Shown here: positions 1-61,308 of the stretch, piece after piece
Position numbering within the stretch: position 1 is the stretch's first letter
Layout: each line of letters opens with the position of its first letter
Program-made: the position numbers and the translations under genes
Notes under the pieces: model-generated
Database searches by the model: none
Seen by the model: the letters and a program-made list of their open reading frames with translations, nothing else
Told to the model about the DNA's origin: nothing
From: Eubacteriales bacterium
Lineage (GTDB): Bacteria; Bacillota; Clostridia; Lachnospirales; Lachnospiraceae
Assembly (NCBI GenBank): GCA_030524585.1
Contig: JAUNGJ010000009.1
Span: 1-61,308, forward strand
Direction of reading: 5' to 3'
Length of the DNA stretch: 61,308 bases

Positions 1-2208
1 GAAGAGTGCGGCTGCGGTCACGATCATGACCATGAGCATCACCATCATCATGAGGCTGTGCAGCACACCGGCCATGAATTTGATCATGTGGGAAAGAATA
101 CCCAGCAGAAGGTATACATTATTGAGAATCTTGGCTGTGCCAACTGTGCGGCGAAGATGGAGAAAGCGATCAATGAACTGCCGGGCGTAGAGATGGCGAC
201 GATTACATACGCCACAAAGCAGCTCCGGGTTGCGGCGAATCATCAGGAGAAGCTGCTGCCGGAATTTCAGAGAATCTGCAGTTCTATTGAGCACCAGGTA
301 GTGGTGGTTCCAAGAGAAGAAACGGCATCACAGAATAAGGAGAAGAAAAGCTTCTTTGAGGAGAACAAAAAGGATATTCTGAGCATAGGTATTGGAGCGG
401 TACTGTTTATTGCCGGTGAGATTATGGAACATATGGGTGTGAATTTGATGTACAGCTCAGTAATATTCATTGCTGCTTATGTTCTGCTTGGCTGGGAGAT
501 TGTGCTGGCGGCACTGAAAAATCTCAGAAACGGCCGATTGTTTGACGAGAATTTTCTGATGAGTGTTGCAACAATTGCGGCTTTTGCTATTGGCGATTTT
601 GCAGAGGCAGTCGGCGTTATGCTCTTTTACCGTATAGGAGAGTTTTTTGAAGACGTGGCAGTAGAGCGGAGCCGGACACAGATTATGGAGGCTGTGGATA
701 TGCGTCCGGAGATTGTGAATCTGGTGCATGGCGATCATGTGGAGACGGTTCCGGCAGGCGATGTGGCTGTAGGCGATGTGATTCTGATCCGTCCGGGAGA
801 CCGCGTTGGTCTGGATGGTGTTGTGGTAGATGGAGAGAGCCGTATAGATACCTCTCCGGTGACCGGTGAACCTGTTCCGATCGCGGTGAAAGCTGGGGAC
901 GAGATTCTTTCCGGCTGTGTAAATGAGCAGGGAGTACTGAAGTTAAAGGTATCCAGGCCGCTTAGTGAATCTATGGTAACCAGAATTTTGGATTCTGTGG
1001 AAAATGCTGCGGCAAGTAAGCCGAAGATGGATCGGTTTATTACGAGATTTGCCAGAGTCTATACGCCGATTGTAGTGCTGGCGGCAGTTCTCACCGCAAT
1101 TATTCCGTCCGTGGTTACCGGGAACTGGAATCACTGGATTTATACGGCGATTACTTTCCTGGTAATCAGCTGCCCATGTGCGCTGGTGCTTAGTGTTCCC
1201 CTTGCGTTTTTCTCAGGAATCGGAGCTGGTTCCAAACGGGGAATTTTGTTCAAAGGCGGTTTGGCAATTGAAGCGCTGAAAGATGTAAAAGCTGTTGTCA
1301 TGGATAAGACCGGAACAATTACAAAGGGCGAATTTAAGGTTCAGCAGGTGCTGCCTTATGGAAATGCTTCTATGGAAACGGTTTTGAAACTGGCGGCAGA
1401 GTGTGAGCTGCAATCGACACACCCGATTGGCAGCAGTATTGTTGCAGCTGCAAGGGGAAAAAATATCACTCTTCATCAGCCGGAAAAGGCAGAAGAGATT
1501 TCCGGAAAAGGCGTTCATGCTGTTATTGATGGAAAAGAGGTTCTCTGCGGTAATCGGGCTTTGATGGAACTGCATCAGGTCGATCTGAGAGGATATCGGC
1601 ATGATCAGTATGGGACTGAGGTGCTGCTTGCGGTCAATGATACTTATATAGGCTGTTTGGTAATTGCAGATACAATAAAGGAGGATGCTGCGGAATCGGT
1701 TCAGGAGATGAAACGTCAGGGACTTGTGACGGCCATGCTGACCGGAGATGCTGCAAAGAGCGCAGAAGCGGTGGCGAATCAGACGGGCATCGATGAAGTA
1801 CATGCAAAACTCCTTCCAGGTGAGAAGCTGACAAAACTTCAGGAAATCCGCGCAAGACATGGGGCGGTCATGTTTGTTGGCGACGGAATTAATGATGCTC
1901 CGGTGCTTGCCGGTGCTGATGTGGGAGCTGCTATGGGAAGCGGAGCAGATGCGGCGATTGAAGCGGCTGATGTGGTATTTATGAACTCATCGGTGAAGGC
2001 AATTGGCGATTCTATCAGAATTGCAAAAGTTACCGGAAATATTGCTGTTCAGAATGTGGTATTTGCGCTGGCGGTAAAAGCGCTGGTAATGATTCTTGGC
2101 TTTCTCGGATACGCAAATATGTGGATGGCCGTATTTGCGGATACAGGAGTTGCAATGATCTGTGTATTGAATTCCATCCGTGCTCTGTATGCCGGAGACA
2201 GAAAATAA
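1..2208 (+). CDS. cadA: Zn/Cd/Pb-type P1B ATPase (CadA/ZntA-like), 5' end outside window
   Basis: Membrane ATPase expected to export soft divalent metals (Zn, Cd, Pb) from the cytoplasm. The frame is open from base 1, so the gene starts upstream of the window; the GTG at 58 is internal and probably not the start. Bases 1-51 encode a Cys- and His-rich stretch (ECGCGHDHDHEHHHHH). An HMA metal-binding domain with GCANCAAK follows at bases 133-156. Next come the A-domain TGEP loop, the transmembrane Cys-Pro-Cys at bases 1171-1179, the phosphorylated Asp in DKTGT (base 1303), a His-Pro motif and GDGIND. The TM7 Lys (LAVKAL) and TM8 Asp (FADTG), which mark the P1B-2 Zn/Cd/Pb group, are present. A terminator follows, then an ArsR-family sensor and a second ATPase. 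Very confident of family; exact metal is inferred. Confidence 0.93.
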   Translation, partial: EECGCGHDHDHEHHHHHEAVQHTGHEFDHVGKNTQQKVYIIENLGCANCAAKMEKAINELPGVEMATITYATKQLRVAANHQEKLLPEFQRICSSIEHQVVVVPREETASQNKEKKSFFEENKKDILSIGIGAVLFIAGEIMEHMGVNLMYSSVIFIAAYVLLGWEIVLAALKNLRNGRLFDENFLMSVATIAAFAIGDFAEAVGVMLFYRIGEFFEDVAVERSRTQIMEAVDMRPEIVNLVHGDHVETVPAGDVAVGDVILIRPGDRVGLDGVVVDGESRIDTSPVTGEPVPIAVKAGDEILSGCVNEQGVLKLKVSRPLSESMVTRILDSVENAAASKPKMDRFITRFARVYTPIVVLAAVLTAIIPSVVTGNWNHWIYTAITFLVISCPCALVLSVPLAFFSGIGAGSKRGILFKGGLAIEALKDVKAVVMDKTGTITKGEFKVQQVLPYGNASMETVLKLAAECELQSTHPIGSSIVAAARGKNITLHQPEKAEEISGKGVHAVIDGKEVLCGNRALMELHQVDLRGYRHDQYGTEVLLAVNDTYIGCLVIADTIKEDAAESVQEMKRQGLVTAMLTGDAAKSAEAVANQTGIDEVHAKLLPGEKLTKLQEIRARHGAVMFVGDGINDAPVLAGADVGAAMGSGADAAIEAADVVFMNSSVKAIGDSIRIAKVTGNIAVQNVVFALAVKALVMILGFLGYANMWMAVFADTGVAMICVLNSIRALYAGDRK

Positions 2209-2216
2209 GAACGTAG

Positions 2217-2255
2217 GACACTAAGGTTACAAAAGTTTTAACTTTAGTGTCTTTT
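2217..2255 (+). terminator. Rho-independent terminator after cadA-like gene
   Basis: A 12-bp stem (gacactaaggtt at 2217-2228 against aactttagtgtc at 2240-2251, with one G-U pair) encloses an 11-base loop and is followed by TTTT. It separates the first ATPase from the sensor and second ATPase. Confidence 0.75.
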
Positions 2256-2286
2256 CTGTTTCAGATATTGAAAAGTAAGGGTATAT

Positions 2287-2315
2287 TTGGCATAATTAAT
2301 GAGTAAACATATATC
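2287..2315 (+). promoter_or_regulatory. Putative sigma-A promoter of the arsR-ATPase operon
   Basis: TTGGCA at 2287-2292, a 17-bp spacer and TATATC at 2310-2315 make a plausible promoter, with a leader of about 30 bases to the regulator start. ArsR repressors usually bind an AT-rich dyad overlapping such a promoter. The region is AT-rich, but I see no clean 12-2-12 inverted repeat and do not assign an operator. Confidence 0.4.
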
Positions 2316-2352
2316 CAATTGAAGGTATATTTGAACTGTGAAGGGATAAAGA

Positions 2353-2715
2353 ATGAATAATTGTATGGAAGTGGAGTGCTGTGATACAGTAGTGACACAT
2401 GATGGAACGATTGAAAAGGTAAAGAAATGTATGCCTGCGGAAGAGACGATTCGTGAACTGGCAGATTTTTATAAGGTTTTTGGAGATGCCACCAGAGTTC
2501 GGATTCTATGCGTACTTCTTAAGGCTGAAGTGTGTGTGTGTGATCTGGCAGAGCTGCTGGGAATGACACAATCGGCAATTTCCCATCAGCTGCGTGTTTT
2601 AAAACAGATGAAGCTGGTAAAGAATCGGAGAGACGGGAAGACGGTGTATTATTCACTGGCAGATGGGCATATTCAGACTATTATCAGCCAGGGAATGGAG
2701 CATATCGCAGAGTAA
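2353..2715 (+). CDS. ArsR/SmtB-family metal-sensing repressor
   Basis: Winged-helix repressor of 120 residues expected to leave its operator on binding Zn, Cd or Pb. The N-terminus carries Cys4, Cys9 and Cys10, and CVCDL lies in the helix before the recognition helix, together resembling the CadC alpha3N thiolate site. HTH residues follow (MTQSAISHQLRVL). The C-terminal helix reads D-x-H-x10-H-x2-E (ADGHIQTI, then MEHIAE), the alpha5 zinc site of SmtB/CzrA. Both metal sites therefore look intact. The start has an AAGGGA ribosome binding site. It is followed after 16 bases by a second P1B ATPase and probably controls that gene, and perhaps the one upstream. Confidence 0.9.
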   Translation: MNNCMEVECCDTVVTHDGTIEKVKKCMPAEETIRELADFYKVFGDATRVRILCVLLKAEVCVCDLAELLGMTQSAISHQLRVLKQMKLVKNRRDGKTVYYSLADGHIQTIISQGMEHIAE

Positions 2716-2731
2716 TAGAGAAGGAAGGACA

Positions 2732-4594
2732 ATGACGAAGCAGACAAAGATAAAGGCGCTGATCTTATTGGCAGGCGCAATTATATATGGAATCGCATTG
2801 GCAACCACAGGCAGATATCAGATGCCTGACAGAATAAGGCTGCTTATATTTCTTGCTGCATATCTTCTGATAGGATTTGAAGTGTTTCGAAGATACCGGG
2901 ACAATCTTATGAGAAGGCGTTTTTTTGACGAGAATCTGTTGATGATTCTGGCTACGGTGGGAGCTTTTGGCGTAGGAAGATATATTGAAGCGAATGCGGC
3001 CATGCTTCTATTTGAGGTGGGTGTGATCTTTGAGGCAGCCTCAGTGGATCAGACTAAGAGAAGGATTGCGGATACGATTGATATTCGCCCGGAATATGCT
3101 ACGAGAAAAGTGCGCGGAAAAGAGTTTAAAGTTGAGCCGTCTGCACTGAAGCTTTATAATCTGATCGTAATCAAGCCCGGCGAGCGTGTACCGGTGGACT
3201 CAGTGGTAGTAACAGGAACGTCCGCACTGGATACCAAGGCGCTGACCGGCGAGGCTATGCCCCGGACAGTTGGCCCCGGAGATGCCATTTACAGTGGAAG
3301 CATCAATCTGACGGGAGTGATCGAAGCGAAGGTTACGGCGCTTTATAAGGATTCTACCGTATCCCGGATTATGGAGATGGTAGAGAAGGCGCAGGAGAAC
3401 CGTACTGATAGTGAGAGCTTTATTACCACGTTCAGCAAATACTATTCTCCGGTTATTGCTGTGATTGCGGTGCTGGTGATGATCGTGCCGTCGCTTACCT
3501 TTGCTCCGGGAACAGAGGAAATCTGGATTTACCGTGGATTGGTGGTTCTGATTGCGGCGTGTCCGGCAGGATTGGTTCTCTCGACTCCGGTAGCATTTTT
3601 GGGAGGAATTGCAAGTGCGGCCAGACAGGGAATCCTTGTGAAGGGCGGCAGCTATTTGGAAGATTTGGCAAAGGCAGATACTTTTATTTTTGATAAAACC
3701 GGGACGCTTACAGAAGGTGTGTTTAAAGTACAGGAAATCAAGGCGGTCGGGATGACAGAAGGAGAGCTGTTAAAGATTGCGGCGCATGTGGAGAGCTATT
3801 CCAACCATCCGATTGCACAATCCCTTCGGGCGGCATATAATGGGAAATATGACAAATCCAAAGTAAAGAAGATCCGGGAGGAAGCCGGTTATGGTGTCAA
3901 TGCTGTTTATGACGGTGAGTGGGTACATATCGGTAATCATCGAATGGCAGAACGCTATCAGGTGGAAACAGATCGGGTCAGGGCTTCGGGAAGTGTGCTT
4001 TACGTGATCATAAAAAATCGCTATGCAGGATATATTGTGATTTCGGACACGATTAAAAAAGATGCCGCAAGGACTCTGGATATTTTGAAAGAAAAGTATC
4101 AGGCTATGCTGGTGATGCTTACTGGCGACGGCAGGAACGCGGCAATCCGTGTGGCAAAGGAACTGCAGATGGATTATGCCTATGCGGATCTTATGCCAAA
4201 CGATAAGCTTGAACTGGTAGAAGAGTTCCTGACCGTTGAAGATAGTTCGGAAAAGGTGGCCTGTGTCGGAGATGGCATTAACGATGCCCCGATTCTTGCG
4301 AGGGCTGATGTGGGTATTGCCATGGGTGCGCTTGGTTCGGCAGCGGCGATTGAGGCTGCCGATGTGGTACTGATGGATGATGAATTGCCGCGGATCATTG
4401 ATGCGATCAAAGTGGCAAAAGAGACTATGCGTGTAGTAAGCCAGAATATATCCTTCGCGATGGCGGTCAAGGTGATTGTGCTGGCCCTTGCAGCCCTGGG
4501 ATATATTACTATGTGGGGAGCTGTGTTTGCGGATCTTGGTGTGATGCTGATATCGATTATCAATGCGGCCTGGGTGGTTAAATATTCGGCTTAG
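2732..4594 (+). CDS. Heavy-metal P1B ATPase with atypical Cys-Pro-Ala site
   Basis: Metal-transporting P-type ATPase of 620 residues without an N-terminal HMA domain. The ATG at 2732, behind AAGGAAGG, is preferred over upstream in-frame codons that overlap the regulator. A-domain LTGEAM, phosphorylation site DKTGTLT (Asp321), SNHP and VGDGINDAP are all present, as are the TM7 Lys (MAVKV) and TM8 Asp (FADLG) typical of Zn/Cd exporters. The transmembrane CPx motif reads Cys277-Pro278-Ala279, so the second Cys of the usual Cys-Pro-Cys is missing. Loss of that ligand should change metal affinity or specificity. It is probably co-transcribed with the ArsR-type sensor. Family certain; substrate unknown. 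Confidence 0.9.
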   Translation: MTKQTKIKALILLAGAIIYGIALATTGRYQMPDRIRLLIFLAAYLLIGFEVFRRYRDNLMRRRFFDENLLMILATVGAFGVGRYIEANAAMLLFEVGVIFEAASVDQTKRRIADTIDIRPEYATRKVRGKEFKVEPSALKLYNLIVIKPGERVPVDSVVVTGTSALDTKALTGEAMPRTVGPGDAIYSGSINLTGVIEAKVTALYKDSTVSRIMEMVEKAQENRTDSESFITTFSKYYSPVIAVIAVLVMIVPSLTFAPGTEEIWIYRGLVVLIAACPAGLVLSTPVAFLGGIASAARQGILVKGGSYLEDLAKADTFIFDKTGTLTEGVFKVQEIKAVGMTEGELLKIAAHVESYSNHPIAQSLRAAYNGKYDKSKVKKIREEAGYGVNAVYDGEWVHIGNHRMAERYQVETDRVRASGSVLYVIIKNRYAGYIVISDTIKKDAARTLDILKEKYQAMLVMLTGDGRNAAIRVAKELQMDYAYADLMPNDKLELVEEFLTVEDSSEKVACVGDGINDAPILARADVGIAMGALGSAAAIEAADVVLMDDELPRIIDAIKVAKETMRVVSQNISFAMAVKVIVLALAALGYITMWGAVFADLGVMLISIINAAWVVKYSA

Positions 4595-4603
4595 GAGGAA
4601 TAT

Positions 4604-5131
4604 ATGAGAAGCTATTTGGTTATGTTATTATCGGTACTTATGGCAGCCTGCGTGCTGGCAGGATGTGGAAATCAATCTCTGGAAGAAGGGATGGAACTTC
4701 TGGAAGCAGGAAAGTATGAGGAGTCGATTGAGCAATTTAAGGAGGCGGCAGATGCAGATCAGAATCCAGGAGATGCATACCGGGGAATCGGAATTGCCAG
4801 ATGGGAGCTTGGACAGTATGAGGCGGCCCGGAATGCATTTGAGTCCGCCCTTGAGCATGACGCGGAAAAGACAGCCACCATTTACAATTTTCTTGGTAAC
4901 TGTGAGATGCAGCTTGAAAATCCCAAGGCTGCACTGAATTATTATAATCTGGGTATTGCCTGCGAGGATTGCAGCGAGGAGATGCTGCAGGAAATGAAGT
5001 TCAATGAGATTGTTGCCTATGAACAATGCGGCGAGTGGGAGAATGCGAGGACGAAGCTTAAGGAGTACACCGATGCATACCCGGATGATGAGCGGGCTGC
5101 CAAGGAAGCGGAATTTTTGGAAACACAATAG
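4604..5131 (+). CDS. TPR-repeat lipoprotein
   Basis: Predicted membrane-anchored extracytoplasmic lipoprotein of 175 residues. The N-terminus is a lipoprotein signal peptide with lipobox LAGC (Cys at about residue 21). The rest is tetratricopeptide-like: helical pairs with the W-x-x-L-G/A pattern (GIARWELGQYEAARNAF, then a second unit around NFLGNCEMQLENPKAALNYY). TPR domains bind protein or peptide partners; no catalytic motif is seen. It starts 9 bases after the ATPase stop behind AGGAGG, so it may share that transcript, but nothing ties it to metal transport. Partner unknown. Confidence 0.8.
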   Translation: MRSYLVMLLSVLMAACVLAGCGNQSLEEGMELLEAGKYEESIEQFKEAADADQNPGDAYRGIGIARWELGQYEAARNAFESALEHDAEKTATIYNFLGNCEMQLENPKAALNYYNLGIACEDCSEEMLQEMKFNEIVAYEQCGEWENARTKLKEYTDAYPDDERAAKEAEFLETQ

Positions 5132-5179
5132 GATATTGGGCAGACGAACATAGACAGAAAGAAGATAGGAAGCATATAG

Positions 5180-6427
5180 ATGTTTGAGATAGAAAATGCC
5201 AAGGAGCGGGTAATCTTAGTGGGGATCAGCACCGCAGAGGATGCGGATGTGGAACAATCGCTGGATGAACTGGAGGAGCTGGCAGGAACTGCCGGCGCGG
5301 TATGCGTAGGACGCGTAATTCAGAAGCGGGAGCAGATGCACCCGGGCACTTATGTTGGGACAGGAAAGCTTGCGGAGATCAAAGATCTTCTGTGGGAATT
5401 GGAGGCTACGGGTATTATCTGTGATGACGAGCTGTCTCCGGCTCAGATTGGGAACCTGAAGGATGAACTGGATACCAAGATTATGGATCGGACACTGCTG
5501 ATTCTGGATATTTTTGCTGCAAGGGCATCCACCAGTGAAGGTAAGATACAGGTAGAGCTGGCTCAGCTCAAGTACAGACAGTCAAGACTAACCGGATATG
5601 GGACATCCCTGTCCAGGCTTGGCGGAGGAATCGGTACCAGAGGTCCGGGTGAGAAGAAGCTTGAAATGGACAGGCGCCTGATTAAGAGCCGCATCGCCAG
5701 GCTAAACCGGGAGCTTAAAGAAGTGAAAAGTCACCGGGAGGTTGCAAGGGAGCAGAGAAGACGGGATATGCTTCCGGTGATTGCCATTGTGGGATATACC
5801 AATGCCGGGAAATCCACGCTGCTGAATCGTTTGACGGGAGCCGAGGCTCTGGCAGAGGACAAGCTGTTTGCCACGCTGGATCCGACTACCAGAGGATACC
5901 GGATGGAAAGCGGACAGCAGGTACTGTTCACGGATACGGTGGGATTTATCCGGAAGCTGCCTCATCATCTGATCGATGCATTCCGGAGTACCCTGGAAGA
6001 GGCAAAGTATGCGGATATGATTCTTCATGTTGTGGATGTGGTGAGTCCTCAGATGGATGAACAGATGCATATTGTATACGAGACACTGCAGAATCTGGGC
6101 GTTCAGGATAAGCCGGTTATTACCGCATTTAACAAGCGGGATCAGTTGACCAAACCTGTGATCGTAAGAGATTTTAGGGCTGATAAAACAGTGTATATTT
6201 CGGCGCTGACCGGGGAGGGATTGGATGATCTGGAGGCGCAGATCGAAGAGCTTCTCCGGGAACAGAAGGCGGCGATCGAGCATATATTTTCATATCGGGA
6301 TGCTGCGAAGATACAGCTGATCCGCAAGTATGGAGAGCTGCTCAGTGAAGAATATTTGGAAGAAGGAATTTCTGTAAAGGCTTATGTTCCGATTCAGTTG
6401 TATGAGAAGATTCTTGCCGGGTCATAG
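5180..6427 (+). CDS. hflX: Ribosome-associated GTPase HflX
   Basis: GTPase of 415 residues that binds the 50S subunit; family members split or rescue stalled 70S ribosomes under stress. The N-terminal HflX domain includes HPGTYVGTGK and DDELSPAQIGN, and a Gly-rich linker segment reads GGGIGTRGPGE. The G domain has a P-loop GYTNAGKS at about residue 205, switch II DTVGF and NKRD as the G4 motif. Full length for the family. The start has only a modest AGGAAG site. Flanked by a lipoprotein gene and addB, with no sign of a shared function. Confidence 0.95.
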   Translation: MFEIENAKERVILVGISTAEDADVEQSLDELEELAGTAGAVCVGRVIQKREQMHPGTYVGTGKLAEIKDLLWELEATGIICDDELSPAQIGNLKDELDTKIMDRTLLILDIFAARASTSEGKIQVELAQLKYRQSRLTGYGTSLSRLGGGIGTRGPGEKKLEMDRRLIKSRIARLNRELKEVKSHREVAREQRRRDMLPVIAIVGYTNAGKSTLLNRLTGAEALAEDKLFATLDPTTRGYRMESGQQVLFTDTVGFIRKLPHHLIDAFRSTLEEAKYADMILHVVDVVSPQMDEQMHIVYETLQNLGVQDKPVITAFNKRDQLTKPVIVRDFRADKTVYISALTGEGLDDLEAQIEELLREQKAAIEHIFSYRDAAKIQLIRKYGELLSEEYLEEGISVKAYVPIQLYEKILAGS

Positions 6428-6473
6428 GATCTTTTAGGAGCAGCAGGCCGCGTACGGATACCGGGAGGAGCGT

Positions 6474-9400
6474 ATGGCGTTACAATTTATTTTTGGGGGC
6501 TCCGGTTCCGGAAAGTCCCACTATTTATATGAGAAAATCAAAAAAGAGGCAGGGGAAAACCCTGCCCTTAATTACATGGTCCTGGTGCCTGAACAATTTA
6601 CCATGCAGACACAGAAGGACCTTGTTTTGATGCATGAAAAGAAAGGCATTATGAATATCGACGTGCTAAGCTTCGGCCGTCTGGCATACCGCATTTTTGA
6701 AGAGACCGGTAAAGGAAACACACCGGTTCTGGACGATGAGGGGAAGAATCTGATCATCAGGAAGATTGCAGGGAATGTGGAGCCAAAGCTTAAGGTGCTG
6801 AAGGGCAACATGAAGCGGCTTGGCTATATCAGTGAGGTCAAATCCGTTCTTTCGGAATTTGACCAGTATGATATTGGAAGCAAAGAAATTGACCAGGTGA
6901 TGGAAAAGACCGGAGAGGAATCTTATTTTTACTATAAGCTTCAGGACATAAAGATTATTTATGAGGGTTTTCGTGAGTATCTGAAGAACCGCTATATCAC
7001 AAAGGAAGAGCTTCTGGATGTTCTGTGTCGGATCGTGCCGGAGTCCGGGATTTTGAAGAGAAGCGTAGTGGTGCTGGACGGATTTACCGGATTTACACCG
7101 GTACAGAACCGTCTGCTTGCAGAGCTTATGAAGGCCTGCAGAGATGTTGTGATCACGGTGACCATTGATAAAAGGGAGGATCCTTATACGTACGCACATC
7201 CCTGGCAGATGTTCGGGATGAGCAAGCATACCGTGGCGACTCTGACGAGGATTGCAAAGGAATGCAGAGTGGAGCAGAAGGAGCCGGTCTGGATGGATCA
7301 AAGGCCGTATTACCGCTTCCGGGACAGCAGGGCTCTGGGATTCTTAGAAGAGAATCTGTTCCGCTACAGCGGCAGACAATATGAGGGGAAACAGGAAGCG
7401 GTTGCGATCAGTGCGGCAGCGAACCCCAGAGAGGAGGCATATGCGGCGGCGGCCAGGGTACGAAAGCTGGTAAGGACAGAGGGATTCCGCTACCGGGAAA
7501 TCGGCGTGATTGTCACAGATCTGAATGGATATGGAGATTATCTGGAGCAGGCATTTTCCAGATATGAGATTCCGATCTTTATGGATTATAAAAGAAGCAT
7601 CCTGCTGAATTCTTTTGTGGAGTATGTGCGGAGTATTCTTGCGATGGTAGAGCAGAATTTTACTTATGACAGTGTCTTTCGTTTCCTCCGTGCGGGCTAC
7701 GGGCCATTTTCAGAAGAAGAGACGGATGAATTGGAGAATTATTGTCTGGCTCTGGGTATCCGCGGATATAAGAAGTGGCAGCAGCGCTGGATACGAAGAG
7801 AGCAGGATATGACGGAGGAAGAGCTGGAACGGGTCAACCATCTGCGGGTCGCACTGGTAGAACTGGTGGATGGGCTGGTATTCGTGCTGAAGCAGAAAAA
7901 AAAGACGGTGCGGGATATTACGGAAGCATTGTACCGTTTTCTGGAGCAGGGAAAGCTGCAGCAGGTTTTGAAGCAGCAGGAGGAGGACTTTGCTTCAAAA
8001 GGAGAACTGGCGCTTGCCAAAGAGTATGCCCAGGTTTATGGCGTGGTCATAGAATTATTTGATAAATTTGTAGAACTTTTGGGCGATGAGCCTGTGGGGC
8101 TGGAAGAATACTGCGAGCTTCTGGATGCGGGGTTAAACGAAGCCAAGATCGGCGTGATACCGCCGGGACTTGACCAGGTGATTGTGGGGGATGTGGAGCG
8201 TACCCGGTTAAAGGATATCAAGGCTCTTCTGGTTTTGGGGGTAAATGATTCCCTTCTGCCGGGGGCTCTTGGCCGAGTGGGTCTGCTGACAGAGAGAGAC
8301 CGGGAGAAGTTTGAGCAGGAGAAGCTCGCCCTGACACCGGGAGGCAGAGAGCAGGCGTATATTCAGAAATTCTATCTGTATCTGAACCTGACAAAGCCGG
8401 AGGAACAGCTGCACTTATTTTACAGTAAGACTGCATCTGACGGAAAGGCACTGCGGCCGGCATATCTGATTGGGGAGGTGCGGAAATTATTTCCGGAGAT
8501 TATGGTTTCCGATGAGACAAAGACGCTGCCTGCAGAGAAGGAGCTGACGCCGCGGACGGCTGTGGAAGAACTGATCCAGGGACTTCGCATGCAGGATGGA
8601 ACCGGAGGAAGTGCGTGGATGGAACTGTACAGCTGGTACAGAAGAAATCCGGAATGGGCGGAGAAGATCGAACAGCTCCTGGATGCGAATTTTTATTCCT
8701 ATCAGCCGGAGCGAATCAGCGAGATGGCGGCACAGCTTCTCTATGGGGAGCATTTTCAGAACAGTATTTCCAGGATGGAACGGTTCTCGGCTTGTGCTTT
8801 TTCCCATTTTCTTACCTATGGACTCCGGCTGAAAGAACGGCAGGAGTATGAATTTCAGGCGCTGGATCTGGGAAATGTATTTCACGGGGCCATTGAGCGG
8901 TATTCCAGAAAGGCGGAGCAGGACGGCGGCTGGACTATGCTGGATGAAATCCGGAGGAAGGAACTGGTAAAAGAGAGTGTGGAGGAAGCAGTGACCGATT
9001 ACGGCAATTCCGTACTTTACAGCTCTGCCCGGAATGAGTTCATGATTGCCCGTATCACAAGGCTGCTTGATAGGACGGTCTGGGCCCTGACCGATCAGCT
9101 TGCTAAGGGGGATTTTGTCCCGGATGCCTATGAGATGGTCTTTGAAAACGGCAAGATTGACCGCATTGATCTCTGTGAGGATCAGGATGAGGTCTATGTG
9201 AAGATTCTGGATTATAAGACCGGCCAGACGGGATTTGATATTTCCGCACTGTATCACGGCCTGCAATTGCAGCTGATGGTGTACATGAATGCAGCAGTGG
9301 AAAACGTTCAGAAGAAGTATCCGGGCAGACAGGTGATACCGGCGGGAGTATTCTACTATCGTATGAAAGATCCGCTGGTGGATAAGGCAGAGGAGCATGT

Positions 9401-9830
9401 GAAACAGGATAAAATCCTAAAAGAGCTTAGGCTGGACGGAATTGTGAATCTGGAGAAGGAAAGCCTTACCCATCTGGATCACACCTTTACCGGGGAATCT
9501 ACGGTGATTCCGGTGAAACGGAATAAGGATGGAAGTCTGTCAAAAACCTCCAGAGCGGTGGGAAATGAGGAATTTCATACGATGCTTTCCTTTGCGGAAC
9601 AGAAGAGCCGGATGCTGGAAGTTGAGATCCGCCAGGGAGAGGCCGGGGCGCGCCCATACCGGCAGGGGCAGAAAACTGGCTGCGATTATTGTGGCTATCA
9701 GCATATCTGCGGTTTCGATCCGCGGCTGCCCGGATATGAGTATGCAAATATACCGAAGCTTTCCAGAGAGGAAGCAATTGCAGGGATGAGACAGAGGCTG
9801 GCGGAAGATGGGAAGGAGGGACATGCATGA
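6474..9830 (+). CDS. addB: ATP-dependent helicase/nuclease subunit B (AddB)
   Basis: Subunit of the AddAB complex that processes double-strand breaks to Chi-terminated 3' overhangs for RecA; cytoplasmic, 1118 residues. The Walker A GGSGSGKS lies at residues 8-15. The C-terminal RecB-type nuclease domain carries ILDYKTGQ. The iron-sulfur staple is complete: Cys774 upstream and Cys1070, Cys1073 and Cys1079 near the C-terminus (C-x2-C-x5-C), matching the AddB pattern. The start has a GGGAGGAG site. The stop codon overlaps the addA start (ATGA), so the two subunits are probably translationally coupled. Confidence 0.97.
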   Translation: MALQFIFGGSGSGKSHYLYEKIKKEAGENPALNYMVLVPEQFTMQTQKDLVLMHEKKGIMNIDVLSFGRLAYRIFEETGKGNTPVLDDEGKNLIIRKIAGNVEPKLKVLKGNMKRLGYISEVKSVLSEFDQYDIGSKEIDQVMEKTGEESYFYYKLQDIKIIYEGFREYLKNRYITKEELLDVLCRIVPESGILKRSVVVLDGFTGFTPVQNRLLAELMKACRDVVITVTIDKREDPYTYAHPWQMFGMSKHTVATLTRIAKECRVEQKEPVWMDQRPYYRFRDSRALGFLEENLFRYSGRQYEGKQEAVAISAAANPREEAYAAAARVRKLVRTEGFRYREIGVIVTDLNGYGDYLEQAFSRYEIPIFMDYKRSILLNSFVEYVRSILAMVEQNFTYDSVFRFLRAGYGPFSEEETDELENYCLALGIRGYKKWQQRWIRREQDMTEEELERVNHLRVALVELVDGLVFVLKQKKKTVRDITEALYRFLEQGKLQQVLKQQEEDFASKGELALAKEYAQVYGVVIELFDKFVELLGDEPVGLEEYCELLDAGLNEAKIGVIPPGLDQVIVGDVERTRLKDIKALLVLGVNDSLLPGALGRVGLLTERDREKFEQEKLALTPGGREQAYIQKFYLYLNLTKPEEQLHLFYSKTASDGKALRPAYLIGEVRKLFPEIMVSDETKTLPAEKELTPRTAVEELIQGLRMQDGTGGSAWMELYSWYRRNPEWAEKIEQLLDANFYSYQPERISEMAAQLLYGEHFQNSISRMERFSACAFSHFLTYGLRLKERQEYEFQALDLGNVFHGAIERYSRKAEQDGGWTMLDEIRRKELVKESVEEAVTDYGNSVLYSSARNEFMIARITRLLDRTVWALTDQLAKGDFVPDAYEMVFENGKIDRIDLCEDQDEVYVKILDYKTGQTGFDISALYHGLQLQLMVYMNAAVENVQKKYPGRQVIPAGVFYYRMKDPLVDKAEEHVKQDKILKELRLDGIVNLEKESLTHLDHTFTGESTVIPVKRNKDGSLSKTSRAVGNEEFHTMLSFAEQKSRMLEVEIRQGEAGARPYRQGQKTGCDYCGYQHICGFDPRLPGYEYANIPKLSREEAIAGMRQRLAEDGKEGHA

Positions 9831-12800
9831 GTGTCAGATGGACGAAAGAGCAGCAGAAAGTCATTGAGCTTGGGAACCGCAATATTCTGGTTTCGGCTGC
9901 GGCCGGTTCCGGCAAGACGGCGGTGCTGGTTGAGCGTATCATTACCATGCTGACCAGAGCGGAGAATCCCATTGATGTAGACCAGCTTCTGGTTGTGACC
10001 TTCACCGAGGCGGCAGCGGCAGAGATGAAAGAGCGTATCCGGGAAGCGGTGGAAGACCGGGTGGAAAAGGAACCGGATAATGAACATCTCCGGCGGCAGG
10101 CAACCCTGATACATAGTGCGCAGATTACCACCATACACAGCTTCTGCCTGTCCGTAATCCGGGAGCATTTTCATACCATTGACATAGATCCTTCCTTTCG
10201 GATTGGAGAAGAAGGAGAGCTAAAGCTTCTCCGTCAGGATGTTCTGGCGGAGGTGCTGGAAGAGTATTATAAAGAAGGCGATGAACGGTTCCTGAAGCTG
10301 GTGGAAGGCTACGGAGGCGGCAGAGATGATAAGAAGATCGAAGAGCTGGTGCTGAGGCTGTATGACTTTTCCAGAAGCTATCCGGAACCAGAGCAGTGGC
10401 TTTTAAATTGTATTCATGCATATGAAGTCAAAAATCTGGAAGAATTAGATAATACCGCCTATTATCAATGCGCCGGAACGAATGTAGAGAGATACCTGGA
10501 AGGGGCAGAGGAACTGCTTGTCCAGGGAATCCGTATCTGTCAGGAACCGGACGGTCCTTATATGTATGAGGAAATGCTGGAAAATGACTATAAACTGGTG
10601 AGGACACTTCGGAGTCAGAGGGGATATGAAGCAGGGTATCAGGCATTTCAGGGAATCAGATGGATGCGTCTGGCGGCAAATAAGGATAAAACTGTGTCAG
10701 AAGAAAAGGCCGGGCAGGTAAAACGCATTCGCGAAGAGGTTAAAGCTGTGGTCAGGGAGCTTCGGGAGCTGTATTTTGCCCAGCCAGGACGGGAGGTACT
10801 TGCAGATCTTAAGCTTGGCAGACCGGTAATGGAAATTCTTGCAGATCTTACCATCAGCTTTTCGGAACAGTTTGAGGAAAAGAAACGTTCCCGGAATATG
10901 ATTGATTTTGATGATATGCAGCAGTATGCGCTCAGGATACTTACCAGAGAAGAAGAGGGTAGGCTCATGCCGTCGGATGTGGCAGAGGAATATCAGAAGC
11001 AGTATGCGGAGGTCATGATCGATGAGTATCAGGACAGTAATCTGATTCAGGAAACGATTCTTACCAGTGTGTCAAGAACCTGGCAGGGCAGAAATAACAT
11101 TTTCATGGTAGGCGATGTGAAGCAGAGTATTTACCGGTTCCGCCTGTCAAGGCCGGAGCTGTTTATGGAGAAGTATGACCGGTACCCGTTAGAGGATGGG
11201 AAGGAACAGAGAATTGATCTTCATAAGAATTTCCGGAGCCGGGAAGAGGTACTGGACAGTGTGAATTATATTTTCCGGCAGCTTATGGCGCGGACGCTGG
11301 GAGGCGTGGAATATGATGACCGGGCTGCGCTGTACGTGGGGGCATCCTATCCCGAAACCGAAGAAAATGAGACGGAGCTTCTGCTGATTAATTCGTCGGA
11401 GGATGAGGATTCCGAGAGCTGGCAGATACCGGGAGAAGAATTATCTGCGAAAGAAAAAGAGGCTCTGGCGATTGCCGTACGGATTAAGGAACTGATGATG
11501 AATCAGATGGTGGTGGATAAGCAGACAAAAAAACTGCGCCCGCTGCAGTATGGGGACATTGTGATCCTGACCAGAAGTCTGAAGGGATTTGCGGACGTAT
11601 TTGCCGAGGTGCTGAAAAAATCCGGTATCCCGGTCTATGCGGGAAGCAGGGAAGGATATTTCGAAACCCGGGAAATCGGCGTGCTGTTAGATTACCTCCG
11701 GGTGTTGAATAACCAGCGGCAGGATGTACCCTTAGCGGCGGTAATGAAGTCCTGCTTCGGGAACCTGACGGATGAAGAGCTGGCAGTAATTAAGGGGGAA
11801 TATCGGGACCGGCGGTTTTATAAGGCTGTGGAGCTGTACTGGAAAGAAGGCGCTGATACAGAGATTCGGAGAAAGCTGGATGTGCTTCTTGGACAGATGG
11901 AGCGCTTTCGGAAAATGGTGCCCTATATGGCGCTTCACAAACTGCTGGAAAGGATTTTTCAGGAAACTGGCTATAGGGATTATGTGGCGGCTCTTCCGGC
12001 AGGAGAACAGCGCAAGGCTAATCTTGATATGCTGGCGGAAAAAGCGAGAGCCTTTGAGAGTACCAGCTACAAAGGATTATTTCACTTTATCCGTTATGTG
12101 GAACAGTTAAAAAAGTATGAGATTGAATACGGGGAGGCAAATACCTCGGACGAGCAGTCAAATACGGTGCGGATCATGAGTATTCACAAGAGCAAGGGAT
12201 TGGAGTTTCCAATCGTCATCGTGGCCGGTATGGGCAAACGGTTTAACAGGCAGGATACCAGAGGAATGGTACTGATGCATGCTTCCCTGGGCGTTGGATT
12301 GGAAGCGGTCGATCTGGAAGCAAGAACCAGGTGCCCGTCCTTTGTAAAAAATGTCATAGCAAGAGAAGAGCTTCTGGAAAATATGGGGGAGGAGCTGCGG
12401 GTTTTGTATGTGGCTCTGACCCGTGCAAAGGAGAAGCTGATTATGACCGGGACGATAGCAGAGCCGGAGAAGAAACTGCAGGAAGCAGAGGCAATGAACC
12501 ATTGCCATTCCGGAGAAAAGGAGAGAAGAAGGCTCTCCTTCGGAAAGCTGGCAGGCGCCTCCACCTATCTGGATTGGCTGATTCCGGCGGTTGCAGACGG
12601 CGGAGCAGGATGCCCCATTCAGGTGAAGGTTCTGCATATGGGAGACATCCGGAAGGAGCAGATCAAAGAGCGCGCCGGGCAGATGTTTACCAGACAGGCG
12701 CTGGAGCAGTGGGATACGGAAAAGGTCTATGACGCGCAGATGAAAGAGGTCATCCGGGAGCAGTTTGGCTACAGCTATCCCCATGAAAGTCTGGAGGGAA

Positions 12801-13453
12801 AGAAATTAAAATACACCGTTTCTGAGCTGAAGAAACGTGCCTGGCTGGCAGAAGAATCCGGGGAGCTTCTGTGCGAAGAAGAACCAGTGATTCCGCTGAT
12901 ACCGAAGTTCCTTAAGGGGCAGGAGGAACTGTCCGGGGCATCCCGGGGAAGCGCTTATCACCGGGTGATGGAGCTTCTGGATTTTACCGGGGATTATGAT
13001 GCATGTCAGATGGAAAAAACCATTGTACGAATGGAAGAGGAAGGAAGAATTGCCAGAGATATGGCGGCCTGTGTACGGATACCAGACGTGCTGGAATTTG
13101 TGAATACTGCTTCCGGGCGGCGTATGAAGCAGGCGGCGGAGCAGGGCCTTCTGTGGAAGGAACAGCCCTTTGTTCTGGGGATTCCCATGCAGGATGTATA
13201 TCCGGAAATGTCCGGGGAAGAGCAGGAGATGGTTCTGGTGCAGGGAATCATTGACGTGTACTTTGAAGAACCGGAGGGGCTGGTAGTGCTGGATTACAAG
13301 ACAGACCGAGTCCGGACCGGGAAGGAGCTTCTGGAGAAATATCAGACGCAGCTTGAATACTATGCCAGAGCGCTGGAACAGATCACTGGGAAAAAGGTGA
13401 AAGAAAAGATCATCTATTCCTTTACACTGCAGAAAGAAATCAGCTGGAGTTAG
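9827..13453 (+). CDS. addA: ATP-dependent helicase/nuclease subunit A (AddA)
   Basis: UvrD-like 3'-5' helicase and nuclease subunit of AddAB, 1208 residues. Walker A AAAGSGKT lies at about residues 23-30, IDEYQDSN is the Walker B region, and helicase motifs IV to VI follow (MVGDVKQSIYRFR, SIHKSKGLEFP, LYVALTRAKEKL). The C-terminal nuclease domain ends with VVLDYKTDR. Length is normal. It overlaps addB by 4 bases. Convergent with a tetR-type gene only 22 bases downstream, with no clear terminator between them. Confidence 0.97.
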   Translation: MSVRWTKEQQKVIELGNRNILVSAAAGSGKTAVLVERIITMLTRAENPIDVDQLLVVTFTEAAAAEMKERIREAVEDRVEKEPDNEHLRRQATLIHSAQITTIHSFCLSVIREHFHTIDIDPSFRIGEEGELKLLRQDVLAEVLEEYYKEGDERFLKLVEGYGGGRDDKKIEELVLRLYDFSRSYPEPEQWLLNCIHAYEVKNLEELDNTAYYQCAGTNVERYLEGAEELLVQGIRICQEPDGPYMYEEMLENDYKLVRTLRSQRGYEAGYQAFQGIRWMRLAANKDKTVSEEKAGQVKRIREEVKAVVRELRELYFAQPGREVLADLKLGRPVMEILADLTISFSEQFEEKKRSRNMIDFDDMQQYALRILTREEEGRLMPSDVAEEYQKQYAEVMIDEYQDSNLIQETILTSVSRTWQGRNNIFMVGDVKQSIYRFRLSRPELFMEKYDRYPLEDGKEQRIDLHKNFRSREEVLDSVNYIFRQLMARTLGGVEYDDRAALYVGASYPETEENETELLLINSSEDEDSESWQIPGEELSAKEKEALAIAVRIKELMMNQMVVDKQTKKLRPLQYGDIVILTRSLKGFADVFAEVLKKSGIPVYAGSREGYFETREIGVLLDYLRVLNNQRQDVPLAAVMKSCFGNLTDEELAVIKGEYRDRRFYKAVELYWKEGADTEIRRKLDVLLGQMERFRKMVPYMALHKLLERIFQETGYRDYVAALPAGEQRKANLDMLAEKARAFESTSYKGLFHFIRYVEQLKKYEIEYGEANTSDEQSNTVRIMSIHKSKGLEFPIVIVAGMGKRFNRQDTRGMVLMHASLGVGLEAVDLEARTRCPSFVKNVIAREELLENMGEELRVLYVALTRAKEKLIMTGTIAEPEKKLQEAEAMNHCHSGEKERRRLSFGKLAGASTYLDWLIPAVADGGAGCPIQVKVLHMGDIRKEQIKERAGQMFTRQALEQWDTEKVYDAQMKEVIREQFGYSYPHESLEGKKLKYTVSELKKRAWLAEESGELLCEEEPVIPLIPKFLKGQEELSGASRGSAYHRVMELLDFTGDYDACQMEKTIVRMEEEGRIARDMAACVRIPDVLEFVNTASGRRMKQAAEQGLLWKEQPFVLGIPMQDVYPEMSGEEQEMVLVQGIIDVYFEEPEGLVVLDYKTDRVRTGKELLEKYQTQLEYYARALEQITGKKVKEKIIYSFTLQKEISWS

Positions 13454-13475
13454 CATACCGTTCCCGGAACAGATC

Positions 13476-14096
13476 TTAAATATTTTCTGCAAACTGATGA
13501 ATAATATGGCCGAACATCTGCCTGCTGGCCTCCATGGGACTGTAGCCCTTTCCGTTGGCGATCCATGTGTGTAAGATTCCGCTGCCCAGAGAAATCAGAA
13601 TGAATGCAAATTCCTCCGGATCAATTCTGCAATGCATCTTCTGCCTGGCTGTCGCGGTGTTAATAAAGTTTATCAGATCCGGTTCAATGGTATGCACGAT
13701 AGAATAGAAATCCGGATTATGATTCGGCACAGAGGGGATGAATTTCTCTATATTATACAAATAGACCTTCAGAATATCCTCTTTTAAGGCCACATATGTT
13801 TCGGTCTGGGCGTACATATAGTTTTCAAGCGCTTTCACCGGATTCTTTAAGTTCTCTTCGGTAGGTTCGATCAGCGGATAGATATACTTTTGAAGCTGTT
13901 CTGTAAGCAGGGATAGAATCCCTGCTTTTTCTCCGAAAAAATTATAAATCGAACCCTCAGAGATGCCGCTTTCTCTGGAAATCATCTTCGTGGTTACATT
14001 ATCGTATCCCAGCTCTGTGAATAAACGCATTGCCACATTATAAATATGTTCTTTTTTGATGGCTGATGTTTCAGCCCGTGTCATTTTCTCTTTCAT
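13476..14096 (-). CDS. TetR/AcrR-family transcriptional repressor
   Basis: One-component regulator of 206 residues: N-terminal TetR HTH (IYNVAMRLFTELGYDNVTTK, then ISEGSIYNFFGEKAGIL) and a C-terminal all-helical ligand domain of no assigned class. It is divergent from a two-gene oxidoreductase operon and most likely represses it. A candidate -10 on the minus strand (TAGAAT, complement of 14104-14109) would place the transcript start about one base before the ATG at 14096. The message may therefore be leaderless, or translation may begin at the second Met (14084), which has AAAGAG in front. The inducer cannot be deduced. Confidence 0.88.
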   Translation of the reverse strand: MKEKMTRAETSAIKKEHIYNVAMRLFTELGYDNVTTKMISRESGISEGSIYNFFGEKAGILSLLTEQLQKYIYPLIEPTEENLKNPVKALENYMYAQTETYVALKEDILKVYLYNIEKFIPSVPNHNPDFYSIVHTIEPDLINFINTATARQKMHCRIDPEEFAFILISLGSGILHTWIANGKGYSPMEASRQMFGHIIHQFAENI

Positions 14097-14135
14097 AATC
14101 TGTATTCTAACATATTTTTTTCTTATTAAAAAGAC

Positions 14136-14189
14136 TTTTCATGGGAGAAGTGGTATGATACAATAATATAAAATTAAAGCACACTTTAA
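14136..14189 (+). promoter_or_regulatory. Putative promoter and TetR operator for the oxidoreductase pair
   Basis: TTTTCA (14136-14141), a 17-bp spacer and TACAAT (14159-14164) form a plausible sigma-A promoter. Just downstream, at about +5 to +20, lies TTAAAG-CACA-CTTTAA (14174-14189), a perfect 6-bp inverted repeat. A repressor bound there would block initiation, and TetR proteins often bind such dyads between divergent genes. The assignment to the adjacent TetR protein is inference. Confidence 0.45.
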
Positions 14190-14214
14190 ATTACACTCAA
14201 AAAGGAGGAGGAAA

Positions 14215-15702
14215 ATGAAAGAATATGATGTGGTTGTAATAGGCTGTGGAAATGGTGGAATCGGCGCGGCGCTGGCTCTGGCAGCCCAGGGGAAAAAGCC
14301 GCTGGTTTTAGAGCAGCATAACCTTCCGGGAGGCATGGCAACATCGTTTGTCCGCGGAAGATTTGAGTTTGACGCCAGTATTCATGCGCTGTTTTATGAT
14401 CTGATTTTCAGAAACACCTGGGAGAAATTTGGCATTACCGAGGAGTTTGTAAAAACACCTGACAATTTTACCTTTGGATATGCCGATGAAGAGGGAAATA
14501 AGGTACTGAAGACCTATCCGCTGGGAATGCAGGATTTTATGAAGGCATTTGCGGCTGATTATCCGGAATGTGTTGGAAAAATGCAGGAATTGTTAGGGTA
14601 TTGTGGAGAGATCGCAACAGCCGGACGGTATAAAGATGATCCGGAGGCTCTGGCAAAAAACTGTCCGCACTATGAAGAACTGATGGGGAAAACTGCCCAG
14701 CAGGTTCTGGATGACATGGAGTGTCCAATGGAGATTCAGTCGATCGTGAATCAGTTCTGGTGGTATTTAGGACCAAGTATGGAGGATTTTCCGTTCTTCC
14801 GGTTTGCCAATGTGATTCTTCCATTTATTACACAGGTGACCTATTATCCGAAGCATACCTGCCATGGATATCTGGCTGAATTTGAGAAAATGATCAGAAC
14901 TATGGGCGGAGATATCTGGTTTAATACGAAGGCAACGGAGATCGTAGTAGAAAATAATAAGGTTACAGGTGTAAAAACTTCACAGGGGGATGTGATTAAG
15001 ACAAACCATGTCATCTGCAACTGCTCACCGAGAATAGTCCTGGAAGAAATGGTTGCAAAAACCGATACAACGGAAGAATTGCTGAATCAGCAGAAGGATA
15101 TACACGAAAACTTTTCATTCTCTATCGTATATCTGGGCCTGAATAAAAGCTGCGAAGAGTTAGGAATCAAATCACATCACATTTTCCTGGAAGAAACCAA
15201 TGATTCTGAAAAGACCTATGCGGCTTCGGGAACCTTTGACGGGCCGTACAATCTGGGACTGCTGTGTCCAAACGTTTCCATTCCGGATTATTCACCAGAG
15301 GGAACTGCGATTTTGTCCATTTCCGTACCGATGCAGGGATTCGCACTGGACGGATTAACCCAGAAAGAATATTTTAAAGCAAAACAGCGGTTTGCAAACC
15401 AGGCAGTGGAAGCCACAGGCAATCTTCTGAACATCGACCTGAAAGAGTACATAGAAGAAATTGTGATTGCAACCCCGGCGACTCTTGCAAGATATGCGAA
15501 TGCCAGAAATGGAGTTCTGGGATATGCAATACGCCATGATGACCTTGGCAAAATGGCAGAAGCAACAGCCAGATTAAATGATAATGCGATCGAAGGCTTA
15601 TCCTATGTCGGACAATTTACAACGGGCGTGGGATACCAGAACAATGTAATCGCAATGGGTGTTGCCGGTAAAGTTGCAGCTTCGATGAAAGGAGAAAATT
15701 AA
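14215..15702 (+). CDS. CrtI/retinol-saturase-like FAD oxidoreductase
   Basis: Flavoprotein of 495 residues of the phytoene desaturase/retinol saturase type, enzymes that add or remove hydrogen at C=C bonds of hydrophobic molecules. The N-terminal dinucleotide fold has GCGNGGIGAA and, at the end of the second strand, LEQHNLPGGMATSF, the GG doublet that contacts FAD. The C-terminus holds the second FAD-binding segment (GLSYVGQFTTGVGYQNNVIA). It begins behind AAGGAGGAGG and is followed after one base by an Fe-S flavin reductase that could feed it electrons. A divergent TetR suggests induction by a small molecule. No carotenoid biosynthesis genes are nearby, so a dietary or host polyene or enone substrate is possible. 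Substrate unknown. Confidence 0.8.
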   Translation: MKEYDVVVIGCGNGGIGAALALAAQGKKPLVLEQHNLPGGMATSFVRGRFEFDASIHALFYDLIFRNTWEKFGITEEFVKTPDNFTFGYADEEGNKVLKTYPLGMQDFMKAFAADYPECVGKMQELLGYCGEIATAGRYKDDPEALAKNCPHYEELMGKTAQQVLDDMECPMEIQSIVNQFWWYLGPSMEDFPFFRFANVILPFITQVTYYPKHTCHGYLAEFEKMIRTMGGDIWFNTKATEIVVENNKVTGVKTSQGDVIKTNHVICNCSPRIVLEEMVAKTDTTEELLNQQKDIHENFSFSIVYLGLNKSCEELGIKSHHIFLEETNDSEKTYAASGTFDGPYNLGLLCPNVSIPDYSPEGTAILSISVPMQGFALDGLTQKEYFKAKQRFANQAVEATGNLLNIDLKEYIEEIVIATPATLARYANARNGVLGYAIRHDDLGKMAEATARLNDNAIEGLSYVGQFTTGVGYQNNVIAMGVAGKVAASMKGEN

Positions 15703-15703
15703 T

Positions 15704-16801
15704 ATGCCAACAGTATTTAATAATCCTAACGGAAAACCGAATACAAACAGACTTGTGGAACTGATGCATCCGAAGAGACAGGCCATGGTTATCAGCAGCA
15801 TCAAGGATGAAAATTCAACAATGAAAACATACACGCTGAAGGCAAGTGATGACCATGAACTGGCTTATTTCACAGCAGGCGATTATATTCCGGTATTTGT
15901 AGAAATCGATGGAAATGTGATTGAAAGACCTTATGCAATCGCCTCATCTCCGGAACAGTCCGTAGAGGGCGTCTATGAGATTTCGGTAAAAGCCATGGCA
16001 AATGGTTATGTTTCTCAGTATATCCATGAGAACTGGAAGGTGGGAATGGAAGTTCAGCTGGGCGCACCATGCCCCGGTGAAAACTACCAGCCACTGCGGG
16101 ACAGACAGCATGTAATTGCACTGGCGGGAGGCGTAGGCGTTACTCCGTTCCGTTCCATCGCCAGGGCAATCATTGACGGCGACGTGGACTGCAGCTTAAC
16201 GCTGATCTACGGCGCAAATACTTATGAAGAAATCGTCTATAAGGATGAATGGAAGGAACTGGAAGCGGCCTCTGAGGGTAAATTTAAAGTGGCATTTGTG
16301 ATTGCCAATGAAGAGGCTGACGGATGCGAAAGAGGATTTATCTCTCTGGATATCATTAATAAGTATGCAGATATTCAGGAATCTTCATTATTTATTTCCG
16401 GACCAGATGGAATGGTAAAGCATATCCAGTCTATGATTGAACCGCTGCATCTGGAGAAGAAATATGTCAGATATGGCATGGGCGGAGATTCCGGGTTTAA
16501 TCATAGTATAAGAGAAGATGCAGCGGTCACGATTACGGTGCACCGGGCAGGTGAAACGGAAACGGTTGCGGCTAATAAGAATGAAACCGTACTGGCAGCT
16601 CTTGAGAGAGCGGGAATCCGGACGGCGGTACACTGCAGAACGGGAATCTGTGGTTTCTGCCGAAGTTTTGTTGTCAAAGGGGAATACAGCTATGCAGCAG
16701 ATGTTACGGGCGTGAGAGCCAGAGATAAGGAACTGGGATTTATTCATCCATGCTGCGCTTATCCGGAAACCGATATGGAAATTGTGGTTCAGAGAGATTA
16801 A
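15704..16801 (+). CDS. NAD(P)H-flavin reductase with C-terminal 2Fe-2S ferredoxin domain
   Basis: Electron-transfer protein of 365 residues. Residues about 25-100 form the FAD-binding barrel (ERPYAIASSPEQ), about 135-250 the NAD(P)-binding lobe (LAGGVGVTPFRS and a C-terminal SGPDGMV), and about 280-365 a plant-type 2Fe-2S domain. The cluster ligands are visible: Cys311, Cys316 and Cys319 (C-x4-C-x2-C) plus Cys350 or Cys351. This is the layout of oxygenase and fumarate-type reductase components. The start lies one base after the upstream flavoenzyme stop, behind AAAGGAG, so the two probably act as a pair. Anaerobic reductive chemistry is more likely than oxygenation. Confidence 0.85.
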   Translation: MPTVFNNPNGKPNTNRLVELMHPKRQAMVISSIKDENSTMKTYTLKASDDHELAYFTAGDYIPVFVEIDGNVIERPYAIASSPEQSVEGVYEISVKAMANGYVSQYIHENWKVGMEVQLGAPCPGENYQPLRDRQHVIALAGGVGVTPFRSIARAIIDGDVDCSLTLIYGANTYEEIVYKDEWKELEAASEGKFKVAFVIANEEADGCERGFISLDIINKYADIQESSLFISGPDGMVKHIQSMIEPLHLEKKYVRYGMGGDSGFNHSIREDAAVTITVHRAGETETVAANKNETVLAALERAGIRTAVHCRTGICGFCRSFVVKGEYSYAADVTGVRARDKELGFIHPCCAYPETDMEIVVQRD

Positions 16802-16834
16802 TGAAAGAGAAGCGATAACGGAAGAAACAGCTGA

Positions 16835-16866
16835 GGTATATGTCAGAAATGGCATATACCTTTTTT
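16835..16866 (+). terminator. Rho-independent terminator after the oxidoreductase pair
   Basis: A 10-bp stem (ggtatatgtc at 16835-16844, ggcatatacc at 16851-16860, one wobble pair) with a 6-base loop is followed by TTTTTT. Confidence 0.85.
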
Positions 16867-16899
16867 GATGAATAATATTGAAAATCTTATAATACTATA

Positions 16900-16933
16900 T
16901 TGACAAACTATATTATACGACATATAATATAGT
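16900..16933 (+). promoter_or_regulatory. Consensus sigma-A promoter overlapped by a perfect palindromic operator (PadR site)
   Basis: TTGACA at 16900-16905, a 17-bp spacer and TATAAT at 16923-16928 match the consensus exactly. An 11-bp perfect inverted repeat, actatattata (16907-16917) and tataatatagt (16923-16933) with a 5-base spacer, covers the spacer and the whole -10. A dimeric repressor here would shut a very strong promoter. PadR proteins commonly autoregulate through such AT-rich palindromes, and the padR-like gene starts 88 bases downstream. The leader (about 16940-17021) contains a weak attcca/tggaat pairing but no recognised riboswitch. Confidence 0.85.
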
Positions 16934-17021
16934 AAAATAAATAATAAAAACTTATTGAACGACTGGTATTCCATAAAGTAAATGGATGTGGAATCACGAC
17001 GGGTATAAAAGGAGTGAGATT

Positions 17022-17345
17022 ATGGTATTTAACACCGGAGCAGCGCTTCTGGATGCGATCGTACTTGCAGTTGTATCGCAGGAGAGTGAAGGCACTTACG
17101 GATATAAGATCACCCAGGATGTAAGGAAGGCGCTGAATGTGTCAGAGTCAACTCTGTATCCGGTTCTGAGACGACTTCAGAAGGATGAATGTCTGGAGGT
17201 CTATGACAGGCAGTTTGACGGCCGGAACCGAAGATATTATAAGGTGACGGAAAAAGGCCTGGTGCAGCTGAATCTATACCGGGTGGAATGGAAATCATAT
17301 TGTGCAAGAATCAACGATATATTTGAGGGAGGGGTTAATTCATGA
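17022..17345 (+). CDS. PadR-family transcriptional regulator
   Basis: Winged-helix regulator of 107 residues of the short (PadR-s1/LtrA-like) type: GTYGYKITQDVRKAL, SESTLYPVLRRLQKDE and RRYYKVTEKG are the family signatures. The ATG at 17022 with AAAGGAGTG is preferred over an in-frame ATG at 16986 that lacks a ribosome binding site. Its stop overlaps the next start (ATGA). PadR proteins of this type usually control the envelope genes encoded beside them; here DUF1700, DUF4097 and PspC genes follow. Probable operator: 16907-16933. Confidence 0.93.
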   Translation: MVFNTGAALLDAIVLAVVSQESEGTYGYKITQDVRKALNVSESTLYPVLRRLQKDECLEVYDRQFDGRNRRYYKVTEKGLVQLNLYRVEWKSYCARINDIFEGGVNS

Positions 17346-18085
17346 ATCGTATTGAATATATGAAGCGGCTTGCAGCACTTCTGCAGGATGTGCCAGTGGA
17401 AGAGCGAATTGCTGCCATGCAGTATTATAATGATTACTTTGATGACGCCGGAGAGGAGAATGAAGCACAGGTAATCGCTGAGCTTGGAAGTCCGGAGAAG
17501 GTAGCTGCAGAGATGAAAGCAGGTCTTGGAAAGAGAACGGAAAATTCAGGTGAGTTCCGGGAGACAGGCTATACAGATACTCAGTTTGAAGAGAAGGATA
17601 TGCCGGTGAAGTATCGTACATCCGGACAGCGCGGTTTTGAAGAGCAGCAGTCAGGAGATCAGTATGGATATTCAGAAAATCAGACACAGGAGCGTAAACC
17701 GTGGACAAATAAATGGCTGAAAATCGCGCTGATTGTATTGATCGTACTGGTGGGAGCGCCGGTTCTGATTCCGGTAGCAATTGGAATTGTATGCTGCGTC
17801 TTTGCACTTGCGCTGGTGGCATTTTGCATTTTTATTGCGCTGGTGATAGCGGCAGGAGCAGTGGCAATCTGTGGAATGGTGCTTTTTGTTAAGGGGGGAC
17901 TGCTGGTTATATCCAGCATGCCGGCAGCGATGATGATCATGGGAATCGGTCTGATCCTGACAGTGCTTGGAATCGTTGCGACAGTTGCATCAGTAAGATT
18001 GTGCATAATTGTACTTCCAGGTCTGTTCCGGTTTTTTGTAGACCTGTGCAGAAGGCCGTTTCACAGAAGAAAGGCGGTGGCATAG
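17342..18085 (+). CDS. DUF1700 (HAAS-domain) membrane protein
   Basis: Membrane protein of 247 residues. The first 65 residues are the HAAS signaling domain found with PadR regulators (MNRIEYMKRLAALLQDVP, EERIAAMQYYNDYFDDAG, ELGSPEKVAAEM). A charged, Gln- and Glu-rich linker leads to about four hydrophobic helices from residue 125 to 240, with a basic cytoplasmic tail. HAAS domains are thought to connect membrane sensing to PadR-type regulators, which fits the 4-base overlap with the padR-like gene. No enzymatic motif. Confidence 0.85.
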   Translation: MNRIEYMKRLAALLQDVPVEERIAAMQYYNDYFDDAGEENEAQVIAELGSPEKVAAEMKAGLGKRTENSGEFRETGYTDTQFEEKDMPVKYRTSGQRGFEEQQSGDQYGYSENQTQERKPWTNKWLKIALIVLIVLVGAPVLIPVAIGIVCCVFALALVAFCIFIALVIAAGAVAICGMVLFVKGGLLVISSMPAAMMIMGIGLILTVLGIVATVASVRLCIIVLPGLFRFFVDLCRRPFHRRKAVA

Positions 18086-19039
18086 ATGAAAAAAGGATGG
18101 AAGATATTTTGGATTATCTGTGGAATAGTGCTCGGTGTGGGAATTGTGTTCTGCATGGCCGGCAGATTTCTTGGAGCTACATTTGATGAAGTGGAAGCTG
18201 TGGTGGGAGACGGAATTACGCTTGGAAATGGAAACATTGTCAAATTGTGGGAGCTTCACGATTTTGTAGATTGGGATTCTTCAGATTGGGATTCAGTAGA
18301 TTGGGAGGACGATATGAATTATGAATACGGAGAGTGTGATGATGAACCGGATTCCAGAGACAGCTATCAGGAAATCCACAAGCTGGATATTGACGTCGGC
18401 GGTGTGGAACTGCAGATTTTACCATCGGATGATGAAGATATCCATGTGGTGACCAAAGGAATTTCTTCTAAGTTAAAGTATAGCTGTAAGCAGGATGGAG
18501 ATACTTTGGATATTAAAACGACAACGAAGCTTCATCTGATCAACCGCATAAGGCATGGCGCAATCTGGGTATATTTGCCGGAAAGGACGCTGGAGGAGGT
18601 TGATATATCCAATGCGGCGGGGATTATATATGTGGATACTGTCAATGCCAGGGAATTCAAAATCGATCTGGAAGCCGGCGAGTGTACCGTAGATGATTTT
18701 ACAGCCCGGGATGCTGATCTGGAATGCGGAGCAGGAGAAATTACTGCGTCGGGAACTGTGCTGCAGCAGATGGATGTAGAATGTGGTGTTGGAGAGATTG
18801 ACCTGACGATTCTGGGAGATGAAGCAGATTTTAGCTATGAAATAGAGTGTGGCGTTGGTGATGTGACAATTGGAGAACACCATTATAGTGGAATCGGATT
18901 TGAACAGAGTGGGCAGTATGAAGATGAATCGGAACACCACGAAGATGAATCGGAACATCATGAGGAAAAGCAGAATGGAAATAAGAAACTGTCCGTCGAT
19001 TGCGGTTTGGGTGACGTCTGTGTTGAGTTTGTGCAGTAG
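18086..19039 (+). CDS. DUF4097 beta-strand repeat protein, membrane-anchored
   Basis: Protein of 317 residues beginning immediately after the DUF1700 stop. One N-terminal transmembrane helix (about residues 5-28) is followed by an Asp/Trp-rich segment with three DW repeats (about residues 60-75). A DUF4097 right-handed beta-helix-like domain follows, recognisable from repeated units such as DLECGAGEITASG and DVECGVGEIDLTI. Near the end is a Glu/His-rich tandem repeat (EDESEHH twice). DUF4097 proteins occur in LiaFSR-like cell-envelope stress modules. It is probably extracytoplasmic. The acidic and His-rich segments could bind metal, which is inference. Confidence 0.85.
   Translation: MKKGWKIFWIICGIVLGVGIVFCMAGRFLGATFDEVEAVVGDGITLGNGNIVKLWELHDFVDWDSSDWDSVDWEDDMNYEYGECDDEPDSRDSYQEIHKLDIDVGGVELQILPSDDEDIHVVTKGISSKLKYSCKQDGDTLDIKTTTKLHLINRIRHGAIWVYLPERTLEEVDISNAAGIIYVDTVNAREFKIDLEAGECTVDDFTARDADLECGAGEITASGTVLQQMDVECGVGEIDLTILGDEADFSYEIECGVGDVTIGEHHYSGIGFEQSGQYEDESEHHEDESEHHEEKQNGNKKLSVDCGLGDVCVEFVQ
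18920..18961 (+). repeat. Tandem 21-bp repeat inside the DUF4097 gene
   Basis: Two adjacent 21-bp copies (18920-18940 and 18941-18961) differ only at two third-codon positions (cac/cat twice) and encode EDESEHH twice. The in-frame duplication lies in a flexible acidic linker and could vary in copy number between strains. Confidence 0.85.
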
Positions 19040-19062
19040 AAAAATTTAAGGAGGATAAGACT

Positions 19063-19257
19063 ATGGGACCAAAGAGATTATATCGTTCAAGAAATCAGCG
19101 CATGATCTGCGGAGTGTGTGGAGGAATTGCGGAATATTTTAATATTGATCCGACGATCATCCGTCTGGCGTTCGTGCTGTTTGGGATGACCGGAAGCGGG
19201 GTGCTGGTATATTTTGCAGCAGCCATTATTATTCCGGACGATGCGGCAGCTTATTAA
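19063..19257 (+). CDS. PspC-domain small membrane protein
   Basis: Protein of 64 residues consisting of one PspC domain: a basic N-terminus, MICGVCGGIAEYF, DPTIIRLAFV and a hydrophobic helix ending IIIPDD. PspC proteins act in envelope stress and toxin-like pathways. A strong AGGAGG site precedes the start, 23 bases after the DUF4097 gene. It closes the PadR-DUF1700-DUF4097-PspC operon. Confidence 0.93.
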   Translation: MGPKRLYRSRNQRMICGVCGGIAEYFNIDPTIIRLAFVLFGMTGSGVLVYFAAAIIIPDDAAAY

Positions 19258-19326
19258 CATTCGAGAAGTATGAACCGGGGACATTCTGTCAATACTTCCT
19301 GTAAGAGCAGGAAAGGGGCAGATATC

Positions 19327-19536
19327 ATGTCTAAGAAAAAAGAAAAACCGATTGATCTGCGCAGGATCACACCGGAAGAAAAATTAAAATATGAAATTGC
19401 AGAGGAACTGGGGCTTCTGGACAAAGTGTTAAGCGAAGGCTGGAAGTCTTTATCCTCCAAAGAAACCGGAAGAATAGGCGGGCTGATTACCAAAAAGCGA
19501 AGGGAAACTATAAAAAATAACAGAAATATTAATTAG
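19327..19536 (+). CDS. Alpha/beta-type small acid-soluble spore protein
   Basis: Protein of 69 residues related to the SASPs that coat and protect spore DNA. Two family segments are visible: KLKYEIAEELGLLDKV, the helix containing the GPR protease site region, and LSSKETGRIGGLITKK, corresponding to the conserved Gly-Gly segment. The ATG at 19327 follows AGGAAAGGGG; an in-frame ATG at 19270 lacks a good site. It implies that the organism sporulates. Expression by sigma-G is expected, but I could not locate a convincing sigma-G promoter in the 69 bases upstream. It is more basic and more divergent than the main Bacillus SASPs and may be a minor form. Confidence 0.8.
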   Translation: MSKKKEKPIDLRRITPEEKLKYEIAEELGLLDKVLSEGWKSLSSKETGRIGGLITKKRRETIKNNRNIN

Positions 19537-19619
19537 TATGAACATTTCGTGTCATTACTTGCAAAGGAGACTGCGGTTTGCTACAATTTTTTAAATCGGA
19601 TAATATTGCAGGTGGTTGT

Positions 19620-20312
19620 ATGAACGAGACGATTCGAGTGTTGGATGTTAATATAGACAATTGTTCGGCAAAGCAGGCGATGAAGGCGTCGGTGGAATAT
19701 ATGGGGACGGCTGTGACCAGTGTGGTGGAGCTTGTTACCATAGAAGCACTTCTGTGTGCTAAGGACGAGCCTGAGCTTAAGGCAGCCATTGAGCAGAGTG
19801 ATCTGGTTCTGCCGGGACAGAAGGAGATTCTTGAGGCGGCTGGAATTGCTGAGACAAGACGGATTCAGGAAACGAATGCCCAGACCTATCTTAAGATGTA
19901 CCTGAAGTATCTTCACAAGAACCACTGCAGGATATATCTGCTGGTAGAGACTGAAGAAGAGCTGGACGGGCTGACAGCCTGTCTGTCTGCCTGTTACAGG
20001 GGGATTCAGATCGTGGGTGCGGCAAAGGTGGCCCCGGGATCAGAAACCGATGATATGCTGGTGAATGCAATTAACGGAGTTGAGGCTGACAGCGTAATTG
20101 CCATACTCTCTCCGCCGGTGCAGGAGGAATTTATAGCGAGAAACCGGAGTCTGATAAACGCCAGAATGTGGCTGGGGGCAGGGAAGCTCATGGAACCAAT
20201 TTATAAAGAGGAATCAAGACGGGGAAGATGGCGTTCCTTTGTCGATCGTCTTTTCTTTAAGAGAGAGATAGAAAAGAACCGGCGGGAGATGAAAGTACAG
20301 GAAGAAATTTAA
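19620..20312 (+). CDS. Divergent WecG/TagA/CpsF-family glycosyltransferase-like protein
   Basis: Protein of 230 residues related to GT26 enzymes that add ManNAc to undecaprenyl-linked GlcNAc in teichoic acid or polysaccharide synthesis. Recognisable segments are ALLCAKDEPELKAAIEQSDLVLP, AKVAPGSETDDMLVNAIN and the C-terminal RSLINARMWLGAGKLME (shown in parts). The segment after VLP reads GQKEIL, where typical members have an Asp-Gly motif with the proposed catalytic Asp, so activity is doubtful. The start is ambiguous: ATG 19620 with AGGTGG is used here, but TTG at 19578 with AGGAGA seven bases upstream would add 14 residues. It ends in a basic tail (KREIEKNRREMK) that could contact the membrane. 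A terminator follows. Confidence 0.7.
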   Translation: MNETIRVLDVNIDNCSAKQAMKASVEYMGTAVTSVVELVTIEALLCAKDEPELKAAIEQSDLVLPGQKEILEAAGIAETRRIQETNAQTYLKMYLKYLHKNHCRIYLLVETEEELDGLTACLSACYRGIQIVGAAKVAPGSETDDMLVNAINGVEADSVIAILSPPVQEEFIARNRSLINARMWLGAGKLMEPIYKEESRRGRWRSFVDRLFFKREIEKNRREMKVQEEI

Positions 20313-20378
20313 AATCCCGCGAAAGTATTTTGTACACTATTTCCAGAATAGAAAAATTGAAAATGGATTCAAAAAAGT

Positions 20379-20420
20379 GAGGAAATTAACAAAAATATGT
20401 GATTTCCTCTTTCTTTTTTT
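20379..20420 (+). terminator. Rho-independent terminator after the TagA-like gene
   Basis: An 8-bp stem (gaggaaat at 20379-20386, atttcctc at 20402-20409) with a 15-base loop precedes a T-rich tract (tttcttttttt). It separates the TagA-like gene from the PucR-type regulator. Confidence 0.65.
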
Positions 20421-20524
20421 GTTGATTTATATTAAGATAGGAAATAGTAATATGCATAACTAGGCAAATGAGAGTGTGAGATATTGTGAAAAATGCATAT
20501 TGAAATCAGTGGAGGAGATGGAAT

Positions 20525-21613
20525 ATGATATCTAATCAGATACTTCAAAACACAATTGATGGGTTGAAGGGAATCACAAGAATTGATTTATGCGTAATGG
20601 ATACTGATGGAAAGTCTCTTGCGAGTACATTTGCCGAGCAGGGGCATTACGAGGAAGCAGTACTGTCTTTTGTGGAGTCTCCTGCGGACAGCCAGGTGAT
20701 TCAGGGATATCAGTTTTTTAAGATATTCGATGAACATCAGTTGGAGTACATATTGCTGGCGAATGGTGGAAGTGACGAAGTATATATGGTAGGCAAGATT
20801 GCGGTCTTCCAGATACAGAATCTTCTGATTGCGTACAAAGAGCGGTTTGACAAGGATAATTTTATTAAAAATCTTCTGTTGGACAACCTGCTTTTGGTGG
20901 ACATTTATAACAGAGCCAAAAAATTACATATTGACACAGAAGCAAGACGTGTTATCTTTATTGTGGAGACAGATCATGAGAAGGACAGCAATAAGATGGA
21001 CAATATTCGGAATGCTCTCAGCAGCAAAACGAAGGATTTCATTACAGCGGTTGATGAGAAAGATATTATCGTTGTAAAGGAGCTGGGGAATGGCGAGGGG
21101 TATCCGGAGCTTGAGAAGTCGGCGGCCGGTCTTCTGGATGTTCTGAAGAGTGAAGGTGAAGATGATGTGAGGATCGCCTATGGAACCATTGTGAATGACA
21201 TCAAAGAGGTTTCAAAGTCCTATAAGGAGGCGAAGCTTGCATTGGATGTAGGTAAGATATTCTTCGATGAGAAGAACATTATCGCCTATAGCACATTGGG
21301 AATTGGTCGTTTAATTTATCAGCTTCCGATTCCGCTTTGTAAGATGTTTATCCGTGAAATTTTTGAGGGGAAATCTCCGGATGAATTCGACGAGGAAACA
21401 CTGGCAACCATTAATAAGTTTTTTGAGAACAGCCTGAATGTTTCCGAGACATCGAGACAGCTTTATATTCATCGCAACACACTGGTGTACAGATTGGATA
21501 AGCTGCAGAAAAGTACAGGACTCGACTTGAGAGTATTTGAGGACGCCATTACGTTTAAGATCGCACTCATGGTGGTCAAATACATGAAATACATGGAGTC
21601 GATGGAGTATTAA
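20525..21613 (+). CDS. PucR/CdaR-type transcriptional regulator upstream of ftsEX
   Basis: Protein of 362 residues. The C-terminal 55 residues are the PucR-type HTH (NVSETSRQLYIHRNTLVYRLDKLQ, shown in parts: NVSETSRQLY and HRNTLVYRLDKL). The middle resembles the GGDEF-like CdaR domain (IAYGTIVNDIKEVSKSYKEA). The N-terminus could be a sensory domain with the feature MDTDGKSLAS. Such regulators usually respond to sugar acids or purines. Here it ends 17 bases before ftsE on the same strand, so it may share a transcript with cell-division genes. A GGAGGAG site precedes the ATG. Target genes unknown. Confidence 0.82.
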   Translation: MISNQILQNTIDGLKGITRIDLCVMDTDGKSLASTFAEQGHYEEAVLSFVESPADSQVIQGYQFFKIFDEHQLEYILLANGGSDEVYMVGKIAVFQIQNLLIAYKERFDKDNFIKNLLLDNLLLVDIYNRAKKLHIDTEARRVIFIVETDHEKDSNKMDNIRNALSSKTKDFITAVDEKDIIVVKELGNGEGYPELEKSAAGLLDVLKSEGEDDVRIAYGTIVNDIKEVSKSYKEAKLALDVGKIFFDEKNIIAYSTLGIGRLIYQLPIPLCKMFIREIFEGKSPDEFDEETLATINKFFENSLNVSETSRQLYIHRNTLVYRLDKLQKSTGLDLRVFEDAITFKIALMVVKYMKYMESMEY

Positions 21614-21630
21614 ATAATTAGGAGGACAGT

Positions 21631-22317
21631 ATGATTGAATTAACGGAAGTAACGAAAGAGTACTCGAAAGGGGTTTCTGCCCTGAACGGCGTAAATCTTA
21701 AGATCGAGCAGGGCGAATTTGTATTTATCGTGGGCGACAGCGGCTCCGGTAAATCAACGTTGATTCGTCTGATCATGAAAGAATTGGAACCTACATCAGG
21801 AAAGATTATTGTGAATGGTCAGGATCTTGGCAGATTAAAACATAGAAAGATTCCGATGTACCGCAGGGGAATCGGTGTGGTATTCCAGGATTTCCGCCTG
21901 CTGAAGGATCGTAATATTTATGAAAATATTGCATTTGCACAGCGGGTTGTAGAGACGCCTACCCGAATCATTAAGAAGAAGGTTCCGGCAGCGCTGTCTC
22001 TGGTAGGATTGGCGCAGAAGTATAAGTCTTTTCCGAAGGAGTTATCCGGCGGTGAGCAGCAGCGTGTGGCGATTGCCAGAGCGATTGTGAATGAACCGGC
22101 GATTCTTCTGGCGGATGAGCCTACCGGTAACCTTGACCCGACAAATTCATGGGAGATCATGAAGCTTCTTGAGGAGGCGAATGACCGAGGAACAACGGTA
22201 TTGGTTGTTACCCATAACCAGGAAATCGTAAACGAGATGAAAAAGCGCGTAATCACAATGAAAAAAGGGGTTATTGTAAGCGACGAAAAAAGGGGTGGGT
22301 ATAACAATGAGAATTAG
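21631..22317 (+). CDS. ftsE: Cell division ATP-binding protein FtsE
   Basis: ABC-type ATPase of 228 residues that pairs with FtsX and transmits ATP hydrolysis to a periplasmic or extracellular murein hydrolase at the septum or side wall. Walker A GDSGSGKST, signature LSGGEQQR and Walker B ILLADEPTGNLD are all intact. AGGAGG precedes the ATG. The stop lies 8 bases inside ftsX, so the two are translationally coupled. Confidence 0.97.
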   Translation: MIELTEVTKEYSKGVSALNGVNLKIEQGEFVFIVGDSGSGKSTLIRLIMKELEPTSGKIIVNGQDLGRLKHRKIPMYRRGIGVVFQDFRLLKDRNIYENIAFAQRVVETPTRIIKKKVPAALSLVGLAQKYKSFPKELSGGEQQRVAIARAIVNEPAILLADEPTGNLDPTNSWEIMKLLEEANDRGTTVLVVTHNQEIVNEMKKRVITMKKGVIVSDEKRGGYNNEN

Positions 22318-23215
22318 TACGATCGGATATTCTACGAAACAGGGATTTAAGAACATAGGAAGAAATAAGATGTTTTCGATTGCGTCAATTGCAACGATGG
22401 CAGCCTGTATCCTCCTGTTTGGTATTTTCTTTTCAATTGTAACCAACTTTAGATATATTGTGCAGAAGGCAGAAGAGGGAGTTGCCATTACGGTTATGTT
22501 TGATGAGGATGCAACAGATGCACAGATAAAGAAGATTGGGGAAGAGCTGGCAGCCTGTGACGGAGTTCTGGATATTAATTTTGTGTCTGCAGATGATGCG
22601 TGGGATCAGTTTAAGGATGATTATTTCGGTGAGGCAAAGGAGCTTGCTGACGGATTTAAAGATGACAATCCATTAAGCGGTTCCGATAACTATGAGGTGT
22701 ATATGGACGATGTGTCCAAGCAGAAGGATGTGGTTGCTTTTGCTGAGAAGCTGGATGGAGTCCGCAAGGTCAATAAGTCGGATGTGGTTGCCAAGACACT
22801 TACCAGTGTGAATAAGCTGATTAGCTATGTATCAATTGTTTTAATTGGAATTTTGCTGGCAGTATCTATTTTCCTGATCAGCAATACGGTTACCATGGGT
22901 ATTACAGTGCGAAGAGAAGAAATCGCGATTATGAAATATATTGGCGCCAAGGATGGATTCGTCCGGCTGCCTTTTGTAATAGAGGGTCTGGCTATTGGCG
23001 TGATTGGAGCAATTATTCCGCTGGTAGGTCTGTATTTCCTGTATGACAAGGCAGTGGCGTATATAATGACTAAATTCAGCCTGCTGAATAATATTGTGGA
23101 ATTCCTTCCGGTAACGACGGTGTACCGTACACTTCTTCCGGTAGGATTGATTCTGGGAGTTGGCATCGGCTTCCTGGGAAGTTTCTTTACAATCCGCAAG
23201 CACCTGAGAGTGTAA
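22307..23215 (+). CDS. ftsX: Cell division protein FtsX
   Basis: Membrane partner of FtsE, 302 residues: a cytoplasmic N-terminus, TM1 at about residues 22-45, a large extracellular domain (about 50-170) that in this family binds the hydrolase coiled coil, and three C-terminal transmembrane segments within the FtsX/MacB-type permease fold (TMGITVRREEIAIMKYIGA, shown only in part). The ATG at 22307 inside ftsE is preferred over an in-frame GTG at 22295. The hydrolase gene follows directly. Confidence 0.96.
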   Translation: MRISTIGYSTKQGFKNIGRNKMFSIASIATMAACILLFGIFFSIVTNFRYIVQKAEEGVAITVMFDEDATDAQIKKIGEELAACDGVLDINFVSADDAWDQFKDDYFGEAKELADGFKDDNPLSGSDNYEVYMDDVSKQKDVVAFAEKLDGVRKVNKSDVVAKTLTSVNKLISYVSIVLIGILLAVSIFLISNTVTMGITVRREEIAIMKYIGAKDGFVRLPFVIEGLAIGVIGAIIPLVGLYFLYDKAVAYIMTKFSLLNNIVEFLPVTTVYRTLLPVGLILGVGIGFLGSFFTIRKHLRV

Positions 23216-23275
23216 TAACAGGCAGCCTGGGAGTATATGGTAACTAGTAGGGTAAGCAAAAAAGGGAGACAGACT

Positions 23276-24394
23276 ATGAAGGGTAAAAGATTAGTAAGTA
23301 TATTATTGACACTCACGCTTGCATTTGGCATGGTGATGCAGGTTCAGGCTTCTTCAATCAGTGAGACCCAGAAAAAGGGCGAGGAACTGCAGTCACAGAA
23401 GAGTGCGGCGGAAGCTGAGAAAAAAGAGCTTACAAACCAGCTGAATACACTGATTACTGAGATGGATCAGACAGCTTCTGATATTGAAGCGAAGCAGGAT
23501 GAGATTGCAGAGAAAGAAGATGAGCTGATTCAGGCGCAGATTGATGAGAATAATCAGTATGAGAGCATGAAGAAGCGCATCAAGTACATGTATGAGAATG
23601 GCAATACGCAGTTTATTGAGATTCTCCTGGAATCCAAGAGTATTGGCGATTTCCTGAATAATGCAGAGTATATTGCGCAGATTTCTGAATATGATAGAAA
23701 TATGCTGACAGAGTTTCAGGATACAGTGAAGCTTGTTGATAAACAGAAGACTGCTCTGGAAGATGAGAAGGCTGAACTGGAGACGTTGCAGACGGAACTT
23801 CAGGCGAAGCAGGATAAGCTGAATACTTTGTTGGAAGAAAAGGCAGATGAGATCAGCGATCTGGAAGTGGCAATCGGAGAGAATGCAGCCAAGCTAAAGG
23901 CGCTGCAGGAAGCGGCGGCTGAGCAGGCAAGACTACAGCAGGAAGCAGTTACGCCGGTAACTCCAACGCCTGCACCGCAGCCGCCGATCACGCCAACGCC
24001 GAGTGGAAATGGAAAGTTAAGCAATCCGTGTCCGTCAGGATGGGTTAGCAGTTACTTTGGAGGCAGAGATTCACCGGGAGGTATCGGAAGCAGTAACCAT
24101 AAGGGACAGGATTTTGCGGCCAGCTCAGGCAGCCCAATCTATGCGGCAGCCAGCGGGACAGTTACAACTGTAAGCTATAACTCTGCAAGAGGTAATTACG
24201 TGGTGGTCAACCACGGCGGTGGTCTGTCTACACTGTATCAGCACTGCAGTGCGATATATGTAAGTGCGGGACAGTCTGTAAGCTGCGGGCAGAATATTGC
24301 AGCAGTAGGAACTACGGGAATTTCTACCGGACCGCATCTTCATTTTGAAGTGTGGGAGAATAGTACTCCAGTAGATCCGAGATATTATCTGTAG
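23276..24394 (+). CDS. Secreted CwlO/PcsB-like M23 murein hydrolase
   Basis: Extracellular peptidoglycan endopeptidase of 372 residues. A signal peptide (cleaved near VQA-SS) leads to a coiled coil of about 190 residues with the PcsB/CwlO-type segment YMYENGNTQ and SIGDFLNNAEYI. A Pro-rich linker follows (PTPAPQPPITPTPS), then a C-terminal LytM/M23 domain. The zinc ligands are present: His and Asp in HKGQDF and the His pair in GPHLHFEV. The ATG at 23276 behind AAAGGGAGA is preferred over one at 23237. Being next to ftsEX, it is the likely hydrolase activated by that complex. Confidence 0.93.
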   Translation: MKGKRLVSILLTLTLAFGMVMQVQASSISETQKKGEELQSQKSAAEAEKKELTNQLNTLITEMDQTASDIEAKQDEIAEKEDELIQAQIDENNQYESMKKRIKYMYENGNTQFIEILLESKSIGDFLNNAEYIAQISEYDRNMLTEFQDTVKLVDKQKTALEDEKAELETLQTELQAKQDKLNTLLEEKADEISDLEVAIGENAAKLKALQEAAAEQARLQQEAVTPVTPTPAPQPPITPTPSGNGKLSNPCPSGWVSSYFGGRDSPGGIGSSNHKGQDFAASSGSPIYAAASGTVTTVSYNSARGNYVVVNHGGGLSTLYQHCSAIYVSAGQSVSCGQNIAAVGTTGISTGPHLHFEVWENSTPVDPRYYL

Positions 24395-24447
24395 CGGACA
24401 GAAAAGGCAAAGCCTTAAAGATCCGTTCGCTTTATGGGGTAGATAGA

Positions 24448-25665
24448 ATGAAGAATAATAGAGGATTTATAAGAGGGGCGCTTTTAGGCGCCCTTACTGT
24501 GTTATTAATCGTAGGAACCGTTTCCTGCGGAGTGGATCTCCCAGGAGTTCGGAATATTGTAAGAAATGCTGTAAAAGATGAAGATTCTGAAGACCATACA
24601 GAAACCGTAGACAGTGCTGCGGAGACGAAGCTGGAGCTGCTGGAACAGCTAATTGACAGTTACTATATGGGAGACAAGGATAAGGAAGCTTTGACGGAGG
24701 GACTATATAAAGGGTATATTGACGGACTTGGCGATCCTTATTCGGTGTATTATGATGAGGAAGAGACCGAAGCTCTGCAGGAAAGTACCTCCGGCGAATA
24801 CAGCGGAGTTGGAGCAGTACTCACCCAGGATGCAGAGACCGGAATGATTACCATTCTCCAGGTATATCCGGATTCACCGGCGGAAGAGGCAGGACTTGAG
24901 GATAATGACATTCTGTACAGGGTAAATGATGAGGAAGTTACGGGAATTGATCTGACAGAAGTAGTCAGCCATATCAAGGGAGAAGAAGGCACAACTGTCG
25001 ATATCACTGTGCTTCGCGGAGATGCGGCAGAGGAGATTACGGTTACGGCGACCCGCAGAAAGATTGAAGCGGTGACGGTTTCTTACGAAATGAAGGAAGG
25101 GAATATTGGCTATATCCGGGTGACAGAATTTGACAGCGTAACCTATGAGCAGTACAAGGCGGCGCTGGAAGAGCTGGAGAATCAGGGGATGCAGGGATTG
25201 GTCGTAGACCTCAGGAGCAATCCGGGCGGTAATCTGGATACGGTCGTTGATATGCTGGATCTGATGCTTCCGGAAGGGACGGTGGTCTCTATGGAGGATA
25301 AACAGGGAGAGGAAACGGTATACTCTTCTGACGAAGAACACAAATTTACCAAACCGCTGGCGGTTCTTATGAATGGTTACAGCGCCAGTGCATCTGAGAT
25401 TTATGCGGGCGCCATTCAGGATTACGGCGCAGGAGAGATTGTGGGAACCCAATCCTACGGAAAAGGAGTGGTGCAGCAGATTTTTGATCTAAGAGACGGA
25501 ACCAGCGTGAAGCTGACCATCGCAGAGTATTTTACACCAAGCGGCAGAAGTATTAACGGCGAAGGTGTTACCCCAGATGTTGAAATCGAATATGAACCGG
25601 ATGAGAACAATCCGGATTATGATAATCAGCTTGAGAAGGCAATTGAAGTAGTGCAGAATAAATAG
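24448..25665 (+). CDS. S41 C-terminal processing peptidase (CtpA/CtpB-like)
   Basis: Membrane-anchored serine protease of 405 residues. An N-terminal signal anchor with a Cys at residue 27 (VGTVSCGVD, possibly a lipobox) is followed by a PDZ domain (about residues 105-190, GVGAVLTQD). The S41 core contains the Ser-Lys dyad: Ser in NGYSASASE and Lys in SYGKGVVQ. Related proteases trim extracytoplasmic proteins, including cell-wall hydrolase regulators and sporulation signals. It lies 53 bases after the FtsEX-dependent hydrolase gene, and a functional link is plausible but unproven. Confidence 0.93.
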   Translation: MKNNRGFIRGALLGALTVLLIVGTVSCGVDLPGVRNIVRNAVKDEDSEDHTETVDSAAETKLELLEQLIDSYYMGDKDKEALTEGLYKGYIDGLGDPYSVYYDEEETEALQESTSGEYSGVGAVLTQDAETGMITILQVYPDSPAEEAGLEDNDILYRVNDEEVTGIDLTEVVSHIKGEEGTTVDITVLRGDAAEEITVTATRRKIEAVTVSYEMKEGNIGYIRVTEFDSVTYEQYKAALEELENQGMQGLVVDLRSNPGGNLDTVVDMLDLMLPEGTVVSMEDKQGEETVYSSDEEHKFTKPLAVLMNGYSASASEIYAGAIQDYGAGEIVGTQSYGKGVVQQIFDLRDGTSVKLTIAEYFTPSGRSINGEGVTPDVEIEYEPDENNPDYDNQLEKAIEVVQNK

Positions 25666-25671
25666 TATAAT
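25643..25671 (+). promoter_or_regulatory. Putative promoter of the pyrC-pyrF-pyrK-pyrD operon
   Basis: TTGAAG (25643-25648), a 17-bp spacer and TATAAT (25666-25671) sit across the 3' end of the protease gene. The leader is only about 45 bases with a short GC-rich hairpin (tgcgccggatgcgca). It is too short for a classic PyrR attenuator, so regulation, if any, must work differently. Confidence 0.6.
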
Positions 25672-25721
25672 AGAAAAAGATGCGCCGGATGCGCAAAATA
25701 TTGGGAAAGGAACAGAATATC

Positions 25722-27014
25722 ATGACAATTTTGATTAAAAATGGCCATGTATTGGACCCTTTGACCGGCAGGGACGGAACCTGTGACGTGCTGGTAGAGG
25801 GCGAGCGGATTACCAGAGTGGAGGAAAATCTTTCGGAAGAAGCAGAAAAGGTGATTGATGCCACAGGATGCTATGTAATGCCGGGATTTATTGATCTGCA
25901 TGTGCATTTCAGAGATCCGGGATTGGAATACAAAGAGACGCTGACTACCGGAGGCAGGGCAGCGGTCAGAGGCGGAGTGACTTCCGTGTGCGCGATGCCG
26001 AATACCAAGCCGATTATTGACAATGGAGTGAAAGTGACCGAGGTACAGAACCGTGCAAAAAAAGAGTCCCTGACCAATGTATATCAGCTTGGCTCCGTAA
26101 CCATTGGCGAGATGGGCGAGGAGCTGTCGGATATCCGGGGAATGGCGAAATCCGGCTGTATCGGTATCAGTGAGGATGGCAAGTCGGTGATGAATGCGTC
26201 CCTGTACCGCAGAGGCATGAAGATTGCGAAAGAAGAAGGTATGATCGTATTTGCCCACTGTGAGGACATCACAATGGTGGAAGGCGGCGTCATGAATGCA
26301 GATGCCAAGGCAGAAAGCCTGGGATTAAAGGGAATTACCAATTCTGTGGAGGACGTGATTGTGGCAAGGGATATCCTGCTTGCCAAGGAGACCGGTGTGC
26401 AGCTTCATCTGTGCCACTGTTCTACAGAGGACAGTGTGAAGATGATCCGTGTTGCCAAGGCAGAAGGCCTTCCGGTAACCGGCGAGGTGTGTCCGCATCA
26501 TTTTACAATGACCACCGATGATATTACCGGGGATGACGGCAATTTCAAGATGAATCCGCCCCTTAGAAGCCAGGCGGATGTGGATGCGCTGATTCAGGGA
26601 CTGAAGGATGGAACCATGGATGTGATCTCTACGGATCACGCACCCCATGCGGAGGTGGAGAAGAATCGGAGTATGAAGCTGGCGGCGTTTGGCATTGTGG
26701 GACTTGAGACTTCAGCAGCGCTGACCTATACAGAGCTTGTGGACAAGGGGATCTTAACGCCGATGCAGATGGCGGAGAAGATGAGTTACAATCCGGCGAA
26801 GATATTAGGACTACAGGAAAAAGGTTCTGTGTCAGAGGGAAAGATTGCAGATATTGCGATTTTTGATCCCGGAAAAGAATACACGATTGATAAAGAGACA
26901 TTTTTCTCGAAAGGAAAGAATACACCGTTCCATGGACGTAAGGTGAAAGGCGATGTGGTATGCACCATCGTGGGCGGAAAAGTCGTATACGAAGGAGGAC
27001 AGATCATTGATTAA
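25722..27014 (+). CDS. pyrC: Dihydroorotase
   Basis: Zinc amidohydrolase of 430 residues converting carbamoyl-aspartate to dihydroorotate in UMP synthesis; class I by sequence. Metal ligands are visible in HVHFRDPG, CPHHF and DHAPH, with MPNTKP as a further signature. The ATG at 25722 behind GGGAAAGGA is chosen over an upstream in-frame ATG at 25680. First gene of a four-gene pyrimidine operon; its last 8 bases overlap the TTG start of pyrF. Confidence 0.96.
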   Translation: MTILIKNGHVLDPLTGRDGTCDVLVEGERITRVEENLSEEAEKVIDATGCYVMPGFIDLHVHFRDPGLEYKETLTTGGRAAVRGGVTSVCAMPNTKPIIDNGVKVTEVQNRAKKESLTNVYQLGSVTIGEMGEELSDIRGMAKSGCIGISEDGKSVMNASLYRRGMKIAKEEGMIVFAHCEDITMVEGGVMNADAKAESLGLKGITNSVEDVIVARDILLAKETGVQLHLCHCSTEDSVKMIRVAKAEGLPVTGEVCPHHFTMTTDDITGDDGNFKMNPPLRSQADVDALIQGLKDGTMDVISTDHAPHAEVEKNRSMKLAAFGIVGLETSAALTYTELVDKGILTPMQMAEKMSYNPAKILGLQEKGSVSEGKIADIAIFDPGKEYTIDKETFFSKGKNTPFHGRKVKGDVVCTIVGGKVVYEGGQIID

Positions 27015-27933
27015 CCAGTTAGTATCCAACATTAAGAAGACCGGAGCGCCAATTGTGGTGGGTCTGGATCCGATGTTAAACTATATTCCGGAGCAGATAC
27101 AGAAGAAAGCCTTTGCCGAATACGGCGAGACTCTGGAGGGAGCCGGAGAAGCAATCTGGCAGTTTAATAAAGAGATCGTGGATAAAACCTGCGATCTGAT
27201 TCCGGCAGTAAAGCCGCAGATTGCTATGTATGAGCAGTTTGGCATTCCGGGGCTTGCGGCCTTTCAAAAGACCGTTAAGTACTGTAAGGAGAAAGGCCTG
27301 GTAGTCATTGGGGATATCAAACGGGGCGACATCGGCTCGACTTCTGCAGCTTATGCGGCAGGACATCTGGGCCGGGTACAGGTGGGAAGCAAATCCTACG
27401 TGCCTTTTGACGAAGACTTTGCTACGGTGAATCCTTATCTGGGGTCTGACGGCATAAATCCATTTATTGACGTATGTAAAGAGGAAAAGAAGGGATTGTT
27501 TATTCTGGTTAAAACATCCAATCCGTCCAGCGGAGAATTTCAGGACCGGCTTATCGACGGAAGACCGCTGTACGAGCTGGTCGGCGAGAAGGTTGCAGCC
27601 TGGGGCGAGACCTGTATGGGGGATGAGTACAGCTATATCGGTGCAGTAGTGGGAGCGACCTATCCGGAGATGGGAAAGGTGCTTCGTAAAATTATGCCGA
27701 AAGCATACATTTTAGTGCCGGGTTATGGCGCTCAGGGAGGAAAGGGTAAAGATCTGGTTCATTTCTTTAATGAGGATGGACTTGGCGCGATCGTAAATTC
27801 CTCCCGTGGAATTATAGCCGCATATAGGCAGGAGAAATACGCGCAGTATGGTGCGGAGCATTTTGGTGAGGCTTCCAGAGCGGCAGTGGAGGATATGATT
27901 GCAGATATCAGAGGAGCACTTGAGACAAGATAA
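27007..27933 (+). CDS. pyrF: Orotidine 5'-phosphate decarboxylase (long type)
   Basis: Last enzyme of UMP synthesis, 308 residues, the longer PyrF form. Active-site D-x-K-x-x-D is visible in GDIKRGDIGST. The start is taken as TTG at 27007, with AGGAGG at 26993-26998 ideally placed eight bases away. Upstream in-frame ATG codons lie deep inside pyrC and have no ribosome binding site. Overlap with pyrC implies coupled translation. Confidence 0.94.
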   Translation: MINQLVSNIKKTGAPIVVGLDPMLNYIPEQIQKKAFAEYGETLEGAGEAIWQFNKEIVDKTCDLIPAVKPQIAMYEQFGIPGLAAFQKTVKYCKEKGLVVIGDIKRGDIGSTSAAYAAGHLGRVQVGSKSYVPFDEDFATVNPYLGSDGINPFIDVCKEEKKGLFILVKTSNPSSGEFQDRLIDGRPLYELVGEKVAAWGETCMGDEYSYIGAVVGATYPEMGKVLRKIMPKAYILVPGYGAQGGKGKDLVHFFNEDGLGAIVNSSRGIIAAYRQEKYAQYGAEHFGEASRAAVEDMIADIRGALETR

Positions 27934-27999
27934 ACAGAAATGACAGGGCGGGATGGTTTTAAAAAGCAGACCGCCTTAAGTCTGTAAAGGAGTAAGAAG

Positions 28000-28782
28000 A
28001 TGGCAAAGAAAAAAGAACAGGCGGTTGTCCTGTCTCAGGAACAACTGGCAGATGGAATTTTCAGCATGTGGCTACAAACAGAGGCGGCTTTGGCGGCTGT
28101 GCCGGGACAGTTTCTGTCCATGTACACCAATGATGGCAGTAAGCTGCTTCCGCGGCCGATCAGTATCTGTGAGATTGATAAAGAGAAAAATGCCCTGCGC
28201 ATGGTGTACCGCGTGACCGGCGAACATACCGGAACCAGGCAGTTTTCCCGGATGCAGGCTGGAGATGAGATTCCGGTTATCGGGCCGCTGGGAAATGGTT
28301 TTCCGTTGGAGCGGGCGGCAGGTAAAAAAGCCTTCTTGATCGGAGGCGGAATTGGAGTGCCGCCGATTCTTGAGCTGGCGAAGCAGCTTTCCTGTGCTGA
28401 GAAGCAGATTGTGGTAGGGTATCGGGATGCACATACATTTTTAAAGGAATCCTTTGCCGAAAATGGAAGTCTGTATATCGCTACTGAAGACGGCAGTATT
28501 GGCACCAGGGGAAACGTAATGGACGCCATTCGGGAAAATGGACTAAAAGCAGAGATCATCTATGCCTGTGGACCAACACCGATGCTTCGGGCGATTCAGT
28601 CCTATGCCAGCGAAAACCATATTGAATGCTACATTTCTCTGGAAGAACGGATGGCCTGCGGAATTGGAGCATGTCTTGCCTGTGTATGCCAGAGCAAAGA
28701 AGTAGATCATCACAGCAATGTGCATAATAAGCGCATTTGTAAGGATGGACCGGTATTCTTATCTACGGAGGTGGAAATCTAA
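28000..28782 (+). CDS. pyrK: Dihydroorotate dehydrogenase electron transfer subunit
   Basis: Subunit of 260 residues carrying FAD and a 2Fe-2S cluster that passes electrons from PyrD to NAD+. The FAD motif RPISICE, the NAD lobe GGGIGVPPI and cluster cysteines CGIGACLAC with a last Cys in RICKDGP are present. AAAGGAG precedes the ATG. The stop overlaps the pyrD start (TAATG). Its presence makes the adjacent PyrD the class 1B, NAD-linked type common in anaerobic Firmicutes. Confidence 0.95.
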   Translation: MAKKKEQAVVLSQEQLADGIFSMWLQTEAALAAVPGQFLSMYTNDGSKLLPRPISICEIDKEKNALRMVYRVTGEHTGTRQFSRMQAGDEIPVIGPLGNGFPLERAAGKKAFLIGGGIGVPPILELAKQLSCAEKQIVVGYRDAHTFLKESFAENGSLYIATEDGSIGTRGNVMDAIRENGLKAEIIYACGPTPMLRAIQSYASENHIECYISLEERMACGIGACLACVCQSKEVDHHSNVHNKRICKDGPVFLSTEVEI

Positions 28783-29684
28783 TGGATATGTCAGTAAATA
28801 TTGCAGGAGTGGAATGGAAGAATCCGGTAACAACCGCGTCCGGAACCTTTGGCTCGGGAGCTGAATTTTCGGAGTTTGTAGATTTGAATAAGCTGGGGGC
28901 GGTGACCACCAAGGGGGTAGCGAATGTGCCCTGGCCGGGGAATCCGACGCCCAGGGTGGCGGAAGTATATGGAGGCATGATGAATGCCATCGGTTTGCAG
29001 AATCCGGGGATTGATCTGTTCTGTAAGAGGGATATTCCTTTTCTAAGGCAGTACGACACCAGGATTATTGTAAATGTCTGCGGTAAGTCCACAGAGGACT
29101 ATTGTGAAGTGGTGGAGCGGCTTGCAGATGAAGATGTGGATATGCTGGAAATCAATATTTCCTGCCCCAACGTAAAGGAAGGCGGAATCGCTTTCGGTCA
29201 GAACCCGAAGGCTGCCCAAGAGATTACAAAAGCAGTAAAAAAATATGCCAGACAGCCGGTTATTATGAAGCTCAGTCCTAATGTAACGGACATTGGGGAG
29301 ATGGCAAGAGCCGTGGAAGCAGGGGGAGCGGATGCTATCTCTCTGATCAATACCCTGACCGGTATGAAAATCGATATTCATCGGAAGACCTTTGCCATTG
29401 CCAATAAGACCGGAGGCGTTTCAGGCCCGATCGTACATCCAATTGCAGTGCGCATGGTCTATCAGGCGGCTCAGGCGGTGAAGGTGCCGATTATTGGTAT
29501 GGGCGGTATCTGCTGCGCCGAGGACGCCATTGAAATGATTCTTGCGGGAGCCAGCGCAGTGTCTGTCGGGACAGCAAATTTTCACAATCCGGCTGTTACG
29601 ATGGAGATTGTGGATGGTATTGAGAAATATATGCAGCAACATGGCTTTGCAGATATTGCAGACATGGTAGGAATTGTGCAATAA
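28782..29684 (+). CDS. pyrD: Dihydroorotate dehydrogenase, class 1B catalytic subunit
   Basis: FMN enzyme of 300 residues oxidising dihydroorotate to orotate, working with PyrK. The class 1 catalytic Cys lies in NISCPNVKEGG. TASGTFGSG near the N-terminus and GMGGICCAEDA near the C-terminus (FMN phosphate loop) are typical. Overlaps pyrK by one base. No clear terminator follows before the next gene, 38 bases on. Confidence 0.96.
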   Translation: MDMSVNIAGVEWKNPVTTASGTFGSGAEFSEFVDLNKLGAVTTKGVANVPWPGNPTPRVAEVYGGMMNAIGLQNPGIDLFCKRDIPFLRQYDTRIIVNVCGKSTEDYCEVVERLADEDVDMLEINISCPNVKEGGIAFGQNPKAAQEITKAVKKYARQPVIMKLSPNVTDIGEMARAVEAGGADAISLINTLTGMKIDIHRKTFAIANKTGGVSGPIVHPIAVRMVYQAAQAVKVPIIGMGGICCAEDAIEMILAGASAVSVGTANFHNPAVTMEIVDGIEKYMQQHGFADIADMVGIVQ

Positions 29685-29722
29685 TCAGTTGGGAATATGG
29701 AATGTACAAAGGAGGAGTACAA

Positions 29723-30607
29723 ATGGAGATCAGAGAGGGCTATATGCCATATCTGGAGTACCAGACTTATTACCGCATAGCGGGAAAAAAGACAGGGGAC
29801 AAGAAGCCGTTAGTGCTTCTGCACGGGGGACCGGGGTCTACCCATAATTATTTTGAAGTGTTAGACAGATTGGCAGAGGAGGACGGACGGCAGCTGATTA
29901 TGTACGATCAGCTTGGCTGCGGCAATTCTTATGTAGAGAATCGTCCGGATCTCTGGAATTCCAGGGTCTGGATTGAAGAGCTGATTGCATTAAGAGAGCA
30001 TCTGGGACTAGATGAGATGCATCTGTTAGGACAATCCTGGGGCGGAATGCAGACCCTGGAGTATGTGTGCAATTATAAACCGGAAGGACTAAAGAGTATC
30101 ATTCTTTCCAGTACTCTGCCGGCATCCTGGTTATGGGCCAAGGAGCAGCAGCGGATGATTGAGCAGCTTCCCAAAGAAATGCAGGAAGCGATTGCCAGGG
30201 CAACAGAGTCCGGTGATTACAGCAGCCCGGAGTATCAGGCAGCAGAGGCGGAGTATATGCTGCGCCACTGTGCAGGAGAAGTTCCGGAGGATGCGCCGGA
30301 GTGTCTGAGAAGATCAAAAAGGAGCGGAAGAGAATCCTATGTGGTGGGCTGGGGACCCAATGAATTTACGCCCCTTGGTACACTGAAAGACTACGATGTG
30401 ATCGAGCAGCTTCCGGATATCAGGGAACCGGCGCTGATCATTAATGGGGGAAATGATCTGTGTACACCATATGTTGCTAAATTTATGTATGACCGGATTC
30501 CGAATGCACGGTGGGAACTGTTCCGCACCTGCCGTCATATGTGTTTTGTGGAAGATAACGAGGGATACATAGAGCTTTTGAAGGAATGGCTGAATCAGCA
30601 CGATTAA
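29723..30607 (+). CDS. Proline iminopeptidase-family alpha/beta hydrolase (S33)
   Basis: Cytoplasmic hydrolase of 294 residues expected to remove N-terminal proline from peptides. HGGPG forms the oxyanion region, the nucleophile is in GQSWGG, the acid is probably Asp in GGNDLC and the His in CRHMC. The ATG at 29723 with AAAGGAGGAG is chosen over one at 29702. Amino acid amidase or tripeptidase activity is also possible in this family. Next to an Xaa-Pro aminopeptidase, which supports a role in Pro-peptide use. Confidence 0.88.
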   Translation: MEIREGYMPYLEYQTYYRIAGKKTGDKKPLVLLHGGPGSTHNYFEVLDRLAEEDGRQLIMYDQLGCGNSYVENRPDLWNSRVWIEELIALREHLGLDEMHLLGQSWGGMQTLEYVCNYKPEGLKSIILSSTLPASWLWAKEQQRMIEQLPKEMQEAIARATESGDYSSPEYQAAEAEYMLRHCAGEVPEDAPECLRRSKRSGRESYVVGWGPNEFTPLGTLKDYDVIEQLPDIREPALIINGGNDLCTPYVAKFMYDRIPNARWELFRTCRHMCFVEDNEGYIELLKEWLNQHD

Positions 30608-30665
30608 AGCGGCAATAAATGAAATCAGGCAACAAAATTATGGATGAAAGAGAGAGGTAACAGAA

Positions 30666-32456
30666 ATGAGTATACCAGAAAGATTGTGTGCGCTTCGAAG
30701 CGTTATGGCAGAGAAGGGGATTGATGTTTACATGATTCCGACGGCTGATTTTCATCAGAGTGAATATGTGGGAGATCATTTCAAAGCCAGAGAATATATT
30801 ACCGGATTTGACGGTTCGGCAGGAACGGCTGTGATTACGGAGGAAGAGGCCGGGCTTTGGACTGACGGCAGATATTTTCTGCAGGCGGCGAAACAACTTG
30901 CAGGTACAACGATTGAATTGAGGAAGATGGGAGAACCGGAAGTGCCCACCATTTCTGAGTATCTGGAAAAGACTTTGCCGGAGGGAGGAACCCTTGGCTT
31001 TGACGGAAGGGTGATTTCGGTAAGTGAAGGTCAGGAATACGAAGCAATCGTCGCAGGGAAACATGGAAAAATCCAGTATCAGGAGGATCTGATCGACGCT
31101 GTGTGGGAAGATCGGCCGGAACTTTCCAAAGAGCCGGCATTTGCCCTGGGACTAGAATATACCGGTGAGACTACGGCCAGCAAGCTTGAGAGAATCCGCA
31201 AAGAGATGAAGAAATATGGTGCAGACGCCCATGTACTGACGACACTGGATGACATCTGCTGGACCCTGAATATCCGCGGAAATGATGTAGAGTATTTTCC
31301 GTTGGTGTTAAGCTATGCGGTCATCACGCCGGACAGTATGGAACTCTATATCGATGAAAGTAAACTGAGTGAGGCCCTGAAGGCAGAGCTTGCGAAGGAC
31401 GGGATCTGCTTCCACCCATATAATGATATTTATGAGGATATCAAAAAGTTTGGCGGGGAAACGACCCTTCTGATGGATGATGAAAGATTGAACTATGCGC
31501 TCTACAAGAACATTTCAGAGAGTGTTACGAGGATAAATAAACAAAATCCGGAGATACTGTTTAAAGCGGTCAAGAACGAGGCTGAGGTTGCCAACATCCG
31601 CAAGGCTCAGATCAAGGACAGTGTAGCCCATGTGAGATTTATGAAATGGCTCAAAGAGAATGTGGGTAAAATCCGGATTACTGAGATGAGCGCGTCAGAT
31701 AAGCTGGATGAGTTCCGTGAGCAGATGGGTAATTTCCTGAGCCCAAGCTTTGACCCGATCAGCGCCTACGGGGAGCATGGGGCGATCGTACACTATTCCT
31801 CTTCGCCGGAGACCAATGTGGAATTAAAGAAGGGAGGATTCCTCCTGACCGATACAGGGGCTGGATTTTATGAGGGATCCACAGATATTACCAGAACCTA
31901 TGCGCTGGGAGAAGTGTCTCAGGTGATGAAAGATCACTTTACACTGGTAGCGGTAAGTAACTTAAGCCTTGCAAATGCTAAATTCCGCAAGGGTTCCAGT
32001 GGATTGACGCTGGATTATCTGGCAAGAAGACCGTTCTGGGAGCGGAATCTGGATTATAATCATGGAACCGGACATGGCGTCGGATATCTTTTGAATATTC
32101 ACGAAGGACCAATTGGTTTCCGCTGGAAATACCGCGTCGGCGAGTCCTGGGAGTTCGAGAAGGGCATGGTCATCACCGATGAGCCGGGCATCTATATCGA
32201 AGGCTCTCATGGAATCCGTCTGGAAAATGAGCTTCTGGTATGTGAAGGTGAGAAGAATGAGTATGGTCAGTTCATGTATTTTGATGCCATTACCCTGATT
32301 CCATTTGATCTGGATGCCATCAATCCGGAGATGATGACGGCAGAAGAGAAGAAGCTTCTGAATGATTACCATGAGAAAGTATATGAGACTCTGTGCCCGT
32401 ATCTGGAAGAAGAAGAGCGGGAATGGTTAAAGAAGTATACAAGGCAAGTTATGTAA
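30666..32456 (+). CDS. Xaa-Pro aminopeptidase (M24B), three-domain form
   Basis: Metallopeptidase of 596 residues that removes the N-terminal residue from X-Pro peptides. Two creatinase-like N-terminal domains (about 1-310) precede the pita-bread domain. Metal ligands are visible: Asp in LTDTGAGF and STDITRTY, His in GHGVGYL, Glu in TDEPGIY and Glu in ENELLV. The length matches the long aminopeptidase P form (about 600). GAGAGG precedes the ATG. Complements the preceding iminopeptidase. Confidence 0.95.
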   Translation: MSIPERLCALRSVMAEKGIDVYMIPTADFHQSEYVGDHFKAREYITGFDGSAGTAVITEEEAGLWTDGRYFLQAAKQLAGTTIELRKMGEPEVPTISEYLEKTLPEGGTLGFDGRVISVSEGQEYEAIVAGKHGKIQYQEDLIDAVWEDRPELSKEPAFALGLEYTGETTASKLERIRKEMKKYGADAHVLTTLDDICWTLNIRGNDVEYFPLVLSYAVITPDSMELYIDESKLSEALKAELAKDGICFHPYNDIYEDIKKFGGETTLLMDDERLNYALYKNISESVTRINKQNPEILFKAVKNEAEVANIRKAQIKDSVAHVRFMKWLKENVGKIRITEMSASDKLDEFREQMGNFLSPSFDPISAYGEHGAIVHYSSSPETNVELKKGGFLLTDTGAGFYEGSTDITRTYALGEVSQVMKDHFTLVAVSNLSLANAKFRKGSSGLTLDYLARRPFWERNLDYNHGTGHGVGYLLNIHEGPIGFRWKYRVGESWEFEKGMVITDEPGIYIEGSHGIRLENELLVCEGEKNEYGQFMYFDAITLIPFDLDAINPEMMTAEEKKLLNDYHEKVYETLCPYLEEEEREWLKKYTRQVM

Positions 32457-32521
32457 TTAAAATGCTGCAAAAAGAAGATATAGAAAATATCAATAATAGC
32501 GGTCTTATAGAAAAAAACGAT

Positions 32522-32550
32522 TTCATATATTGAACAAAATTTGCTATAAT
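32522..32550 (+). promoter_or_regulatory. Putative promoter of the rhodanese lipoprotein gene
   Basis: TTCATA (32522-32527), a 17-bp spacer and a perfect TATAAT (32545-32550), about 42 bases before the start codon. Confidence 0.6.
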
Positions 32551-32592
32551 ATGTGAACACAAAAATCACATTTTATTATAAGGGAGAGAGCT

Positions 32593-33696
32593 ATGAAAAA
32601 GAAAGTATTAAGCGTATTGTTGTGTACTGCAATGGTAATGTCTCTTGCTGTTGGCTGTGGTTCTTCAGCAGATGAGAAGGAGACCGAGACCAAGGAAGAG
32701 ACAGCGGAAGAGGAGACAGCAGAGCCGGTAGAGGCTGAGGCTGTAGATCAGAGAACCGTCTATGTAACGCCGGAATGGGTAAAGAGTGTAATCGACGGTA
32801 ATCAGGAAGGCTATGAGGATTACATTATCTGCGAGGTTTCCTACGCTGATGTAGATTCTAGTCCGGATTATAAGGACGGACATCTTCCGGGTGCGATCCA
32901 TGTAGGAGATATTGAAGTAGAGGATGCTACCGGTTCCGAAGAGGGAGCATATAATCTGCTGGCTCCGGAAGAAGTAGAGAAGAACCTGCTTTCTCACGGC
33001 ATTACCAAAGACACAAAGGTTATCATGTACGGACAGGACCCGGCAGGTGTGGGCCGTGTGGCTTATGCATATATCTGGGCAGGTGTTGAGGATGTTAAGA
33101 TTCTCAACGGTGGTATTGACGCATGGAAGGAAGCTGGATATGACCTTGAGACAGAGGCCAATGAAGGCGAAGCAGCAGAGGACTTCGGAACAACTGTTCC
33201 GGCACATCCGGAATACTGGGTATCCATCGAAGATGCGAAAGACAGATTGGAAAATGATGACAACTTCAAGCTTGTCAGCATCCGCAGCGAGGAAGAGTGG
33301 TTAGGCGAGACCAGCGGATACAATTACATGGACAAGGCTGGTGAGCCGGAAGGCGCCGTATGGGGCAAAGGTGCAAAGACAGCATTTGACGTGGCGGATT
33401 TTGTCAATGAAGATGGAACTGTTAAGGATCTGGAAGGCTTGAAGGAAGTATGGGCTGATTGTGATTTTACACTGGACAATCATCTTTCCTTCTACTGTGG
33501 TACAGGCTGGAGAGCAACCGTCCCATTCCTGGTACTCTATGAGAATGGCTATGATAACATCTCTGTTTATGACGGAGGCTGGTATGAGTGGCTGATGCAT
33601 GATGATTATCCGGTACAGGTAGGTGATCCTGCAAGCGATGACTGTGAGCATACAACCGTAGGAGAGCTTCCGACAGGAAAGGCTGCAGAATACTAA
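32593..33696 (+). CDS. Two-domain rhodanese-like lipoprotein (sulfurtransferase)
   Basis: Predicted lipid-anchored extracytoplasmic protein of 367 residues: signal peptide with lipobox LAVGC, a Glu/Thr-rich linker (about residues 24-50), then two rhodanese domains. The first lacks the catalytic Cys (VIMYGQDPAG at the loop). The second has an active-site loop YCGTGWRA with Cys, so it may transfer sulfur from thiosulfate or a similar donor. It has its own promoter and a hairpin follows, separating it from the operon downstream, although the two may be functionally related. Exported location is unusual compared with cytoplasmic thiosulfate sulfurtransferases. Confidence 0.87.
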   Translation: MKKKVLSVLLCTAMVMSLAVGCGSSADEKETETKEETAEEETAEPVEAEAVDQRTVYVTPEWVKSVIDGNQEGYEDYIICEVSYADVDSSPDYKDGHLPGAIHVGDIEVEDATGSEEGAYNLLAPEEVEKNLLSHGITKDTKVIMYGQDPAGVGRVAYAYIWAGVEDVKILNGGIDAWKEAGYDLETEANEGEAAEDFGTTVPAHPEYWVSIEDAKDRLENDDNFKLVSIRSEEEWLGETSGYNYMDKAGEPEGAVWGKGAKTAFDVADFVNEDGTVKDLEGLKEVWADCDFTLDNHLSFYCGTGWRATVPFLVLYENGYDNISVYDGGWYEWLMHDDYPVQVGDPASDDCEHTTVGELPTGKAAEY

Positions 33697-33719
33697 AATA
33701 TAAGAATGAAGAACTGTGT

Positions 33720-33755
33720 AAACGCTGCTGCCTGAAGGCGGCAGCGTTTATTGCT
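33720..33755 (+). terminator. GC-rich hairpin after the rhodanese gene, probable terminator
   Basis: A 13-bp stem (aaacgctgctgcc and ggcggcagcgttt, one wobble pair) with a TGAA tetraloop spans 33720-33749. The T tract after it is weak (tttattgct counting the last stem bases), so read-through into the next operon is likely. Confidence 0.6.
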
Positions 33756-33766
33756 ATGGAGGAAAG

Positions 33767-34192
33767 ATGAAAAGAATTTTGTTTGTATTACTGGATATAC
33801 TGTCGGCCGCATTCCTGATCGGAGGTTATGTGATACAGTATTTCACAAAGAACAAGCTGGGAATGGTAAGATGGGTGAACTTTCAGGAAAGAAAAACCAG
33901 GGAGGCAGTACCTGTTGATATATTGAAATATGCTGCGGTAATCGTGGTACTGCTGCTTGCAGTTATTATTATCAGAGAATTTCTCAAAAAGAGGCTGAAT
34001 CTTGGCAGATTGGACGGGGTAATGGTGGCAGTCATGGTGATACTTGTTGCTGGCTATCTTGGAGCAACGCTGTTTGTTACAATCGAAGTTACACCTGCTT
34101 ATTTTATGGTTCTGCCTATGATTGGAGCGGCAGCGCTATTGCAGGTGATAAGAAGCGGAATTGCGGTTTGGACGTGCAGAGATGAAAAATAA
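33767..34192 (+). CDS. Four-helix membrane protein of unknown function
   Basis: Protein of 141 residues with about four hydrophobic segments (residues 5-25, 50-68, 80-100 and 108-128) and a positively charged loop after the second (EFLKKRLNLGR). I do not recognise a family. It starts 17 bases after the hairpin behind ATGGAGGAAAG, and its end overlaps the next gene by 11 bases. It is therefore the first gene of the nine-gene operon that contains the ArsS-like enzyme. Confidence 0.7.
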   Translation: MKRILFVLLDILSAAFLIGGYVIQYFTKNKLGMVRWVNFQERKTREAVPVDILKYAAVIVVLLLAVIIIREFLKKRLNLGRLDGVMVAVMVILVAGYLGATLFVTIEVTPAYFMVLPMIGAAALLQVIRSGIAVWTCRDEK

Positions 34193-34871
34193 AAAACTAT
34201 GGATATTCATTGGAATCATTCTGGTGATTCTGATTTTAAATCATATATTCGGATGGTCTTCTTATATCGGAGACATGGATAATCTGAAATTTCTTGAGGA
34301 TATGGTACAGAAGAATCTGGCGCTGGCGGTCTGTATCTATATAGCGCTGACGGTAATCGGGTGTGTGGTACTGGCTCTTCCGGGCATAACCTTTGCCGTT
34401 GCCGCTGGGCTTTTATTTGGACCGGTTCTGGGAACTTTCTGCTGTTCGGCTGCAACAACACTGGGAGCAATGCTGGCGTTTGTTGTGGGAAGATTCTTCC
34501 TCAAGGACAGTATCAGGCCGGTGGCGATGAAGAATAAGTATCTGAAGAAATGGCTGTTTGATGAGTCGGGCAGTAATGAAATCTTTATTCTTATGATTAC
34601 CAGGCTCGTGCCGCTGTTCCCATACAATCTTCAGAACTTTGCCTACGGGGTGACAGACATTAAATTTGCCACATATTCAATCTGTTCGCTGATTTTTATG
34701 CTGCCGGGGACTGCGATGTATACGGTGGGAACGGCCGGGCTGGCGGACAAAGAGAACCGGGTGCTTTATATTGGAATCGCCCTGGCGCTGGCGGCTGTGG
34801 TAATGGGAATCGGCGCGTATCTGAAGAAGCATTATGTGCAGGAAGAGCAGGTGATGGCGGATGAAGAATAG
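34182..34871 (+). CDS. TVP38/TMEM64-family membrane protein (copy 1)
   Basis: DedA-superfamily membrane protein of 229 residues. The family core is visible: ALPGITFAVAAGLLFGPVLG, shown in part, then GRFFLKD and MITRLVPLFPYNLQNFAYG. Members are suspected lipid scramblases or transporters. The ATG at 34182 overlaps the preceding gene. TVP38 proteins are recurrent neighbours of ArsS-type genes in other genomes, as I recall, and a second paralogue lies four genes downstream. Confidence 0.87.
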   Translation: MKNKKLWIFIGIILVILILNHIFGWSSYIGDMDNLKFLEDMVQKNLALAVCIYIALTVIGCVVLALPGITFAVAAGLLFGPVLGTFCCSAATTLGAMLAFVVGRFFLKDSIRPVAMKNKYLKKWLFDESGSNEIFILMITRLVPLFPYNLQNFAYGVTDIKFATYSICSLIFMLPGTAMYTVGTAGLADKENRVLYIGIALALAAVVMGIGAYLKKHYVQEEQVMADEE

Positions 34872-35832
34872 ACATACGGATGTTTCCGCGTGTGTGCACT
34901 GCCATAAATGTCAGGAGCACTGCCTGTTTCTTAAAAAATATCAGATGGATATCGGAGATGAGGATAAGTTAAAGGAGCTTGCCTATCACTGTTTTCTGTG
35001 CGGGAAATGTACGGAAGTCTGTCCAAAGGGGATTGACGGCAGGGAATACATTCTGAATCTGCGGCGGCAGCAGGTGGCAGAGGCTGATGGAAGACTACGG
35101 GAAAAAGGGTATGGAATGCTGCTTTGGGAGAAGCAGAATTACCGTTTCCGCAATTACAGAAATGCCTCTTCCGGGAGTCTGCTGTTTCCGGGATGTAATT
35201 TTCCTTCTTTTTATCCGAAGACCACGAAGAAGCTGGTTCAATTACTTTCGGAAACGGCGGGAATCGGCGTAGCCTATGACTGCTGCGGAAAGCCGGTGGC
35301 AGAGCTTGGTCTGGAAAAGCAGGAGGAACAGATTATCCGGCGCATGGATCAGGAGATGGTTTCGCGCGGCGTGACCGAGGTCATTATGGTGTGTCCGAAC
35401 TGTTATTATTTCCTAAAGCCAAGACTATCGGTTAAGGTGGTCAGCATCTACGAGAAGCTGTCGGAGCTTGGACTTGGAAAAAGGATTCCGGGCGGCGGAC
35501 CGGTCTTTCTCCCCTGTCCTGATAGAGAATCGCGGAAATGGCTGAAGCAGATGGAAGCTTTTATGGAGAGGCCCTGTGAGCCGATAGAGCAGGTGATGTG
35601 CTGTGGCCTGGGGGGATGTGCGGGTGCGAAAGAGCCTGAGCTTGCCAGAGAGCTTGCAGAGAAAATCGGCCGGAAAGAGCCCACCTATGTATATTGTGCT
35701 TCCTGTGGGGGGAATCTTACCAGAAACGGATGCGGAGATGTCCGGCATGTGCTGGCAGAGATTTTGGAGACCGGGGAACAGCCGGATACGGGAAAATCTT
35801 TGCTGAACCGTGCAAAGACGAAATGGCTGTAA
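34861..35832 (+). CDS. CCG-domain Fe-S oxidoreductase (GlcF/HdrB-like)
   Basis: Soluble electron-transfer or redox protein of 323 residues. The N-terminus holds two 4Fe-4S ferredoxin motifs, C-x2-C-x2-C-x3-C starting at Cys12 (CVHCHKCQEHC) and CFLCGKCTEVCP. Two CCG-type domains follow: CCGKPVAE with CPNC, then CCGLGGCAG with CASCGG. The CCG domains of HdrB and GlcF bind non-cubane or cubane clusters and often act on thiols or 2-hydroxyacids. It overlaps the TVP38 gene by 11 bases. In this operon it may supply electrons or reduce a disulfide-like bond in the product. Confidence 0.85.
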   Translation: MKNRHTDVSACVHCHKCQEHCLFLKKYQMDIGDEDKLKELAYHCFLCGKCTEVCPKGIDGREYILNLRRQQVAEADGRLREKGYGMLLWEKQNYRFRNYRNASSGSLLFPGCNFPSFYPKTTKKLVQLLSETAGIGVAYDCCGKPVAELGLEKQEEQIIRRMDQEMVSRGVTEVIMVCPNCYYFLKPRLSVKVVSIYEKLSELGLGKRIPGGGPVFLPCPDRESRKWLKQMEAFMERPCEPIEQVMCCGLGGCAGAKEPELARELAEKIGRKEPTYVYCASCGGNLTRNGCGDVRHVLAEILETGEQPDTGKSLLNRAKTKWL

Positions 35833-35844
35833 GAGGGATACAGA

Positions 35845-37182
35845 ATGCAAAGGAAGAATGCGATTATCATATTTACAAGAATACCGGCTGCCGGGAAGAC
35901 GAAAACACGGCTGATGCCTTATCTGACGCCTGAAGAGTGTAAGAAGCTGCATCTTTGCTTCCTGCGGGATATTGCGAAGCAATGCCGGAAGGCAGCGGCA
36001 GATATCTATGTCTGTTACACCCCGGAGGGAGAGCCGGGGGAATTAAAGGATATTTTTGGCAGGCAGGCGGGATACTTTTCTCAGAAGGGCGAAAACCTTG
36101 GGGCGCGGATGGAGCAGGGGATCCGTCAGGTACTGGAATGGGGGTATCAATCCTGCGTGCTGATCGGTACGGATATTCCGGAGATTCGGGGCAGCGATCT
36201 GAGGCAGGCATTTACCATACTGGAAGATAAAGATGTGGTGTTTGGGCCAACGGCAGACGGCGGTTATTATCTTGTGGGAATGAAAAAGCTTCATTCGGAA
36301 GTGTTTGCCGGACAGAGCTACGGACATGGAAGCGTACTTACAAACACGATGCGGGCGTTTGCAGAGACGGGAATCAGAACTGGCAGTATCCGTATGCTTC
36401 ATGATCTGGACACGAGAGAGGACCTGTGCGGTTACCGGGAACGGATGCGGGAGTTTCCGGCGCTTCAGGAGACGGAAACCGGAAAGTATTTAATGAGAAA
36501 GCTCCGGATATCGATCATCGTTCCCATTTATAATGAAGAAAAGACGATAGAACAATTACTTGCACAGCTAAGGCCGCTGCAGAAGTCCTGTGAGATTCTG
36601 CTGGTGGACGGGGGAAGCACAGATCGGACTTTGGAGTACATTACACCGGAGTTTAAGCTGCTTCATTCTCCGAAGGGCCGGGCGAATCAGATGAATCTGG
36701 GAGCAAAGGAAAGCAGTGGGGACGTGCTGTTCTTCCTGCACTGTGACAGTGAGCTTCCGAAGAGCCCCCTGGCGGAGATTCGGTATGTGATGAAGGATCA
36801 CCGGGCGGGATGCTTTGGCGTTGCCTTTCACTCCCGGCATTTTTTCATGTGGACCTGCCGGGTGATTTCCAATCACCGGATCAAAGACCGCAAAGTGATG
36901 TTTGGGGATCAGGGAATTTTTATCACCAGAGAATTGTTCTTTCAGGCAGGGATGTTTCCTGAGCTTCCGATTATGGAGGATTATCAGTTTTCTCTGACTT
37001 TGAAGGAAATGGGCGTGAAGCTTGGAATGGCGAGGCACCGTATTTATACTTCAGACCGGAGATTTCCGAAGAAGACCATACCGATGCTTCGGCTGATGTG
37101 GAAAATGAACCGGCTCCGGAAGATGTACCGGGACGGTGTGGCGGTTGAACGGATTGCAGAGATGTACAGAGATGTACGGTAA
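35845..37182 (+). CDS. Fused DUF2064 nucleotidyltransferase-like and GT2 glycosyltransferase protein
   Basis: Protein of 445 residues made of two families encoded separately in arsenosugar loci. Residues 1-200 match the TIGR04282/DUF2064 type, with a MobA/CofC-like GT-A fold (FTRIPAAGKTKTRLMPYL, GTDIPEIRG, GPTADGGYYLVG). Residues 212-445 match the TIGR04283 family-2 glycosyltransferase (ISIIVPIYNEEKTIEQLL, LVDGGSTDRT, FLHCDSELP with the DxD-like site, and FGDQGIF). A fusion suggests that product hand-over or stoichiometry matters. Family numbers are from memory. It lies 12 bases after the CCG gene. Substrate unknown; a sugar or nucleotide-activated small molecule is likely. Confidence 0.88.
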   Translation: MQRKNAIIIFTRIPAAGKTKTRLMPYLTPEECKKLHLCFLRDIAKQCRKAAADIYVCYTPEGEPGELKDIFGRQAGYFSQKGENLGARMEQGIRQVLEWGYQSCVLIGTDIPEIRGSDLRQAFTILEDKDVVFGPTADGGYYLVGMKKLHSEVFAGQSYGHGSVLTNTMRAFAETGIRTGSIRMLHDLDTREDLCGYRERMREFPALQETETGKYLMRKLRISIIVPIYNEEKTIEQLLAQLRPLQKSCEILLVDGGSTDRTLEYITPEFKLLHSPKGRANQMNLGAKESSGDVLFFLHCDSELPKSPLAEIRYVMKDHRAGCFGVAFHSRHFFMWTCRVISNHRIKDRKVMFGDQGIFITRELFFQAGMFPELPIMEDYQFSLTLKEMGVKLGMARHRIYTSDRRFPKKTIPMLRLMWKMNRLRKMYRDGVAVERIAEMYRDVR

Positions 37183-37194
37183 GGAGTGTGGCAT

Positions 37195-38238
37195 TTGGAG
37201 AGGATTCAGGGATTATCAGACTATGTTAGAAGGAAGGACTACCGGCAGGCGCTGGGGCTTCCGGCAGAAGTGGCGGAAGAGTACCGTTTGTTTGCCCAGG
37301 GGGAATATAACATCAATTATATTTTTATCCATCCGCTTACCGGAAAGAGGCTGCTGCTTCGCGTAAACTGTGGAAGCCAGATGCATCTGGAGGATCAGAT
37401 CGGGTATGAATTCCGGGCTTTGAAGATGCTGGAGCCTTCCGGCAGAACGCCGGAGGCCGTCTACGTGGATGGCAGTAAGCGATTTTTAGACCATGGCGTG
37501 ATGGTTATGGAATATTTACCCGGAAAGGCGCTGGATTACCATAAGGATATGGGACTGGCGGCGGAGATACTGGCGGACATTCACAGTACGGGCGTGCCGG
37601 AAGGTATGATTCCGGAGGAAACAGACCTTGTGGGAGAACAGACGCTGATCAGCTCGAAGAATCCTTTGGAGGCGATTTTAAAAGAGTGTGAGCAGATGGT
37701 AAAAACCTATATGGAATCCCCGCTGGGCGATGAGGGCACGAAAAGGCAGATCCGCAAAATGCTGGATACGGGATGGGCGAAGATAAAGGATCTTTCCCAG
37801 AAGGAGACATATCGGTGCTGTATCAATACGGAGCTGAATTCTACGAATTTCCTGATCAATGGACCGGGAGAAGCAAATTATCTGATTGACTGGGAGAAGC
37901 CTTTGTATGGCGATCCGGCTCAGGATCTGGGACATTTTCTGGCGCCGACGACTACCTTCTGGAAGACGGATGTGATTCTGGGACAATCGGAGATGGACGC
38001 GTTTCTGGAGGACTATATCCGGGCGGTGGACGGCAGGTTTCCCACGGACGGACTGCGGGAAAGAGTATCGGTGTTTGTGCCGGTTACCTGTCTGCGGGGT
38101 GTGACCTGGTGTGCGATGGCGTGGGTGGAGTACCAGCAGCCGGACAGACTGATTTTTAATGAATCAACCTTCCGAAAGCTGGATGCTTATCTGGACGGAG
38201 CATTTTTGGAGGATATAGATTCACTTCTAATTTCCTGA
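37195..38238 (+). CDS. Phosphotransferase-fold (APH/choline kinase-like) protein with altered catalytic loop
   Basis: Protein of 347 residues with the protein kinase-like fold of aminoglycoside and choline kinases. The N-lobe holds the nucleotide region (GEYNINYIF, LLLRVN), VMEYLPGKAL is the hinge, and the C-lobe has LIDWEKPLYGDPAQDLGHFL. Where family members carry H-G-D-L-x3-N, this protein reads N-T-E-L-N-S-T-N, with Asn211 for His and Glu213 for the catalytic Asp. The metal-binding Asp232 (DWE) is kept. It may have low activity or different chemistry. The start is taken as TTG 37195, eight bases after AAGGAG; GTG 37186 overlaps that site. Follows the GT fusion by 12 bases. Confidence 0.78.
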   Translation: MERIQGLSDYVRRKDYRQALGLPAEVAEEYRLFAQGEYNINYIFIHPLTGKRLLLRVNCGSQMHLEDQIGYEFRALKMLEPSGRTPEAVYVDGSKRFLDHGVMVMEYLPGKALDYHKDMGLAAEILADIHSTGVPEGMIPEETDLVGEQTLISSKNPLEAILKECEQMVKTYMESPLGDEGTKRQIRKMLDTGWAKIKDLSQKETYRCCINTELNSTNFLINGPGEANYLIDWEKPLYGDPAQDLGHFLAPTTTFWKTDVILGQSEMDAFLEDYIRAVDGRFPTDGLRERVSVFVPVTCLRGVTWCAMAWVEYQQPDRLIFNESTFRKLDAYLDGAFLEDIDSLLIS

Positions 38239-38277
38239 TGAAGTGGAATAGTTATAGATATTACAAGGGAGACAGAT

Positions 38278-38985
38278 ATGGAAAAGAAAAAGATCAACTG
38301 GACTGGAAAGGCTGTCATAGCGGTATTATTTGCAGCGGCGGTTCTGCTTTATCTGCTTGTGCCGGGCGTACACGATCTGGCACAGAAAATTGTCAAAATG
38401 TTTGCCAGTGGGGATTTTACGGAAGTGAGGATGTTCATGGAATCCTACGGGGCATATGCGGCGGTAGTATCCTTTCTGCTGATGATACTGCAGTCCATTG
38501 CAGCGCCGCTTCCGGCTTTTCTCATCACCTTTGCCAATGCGAATTTGTTTGGATGGGTGAAAGGGGCAGTTTTGTCCTGGAGCAGCGCGATGGCAGGTGC
38601 GGCCGTCTGCTTCTACATAGCAAGGATTCTGGGGCGTGACGTGGCGGAACGTCTGACCAGCAGGAGCGGACTTCAGCAGATCGATGTGTTTTTTGAACGG
38701 CACGGGCGGCTCAGTATTCTGATTGCAAGGCTTTTGCCTTTTATTTCATTTGATATTGTAAGCTATGCGGCTGGCCTGACCTCCATGTCCTTTGGCAGTT
38801 TCTTTATTGCCACGGGAATCGGACAGCTTCCGGCGACGATTATTTATTCGTACGTGGGCGGTATGCTGACCGGCGGGGCAAAGCTGCTTGTGACAGGGCT
38901 TCTGATCCTGTTTGCGTTATCAGGGCTGATCGTCCTGATACGGCAGGTTTATGTAGAAAGACAAAAAAAGAAGGAGGAAAAGTAA
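38278..38985 (+). CDS. TVP38/TMEM64-family membrane protein (copy 2)
   Basis: Second DedA-superfamily membrane protein of the operon, 235 residues. Signature segments are LPAFLITFANANLFGWVKG, then GRDVAERL and IARLLPFISFDIVSYAAGL. An N-terminal transmembrane segment and a Lys-rich C-terminal tail (ERQKKKEEK) indicate a cytoplasmic C-terminus. It is only distantly similar to copy 1, so the two are old paralogues rather than a recent duplication. GGGAGACAG precedes the ATG; the next gene starts right after its stop. Confidence 0.87.
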   Translation: MEKKKINWTGKAVIAVLFAAAVLLYLLVPGVHDLAQKIVKMFASGDFTEVRMFMESYGAYAAVVSFLLMILQSIAAPLPAFLITFANANLFGWVKGAVLSWSSAMAGAAVCFYIARILGRDVAERLTSRSGLQQIDVFFERHGRLSILIARLLPFISFDIVSYAAGLTSMSFGSFFIATGIGQLPATIIYSYVGGMLTGGAKLLVTGLLILFALSGLIVLIRQVYVERQKKKEEK

Positions 38986-39318
38986 ATGGAAACCTATTAT
39001 AATCCGGAGGATCTGGCGAAATTTGGCACGATGGGCGAGGAGGCGCCGGAGCTGTGGGACAAATTCATGCAGTATTATGGAGCGGTCTTTGCGGAAGGGG
39101 CGCTGACGGCAAGGGAGAAATCTCTGATTGCACTGGCAGTTGCCCATGCGGTTCAGTGTCCTTACTGCATCGATTCCTACACCCAGGATTGCTTATCCAA
39201 GGGCGTGGACGAGGAACAGATGACGGAGGCGGTTCATGTGGCGGCGGCGATCCGTGGCGGAGCGACGTTGGTCCACGGTGTGCAGATGAAAAATATGGTA
39301 AAGAAACTGGAGTTCTAA
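38986..39318 (+). CDS. Carboxymuconolactone decarboxylase/AhpD-like protein of the ArsS-associated type
   Basis: Small helical protein of 110 residues with the AhpD redox motif CPYC (AHAVQCPYCIDSYTQDC). This type, the ArsS-associated peroxidase-like family (TIGR04169 as I recall), often has selenocysteine at the first position in other bacteria; here the codon is an ordinary TGT Cys. A third Cys follows. It starts one base after the TVP38 stop behind AAGGAGG and lies directly before the radical SAM gene. A thiol peroxidase or disulfide reductase role is inferred. Confidence 0.87.
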   Translation: METYYNPEDLAKFGTMGEEAPELWDKFMQYYGAVFAEGALTAREKSLIALAVAHAVQCPYCIDSYTQDCLSKGVDEEQMTEAVHVAAAIRGGATLVHGVQMKNMVKKLEF

Positions 39319-39319
39319 G

Positions 39320-40303
39320 ATGGAAATAAGAGAGAAATTTCGGGAATTAACAGAGATACCGGAGTTTGAAAGCCGGATTGAGGATGAACAGATCAAAATG
39401 ACCGGAGAGCATATGGAAGTGCTGCAGGTCAATGTGGGACGTCTTTGTAATCTTGCCTGTAAGCACTGCCATGTAGAAGCAGGGCCGAAGCGGACCGAGA
39501 TTATGAGCAGAGAGGTGATGGAGGCCTGCCTTGAGGCATATGGGATGCAGGGCTTCCGGACGATTGATATTACCGGGGGAGCGCCGGAGATGAATCCGAA
39601 TTTCCGCTGGTTTGTAGAGGAAGCGGTAAAAATCTGTCCTCATGTAATTGTGCGGACGAACCTGGTGATCATGCTGGAAGAAGGGTATGAGGATTTACCG
39701 GAGTTCTACGCCGCGAATAAGGTAGAGCTTGTCTGTTCTCTTCCGCACTACAAGGCTAAGAATGCTGACCGCCAGAGAGGGGAAGGGGTATTTGAGGGCT
39801 CCATTGAGGTATTGAAGAAGCTGAATGCAATTGGCTATGGAAGGAAACCGGAGCTGGTGCTGAATATGGTGTATAATCCGGGCGGAGCCTTCTTCCCGCC
39901 GGCACAGGGCGCCATTGAACGGGAATATAAAGACCGGCTGGGAAGGGAGTATGGCATTGTGTTTAACAATCTGTTTACGATCACGAATAATCCCATCGGA
40001 CGATTTGGAGGATTCCTGGTAAGAAGCGGGAATCTGGCAGGATATATGCAGAAGCTGTACGGCGCATTCAACGGAAAAACTCTTCCGAATATGATGTGCA
40101 GAAGCCAGGTTTCCGTAGGATGGGACGGCTCACTTTATGACTGTGATTTTAATCAGGCGCTAGGTATGGAGATTTCTACGGGAGAGACGATCATGACTCT
40201 GGCGAAGCAGCCATACCGGCCAAGAAGAATCTGCTTTGACAAGCACTGTTACGCCTGCACGGCGGGTCAGGGCTCAAGCTGTGGCGGAAGTACGGAGGGA
40301 TAA
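39320..40303 (+). CDS. ArsS-like radical SAM/Cys-rich enzyme
   Basis: Radical SAM enzyme of 327 residues of the arsenosugar ArsS group (DUF3641 C-terminus). The 4Fe-4S motif is C-x3-C-x2-C in GRLCNLACKHCHVEAGP, followed by TGGAPEMN (the GGE-like SAM motif). The C-terminus has a further Cys set (MMCRSQ, YDCDFNQ, CFDKHCYACTAGQGSSCGG). ArsS is known to join a 5'-deoxyadenosyl group to dimethylarsinous acid. Homologues also occur without arsenic genes, and some carry selenocysteine near the C-terminus; this one uses Cys only. It starts one base after the CMD-like gene. No ArsM is present here, so the substrate is open. Confidence 0.9.
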   Translation: MEIREKFRELTEIPEFESRIEDEQIKMTGEHMEVLQVNVGRLCNLACKHCHVEAGPKRTEIMSREVMEACLEAYGMQGFRTIDITGGAPEMNPNFRWFVEEAVKICPHVIVRTNLVIMLEEGYEDLPEFYAANKVELVCSLPHYKAKNADRQRGEGVFEGSIEVLKKLNAIGYGRKPELVLNMVYNPGGAFFPPAQGAIEREYKDRLGREYGIVFNNLFTITNNPIGRFGGFLVRSGNLAGYMQKLYGAFNGKTLPNMMCRSQVSVGWDGSLYDCDFNQALGMEISTGETIMTLAKQPYRPRRICFDKHCYACTAGQGSSCGGSTEG

Positions 40304-40308
40304 GAAGG

Positions 40309-40737
40309 ATGGAAAAAGAAATAATTGCGAAACAGTTTATGAAGGGCTTTGACTGTTCTCAGGTTGTACTGGAGCGTTATGCAGAGAAGCTTGGGATCAC
40401 ACCGGAGATGGCAAATCGGATCGGAGCCGGCTTTGGCGGCGGCATGGGCAAAGGCGAGACCTGCGGAGCTGTAACCGGGGCGATGATTGCTCTTGGTATG
40501 AAGTATGGCCACTGTCAGGAAGAGCATATGGAGCAGAAGGATGTGATGAATGTAAAAAGGGATGAATTTCTGGAAGCGTTTCTGAAAGAATATCCGGCCT
40601 GTTCCTGTAAAGGTCTTCTGAAGTATGATATTTCCAAACCGGAAGAGATGCAGAAGATTCTGGATGAAGGATTATTGTTTGATTTCTGTCCTCAGGTTGT
40701 GGCAGACGTGATGAAGATTCTGGATGATATGATCTAG
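40309..40737 (+). CDS. C_GCAxxG_C_C family redox protein
   Basis: Protein of 142 residues with the signature cysteines of this family: FDCSQVVL, GETCGAVTGA, ACSCKGLL and FCPQVV. It is thought to bind a metal or cluster and accompanies redox enzymes; function unknown. It begins 5 bases after the ArsS-like gene (AAGAAGGATGG) and closes the operon. A strong terminator follows. Its conserved Cys residues make a redox or thiol-carrier role in the pathway plausible. Confidence 0.87.
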   Translation: MEKEIIAKQFMKGFDCSQVVLERYAEKLGITPEMANRIGAGFGGGMGKGETCGAVTGAMIALGMKYGHCQEEHMEQKDVMNVKRDEFLEAFLKEYPACSCKGLLKYDISKPEEMQKILDEGLLFDFCPQVVADVMKILDDMI

Positions 40738-40810
40738 AAACACGGTGTACATATTTTGTGACACCTGCAGGATCTGCCACTGGCAGCTCCCTTCGAATAC
40801 CTGGCAACGT

Positions 40811-40853
40811 AAAATCCGCTGTATCTGATGATTTGTTCAGTACAGCGGATTTT
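40811..40853. terminator. Strong hairpin terminator, readable on both strands
   Basis: A perfect 13-bp inverted repeat (40811-40823 and 40841-40853) with A and T flanks has a 17-base loop. It ends the ArsS operon on the + strand and could also stop transcription arriving from the AT-rich region on the - strand. Confidence 0.8.
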
Positions 40854-41311
40854 AAAATATTCCGTCCATTGGACTTCTCCTCCTTATTCTATTTTCTATC
40901 TATCTTAAACTATTCTTCATAGTATTCGTAAATCACTCTATATTTTATCAATTCTTCTAATGTTTCAGCACATTTTACTTTTTACTCAACTTTTACTTTT
41001 CATCGTTGTTAAGATAGATGTTATTGGGATTTGATACTTAGTACATTGGACTATACCTCGTTTCTTAAAATTTATTTGTTTGGGCTTTTATTTAATATTT
41101 TGGTGGTCCGTCCTCCTTTTGTTTATTTTTTTGATTTCTCTTTTGTTTTGTTGATATTATAATATCTCATTATTCCACAATTGTCAATAGAAAAATCAAA
41201 AAAATTTTAAAAAAATAAATAAAAAATTGAAAATGAATAATTTTAATAGAAGTAAATGTATAAAAAGTTTTAAAAATATAGAATATTCAGAAAATTTGAG
41301 CTAAGAAATTA
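40854..41311. other. AT-rich gene-free stretch with minus-strand start-like signals
   Basis: Between 40738 and 41372 no credible gene was found. From about 40900 to 41310 the G+C falls far below the rest of the window, with A and T runs. On the - strand there are ribosome-binding-site-like tracts: AAGGAGGAGAAG before ATG GAC GGA ATA TTT TAA (start at 40870), a weaker one before ATG TAC TAA, and AAGGAGG near 41118. A short minus-strand open stretch (40910-40981, protein tail LIKYRVIYEYYEE) lacks a start codon. This could be a degraded gene or leader region; I cannot assign it. Confidence 0.4.
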
Positions 41312-41340
41312 TTGCGGCAGACAGGAAAATTTATTATGAT
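41312..41340 (+). promoter_or_regulatory. Putative promoter of the PAP2 phosphatase gene
   Basis: TTGCGG (41312-41317), a 17-bp spacer and TATGAT (41335-41340), 32 bases before the start codon. Confidence 0.5.
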
Positions 41341-41372
41341 TAGAGAAGAAAAATGAGAATGAGGTGATATAG

Positions 41373-41915
41373 ATGGGATTCGAGATACAGATTTTGAATT
41401 GGATACAGACCCTCCATACGGAGGCCGGAGATCTGCTGATGCCGCTTATTACATCCCTTGGGGACAGTGGGTTCATATGGATTGTACTGACGGCGGTTTT
41501 GCTTGTGATCCCAAAGACCAGGAAGATGGGAGTGGTTCTTCTGGCAGCGCTTGTACTGGATGTGGTTCTTTGCAATGGGATTATTAAGAATCTGGTGGCC
41601 AGGACACGTCCGTATGATGTTAATACGGCTGTGCAGCTGCTGGTCCGGAAACCCCGTGATTATTCCTTCCCGTCCGGTCATACGGCGGCTTCTTTTGCAT
41701 CGGTATCGGCATTGTATTTTGCAGGGGAGAAAAATTTATGGAAGCCTGCACTGGCGCTGGCGGTTTTGATTGCATGTTCCAGATTATATCTGTATGTGCA
41801 TTTTCCGACAGATGTTCTTGGCGGCGCGCTGCTTGGCGTGCTATGCGGGTATCTGGGAAACAGACTTGTTCAGAAATTTCTGTTCACAAGAATAAAGGAA
41901 AGAAAAGAGGGTTGA
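41373..41915 (+). CDS. PAP2-family membrane phosphatase
   Basis: Integral membrane phosphatase of 180 residues, probably acting on undecaprenyl pyrophosphate or phosphatidic acid at the outer face. The three PAP2 signatures are intact: K-x6-R-P as KNLVARTRP, PSGHT, and SRLYLYVHFPTDVLGG. About five to six transmembrane segments. GAGGTGA precedes the ATG. BcrC-like undecaprenyl pyrophosphatase is one possibility; substrate not decidable. Confidence 0.9.
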   Translation: MGFEIQILNWIQTLHTEAGDLLMPLITSLGDSGFIWIVLTAVLLVIPKTRKMGVVLLAALVLDVVLCNGIIKNLVARTRPYDVNTAVQLLVRKPRDYSFPSGHTAASFASVSALYFAGEKNLWKPALALAVLIACSRLYLYVHFPTDVLGGALLGVLCGYLGNRLVQKFLFTRIKERKEG

Positions 41916-41942
41916 CTCTCACATTGTGGCAGGCATTATGAT
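41912..41942 (+). promoter_or_regulatory. MerR-type promoter with 19-bp spacer
   Basis: TTGACT (41912-41917) and TATGAT (41937-41942) are separated by 19 bp, the over-long spacing that MerR-family activators correct by twisting DNA. The spacer contains an imperfect dyad (ctctcac, att, gtggcag). The -35 lies over the last bases of the PAP2 gene, and the merR-type gene starts 72 bases downstream, so autoregulation is likely. A 12-bp palindrome TTTGAGCTCAAA (41946-41957) lies just after the -10. Confidence 0.6.
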
Positions 41943-42013
41943 GGATTTGAGCTCAAAGATGTGCGGATTGAAGGCCGGAGCTTCGTTCCGTATAGTTCCC
42001 GGGAGGTAACAGA

Positions 42014-42832
42014 ATGTTAAAAATAGGAGATTTTTCAAAACTATCCAGAGTGAGTATCCGAATGCTGCGCTACTATGATGAGATTGGCCTGCTGAAGCCG
42101 GTGAAAATAGATACATTTACCGGATATCGGTATTATAGTGAGGAACAGCTTCCGATTATGGCCAGGATCAATTCCCTGAAGGATATGGGATTTGGCCTTA
42201 CCGTAATCCGGGAGATGTTAGAGTGCTATGATGACAAAGAGGTTATAGGGCATTATCTTGAGAATCATTATGCAGAGCTTACTGCATTATCGGTGGAGAC
42301 AGCACAGCGGTTACAACTTCTGGAGACAGCCATAACGCGGCTGAGAAAGGATGAAAGTATGAGCTATGATGTTGTGTTGAAAATTTTGCCCAAAAGACAG
42401 GTGGCAAGCGTTCGTCGGATCATTCCGGCCTATGAGCAGGAAGGGATGCTGTGGCATATGCTGTTTCAAGAGACGGCCCCTTTGAATTTGGTTATGGAAG
42501 ACCCTCCATTTACAAGTGCAGTTCTCCATGATCGGGAATTTAAAGAAGCAGATGTGGATGTAGAGGTGCAGGTGAGCGTAAAAGGCAATTATCCGGATAC
42601 GGAGCATGTGCAGTTTAAGGAGGAGCCGGAAGTAACGGCTGCCAGTACCACATTTCAGGGGGATTATAAACAGTTCCGGGATGTTTATGCATCGCTGGCT
42701 GCCTGGGTAAGCTCCAATGGATATGAATTTTGTGAAGGAATGCGGGATATTTACCATGTAAGTCCCCATGAAACCCAGAACCCGGAGGAATGGGTCACGG
42801 AGGTGTGCTGCCCGGTACGAAAAAGGAAATAG
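42014..42832 (+). CDS. MerR-family regulator with GyrI-like effector domain
   Basis: Regulator of 272 residues. The N-terminal MerR winged helix (MLKIGDFSKLSRVSIRMLR, YDEIGLLKP, GYRYYSEEQL) is followed by a coiled coil (about residues 78-115). The C-terminal domain is of the BmrR/GyrI type (about 120-272) that binds hydrophobic or cationic drugs. GGGAGGTAAC precedes the ATG. No transporter gene is adjacent; the next gene is a flavodoxin with separate control signals. Effector unknown. Confidence 0.9.
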   Translation: MLKIGDFSKLSRVSIRMLRYYDEIGLLKPVKIDTFTGYRYYSEEQLPIMARINSLKDMGFGLTVIREMLECYDDKEVIGHYLENHYAELTALSVETAQRLQLLETAITRLRKDESMSYDVVLKILPKRQVASVRRIIPAYEQEGMLWHMLFQETAPLNLVMEDPPFTSAVLHDREFKEADVDVEVQVSVKGNYPDTEHVQFKEEPEVTAASTTFQGDYKQFRDVYASLAAWVSSNGYEFCEGMRDIYHVSPHETQNPEEWVTEVCCPVRKRK

Positions 42833-42835
42833 GGC

Positions 42836-42953
42836 TTGACAGTGATGGAAAGATATTTTATACTACAGATGGTTAGATAAGACTAACTGAAGAGTCTGCG
42901 CACCGTTTTTATTCGGTGCGCAATATAAGGACTATGAGTTAGATATAACTAAC
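42836..42953 (+). promoter_or_regulatory. Flavodoxin promoter with two metalloregulator-like dyads and a hairpin
   Basis: TTGACA (42836-42841), 17 bp and TATACT (42859-42864) form a strong promoter. GTTAG-ataaga-CTAAC (42872-42887) lies at the expected +1, and a near-identical GTTAG-atataa-CTAAC (42938-42953) lies 66 bp downstream. Between them is a perfect 8-bp hairpin (gcgcaccg 42898-42905, cggtgcgc 42914-42921) with a T-rich loop. The dyads resemble DtxR/IdeR-type TTAG-CTAA half-sites, suggesting iron-responsive repression of flavodoxin. The regulator's identity is inference. Confidence 0.65.
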
Positions 42954-42986
42954 CGAAATATATAAAATGAAAGAAGAGGGAAAAAT

Positions 42987-43409
42987 ATGAGTAAGATAGC
43001 AGTAGTTTATTGGAGCAGTACAGGAAATACAGAGACGATGGCCACAAAGGTAGAAGAGGGAGCAAAAGCAGCCGGAGCAGAGGTTTCCGTATTTACGGCA
43101 GATGCTTTCTCTGCTTCTAAGATGGATGAATTTGACGCAGTTGCATTCGGCTGCCCGGCAATGGGAAATGAAGTTCTGGAAGAAAGCGAATTTGAGCCGA
43201 TGTTCTCTGAGTGCGAGGCGAAGCTGAAGGATAAGAAGATTGCTTTGTTCGGTTCTTATGGATGGGGCGACGGAGAATGGATGAGAAACTGGGAGGATAC
43301 CTGCAAAGCAGCCGGAGCAGTGCTTGTTCATGAGTCTGTAATGTGCAATGAAGCGCCGGATGACGATGGGGAAGAACAGTGCCGTGAACTGGGAAAGGCA
43401 CTTGCATAG
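42987..43409 (+). CDS. Flavodoxin
   Basis: Short-chain FMN electron carrier of 140 residues. The FMN phosphate loop is WSSTGNTE, the isoalloxazine loops are near CPAMGNE and FGSYGWGDGEWM. AGAGGGA precedes the ATG. Flavodoxins commonly replace ferredoxin when iron is short, which fits the two dyads in the upstream region. A terminator follows, so it is a single-gene unit. Confidence 0.95.
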   Translation: MSKIAVVYWSSTGNTETMATKVEEGAKAAGAEVSVFTADAFSASKMDEFDAVAFGCPAMGNEVLEESEFEPMFSECEAKLKDKKIALFGSYGWGDGEWMRNWEDTCKAAGAVLVHESVMCNEAPDDDGEEQCRELGKALA

Positions 43410-43428
43410 AGTAAAGTGGGCAATGTCG

Positions 43429-43470
43429 AAAATCCATGTGCTTGTAAAAATACAGGCCATGGATTTTTTT
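43429..43470 (+). terminator. Rho-independent terminator after flavodoxin
   Basis: A long stem (aaatccatg and catggattt, extended inward by gcttgta and tacaggc with a wobble pair) is followed by seven T residues. Confidence 0.88.
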
Positions 43471-43614
43471 GCCGCCAGAAAATTCCTCCGCAATCTTTTT
43501 ATGCCTGTGGGATAATTTTATTCTTATGACTAGTTATTTTGTAAATGCTATGATAGAATGAGAAAAGACTAAAAGCCAAAGGCCAATAGGCTAAAACAGG
43601 AGGTTTTTGAAGAT

Positions 43615-44292
43615 ATGGAACAGTATAAGTCAGATTTTATTGAGTTTATGGTAGAGAGCAATGTGCTGAAGTTTGGAGAATTTACGCTGAAGAGCGGCAG
43701 AAAGTCTCCGTTTTTTATGAATGCGGGAGCCTATGTGACAGGTACTCAGCTTCGAAGATTAGGAGAGTATTATGCGCAGGCAATTCATGATACGTACGGA
43801 TTGGATTTTGATGTATTATTTGGGCCGGCCTACAAAGGAATCCCGTTGGCAGTAGCCACTACGATGGCGATCAGTGAACTGTACGGAAAGGATATCCGCT
43901 ACTGTTCTAACCGAAAAGAAGTAAAGGATCATGGAGATACCGGTATTCTGCTGGGAAGTAAGCTTCAGGATGGCGACCGGGTGGTAATCATTGAGGATGT
44001 GACAACCTCCGGAAAGTCTATCGAAGAGACATTTCCAATTATTAAGGCACAGGCAGATGTGGAAGTAAAGGGGCTGATGGTTTCCCTAAACCGCATGGAA
44101 GTAGGTAAGGGCGGCGAAAAATGCGCGTTAGATGAGATTAAGGATCTGTATGGATTTGAGACCAGTGCGATTGTGACGATGGAAGAGGTTGTGGCGTATC
44201 TGCACAACCGGGAATGTCAGGGAAAAGTTGTGATCGACGATACATTAAAATCAGCAATTGACGCATATTATGATATGTACGGTGTGAAATAA
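43615..44292 (+). CDS. pyrE: Orotate phosphoribosyltransferase
   Basis: Transfers ribose-phosphate from PRPP to orotate in UMP synthesis; 225 residues. The PRPP-binding motif is VVIIEDVTTSGKS, and FGPAYKGIPLA and KDHGDTG are family segments. Strong AGGAGG before the ATG. It lies 14 kb from the pyrC-F-K-D operon. A weak promoter candidate (ATGACT, 17 bp, TATGAT at 43549-43554) is upstream. The leader has a short AGCC/GGCT pairing only, with no clear PyrR attenuator. Confidence 0.96.
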   Translation: MEQYKSDFIEFMVESNVLKFGEFTLKSGRKSPFFMNAGAYVTGTQLRRLGEYYAQAIHDTYGLDFDVLFGPAYKGIPLAVATTMAISELYGKDIRYCSNRKEVKDHGDTGILLGSKLQDGDRVVIIEDVTTSGKSIEETFPIIKAQADVEVKGLMVSLNRMEVGKGGEKCALDEIKDLYGFETSAIVTMEEVVAYLHNRECQGKVVIDDTLKSAIDAYYDMYGVK

Positions 44293-44307
44293 CAGGAGGA
44301 ATTACAG

Positions 44308-44460
44308 ATGAATGAAAAAGCATATAAAACAATGGGACTTAGCGGAGCTGCTAATATTACTATCGGTATTATCATGATCGTTGTAGGAACTGCCGCAGGG
44401 ATTGTTGCGATCGTCTGTGGGGCGCGCCTGCTTAAGAACAAAGAGGGCTTGATGTTCTAA
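44308..44460 (+). CDS. Small membrane protein, 50 residues
   Basis: A short gene behind an ideal AGGAGG site (44294-44299), 15 bases after pyrE. The product begins MNEKAYKTMGLSGAANI, continues with a hydrophobic stretch of about 23 residues (TIGIIMIVVGTAAGIVAIV) and ends KNKEGLMF. It has one transmembrane helix with small Gly/Ala residues. It ends one base before the VanZ gene, so pyrE, this gene and vanZ-like probably share a transcript. Family unknown to me. Confidence 0.75.
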   Translation: MNEKAYKTMGLSGAANITIGIIMIVVGTAAGIVAIVCGARLLKNKEGLMF

Positions 44461-44461
44461 T

Positions 44462-44944
44462 ATGTATGGAAGAGGAAAGAGACTGCGCATTTTAGGGAAG
44501 ATATTATTTATCTTATATATTGGATTTATTGTTTATTTCCTGCTTTTTTCAGAATGGTACGGAAGAACCGGTGTGATGCAGGAGTATCGATATAATCTGG
44601 TGCTTTTTAAGGAGATAAACAGGTTCTGGACATATAGAGAGCAGCTGGGGTGGTATGCAGTGTTTACCAACCTGTTTGGCAATGTACTTATTTTTCTGCC
44701 TTTTGGATTTTTTCTTCCGATGGCAAGTAAATACCGAAGCTTTTTTGCGGCTGTATTTTACAGCTTTGCACTTAGTCTGTGCGTAGAGACGTTCCAGCTT
44801 CTTGCAAAGGTGGGAAGCTTTGATGTGGATGATCTGCTTTTGAATACGCTGGGCGGAGCACTGGGCTATATTGTGTTTGTGATATGTGCAGCGATAAGGA
44901 GAAGACATGGGGTTAATAAGACGAAGAGAAGCGGCAGACGATAA
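44462..44944 (+). CDS. VanZ-family membrane protein
   Basis: Protein of 160 residues with about four transmembrane helices. Family segments are NLVLFKEI, NLFGNVLIFLPFGFFLP, ETFQLL and VDDLLLNTLGGALGY. VanZ confers low-level teicoplanin resistance in enterococci, but most members like this are of unknown function. The only ribosome-binding candidate is weak (AAGAGGG about 15 bases upstream), consistent with coupling to the preceding small gene. Overlaps the next gene by 38 bases. Confidence 0.88.
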   Translation: MYGRGKRLRILGKILFILYIGFIVYFLLFSEWYGRTGVMQEYRYNLVLFKEINRFWTYREQLGWYAVFTNLFGNVLIFLPFGFFLPMASKYRSFFAAVFYSFALSLCVETFQLLAKVGSFDVDDLLLNTLGGALGYIVFVICAAIRRRHGVNKTKRSGRR

Positions 44945-45305
44945 AGCGAGAGAGCGCCAGAGGCGCAAACGTGAAAAAGAAAGGCGCAGACGCCGTACTT
45001 ATAAATATGGACAGACGGAGGTGAAGCATTCCAGGAGGGGAATACTGTCCTGCACGCTGGCTTTTATATCAGCGTTCTTAATGGTGCTTATTTTTTCTGT
45101 CTCATACATAAGCAGAGGTGAGGTGAATATCTTCATCGGACTTGCAGGAATTATGGCGTTTGTAATTGCAGTAGTGGGGCTGCTCCGGGGAATTGAAGGA
45201 TTTAGGGAGCGGAATAAGAATTATGCATCCTGTAAAGTTGGCGTTGTGTGTAATGGAATTTTGCTGCTTGCATTTGCAGCAACATTTATAAGGGGGCTGT
45301 TTTAA
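44907..45305 (+). CDS. Small basic membrane protein (DUF6142-like)
   Basis: Protein of 132 residues. The first 45 residues are extremely basic (RERQRRKREKERRRRRTYKY) and cytoplasmic, followed by KHSRRGILS and three hydrophobic helices. It resembles the DUF6142 group common in Lachnospiraceae, from memory and unverified. The start overlaps the VanZ gene and follows AAGGAGAAG. It ends 2 bases before the aminopeptidase. Function unknown. Confidence 0.75.
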   Translation: MGLIRRREAADDKARERQRRKREKERRRRRTYKYGQTEVKHSRRGILSCTLAFISAFLMVLIFSVSYISRGEVNIFIGLAGIMAFVIAVVGLLRGIEGFRERNKNYASCKVGVVCNGILLLAFAATFIRGLF

Positions 45306-45307
45306 TT

Positions 45308-47347
45308 ATGATAGAGAGATATGAACTGGCAGCAGAGCGGATCAGACAGATACCGGAAGAGGAGTCGGTAAGACTCCCCTTCCGTATGTATTTTAAGAAG
45401 GTTTCAGAATTTGTGCTGATGCTTGCCGAACTCCGGGAGAAAATAGAAGATGGAAGTTATATGGAACTTTCCATGGAACAGCTGAAGGAGTGGAACCAAA
45501 GACTGTATGAGGACATTCTGCCGGAAAATTACGGGACAAGTTATGGAAATCCGGCATATGCTGTGGAGCAGTTTGGAGAAGAATATGGACAGATTTTGAG
45601 CTTTTTATATACAGAGCTGAGAGGCGGAATTGCCTATGTTTTTGAAGGGAAGACCGAGTATCTCACGATTCTGATGGAGCTGTTTATTGAAGTCTATAAC
45701 TGCTTTGAGGTATCTGGTGGAGTGGATGAATTAAAAGATATGATTTACTGGTACGCCAGCGACTACTGTGATGTGTTTGCGGCAGACCGGATTTTGGAAC
45801 AGATTGATCCGGACCTGGATTTTGCGGTCAGGATCATTCGGGAGGCCGATCTTACCGACCTGAGATATTTGTACCGGTTTGGAGAATATGTCAGCGAAAA
45901 TGAGCTTCGGACGGCAGAACATCTTCTGGAGCTGGATGAATCGGTAATTCAGAAGATGGCAGATGTGTATACGGAAGGATACCGGATCGGATTTGTCAAT
46001 ACCGGCAAAGATTTGTCCAAAAAATCGGTTGTCAATATCCGTTATGTTCTGGGATTTGAGCCTGTAATTAGAAAAGCGATTGAGAATTTTGAAAAAATGG
46101 GTCTGAGACCCGCCATTTACCGCGCTGGCGTCAGCGTGCTGACAAAGCACAGACAGTCCAGAGTCGGTTACTATGGCGGGGTTCCGAATCCACAGTATGA
46201 TTATGATCATCGGGATGATCAGGGATTGTTCCTGAATAAACGGTTTGTTGAACGGAAGCTGGAAGTGATGAAGCATGTGTATGAGACACATAAAGATCTG
46301 GCGGCACAGTTTGCCGGTCCGGCGCTGATTGAAGTGTTTGGCGAGAAGCCGTTTATCCCACAGGTGAAGGCGGAAGCCATTCATCTTGCGGAGAAGCAGG
46401 AAGAGCTTCTTCGTTCCTTTACCAGTAAATCAGGGCAGATGACCAATGAATATATTAAGGGCGAAGAGAGAAGTTTTACAATTGTCGCCTACCCGATTCC
46501 GGAGATTGGACCGGATTATGAGAAGATTTTTGATGAAGTGATCCGGATCAATACGCTGGATGCGGCAGTTTACGGAAGAGTACAGCAGACGCTGATTGAT
46601 GCGCTGGATCAGGGAGAGGCGGTTCGTATTCTTGGAAAAGGGGAGAACCGGACAGATCTGACGGTACAGCTGCATCCGCTGAACGATCCTGAGAAGGAGA
46701 CGGTTTTCGAAAACTGTGTGGCGGATGTCAATATTCCGGTGGGAGAGGTGTTTACCTCGCCGGTTCTGGAAGGGACGAACGGCAAGCTCCATGTGACGAG
46801 GGTTTATCTGGGAGATCTTCAGTTTTTGGATCTGGAGATTGATTTCTCCAACGGCATGATAGCAGATTACCGCTGCGGCAATTTCCCGCGGGAGGCCGAC
46901 GGAAGGAAATATATTGCCGATAATATTCTTCACAATCACCCCACGCTGGCGCTGGGGGAATTTGCGATCGGTACTAATACAACCGCTTATGTGGCGGCGC
47001 GCAGGTTTGGAATCGAGGATAAGCTTCCGATTCTGATCGCGGAGAAGACCGGCCCTCATTTTGCGGTGGGAGATACCTGCTATAGCTGGAGCGAGGACAT
47101 TAAGGTATATAACCCGAACGGCAAGGAGATTGTTGCAAGAGACAATTCTGTATCCATTCAGAGAAAGGAAGACGTATCCAAAGCATATTATAACTGCCAT
47201 ACGGATATTACGATCCCCTATGATGAGCTGGGAAGTATCCGGGTACTGAAAAAAGACGGCGGGGAGATTCTGCTGATTGAAAATGGAAGATTTGTCCTGC
47301 CTGGAACAGAGCTTTTGAATGAACCGCTGGATGCGGCGGGAGAATAA
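45308..47347 (+). CDS. M29-family metallo-aminopeptidase with long N-terminal region
   Basis: Predicted cytoplasmic aminopeptidase of 679 residues. The C-terminal half has the AmpS/AmpT fold and all dimetal ligands I can match: Glu in IPVGEVFTSP, Glu in LGEFAIGTN, His and Tyr in PHFAVGDTCYSW, and His and Asp in NCHTDIT. Typical members have about 410 residues, so roughly 270 extra residues lie at the N-terminus, which I do not recognise as a domain. AGGGGG lies before the ATG. Follows the small membrane protein gene by two bases. Confidence 0.85.
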   Translation: MIERYELAAERIRQIPEEESVRLPFRMYFKKVSEFVLMLAELREKIEDGSYMELSMEQLKEWNQRLYEDILPENYGTSYGNPAYAVEQFGEEYGQILSFLYTELRGGIAYVFEGKTEYLTILMELFIEVYNCFEVSGGVDELKDMIYWYASDYCDVFAADRILEQIDPDLDFAVRIIREADLTDLRYLYRFGEYVSENELRTAEHLLELDESVIQKMADVYTEGYRIGFVNTGKDLSKKSVVNIRYVLGFEPVIRKAIENFEKMGLRPAIYRAGVSVLTKHRQSRVGYYGGVPNPQYDYDHRDDQGLFLNKRFVERKLEVMKHVYETHKDLAAQFAGPALIEVFGEKPFIPQVKAEAIHLAEKQEELLRSFTSKSGQMTNEYIKGEERSFTIVAYPIPEIGPDYEKIFDEVIRINTLDAAVYGRVQQTLIDALDQGEAVRILGKGENRTDLTVQLHPLNDPEKETVFENCVADVNIPVGEVFTSPVLEGTNGKLHVTRVYLGDLQFLDLEIDFSNGMIADYRCGNFPREADGRKYIADNILHNHPTLALGEFAIGTNTTAYVAARRFGIEDKLPILIAEKTGPHFAVGDTCYSWSEDIKVYNPNGKEIVARDNSVSIQRKEDVSKAYYNCHTDITIPYDELGSIRVLKKDGGEILLIENGRFVLPGTELLNEPLDAAGE

Positions 47348-47391
47348 TAACTGCTCATTAATTCATCTAATAAGTAACTTGGGTAAAGCCA

Positions 47392-47421
47392 TTGAATAAT
47401 TAGTATTTCTTATGCTATGAT
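47392..47421 (+). promoter_or_regulatory. Putative promoter of the pur operon
   Basis: TTGAAT (47392-47397), an 18-bp spacer and TATGAT (47416-47421). The leader to purE is under 40 bases, so no purine riboswitch can be present here. Confidence 0.55.
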
Positions 47422-47465
47422 GAACGAAAGCAGCGGAATTTGGAATCATAGAAAGGATGAGAAAG

Positions 47466-47978
47466 ATGTCTAAAGTAGGAATTGTAATGGGCAGCGATTC
47501 AGATCTGAAGGTTATGAGTAAAGCGGCAGCAACGTTGGAAGAGTTTGGAATTGATTATGAGATGACGATTATCTCTGCACACAGGGAGCCGGATGAGCTG
47601 ATCGAGTGGGCCCGCGGGGCTGAGAAGAGAGGTATGAAGGTTATGATAGCGGGAGCTGGAATGGCAGCAGCGCTTCCGGGGATGTGCGCAGCATTGTTTA
47701 CACTTCCGGTGATCGGTGTTCCGCTTTCCGGCAGGAATCTTGACGGAATGGATGCAGTATTTTCTATTATGCAGATGCCGCCGGGAGTTCCGGTTGCAAC
47801 AGTGGCAATTGACGGAGCAAAGAATGCGGCAATCCTTGCGGCGAAAATTCTTGCGGCATCCGATGATGCATTGTTGGAACAGCTAAAGGCTTATACGGCA
47901 GATATGAAAGAAACCGTTAAGGCAAAGGCGGCAAAATTGGAAGAAGTGGGCTACAGGGCATATCTGGAAAGTAAATAG
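47466..47978 (+). CDS. purE: N5-carboxyaminoimidazole ribonucleotide mutase
   Basis: Purine synthesis enzyme of 170 residues. GSDSDL near the N-terminus, SAHREPDE and [11 protein letters not shown] are the CAIR-binding segments of PurE. The ATG at 47466 is preferred; an in-frame ATG at 47457 lies within the AAAGG ribosome binding region. First gene of purE-purM-purN-purD. purC, purF, purL and purH are not in this window. Confidence 0.94.
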
Positions 47979-48006
47979 AATATACAATTGGACAAGGAGA
48001 TACGAT

Positions 48007-49032
48007 ATGGATTACAAGAATGCGGGCGTTGATATTGAAGCTGGTTACAAGTCAGTAGAGCTGATGAAAGAGCACGTTAAGCGAACCATGCGGGCAGAGG
48101 TGCTTGGAGGTCTTGGCGGATTTTCCGGCGCATTTTCTCTGGCAAAGATCAAAGAAATGGAAGAGCCGGTACTGCTGTCCGGTACGGACGGATGCGGAAC
48201 CAAGGTGAAGCTTGCTTTTATTATGGATAAGCATGATACCATTGGAATCGATGCAGTTGCCATGTGTGTAAATGATATTGCGTGTGCAGGCGGAGAACCG
48301 TTGTTCTTTCTGGATTATATTGCGTGTGGCAAGAATTATCCGGAGAAGATTGCAAGTATTGTAAGCGGAGTGGCAGAGGGCTGTGTACAGTCAGAGGCCG
48401 CGCTGATCGGCGGTGAGACGGCAGAGCATCCGGGTCTTATGCCGGAGGATGACTATGATCTGGCTGGTTTTGCAGTAGGCGTGTGTGAGAAGAAGGAGCT
48501 GATTACCGGAGAGAATCTGAAGGACGGAGACGTACTGATCGGAATGGCTTCCTCTGGTGTACATAGCAATGGCTTTTCACTGGTCCGCAAGGTGTTTGAG
48601 ATGACGAAGGAATCTCTGGATACCTATTATGAAGAGCTTGGAAAGACACTGGGCGAGGCGCTGCTTGCACCGACCAGAATCTATGTGAAGGCATTAAAGA
48701 GTATAAAGAATGCAGGAGTGACCGTGAAAGCATGCAGCCATATTACCGGCGGCGGATTCTATGAGAATGTTCCGCGTATGCTGGTGGACGGGGTGCATGC
48801 AGTAATTGAGAAGGACAGCTATCCGGTTCCGCCGATTTTTAAACTGCTGGCAGAAAAAGGCGATATCGCGGAACAGATGATGTACAATACCTTCAACATG
48901 GGGATCGGAATGATCGTGGCTGTGGATGCGGCAGATGCAGACCACACGATGGATGCGATCAGAGCAGCCGGAGATGAACCGTATGTGATCGGGCACATTA
49001 AGGCGGGAGAAAAAGGAGTTACATTATGCTAA
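48007..49032 (+). CDS. purM: Phosphoribosylformylglycinamidine cyclo-ligase (AIR synthetase)
   Basis: ATP-dependent ring-closing enzyme making AIR; 341 residues, full length. [12 protein letters not shown] at the N-terminus, [21 protein letters not shown] and [15 protein letters not shown] are diagnostic. AAGGAG precedes the ATG; its stop lies inside purN (7-base overlap). Confidence 0.97.
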
Positions 49033-49652
49033 AAATACTGGTGTTAGTATCCGGAGGCGGAACCAATCTGCAGGCTATTCTGGATTCTGTCCGGGAGGGA
49101 GAAATTACGGACACCCAGATTGTGGGGGTCATCAGTAATAATCCGAATGCATATGCCCTGGAGCGTGCGAAGACAGCAGGGGTTGCCGCACAGTGTATTT
49201 CTCCGAAGAGCTTTGGGACGAGAGCAGAATTTAATGAAAAATTTCTGGAGGCGGTAGATTCCTATCAGCCGGATCTGATCGTGCTGGCCGGATTCCTGGT
49301 GGTGATTCCGCCTGCCATGATTGCAAAATACAGGAATCAGATTATCAATATCCATCCATCCCTGATTCCGTCTTTCTGCGGAACGGGATTCTATGGGCTT
49401 AAGGTGCATGAGGCGGCTTTGGCGCGGGGCGTTAAGGTGGTTGGCGCCACTGTGCATTTTGTGGACGAGGGAACCGATACCGGGCCGATTATTTTACAGA
49501 AGGCAGTAGAAGTTCAGTACGGAGATACCCCGGAGGTGCTGCAGCGGCGTGTGATGGAACAGGCAGAGTGGAAGATTCTGCCCCGGGCGATCGAACTGAT
49601 TGCCCATGGCAAGGTTTATGTAGCGGATGGTAAGGCTGTAGTGGTTGAATAG
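49026..49652 (+). CDS. purN: Phosphoribosylglycinamide formyltransferase
   Basis: Uses 10-formyl-THF to formylate GAR; 208 residues. [11 protein letters not shown] binds phosphate, [10 protein letters not shown] holds the catalytic Asn and His, and the third catalytic residue is Asp in [13 protein letters not shown]. Starts inside purM with AGGAG upstream. Confidence 0.97.
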
Positions 49653-49680
49653 ACAGGGTGTTCAGACAGGAGGAACAGAG

Positions 49681-50952
49681 ATGAATGTATTAGTAGTTGG
49701 AAGCGGCGGAAGAGAACATGCGATTTGTTACTGTGTTGCAAAGAGTGAAAAAGCAGATAAGATTTACTGCGTGCCGGGCAATGCAGGTATTGAAGAATAT
49801 GCGGAATGTGCGCCGATCGGAGCAATGGAATTTGAGAAGATCGCAGCCTTTGCAAAGGAGAAAGCGATTGATCTGGTGATTGTAGGAATGGATGATCCGC
49901 TGGTGGGCGGTCTGGTAGATGAACTGGAGGCGGCAGGCATCCGCACCTTCGGACCAAGAAAGAATGCGGCGATTCTGGAGGGCTCCAAGGCATTTTCCAA
50001 GGATCTGATGAAAAAATACAATATTCCGACAGCGGCTTATGAGAATTTCACAGACCCGGAGAAAGCGCTTGCCTATCTGGAAACGGCCAGATTCCCAATC
50101 GTTCTGAAAGCCGATGGATTGGCTCTCGGAAAGGGCGTGCTGATCTGCAATGATCTGGAAGAGGCCAAAGAGGGTGTTAAGACCATTATGCTGGATAAGA
50201 AATTCGGTTCTGCAGGCAACGAGATGGTTATTGAGGAATTTATGACCGGACGGGAAGTGTCTGTACTGTCCTTTGTAGACGGCAATACCATTAAGACTAT
50301 GACCTCCGCACAGGATCACAAGCGTGCCGGAGATGGAGATACAGGATTAAATACCGGCGGTATGGGAACCTTTTCCCCGAGTCCGTTCTACACCAAAGAG
50401 GTAGAGGAGTTCTGTGAGAAATATATTTATCAGGCAACAGTAGACGCCATGAAGGCAGAGGGAAGACCCTTCAAGGGAGTAATCTTCTTCGGTCTGATGC
50501 TGACAGAGGATGGACCGAAGGTGCTGGAATACAACGCAAGATTCGGTGATCCGGAGGCGCAGGTGGTTCTTCCGCGAATGAAGAATGACATTATCGAGGT
50601 AGTAGAGGCATGTATCGACGGAACCCTGGATCAGATCGATCTGCAATTTGAAGATAACGCGGCAGTCTGCGTGGTTCTGGCAAGCGAGGGCTATCCGGTA
50701 TCCTATGAAAAGGGCATTCCGATCTACGGATTGGAAGAATTTAAAAAGCATGAAGGATACTACTGCTTCCATGCGGGCACCAAATATGACGGTGAGCAGC
50801 TTGTGACTAATGGAGGACGTGTGCTCGGCATTACTGCCAAGGGAGCCGACCTGAAGGAGGCAAGGGCCAATGCCTATGCGGCAGCTGAGTGGGTACAGTT
50901 CGCGAATAAATATATGCGGCATGATATTGGGAAAGCGATTGATGAAGCATAA
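49681..50952 (+). CDS. purD: Phosphoribosylamine-glycine ligase (GAR synthetase)
   Basis: ATP-grasp enzyme of 423 residues joining glycine to phosphoribosylamine. VVGSGGREHAIC at the N-terminus, LKADGLALGKGV for ATP and EYNARFGDPE for metal and substrate are typical. The ATG at 49681, behind AGGAGGAA, is chosen over an in-frame ATG at 49645 inside purN. Last gene of the pur operon; a terminator follows. Confidence 0.97.
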   Translation: MNVLVVGSGGREHAICYCVAKSEKADKIYCVPGNAGIEEYAECAPIGAMEFEKIAAFAKEKAIDLVIVGMDDPLVGGLVDELEAAGIRTFGPRKNAAILEGSKAFSKDLMKKYNIPTAAYENFTDPEKALAYLETARFPIVLKADGLALGKGVLICNDLEEAKEGVKTIMLDKKFGSAGNEMVIEEFMTGREVSVLSFVDGNTIKTMTSAQDHKRAGDGDTGLNTGGMGTFSPSPFYTKEVEEFCEKYIYQATVDAMKAEGRPFKGVIFFGLMLTEDGPKVLEYNARFGDPEAQVVLPRMKNDIIEVVEACIDGTLDQIDLQFEDNAAVCVVLASEGYPVSYEKGIPIYGLEEFKKHEGYYCFHAGTKYDGEQLVTNGGRVLGITAKGADLKEARANAYAAAEWVQFANKYMRHDIGKAIDEA

Positions 50953-50982
50953 GTAAGGGCATAATAACAGAAGAGTAGTAAT

Positions 50983-51018
50983 AAGAGACAGGCAGCCGGT
51001 TCTGTCTCTTGTTTGTTT
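50983..51018 (+). terminator. Rho-independent terminator after purD
   Basis: A 9-bp stem (aagagacag at 50983-50991, ctgtctctt at 51002-51010) with a 10-base loop is followed by gtttgttt. Confidence 0.75.
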
Positions 51019-51040
51019 CAAGTAGAAGGAGATAAGAAGT

Positions 51041-51985
51041 ATGGATAAAATTTATGATGTGATTATTTTAGGTGCAGGTCCCGCCGGTCTGGCAGCAGGA
51101 CTGTATGCAGGCAGGAGCCGCCTTTCGGTTCTGATTATTGAGAAGGGACAGGACGGCGGTCAGATCGCGGTTTCAGAAGATATTGAGAATTATCCGGGAC
51201 AGTTCGTGGAAGGAGAGACCGGAGCGTCCCTGATTGCAAGAATGACAGAGCAGGCGGCAAAATTTGGCGCGGAGCGTGTGAGCGATACGATTACGGAGGT
51301 TTCCCTGGATGGAGAAATTAAAGTATTAAAAGGCGGAAAAAATGAATACCGGGCGAAGAATGTCATTATCGCGACCGGCGCCCGTCCAAGGCCCATTGAC
51401 TGTAAAGGGGAGGCAGAATTTGCCGGCAGAGGTGTGTCCTACTGCGCTACCTGTGACGGGAACTTCTTCCAGGATCTGGATGTGTATGTGGTCGGAGGGG
51501 GAGATTCGGCAGTAGAAGAAGCGCTGTACCTTACGAAATTTGCAAAGAAGGTAACGGTTATTCACCGGAGAAATGAACTTCGGGCGGCAAAGTCCATTCA
51601 GGAAAAGGCGTTTCAGAATCCGAAGATGGACTTTATGTGGGATACGGTTGTGGAGGAAATCGGCGGCGCAGACTTGCTTTCCGAGATGACGGTAAAAAAT
51701 GTGAAGACAGGAGAGCTTACAAAGATTACTGCTAATGAGGCTGATGGAATGTTCGGTCTGTTTGGCTTTGTTGGAACCCTCCCCAATTCCAGAATGTTTG
51801 AAGGAATCCTCGATATGGATGAGCGTGGATATATTAAGACCGATGAAGATATGCATACGAATCTTCCGGGAGTGTATGCGGCAGGAGATATCCGCGTTAA
51901 GAGCTTAAGACAGGTGGTAACTGCCGTGGCTGACGGGGCGATCGCTGCTGTACAGGTGGAAAGAAGTATGTCGGATTATTATTAA
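51041..51985 (+). CDS. trxB: Thioredoxin reductase
   Basis: FAD enzyme of 314 residues reducing thioredoxin with NADPH. FAD site GAGPAGLAAG, redox-active CATC (SYCATCDGNFF), NADPH site VVGGGDSAVEEA and the C-terminal YAAGDIR segment are all present. The NADPH-specific HRRNELRA stretch is also visible. AGAAGGAG precedes the ATG. No thioredoxin gene is adjacent. Confidence 0.96.
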   Translation: MDKIYDVIILGAGPAGLAAGLYAGRSRLSVLIIEKGQDGGQIAVSEDIENYPGQFVEGETGASLIARMTEQAAKFGAERVSDTITEVSLDGEIKVLKGGKNEYRAKNVIIATGARPRPIDCKGEAEFAGRGVSYCATCDGNFFQDLDVYVVGGGDSAVEEALYLTKFAKKVTVIHRRNELRAAKSIQEKAFQNPKMDFMWDTVVEEIGGADLLSEMTVKNVKTGELTKITANEADGMFGLFGFVGTLPNSRMFEGILDMDERGYIKTDEDMHTNLPGVYAAGDIRVKSLRQVVTAVADGAIAAVQVERSMSDYY

Positions 51986-52017
51986 AGGGTGATATAGAAT
52001 CAAAAGAACCGGACTAA

Positions 52018-52037
52018 GGGGCTGCCTGAGCAGCCCC
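52018..52037. terminator. Hairpin between convergent trxB and rpiR-type genes
   Basis: A perfect 8-bp GC-rich stem (ggggctgc, gcagcccc) with a CTGA loop lies between two converging genes. T tracts on either side are poor, so it may act as a weak bidirectional terminator. Confidence 0.45.
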
Positions 52038-52054
52038 ATCATTGTGCATAAAGA

Positions 52055-52912
52055 CTAGTAGCTTCCCAGCTCGTCCAGATATTCATCTATTTTCTTCAGC
52101 CTCTGTTCAATGCCGTCTACCTTATGGCTGACGGCTTCCAGAAGGCACTCGGCCACAAACTGTGCCGCAACCAGCGAATTATTGAAATTGTTGGAGTCCA
52201 CCGGAACGGTGAGAAGCACGGTGGCGTACTGTGCCAGCAGAGAGCTTGGTTTATCGGTTACGACAATGACCCGGGCGCCGGAATCCTTTGCCATCTTGGC
52301 TGTCATGTGGTCTACGGAAGAATATCTCGGAAATCCGAAGATAAGCAGACAGTCATCTCTGCCTATGGCCGTAAGCTGGTCGATCGGCGTCATGCAGGCA
52401 GAGTTGATGTTGCTCACACCTGGCAGCATATGCTTCAGATAAAGGGATGTATAGTCCGCCAGTGCGGAGTCGCCTCTGGTAGCAGCGATGTATTTCTGGC
52501 TGCTTCCGATGATGATATCGGCGGCCTCTTCAAAGCTTTGCAGGCTGTTATTGGAAAACATCTCTTCAATGTTGTGCATAATATTATTAAAATGCTGTTT
52601 CATATAACTGGCGCTGGTTCCAATCTTATTGCGCTGTGCCATACGCTGGGAAGGTACGGTGATTGAGCTGGAAATCCGGTACACCTGATCCTGATATTCC
52701 CTGCGGATACTCTTCTGAAAATCCATGAATCCACTGTATCCCAGAGAACGGGCAAAGCGGATTACAGAGGACTCGCTGACTTCGAGTCTGTCTGCGATTG
52801 CCGCAGATGTCATGAAGCAGGCATCGGCAGAGTTGTCCAGCACGAATTTGGCGATCGTTTTCTGGGTTTTGGTAAGTTTGGCATTATGGATAGTTTCTCT
52901 CAGCTCTTTCAT
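52055..52912 (-). CDS. MurR/RpiR-family transcriptional regulator
   Basis: Regulator of 285 residues. The N-terminal HTH_6 domain (SAAIADRLEVSESSVIRFAR, RSLGYSGFMDFQ) is followed by a SIS sugar-phosphate-binding domain (about residues 125-260, LLIFGFPRYSSVDHMTAKMA shown in part). These proteins sense phosphosugars. It is divergent from a MATE exporter gene and convergent with trxB. A minus-strand promoter lies just upstream. Target genes are not evident; no sugar operon is adjacent. Confidence 0.93.
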   Translation of the reverse strand: MKELRETIHNAKLTKTQKTIAKFVLDNSADACFMTSAAIADRLEVSESSVIRFARSLGYSGFMDFQKSIRREYQDQVYRISSSITVPSQRMAQRNKIGTSASYMKQHFNNIMHNIEEMFSNNSLQSFEEAADIIIGSSQKYIAATRGDSALADYTSLYLKHMLPGVSNINSACMTPIDQLTAIGRDDCLLIFGFPRYSSVDHMTAKMAKDSGARVIVVTDKPSSLLAQYATVLLTVPVDSNNFNNSLVAAQFVAECLLEAVSHKVDGIEQRLKKIDEYLDELGSY

Positions 52913-52940
52913 AGCACATTCCCCTTACTTGTTTTAAAGT

Positions 52941-52969
52941 ATCATACCATTTTCCATAATATTTCTCAA
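52941..52969 (-). promoter_or_regulatory. Putative promoter of the RpiR-type regulator
   Basis: On the minus strand TTGAGA (complement of 52964-52969), a 17-bp spacer and TATGAT (complement of 52941-52946), about 28 bases before the start codon. Confidence 0.6.
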
Positions 52970-52977
52970 TGTAAAGG

Positions 52978-53005
52978 TTGCATTTACTGCTGTAGGTGAT
53001 ATAAA
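52978..53005 (+). promoter_or_regulatory. Putative promoter of the MATE gene
   Basis: TTGCAT (52978-52983), a 16-bp spacer and TATAAA (53000-53005), about 45 bases before the start codon and nearly back to back with the RpiR promoter. Confidence 0.45.
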
Positions 53006-53050
53006 CTTTGGTATGATGTTTAAAAATTATTTTTGGTTTGGGATAGAAGA

Positions 53051-54385
53051 ATGAAAAAAGTAAGAGACTTGACAGAGGGAAGTATTGTCGGAGGATTTGT
53101 GATGTTTGCCCTTCCTCTGTTTGGAGGGAGTCTGTTTCAGCAGCTTTACAGTACCGTTGACATGCTGTTTGTGGGAAATATTCTTGGAAAGAATGCGGCG
53201 GCTGCCATTGGCGCCAGCGGAATATTGGTTACCTGCCTGATTAATCTGTTTACAGGAATTGCAGTGGGTGCAGGTATCGTAATCGCACAGCTTTTTGGAG
53301 CAAAAAAAGAAGAGGAATTAAAGGATGCCGTATGGGTGTCAATCTTAGCCGGTGCTGTAGGCGGCATTTTTTTGATGTGTACCGGTTTTTATCTGGCCAG
53401 ATATGTATTGGCTCTGCTTAATACGCCGGAGGTGTTGATGGAAGATGCGCTGCTTTATGTAAGGATTTATTTTCTTGCAACGGTTTCGATGATTCTTTAT
53501 AACATGTGTGCCGGTATTCTGCGTGCCCAGGGAGATTCCCGGACACCGTTTTTTGTGCTGGCAGTGGGCGGCATACTGAATGTGTTCATGGACGGGATAT
53601 TTCTGATTCAGCTCGAGAAGGGAGTGGAAGGCGTCGCTTTTGCGACACTTATTTCCCAGACCTTTACGGCAGCGGCGCTTCTGATACATATTTTCCGGAG
53701 AAGTAGTCATCTGCTCCGGCGGAATATTCGATGGGATTTGCTGCGCAGAATTGTCCGGCTCGGTTTGCCGGTAGGTATTCAATCCATGATTCTGACGCTT
53801 TCCAATGTTATTGTGCAGTACCACATTAATGGATTCGGAGAGGACGCCATGGCTGCATTTGCCGTATATTTTAAGGCGGAACATCTGCTCTGTCTGCCGA
53901 TTATGGCCTTTGGTCAGGCGATGGTTACTTTTACCGGTCAGAATTTTGGCGCTCACCGATTAGAACGGATTCGAAAGGGAATCATTTCCTGTAACGGGAT
54001 AGCGGCAGCAGTTATAGTGGTGATTGCCGGAGTATCATTGCGGTTCGGTCCCTGGCTGCTTGGGGCTTTCTGCCCGGATGAGGCAGTGGTGGAAAATGGT
54101 ATGCGGATTATCAGCGTGACCTTTCCGCTATACTTTTTATACAGCTTTTTTGAAGTTACCGGCGGTGTGATTCGGGGAATCGGCAAATCACTGTCATCAA
54201 TGGTGATTGTAATTACCAATCTATGCCTGGTGCGCATTCTGCTTCTGGAAATTTTTGACCGGTTATTCCACAGTATAGAGTCCATTGCAGCGGTGTATCC
54301 GATTACATGGTTTCTGGCGCTGGCGTCTTTTGCGGGATATTATGTCTATGTGTGCCGGGGCGGCAGAGAACTGGCAGAATCTTAA
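53051..54385 (+). CDS. MATE-family multidrug/cation efflux transporter
   Basis: Membrane antiporter of 444 residues with twelve predicted helices in two six-helix halves; each half begins with the family pattern (FALPLFGGSLFQQLYSTVD in the first, LGLPVGIQSMILTLSN in the second). It probably exchanges Na+ or H+ for organic cations. The ATG at 53051 is used, with a weak GATAGAAG site; an in-frame upstream GTG/ATG region is less convincing. Divergent from the RpiR-type regulator; control by it is possible but unproven. Confidence 0.92.
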   Translation: MKKVRDLTEGSIVGGFVMFALPLFGGSLFQQLYSTVDMLFVGNILGKNAAAAIGASGILVTCLINLFTGIAVGAGIVIAQLFGAKKEEELKDAVWVSILAGAVGGIFLMCTGFYLARYVLALLNTPEVLMEDALLYVRIYFLATVSMILYNMCAGILRAQGDSRTPFFVLAVGGILNVFMDGIFLIQLEKGVEGVAFATLISQTFTAAALLIHIFRRSSHLLRRNIRWDLLRRIVRLGLPVGIQSMILTLSNVIVQYHINGFGEDAMAAFAVYFKAEHLLCLPIMAFGQAMVTFTGQNFGAHRLERIRKGIISCNGIAAAVIVVIAGVSLRFGPWLLGAFCPDEAVVENGMRIISVTFPLYFLYSFFEVTGGVIRGIGKSLSSMVIVITNLCLVRILLLEIFDRLFHSIESIAAVYPITWFLALASFAGYYVYVCRGGRELAES

Positions 54386-54395
54386 TATTACCGGG

Positions 54396-54424
54396 TTGTA
54401 TTGAAATGCCATCTGTGCTAACAT
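54396..54424 (+). promoter_or_regulatory. Putative promoter of the gntR-clpC pair
   Basis: TTGTAT (54396-54401), a 17-bp spacer and TAACAT (54419-54424), about 72 bases before the GntR start. No CtsR-type heptad repeat was recognised nearby. Confidence 0.4.
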
Positions 54425-54495
54425 GTATATAACAATCGGCTGCTGCTGATTTTGTGGCTGCCGGAAGAGGATATTCAAAAGAAAAAGGTGAAGAT

Positions 54496-54870
54496 ATGTA
54501 TATTGAGATTGATTTCAACAGCGACGAGGCTATATATATACAGCTCAGGAATCAGATTATCATGGGGATTGCCACTGCTGAGATTCGGGAAGGAGAATCT
54601 CTGCCGTCTGTCCGTCAGCTGGCGGAGACCGTAGGAATTAACATGCATACGGTGAATAAGGCTTATACTGTTCTGAAGCAGGAGGGCTATATTCAGCTGG
54701 ACAGGAGAAGAGGTGCTGTGATCGCACTGGATGTGAATAAGATGGAAGCAGTTCAGAAGATGCGGGAGCAGCTTCGTATTGTGCTGGCAAGAGGATTGTG
54801 CAAGAATATTTCCAGAGCAGAGGTTCATGAGCTGGTGGATGAGATCTTTGATGAATATGTGGGAGGATAG
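54496..54870 (+). CDS. GntR-family regulator, YtrA type
   Basis: Regulator of 124 residues with a GntR winged helix (YIQLRNQIIMGIATAEI, LPSVRQLAETVGINMHTV, AYTVLKQEGYIQ) and a short C-terminal helical tail, as in the YtrA subgroup. The ATG at 54496 has AAAAGGTGAAG in front; an in-frame GTG at 54454 is not supported. It ends 7 bases before clpC. YtrA-type regulators usually precede ABC transporter genes, so control of a Clp ATPase would be unusual. Confidence 0.9.
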   Translation: MYIEIDFNSDEAIYIQLRNQIIMGIATAEIREGESLPSVRQLAETVGINMHTVNKAYTVLKQEGYIQLDRRRGAVIALDVNKMEAVQKMREQLRIVLARGLCKNISRAEVHELVDEIFDEYVGG

Positions 54871-54877
54871 GAATAGA

Positions 54878-57328
54878 ATGAATTATACGAATCAGGCAAG
54901 AGAGGTGCTGAAACTGGCAAGAGAGGCAGCAACGCTGATGCAGCATCCCTATATTGGAACGGAGCATCTGCTGATTGCTCTGAGTAAGATATACTCCGGA
55001 GTGGCCGGGCAGGTTCTGGATATGAACGGAGTGAAGGAAGAAGCTATTTTAAAAATTATGAATGAGCTGGTAACACCGACTTCAGATGCTGCGCTGACCG
55101 GGAAGCCGGGAGAAAGTCCCAGACTTCAGTTTATTCTGGAGGAAGCGGTTGGTGAAGCGGTGCGGCTGAAGTCTTCGGAGGTTGGCACGGAGCATATGCT
55201 GCTTTCCGTGTTAAATGATATGGATTGTGTGGCTTCCAGGATTCTTCAGACGCTGAATGTAAATATTCAGAAGCTGTATCAGGATATTTTACAGGCTGTC
55301 GGCGCAGATCCCAATGAATATATGACAGAGCTTCAGGGGGAAGGAAGGAAAAAGGGTGTGCTGGAGCAGTTCGGTACGGACCTTACCGAACAGGCGGCGG
55401 AGGGAAAGCTGGATCCGGTGATCGGAAGAGAGCAGGAGATTGGCCGTCTGATGCAGATATTGAGCAGACGGACGAAGAATAACCCCTGTCTGGTTGGTGA
55501 GCCCGGTGTGGGAAAGACTGCTGTGATCGAGGGGCTTGCGGCAAGGATTGCCGGAGGTCTGGTTCCGGAAGGCATGAAGGAGAAGCGGATTTTTACGATG
55601 GATCTGGCCAGCATGATTGCAGGCTCCAAGTACCGGGGAGAATTTGAAGAGCGCATGAAGAAGCTGATCCGTGAAGTAAAGGCGGCGGGGAATGTGATTC
55701 TGTTTCTCGATGAGGTGCATACGATTATTGGAGCAGGCGGAGCCGAGGGGGCGATGGATGCCTCGAATATTCTGAAGCCGTCCCTGGCAAGAGGCGAGCT
55801 TCAGCTGATTGGAGCCACCACGATTGCGGAGTACCGCAAATATATTGAAAAGGATGCGGCGCTGGAGCGGAGATTCCAGCCGATTACAGTGGAGGAGCCT
55901 ACGAGGGAACAGTGTCTGGATATCCTGGAGGGACTAAAGGTCTACTATGAGAGACATCATCATGTGGAAATTGAGCGGGAAGCACTGGAAAGCGCCGTAG
56001 CATTGTCCAGCCGTTATGTCAGCGACCGTTTTCTGCCGGATAAGGCAATCGATGTCCTGGACGAAGCCTGCTCCAAGGTAAGTCTCCGGGGATTTCAGGT
56101 GCCGGAGGCTATCGGTGAGCTGGAGAAGCTAATTGAAGATCTAAAACAGCAGAAGGAAGAAGCGATTAAGCAGGGAGATATGGCAGAGGCATCTGTGCTT
56201 CACAGGCAGCAGATAGAGGCAGAGAAGAAGCTTACAAAGACCAGAGAGCGTTTTCAGAAACGAAATGCAGGGCGAAAAGTGGCAGTGACCGAAAGTGATA
56301 TCGCAGATGTAGTGTCCGAGTGGACCAGGATTCCGGTAAGAAAGCTTGCGGAATCGGAGGGCGAACGCCTGAAGAATCTGGAAAAGACTCTTCACAGGAG
56401 AGTAATCGGTCAGGAAGAAGCAGTGGCTGCAGTATCCAAGGCGGTACGCCGCGGTCGGGTAGGTTTAAAAGATCCGAACCGTCCAATTGGTTCTTTCCTG
56501 TTTCTTGGACCTACCGGCGTGGGCAAGACAGAGCTTTCCAAGGCGCTGGCAGAAGCCTTGTTTGGCAACGAGGATTCCATGATCCGTGTGGATATGTCGG
56601 AATATATGGAGAAGCACAGCGTATCGAAGATGATCGGATCACCTCCGGGATATGTAGGGCATGATGATGGCGGGCAGCTGTCAGAACAGGTGAGAAGACA
56701 TCCGTATTCCGTGATTTTGTTTGATGAGATTGAGAAGGCTCATCCGGATGTGTTTAATATTCTTCTTCAGGTGCTGGATGACGGGCATATTACCGACTCT
56801 CAGGGCCGCAAAGTAGATTTCCGCAATACGGTAATCATCATGACTTCCAACGCGGGCGCCCAGGCAATCATTGATCCGAAACGCCTGGGATTTGTCACGA
56901 AAGAAGATGCAGGCAGTGATTACAAGCGCATGAAATCCAATGTGATGAACGAGATTAAGCTGGTATTCCGGCCGGAATTTCTCAATCGAATTGATGAGAT
57001 TATTGTATTCCATGCACTGGGCAAAGATGAGATGAAGAAGATTGTCGGGCTTATGTGCAGGGAAGTGGTGAAGCGCGCAAAGGAGCAGCTTGATATCAGG
57101 CTTACCATCCGGGATTCCGTGAAGAAGCACATCGTAGAGACCGGAACAGACCAGAAATATGGAGCCAGACCGCTGCGCCGCGCCGTGCAGAACCAGCTGG
57201 AAGATCCGTTGGCCGAGGCAATTCTTGCCGGAGAGATTGTAAGAGGCAGTGTGATCGAAGCAGGATTGTCTAAAAAACAAATAAAATTTTATTCTAAAGA
57301 TGCAAACCAGGATAACCCTGTGGTATAA
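54878..57328 (+). CDS. clpC: ATP-dependent Clp protease ATP-binding subunit ClpC
   Basis: HSP100 unfoldase of 816 residues. Two Clp N repeats (about 1-145) lead to AAA-1 with Walker A GEPGVGKT and Walker B LFLDEVHT. A middle domain contains a UVR-like segment (LEKLIEDLKQQKEEAIKQGD shown in part), and AAA-2 follows with GPTGVGKTELSK and ILFDEIEKAHPD. The C-terminal D2-small domain ends near residue 800. The UVR-like segment and short middle domain favour ClpC over ClpB. The ATG at 54878 behind GGGAGGATAGG is preferred. The usual partners ctsR, mcsA and mcsB are absent; a GntR regulator takes their place. Confidence 0.92.
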   Translation: MNYTNQAREVLKLAREAATLMQHPYIGTEHLLIALSKIYSGVAGQVLDMNGVKEEAILKIMNELVTPTSDAALTGKPGESPRLQFILEEAVGEAVRLKSSEVGTEHMLLSVLNDMDCVASRILQTLNVNIQKLYQDILQAVGADPNEYMTELQGEGRKKGVLEQFGTDLTEQAAEGKLDPVIGREQEIGRLMQILSRRTKNNPCLVGEPGVGKTAVIEGLAARIAGGLVPEGMKEKRIFTMDLASMIAGSKYRGEFEERMKKLIREVKAAGNVILFLDEVHTIIGAGGAEGAMDASNILKPSLARGELQLIGATTIAEYRKYIEKDAALERRFQPITVEEPTREQCLDILEGLKVYYERHHHVEIEREALESAVALSSRYVSDRFLPDKAIDVLDEACSKVSLRGFQVPEAIGELEKLIEDLKQQKEEAIKQGDMAEASVLHRQQIEAEKKLTKTRERFQKRNAGRKVAVTESDIADVVSEWTRIPVRKLAESEGERLKNLEKTLHRRVIGQEEAVAAVSKAVRRGRVGLKDPNRPIGSFLFLGPTGVGKTELSKALAEALFGNEDSMIRVDMSEYMEKHSVSKMIGSPPGYVGHDDGGQLSEQVRRHPYSVILFDEIEKAHPDVFNILLQVLDDGHITDSQGRKVDFRNTVIIMTSNAGAQAIIDPKRLGFVTKEDAGSDYKRMKSNVMNEIKLVFRPEFLNRIDEIIVFHALGKDEMKKIVGLMCREVVKRAKEQLDIRLTIRDSVKKHIVETGTDQKYGARPLRRAVQNQLEDPLAEAILAGEIVRGSVIEAGLSKKQIKFYSKDANQDNPVV

Positions 57329-57412
57329 TGAACGCATAGCGACGAGCGCAGATTCTGAGGAGAATCCACGAGCTGCCTGCAGATCGGTGGATGAGACGAA
57401 GAATCTATGTGA

Positions 57413-57525
57413 GTGCAACGAACACCGAGAAAGCGAAGCTTTCGAGGTGAGCGCGCGGAGCGAAAAAAAGACGAGCGCGGGCGTGCAATGAACACTGAGA
57501 AAGCGAAGCTTTTGAGGTGAGCGCG
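57413..57525. repeat. Two 43-bp imperfect direct repeats in a GC-rich intergenic segment
   Basis: Copy 1 (57413-57455) and copy 2 (57483-57525) are spaced exactly 70 bp apart and differ at three positions, all C to T in copy 2. Each copy contains an inverted core (gaaagc-gaa-gctttc in copy 1). The whole 57329-57560 stretch is rich in CGCG and CGAG and unlike its neighbours. A further gattct-gagg-agaatc hairpin lies near 57351. It looks like a mobile intergenic repeat of the REP/MITE kind. Confidence 0.7.
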
Positions 57526-57586
57526 TGGGCGCGCGACGAGATGCGCGCGGCAATTACCAGATTATAATTCCAGGAGGATAAAGACT

Positions 57587-58000
57587 ATGGCAGTAGTAAA
57601 GGAACTGTTAAGAGCAGAGGCAGATGGAACACTGAGTTTTGGAGATTACACACTGGCATCCAAGACCAAGCTGGAGGGATTTGAATTCCAGGGAGATATA
57701 TATAAAGTAAAGACATACAATGAGATAACCAAGCTTGAGAAGAACGGAATGTTTGCATATGAATCTGTGCCGGGAACAGCGGTTGAAGGATTTAAAGCAA
57801 CACCGGAGGAAGTGTCATTCCGTGTATTTGGAGAGAAGGATGTGCAGGTGACACTGGAGCTTGAGGCCGACACCGAATATAGTATTTATAAGAATGATGT
57901 AAATGTTGGCACGATGAAGACGAATCTGAGCGGTAAGATCAGTGTCAGCGCAGAGCTGGAGCCGGAGAAGCCTGTGGGAATTAAGATTGCCAAGAAGTAG
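57587..58000 (+). CDS. Conserved Lachnospiraceae protein of unknown function (137 residues)
   Basis: Soluble, acidic, mostly beta-strand protein with no signal peptide or membrane segment. Typical stretches are LLRAEADGTLSFGDYTL, VKTYNEITKLEKNGMF and VNVGTMKTNLSGKI. I recall close relatives in Lachnospiraceae labelled 'endosialidase', but nothing here resembles a sialidase active site and I regard that name as unreliable. CAGGAGGA precedes the ATG. A terminator follows, so it is a single-gene unit. Confidence 0.85.
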   Translation: MAVVKELLRAEADGTLSFGDYTLASKTKLEGFEFQGDIYKVKTYNEITKLEKNGMFAYESVPGTAVEGFKATPEEVSFRVFGEKDVQVTLELEADTEYSIYKNDVNVGTMKTNLSGKISVSAELEPEKPVGIKIAKK

Positions 58001-58032
58001 CGATCCGGAAAAAGAATGATTGTACGATATGA

Positions 58033-58059
58033 GGGGCTGCAACCGGCAGCCCCTTGTTT
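58033..58059 (+). terminator. Rho-independent terminator before radA
   Basis: A perfect 8-bp stem (ggggctgc at 58033-58040, gcagcccc at 58046-58053) is followed by ttgttt. Confidence 0.8.
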
Positions 58060-58074
58060 ATAGGAGGAATCACG

Positions 58075-59433
58075 GTGGCAAAAGGAAAAAAGAGCGTATT
58101 TTTCTGCCAGAATTGCGGGCATGAAGAGAGTAAATGGCTGGGGCAGTGTCCCATGTGCAGGGAATGGAACACATTTGTAGAAGAGAAGGTGATGGTATCA
58201 AAAAGCAGTCCGGCAAAAGGCGCCGTACGGGGAGCCGAAGTTGTGACACTGTCCAGTGTGTCCACAGAGAAGGAAGACCGGATGAAGACACAGATCGAAG
58301 AACTGGACCGAGTGCTTGGCGGAGGGATTGTGCCTGGCTCGCTGGTTCTGGTAGGCGGTGATCCGGGAATCGGGAAATCGACGCTGCTGCTGCAGGTATG
58401 CAGGCAGTTGTCAGGACAGCAGAAGAAGGTGCTGTATATTTCCGGAGAGGAATCTTTAAAGCAGATTAAGCTGCGGGCAAACCGTATGGGAAAATTTAAC
58501 GACCATCTGCTGCTATTGTGCGAGACGAATCTTGAGACGATCCGTCAGGTGATTGAGCGGGAGCGTCCGGCGGCGGCTGTAATTGATTCCATTCAGACTA
58601 TGTACAGCGAGGAAGTGGCGTCGGCGCCGGGAAGCGTATCTCAGGTAAGAGAAGCAACGAATACACTGATGCAGCTTGCCAAAGGATTGAATATTACAAT
58701 CTTTATTGTGGGACATGTGACCAAGGAGGGAACCGTTGCCGGACCGAGAGTACTGGAACACATGGTAGATACAGTGCTGTATTTTGAAGGAGACAGACAT
58801 GCCTCATACCGCATTTTGCGAGGCGTTAAGAACCGTTTTGGATCTACCAACGAGATTGGCGTCTTCGAAATGCGGGAGACGGGGCTTGAGGAAGTGGCCA
58901 ATCCGTCGGAATATATGCTGAATGGCCGTCCGGAGAATGCCTCCGGATCGGTGGTGGCCTGCTCCATGGAGGGAACCAGACCGATTCTGATGGAAATTCA
59001 GGCGCTGGTATGCAGGAGTAATTTCGGCATGCCAAGGCGCACGGCGGCGGGAACGGATTATAACCGGGTAAATCTATTGATGGCAGTATTGGAGAAGCGG
59101 ATCGGTCTGCCCCTGTCGAATTATGATGCTTATATTAATATCGCCGGTGGAATTCGAATGAATGAGCCGGCAATTGACCTGGGGATCGTGATGGCTATCG
59201 TATCCAGCTATAAAAACCGTCCGATCTCAGATGGCACGATTGTATTTGGAGAAGTGGGACTAAGCGGAGAGGTGCGTGCGGTCAGTATGCCGGAACAGAG
59301 GGTTGCTGAGGCGAGAAAGCTTGGATTTAAGACTTGTATAATGCCGGAGGTATCCCGGGAGATGATCAAGAGTGCGGAAGGCATTGAAATTATTGGCGTG
59401 AAATCTGTGAATCAGGCGATGAGTTTGTTTTAG
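58075..59433 (+). CDS. radA: DNA repair protein RadA
   Basis: RecA-like branch-migration helicase of 452 residues. An N-terminal zinc finger (CQNCGHEESKW and CPMC), Walker A GGDPGIGKST, the RadA-specific KNRFG motif (GVKNRFGSTNEIG) and a Lon-like C-terminal domain are all visible. The start is GTG 58075 with AGGAGG seven bases upstream; an in-frame ATG at 58054 sits in the terminator tail. In many Firmicutes radA lies near clpC, as here. Confidence 0.96.
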   Translation: MAKGKKSVFFCQNCGHEESKWLGQCPMCREWNTFVEEKVMVSKSSPAKGAVRGAEVVTLSSVSTEKEDRMKTQIEELDRVLGGGIVPGSLVLVGGDPGIGKSTLLLQVCRQLSGQQKKVLYISGEESLKQIKLRANRMGKFNDHLLLLCETNLETIRQVIERERPAAAVIDSIQTMYSEEVASAPGSVSQVREATNTLMQLAKGLNITIFIVGHVTKEGTVAGPRVLEHMVDTVLYFEGDRHASYRILRGVKNRFGSTNEIGVFEMRETGLEEVANPSEYMLNGRPENASGSVVACSMEGTRPILMEIQALVCRSNFGMPRRTAAGTDYNRVNLLMAVLEKRIGLPLSNYDAYINIAGGIRMNEPAIDLGIVMAIVSSYKNRPISDGTIVFGEVGLSGEVRAVSMPEQRVAEARKLGFKTCIMPEVSREMIKSAEGIEIIGVKSVNQAMSLF

Positions 59434-59582
59434 TGGATGCGATATAAGATATACCGCAATTGTTTATTTATGCGGAGTCAGGATTTCCGGCAAAAGATGC
59501 AACATCTTTGGACTAGGTAAAGAGCACGTCTTGATAAAATATAGACAAGGAAAATATTCATTTAGAACAGGAGGCTTTTCTT

Positions 59583-60419
59583 ATGAACAAAGTAGAACTG
59601 ATGAAGACTGCTAACGAGGTTCGCAAGGGCATTATCGAAGCAGTGCACAGTGCGAAGTCCGGACATCCGGGAGGCTCATTATCAGCAGCAGATATTTATA
59701 CCTATCTGTATTTTGAAGAGATGAACGTGGATCCGGAGAATCCAGAGAAAGCAGACAGAGACCGTTTTGTACTGTCCAAAGGCCATACAACGCCGGGATA
59801 TTACTCTGTGCTGGCACAGAGGGGGTTCTTCCCGGCAGAAGACCTTTCAACCTTCCGTCATCTGGGTTCCTATTTACAGGGACATCCCTGTAAGCAGCAT
59901 GTTCCGGGAGTAGACATGTCTTCCGGCTCTCTGGGACAGGGAATCTCTGCAGCCGTTGGCATGGCGGTCTCAGCAAAGCTGTCAGGAGATGACTACCGCG
60001 TGTATACACTGCTTGGGGACGGCGAGCTTCAGGAGGGTCAGGTGTGGGAGGCTTCCATGCTGGCAGCTCACAGAAAGCTGGACAATCTGGTAGTGATTGT
60101 AGACAACAACAATCTGCAGATTGACGGAGATATCAGTAAGGTTAATTCACCATATCCGATTGATCAGAAGTTTGCGGCTTTTAACTTCCATGTGATCAAT
60201 GTGGACGGACATGATTTTGACCAGCTTGCAGCAGCATTTAAGGAAGCAAGAGAGACCAAGGGACAGCCGACAGCAATCATTGCCAAGACCGTGAAGGGCA
60301 AGGGAGTTTCTTTCATGGAGAATCAGGCATCCTGGCATGGAACTGCTCCGAATGACGAGCAGTATGCAGTAGCTATGGCAGATTTGGAGAAAGTAGGTGA
60401 AGCATTATGTCAGATGTAA
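59583..60419 (+). CDS. Transketolase, N-terminal subunit
   Basis: Thiamine diphosphate-binding half of a split transketolase, 278 residues. SAKSGHPGGSLSAADIY, SKGHTTPGYYSVL and the ThDP motif GDGELQEGQVWEAS are intact, with NN at the end of the motif in VDNNNLQIDG. The start follows AGGAGG. Overlaps the C-terminal subunit by 13 bases. The 149-base leader contains an aaagatg/catcttt hairpin (59493-59509) without a T tract; no recognised riboswitch. Confidence 0.95.
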   Translation: MNKVELMKTANEVRKGIIEAVHSAKSGHPGGSLSAADIYTYLYFEEMNVDPENPEKADRDRFVLSKGHTTPGYYSVLAQRGFFPAEDLSTFRHLGSYLQGHPCKQHVPGVDMSSGSLGQGISAAVGMAVSAKLSGDDYRVYTLLGDGELQEGQVWEASMLAAHRKLDNLVVIVDNNNLQIDGDISKVNSPYPIDQKFAAFNFHVINVDGHDFDQLAAAFKEARETKGQPTAIIAKTVKGKGVSFMENQASWHGTAPNDEQYAVAMADLEKVGEALCQM

Positions 60420-61308
60420 AGAAGATCGCAACAAGAGAAAGCTATGGTAATGCTTTGGCAGAACTGGGGAAGTTACATGAAGAGGTTGTTGTGCTGGACG
60501 CAGACCTTGCAGGAGCCACCAAGACCAGCGTATTCATGAAAGCTTTCCCGGAGCGTCACATTGACTGTGGTATTGCAGAAAGCAATATGATGGGTGTGGC
60601 AGCAGGACTTGCTACAACCGGCAAGGTTCCATTTGCAAGTACATTTGCAATGTTCGCGGCAGGGCGCGCTTTTGAGCAGGTTCGTAACTCCATCGGATAT
60701 CCGCATTTGAATGTAAAGATCGGTGCGACCCACGCAGGTATTTCCGTTGGCGAGGACGGAGCAACCCATCAGTGTAACGAGGATATTGCGCTGATGAGAA
60801 CGATTCCGGGCATGACCGTGATCTGTCCGGCGGACGATGTAGAAGCAAAAGCGGCAGTTGCTGCAGCCTACGGGCATGAGGGACCGGTATACCTGAGATT
60901 CGGCAGACTTGCGGTTCCGGTGATCAACGATAAGCCGGATTACAGGTTCGAGCTTGGCAAGGGAATCGTGCTGAGAGAGGGAAAGGATGTTACCATTATC
61001 GCAACCGGACTTCCGGTAGCAAACTGTCTGGAAGCAGCCGAGAAGCTGGCGGCAGACGGCATCGATGCAAAGGTAATTAATATCCACACCATCAAACCAA
61101 TTGATGAAGAACTGATCGTGGCGGCAGCCAAAGAGACCGGGAAGGTAGTCACGGTGGAAGAGCATTCTGTCATCGGCGGACTTGGAAGCGCAGTATGCGA
61201 CGTGCTGTCAGAGCAGGCGCCGACAAAGACCATGAAGATCGGAATCGGCGATGTGTTCGGAGAGTCAGGACCGGCAGCCGAGCTGGTTAAGAAATACGGC
61301 CTGGATGC
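60407..61308 (+). CDS. Transketolase, C-terminal subunit (partial, runs off window)
   Basis: Starts at ATG 60407 inside the N-terminal subunit gene and stays open to the right edge, giving 300 codons. The product begins MSDVKKIATRESYGNAL, has DADLAGATK and the catalytic region CGIAESNMMGVAAGLA with the ThDP-activating Glu, then GLGSAVCDVL near the end of the visible part. Together with the preceding gene it forms the pentose phosphate pathway enzyme used for ribose and erythrose interconversion. About 10-20 residues are probably missing. Confidence 0.94.
   Translation, partial: MSDVKKIATRESYGNALAELGKLHEEVVVLDADLAGATKTSVFMKAFPERHIDCGIAESNMMGVAAGLATTGKVPFASTFAMFAAGRAFEQVRNSIGYPHLNVKIGATHAGISVGEDGATHQCNEDIALMRTIPGMTVICPADDVEAKAAVAAAYGHEGPVYLRFGRLAVPVINDKPDYRFELGKGIVLREGKDVTIIATGLPVANCLEAAEKLAADGIDAKVINIHTIKPIDEELIVAAAKETGKVVTVEEHSVIGGLGSAVCDVLSEQAPTKTMKIGIGDVFGESGPAAELVKKYGLD

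Follow-up and report, generated by a model that had tools for sequence, protein, structure and literature searches.

A Lachnospiraceae operon that sets a removable CMD-ArsS pair beside a candidate sugar-activation core in a genome with no ArsM found

The CMD-ArsS genes of a Lachnospiraceae operon are a removable pair next to a core of VTT proteins, a CCG protein, DUF2064 and GT2 domains and an APH-fold kinase: many relatives retain most of the operon genes without ArsS, and most ArsS carriers are without ArsM. The operon lies in a 61,308-nucleotide stretch of DNA, hereafter the window, and is apparently built for an unusual sugar, probably an arsenic-bearing one. Tentatively, and somewhat short of even confidence, we read the two parts jointly, with CMD-ArsS making a 5'-deoxy-5'-X-adenosine and the core converting its sugar into a conjugate by the steps proposed below.

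An open-reading-frame check of 33767..40737 returned nine genes, all on the + strand with junctions of -32 to +39 bases, and Pfam and NCBIfam profiles compared against curated cut-offs bear out the families that an earlier sequence-only reading had given them. That reading had overlooked a tenth gene 70 bases upstream (32593..33696, +), a secreted rhodanese-like lipoprotein that, to judge by synteny, belongs with the nine. It features two stretches matching Pfam Rhodanese, a signal peptide and a lipobox-like LAVGC motif, with the active loop CGTGWR at residue 302 in the second domain, and a rhodanese ORF is found directly 5' of memb/VTT1 in L074, L161, L162, L196, L201, L205 and L206. The intervening interval holds a strong hairpin (33718..33751, +; fold of -25.7 kcal/mol, weak T tail) that may be terminator- or attenuator-like; a terminator scan gave 8 sites against 6.4 in shuffles. 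The small membrane protein memb (33767..34192, +) has zero families above cut-off in Pfam or NCBIfam; its homologues occur elsewhere in Lachnospiraceae, for instance in L074, L161, L162 and L205. The -32 overlap assumes that the first VTT (TVP38) membrane protein (VTT1; 34161..34871, +; Pfam VTT_dom, 75 bits) starts at a TTG codon; the in-frame ATG at 34182, its likely start, shortens the overlap. The following Fe-S protein (34861..35832, +; Pfam Fer4 and CCG, CCG 35.7 bits) combines an N-terminal 4Fe-4S part with two HdrB/HdrD-like CCG-type cysteine sets, of which Pfam scores one CCG stretch; both sets expected of an HdrB-like reductase are present, and all ten CCG cysteines are invariant in an alignment of 11 relatives.

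At 35845..37182 (+), NCBIfam and Pfam identify a fusion of a DUF2064 nucleotidyltransferase-like domain (TIGR04282, 203 bits, cut-off 134) with a GT2 domain (TIGR04283, 239 bits, cut-off 182), the latter having dolichol-phosphate mannose synthase and ArnC as nearest solved chains at 22-31 bits. The APH-fold kinase-like protein (37186..38238, +; Pfam APH, 49.1 bits over 23.2, a sequence-family assignment) carries an INTELNS catalytic loop in place of H-x-D, invariant in 16 aligned homologues, and retains the metal ligands N221 and D235. Downstream of the second VTT (TVP38/DedA-like) membrane protein (38278..38985, +; Pfam VTT_dom, 96 bits) lies a CMD/AhpD-like protein with a CPYC motif, of the arsenosugar-associated peroxidase-like family (38986..39318, +; TIGR04169, 207 bits, cut-off 120), which is 85-93% identical to its counterparts in four relatives whose ArsS proteins share 60-69% identity with that of the window. 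ArsS itself (39320..40303, +), a radical SAM adenosylation enzyme, scores 442 bits on TIGR04167 (cut-off 300), and its C43, C47 and C50 (CxxxCxxC radical SAM motif) and C310, C313 and C321 (C-terminal CxxCTAGxGSSC) are invariant in 14 sequences. The last gene encodes a C_GCAxxG_C_C redox protein (40309..40737, +; Pfam 96 bits, NCBIfam 58.6 over 47.4), found both beside ArsS and in ArsS-free loci.

The gene set is conserved among relatives, as a synteny check suggested by the sequence-only reading could show, but the description of the nine genes as a single ArsS-type operon fails, because ArsS-free genomes hold otherwise similar loci lacking CMD-ArsS. In the ArsS-free genome G343 (99% complete), locus L161 reads rhodanese-memb-VTT1-CCG-DUF2064/GT2-APH-VTT2-C_GCAxxG_C_C, which is the window order minus exactly CMD-ArsS (seven of its ORFs were confirmed by Pfam, the eighth, the DUF2064-GT2 fusion, by NCBIfam, and memb by profile only). 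A search up to 8 kb from the kinase in the 12 ArsS-free kinase-bearing genomes found CCG in 11, DUF2064 in 11, GT2 in 10, VTT in 10 and a nucleoside hydrolase in 7, the hydrolase being added together with ABC-importer genes in 7 of the 12. Gene fusions join nucleoside hydrolase to DUF2064 in the ArsS-free G855, VTT to DUF2064 in L075, CCG to DUF2064 in L203 and VTT, DUF2064 and CCG in L200; the core is absent beside the kinase in four kinase loci (G785, G844, G1028 and G1075). ArsS and the hydrolase look only weakly mutually exclusive (hydrolase in 2/13 ArsS-bearing versus 7/12 ArsS-free genomes; Fisher p 0.04, in a test that ignores relatedness), and the idea that the hydrolase strictly replaces ArsS is unsupported, with only 2 independent pairs on the kinase tree.

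The absence of ArsM, previously noted for the window, extends to the source genome as far as it is sequenced (91.8% complete), where the NF008823 profile reached at most 31.9 bits against a cut-off of 263 and a wider 13-sequence ArsM profile gave no match at E<=1e-15. None was found at E<=1e-15 either in the genus-mate G1079 (closed, 99% complete), where a single locus unites all ten gene families but arranges them differently, and the isolate Muricomes intestini DSM 29489 (G382, 98% complete) gave a best NF008823 score of 57 bits and no match to the wider profile. A MAG artefact is unlikely, because G1079 and G994 (one contig each, 99% complete) as well as this isolate are also without ArsM. 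Across ArsS-bearing Lachnospiraceae, ArsM was not found in 10 of 13 genomes, so that arsM does not accompany the operon in all relatives, as it might in a known pathway. Calls of ArsM presence include NF008823 matches of about 113-135 bits, under that model's cut-off, one such protein scoring 564 on the arsenosugar ArsM model, and G773 (NF008823 best 101 bits; wider profile 82.5) is counted as ArsM-less. Among 80 named ArsS loci, many of them MAGs and the best 80 of at least 586 confirmed candidates, a search of neighbourhood or genome finds ArsM for 60 and none for the other 20.

On the ArsS tree (a "quick" search with SH-aLRT support only), the window protein falls in a supported, usually ArsM-less clade with CCG/VTT neighbours as its hallmark. 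The clade was set from the tree before counting and comprises 19 rows after exclusion of a long-branched ArsM-ArsS fusion row from the original 20; Fisher tests on it ignore relatedness. A CCG gene is found no further than 8 kb from ArsS in 12/19 clade loci versus 0/84 others, a zero favoured by in-house profiles that were seeded from window or relative proteins and may therefore under-count distant partners; the corresponding counts are 14/19 versus 6/84 for VTT and 9/19 versus 6/84 for nearby rhodaneses, and ArsM is present in the genomes of 4/19 clade rows versus 63/84 others. Grouping all ArsM-less ArsS in one clade is rejected by 23 changes on the tree.

Starting from these observations of gene content, modularity, clade, gene fusions and ArsM absence at the stated thresholds, we infer all reactions in the joint reading, as well as which element and which acceptor take part. 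The CMD-ArsS cassette would make a 5'-deoxy-5'-X-adenosine in which X is a thiol-held As(III) species, for which arsenite itself and scavenged methylarsenite are the likeliest candidates, as the genome is without ArsM. Adenine would be removed by the nucleoside hydrolase in sister loci and by a housekeeping enzyme in the source genome; it weakens the reading that the step must be assigned outside the window, because profiles seeded by the L163 hydrolase and L144 phosphorylase found neither enzyme within its 61 kb. The APH-fold kinase would then yield X-ribose-1-phosphate and the DUF2064 domain NDP-X-ribose, from which the fused GT2 domain would transfer X-ribose to a membrane carrier or lipid to be flipped or moved by the VTT proteins, while CCG, CMD, C_GCAxxG_C_C and rhodanese proteins may keep metalloid and thiols reduced or thiolated. 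ArsS-free relatives would run the same core on an imported nucleoside, although there it could serve a wholly different pathway, and Bacteroidota loci would use a phosphorylase in place of hydrolase and kinase. Among the matches listed, a purine nucleoside phosphorylase is present in 19 ArsS loci of Bacteroidota, which have neither the hydrolase nor the kinase, a split that matches the known equivalence of MTA phosphorylase to MTA nucleosidase plus methylthioribose kinase (APH-like fold) (PMC8102628, PMC2194712). Arsenic is favoured because G122 joins ArsM and ArsS with the hydrolase, kinase, DUF2064 and GT2 on one 6.9-kb contig (DUF2064-APH-C_GCAxxG_C_C-CMD-ArsS-ArsM-GT2-hydrolase). Counting against the pathway, the kinase is without the canonical catalytic aspartate and the Bacteroidota phosphorylase fits an inosine/guanosine family; the kinase has the APH fold but no methylthioribose kinase match among NCBIfam hits at E<=0.01.

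The operon might instead run the ordinary arsenosugar pathway on methylarsenite that these anaerobes of gut and sediment take up from neighbours and that ArsS adenosylates as in cyanobacteria, loss of ArsM being the sole novelty, which we consider rather unlikely. Consistent with such external feeding, the clade includes ArsM-positive Lachnospiraceae (G844, with ArsM-CMD-ArsS-C_GCAxxG_C_C, G939 and G785), G122 has the same kinase and redox protein adjoining ArsM, ArsM-less ArsS occurs in Bacteroidota isolate records (e.g. L114, L133) whose close kin have ArsM, and clade ArsS retains its cysteine ligands. G122 and the three clade members also leave the earlier suggestion of a product distinct from arsenosugars unsupported, so that what stands of that interpretation is the ArsM-less genome, the synteny and the sugar-activation and transfer parts. 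Against external feeding, ArsM is missing in 15/19 clade rows versus 21/84 elsewhere, nine positions separate clade ArsS from the main group, no methylarsenical importer was identified, and G733 holds ArsM, a canonical ArsS that goes with it and, separately, an ArsS of the CCG/VTT type, which suggests two ArsS roles. More doubtfully, the clade could be a second ArsS branch without methylation, in which inorganic arsenite (or a sulfur/selenium acceptor) is adenosylated and the product enters a general module for activation and lipid transfer of a "5-modified ribose", with ArsS-free bacteria importing the modified nucleoside of others; if so, the module would serve a shared metalloid-sugar economy of anaerobic communities.

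It is improbable, in our estimate, that the acceptor is sulfur or selenium rather than arsenic, in which case clade ArsS would adenosylate an acceptor such as persulfide, sulfite or selenide, and a thio- or selenosugar glycoconjugate would be the product of the core. The clade's excess of rhodaneses, including secreted multi-rhodanese proteins of 942 and 1638 residues, and the resemblance, below cut-off, of rhodanese and CCG proteins to families named for selenium contexts would fit such chemistry; however, among the matches listed 14 non-clade ArsS loci, some with ArsM, have rhodaneses of another family, so that rhodanese neither singles out nor proves sulfur chemistry, ArsM adjoins clade ArsS in G844, and the TIGR04167 and TIGR04169 scores are far above cut-off. 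It seems very unlikely that the core works on its own in envelope-glycan synthesis or redox chemistry, with CMD-ArsS merely a jumped-in neighbour. In favour of such independence, CMD-ArsS of G939, G1027, G1040 and G844 is placed away from the kinase, the kinase tree shows 7 changes in ArsS presence without clustering (115/500 shuffles as low), and extra GT2 genes occur in L073 and L197; against it, ArsS is accompanied by DUF2064 in 48/84 and GT2 in 28/84 rows far outside the clade, and G122 holds hydrolase, kinase, DUF2064, GT2, ArsM and ArsS in a single run.

The joint reading offers a candidate for the missing middle of arsenosugar biosynthesis, namely base removal, 1-phosphorylation, nucleotidylation and transfer, proposed from gene modularity and fusions. 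The usually ArsM-less clade spans gut and other anaerobes and raises the question of what ArsS adenosylates, which is testable in the isolate M. intestini DSM 29489. As families named "arsenosugar glycosyltransferase" exceed cut-off in a genome with neither ArsS nor ArsM found, that annotation is unsafe there.

Among known systems, the salvage of methionine/5'-deoxyadenosine, by MtnN and methylthioribose kinase or else by MtnP, likewise reaches a 5-modified ribose-1-phosphate by hydrolase and APH-fold kinase or by phosphorylase, but proceeds through isomerase and dehydratase (PMC8102628, PMC2194712) where nucleotidyl and glycosyl transfer would follow here; the window kinase is of a family distinct from methylthioribose kinase, with catalytic loop NTE. 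Arsinothricin arsQML, in which a radical SAM enzyme forms a C-As bond with unmethylated As(III) as predicted substrate, sets a precedent for such chemistry before or without ArsM, although it involves 3-amino-3-carboxypropyl transfer, another radical SAM family and a present ArsM (PMC8552651). The VTT domain is shared with the DedA/UptA undecaprenyl-phosphate flippases (PMC10127716). Matches to the NCBIfam UptA and DedA models, as for the second VTT protein, nevertheless stay below cut-off. The CCG protein resembles HdrB/HdrD-type and NF045663 dicluster proteins in its sets CX28CCX35CxxC and CX27CCX30CxxC, whose spacing resembles the canonical one, but scores 99 bits on NF045663 against a cut-off of 530. 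Arsenosugar biosynthesis by ArsM and ArsS has been shown in Synechocystis sp. PCC 6803. With that system, modelled by NCBIfam NF038099, TIGR04167, TIGR04169, TIGR04282 and TIGR04283, the window shares ArsS and its partners CMD-like protein, DUF2064 and GT2 (TIGR04169, TIGR04282 and TIGR04283), all over cut-off; it differs in the lack of ArsM in the source genome and of an adenine-removing phosphorylase or hydrolase in the 61-kb window, in the addition of the VTT pair, CCG protein, APH-fold kinase, C_GCAxxG_C_C protein and rhodanese, and in an operon that mostly persists without ArsS in relatives.

The nine ORFs at 33767-40737 (+ strand, junctions of -32 to +39 bases) are present as the sequence-only reading described them, and family-model searches confirm their families. 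A tenth gene, at 32593-33696, encodes a rhodanese lipoprotein whose N-terminus is lipobox-like and in which a single CGTGWR loop is intact; among loci from relatives (L-numbers; G-numbers are genomes), a rhodanese ORF lies immediately 5' of the membrane/VTT1 genes in L074, L161, L162, L196, L201, L205 and L206. Because a strong hairpin (-25.7 kcal/mol) separates the rhodanese gene from the first operon gene of the window, their expression may be partly separated. A promoter-like site lies at 32522, 5' of the rhodanese gene, such sites being near background in number (19 found vs 12.5 in shuffles).

The operon is real, conserved and modular, a variant of the arsenosugar type; that its product belongs to a new class is unproven. 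The APH-fold kinase, the best anchor for the rest of the operon, occurs in 25 genomes in total (8 of 392 from the order, 18 of 299 from the family, plus G784 and G785); 11 of the 23 tested have ArsS over cut-off, besides the window genome and G122, giving 13 ArsS+ and 12 ArsS-free genomes. Within 8 kb of the kinase, the ArsS-free genomes carry CCG (11), DUF2064 (11), GT2 (10), VTT (10), rhodanese (9), nucleoside hydrolase (7), C_GCAxxG_C_C (4) and the membrane protein (3); the 12 ArsS+ loci, window excluded, carry DUF2064 (9), GT2 (9), VTT (8), CCG (7) and hydrolase (2). The core proper is VTT, CCG, DUF2064, GT2 and kinase, with rhodanese, membrane protein and C_GCAxxG_C_C variable; no core lies beside the kinase in G785, G844, G1028 and G1075 (a 4.2-kb contig). 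G343 (L161) keeps the window's gene order minus the CMD-ArsS pair, seven of its eight ORFs being individually confirmed by Pfam or NCBIfam (rhodanese, both VTT, CCG, DUF2064-GT2, APH, C_GCAxxG_C_C) and the membrane protein supported by an analysis-built profile at 32% identity, and CMD-ArsS is located away from the kinase locus in G939, G1027, G1040 and G844. Two more radical SAM genes lie 5' of an ArsS-free core (L201:6092-8027), possibly another substrate source.

In a tree of 104 ArsS sequences, the window ArsS belongs to a supported 20-member clade (SH-aLRT 99), which takes in Lachnospiraceae, Synergistota and a few further members of the Bacillota. With a long-branched ArsM-ArsS fusion left out, 19 clade rows were compared with 84 others (named loci being the best 80 of 586 confirmed candidates): within 8 kb of ArsS, CCG, by a profile seeded with window or relative proteins, occurs in 12/19 vs 0/84, VTT in 14/19 vs 6/84, C_GCAxxG_C_C in 10/19 vs 7/84 and ArsM in 1/19 vs 30/84, and ArsM is found genome-wide in 4/19 vs 63/84. 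Clade members retain the radical SAM and C-terminal cysteines, and nine other positions set them apart from 70 main-group sequences. G733 has a canonical ArsS set with ArsM plus a separate CCG/VTT-type ArsS, and L059:8011-10038 is a 676-residue ArsM-ArsS fusion ORF from a genome that carries ArsS three times. The ArsS of L192 (G994) and L075 (G785) are probably selenoproteins, because the last cysteine of CxxCTAGxGSSC is an in-frame TGA.

The window is contig C62 of a 115-contig, 2.82-Mb genome, 91.8% complete, in which the best match to the ArsM model NF008823 reaches just 31.9 bits and a 13-sequence profile of ordinary and arsenosugar-type ArsM finds none at E 1e-15. ArsS has a scattered distribution, matching in 3 of 392 genomes of an order-level sample and 13 of 398 of a phylum-level sample. 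Together these give 15 ArsS-matching genomes, one of the 15 (G764) being a fragment, and 4 of them have ArsM at 150 bits or more. Rather than accompanying the operon in all relatives, ArsM is missing from 10 of 13 ArsS-bearing Lachnospiraceae: the window genome, G382 (Muricomes intestini), G1079 (a closed genus-mate), G844, G886, G939, G994, G1027 (82% complete), G1040, G1042 (77%), G1075, G784 and G785, of which G844 has it adjoining ArsS and G939 and G785 elsewhere. ArsM presence and absence are intermixed over the whole ArsS tree (23 changes); ArsM has therefore been gained and lost many times. ArsL is predicted to act on inorganic As(III) ahead of methylation (PMC8552651), so C-As chemistry need not stop without ArsM. 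Among the open-licence papers listed by full-text searches on ArsS/arsenosugar, arsM, TIGR04167/selenodomain and TIGR04282/04283/04169/DUF2064, none was seen to describe such an operon without ArsM or with ArsS optional. LPG_synthase_TM membrane proteins (L064:10909-11847, L065:6901-7878) sit next to ArsS genes that lack ArsM and fall outside the clade of the window; these proteins, too, hint at lipid products. At L073:12270-17186 and L197:3085-5910, ArsS adjoins a large secreted protein that combines Big_2 repeats with four to five rhodanese domains; the L073 protein also has LRR_5.

Arsenic adenosylation by ArsS is established for cyanobacterial arsenosugar biosynthesis (PMC12159101, PMC8552651). 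DUF2064 would convert X-ribose-1-phosphate, X being the ArsS acceptor, to an NDP-activated sugar, which GT2 would then transfer; the nearest solved GT2 relatives use polyprenyl phosphates (weak matches, 22-31 bits), and VTT proteins include lipid flippases (PMC10127716). Activity of the kinase is uncertain: its metal ligands are kept, but NTE, invariant in the 16 sequences aligned out of 25 kinase loci, stands where H-x-D is usual. A GltD-like flavoprotein adjoining CCG (L164:12998-14779, L166:3952-5730), the two together resembling the halves of the dicluster family NF045663, is a possible electron path to CCG. Gene fusions tie predicted pathway steps together: hydrolase-DUF2064 in G855 (Pfam-confirmed), VTT-DUF2064 in L075, DUF2064-CCG in L203 and VTT-DUF2064-CCG in L200.

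An IU_nuc_hydro nucleoside hydrolase (136 bits by Pfam for L163) occurs in seven ArsS-free loci and in two ArsS+ ones, G939 and G122, the latter being the most complete locus (DUF2064, APH, C_GCAxxG_C_C, CMD, ArsS, ArsM, GT2, hydrolase). The fetched stretches of all seven hydrolase-bearing ArsS-free loci hold at least one ABC-importer gene, the importer genes encoding a PRK11622-type solute-binding protein and permeases. Nineteen Bacteroidota ArsS loci carry instead a purine nucleoside phosphorylase, best assigned by NCBIfam to the inosine/guanosine type. In salvage of MTA and 5'-deoxyadenosine, ribose-1-phosphate is reached by a nucleosidase with an APH-like methylthioribose kinase or by a single phosphorylase (PMC8102628, PMC2194712). 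Because the alternation of hydrolase plus kinase with phosphorylase, recurring among ArsS/kinase loci, matches MTA salvage, it suggests by analogy that X-ribose-1-phosphate is the hub of the pathway.
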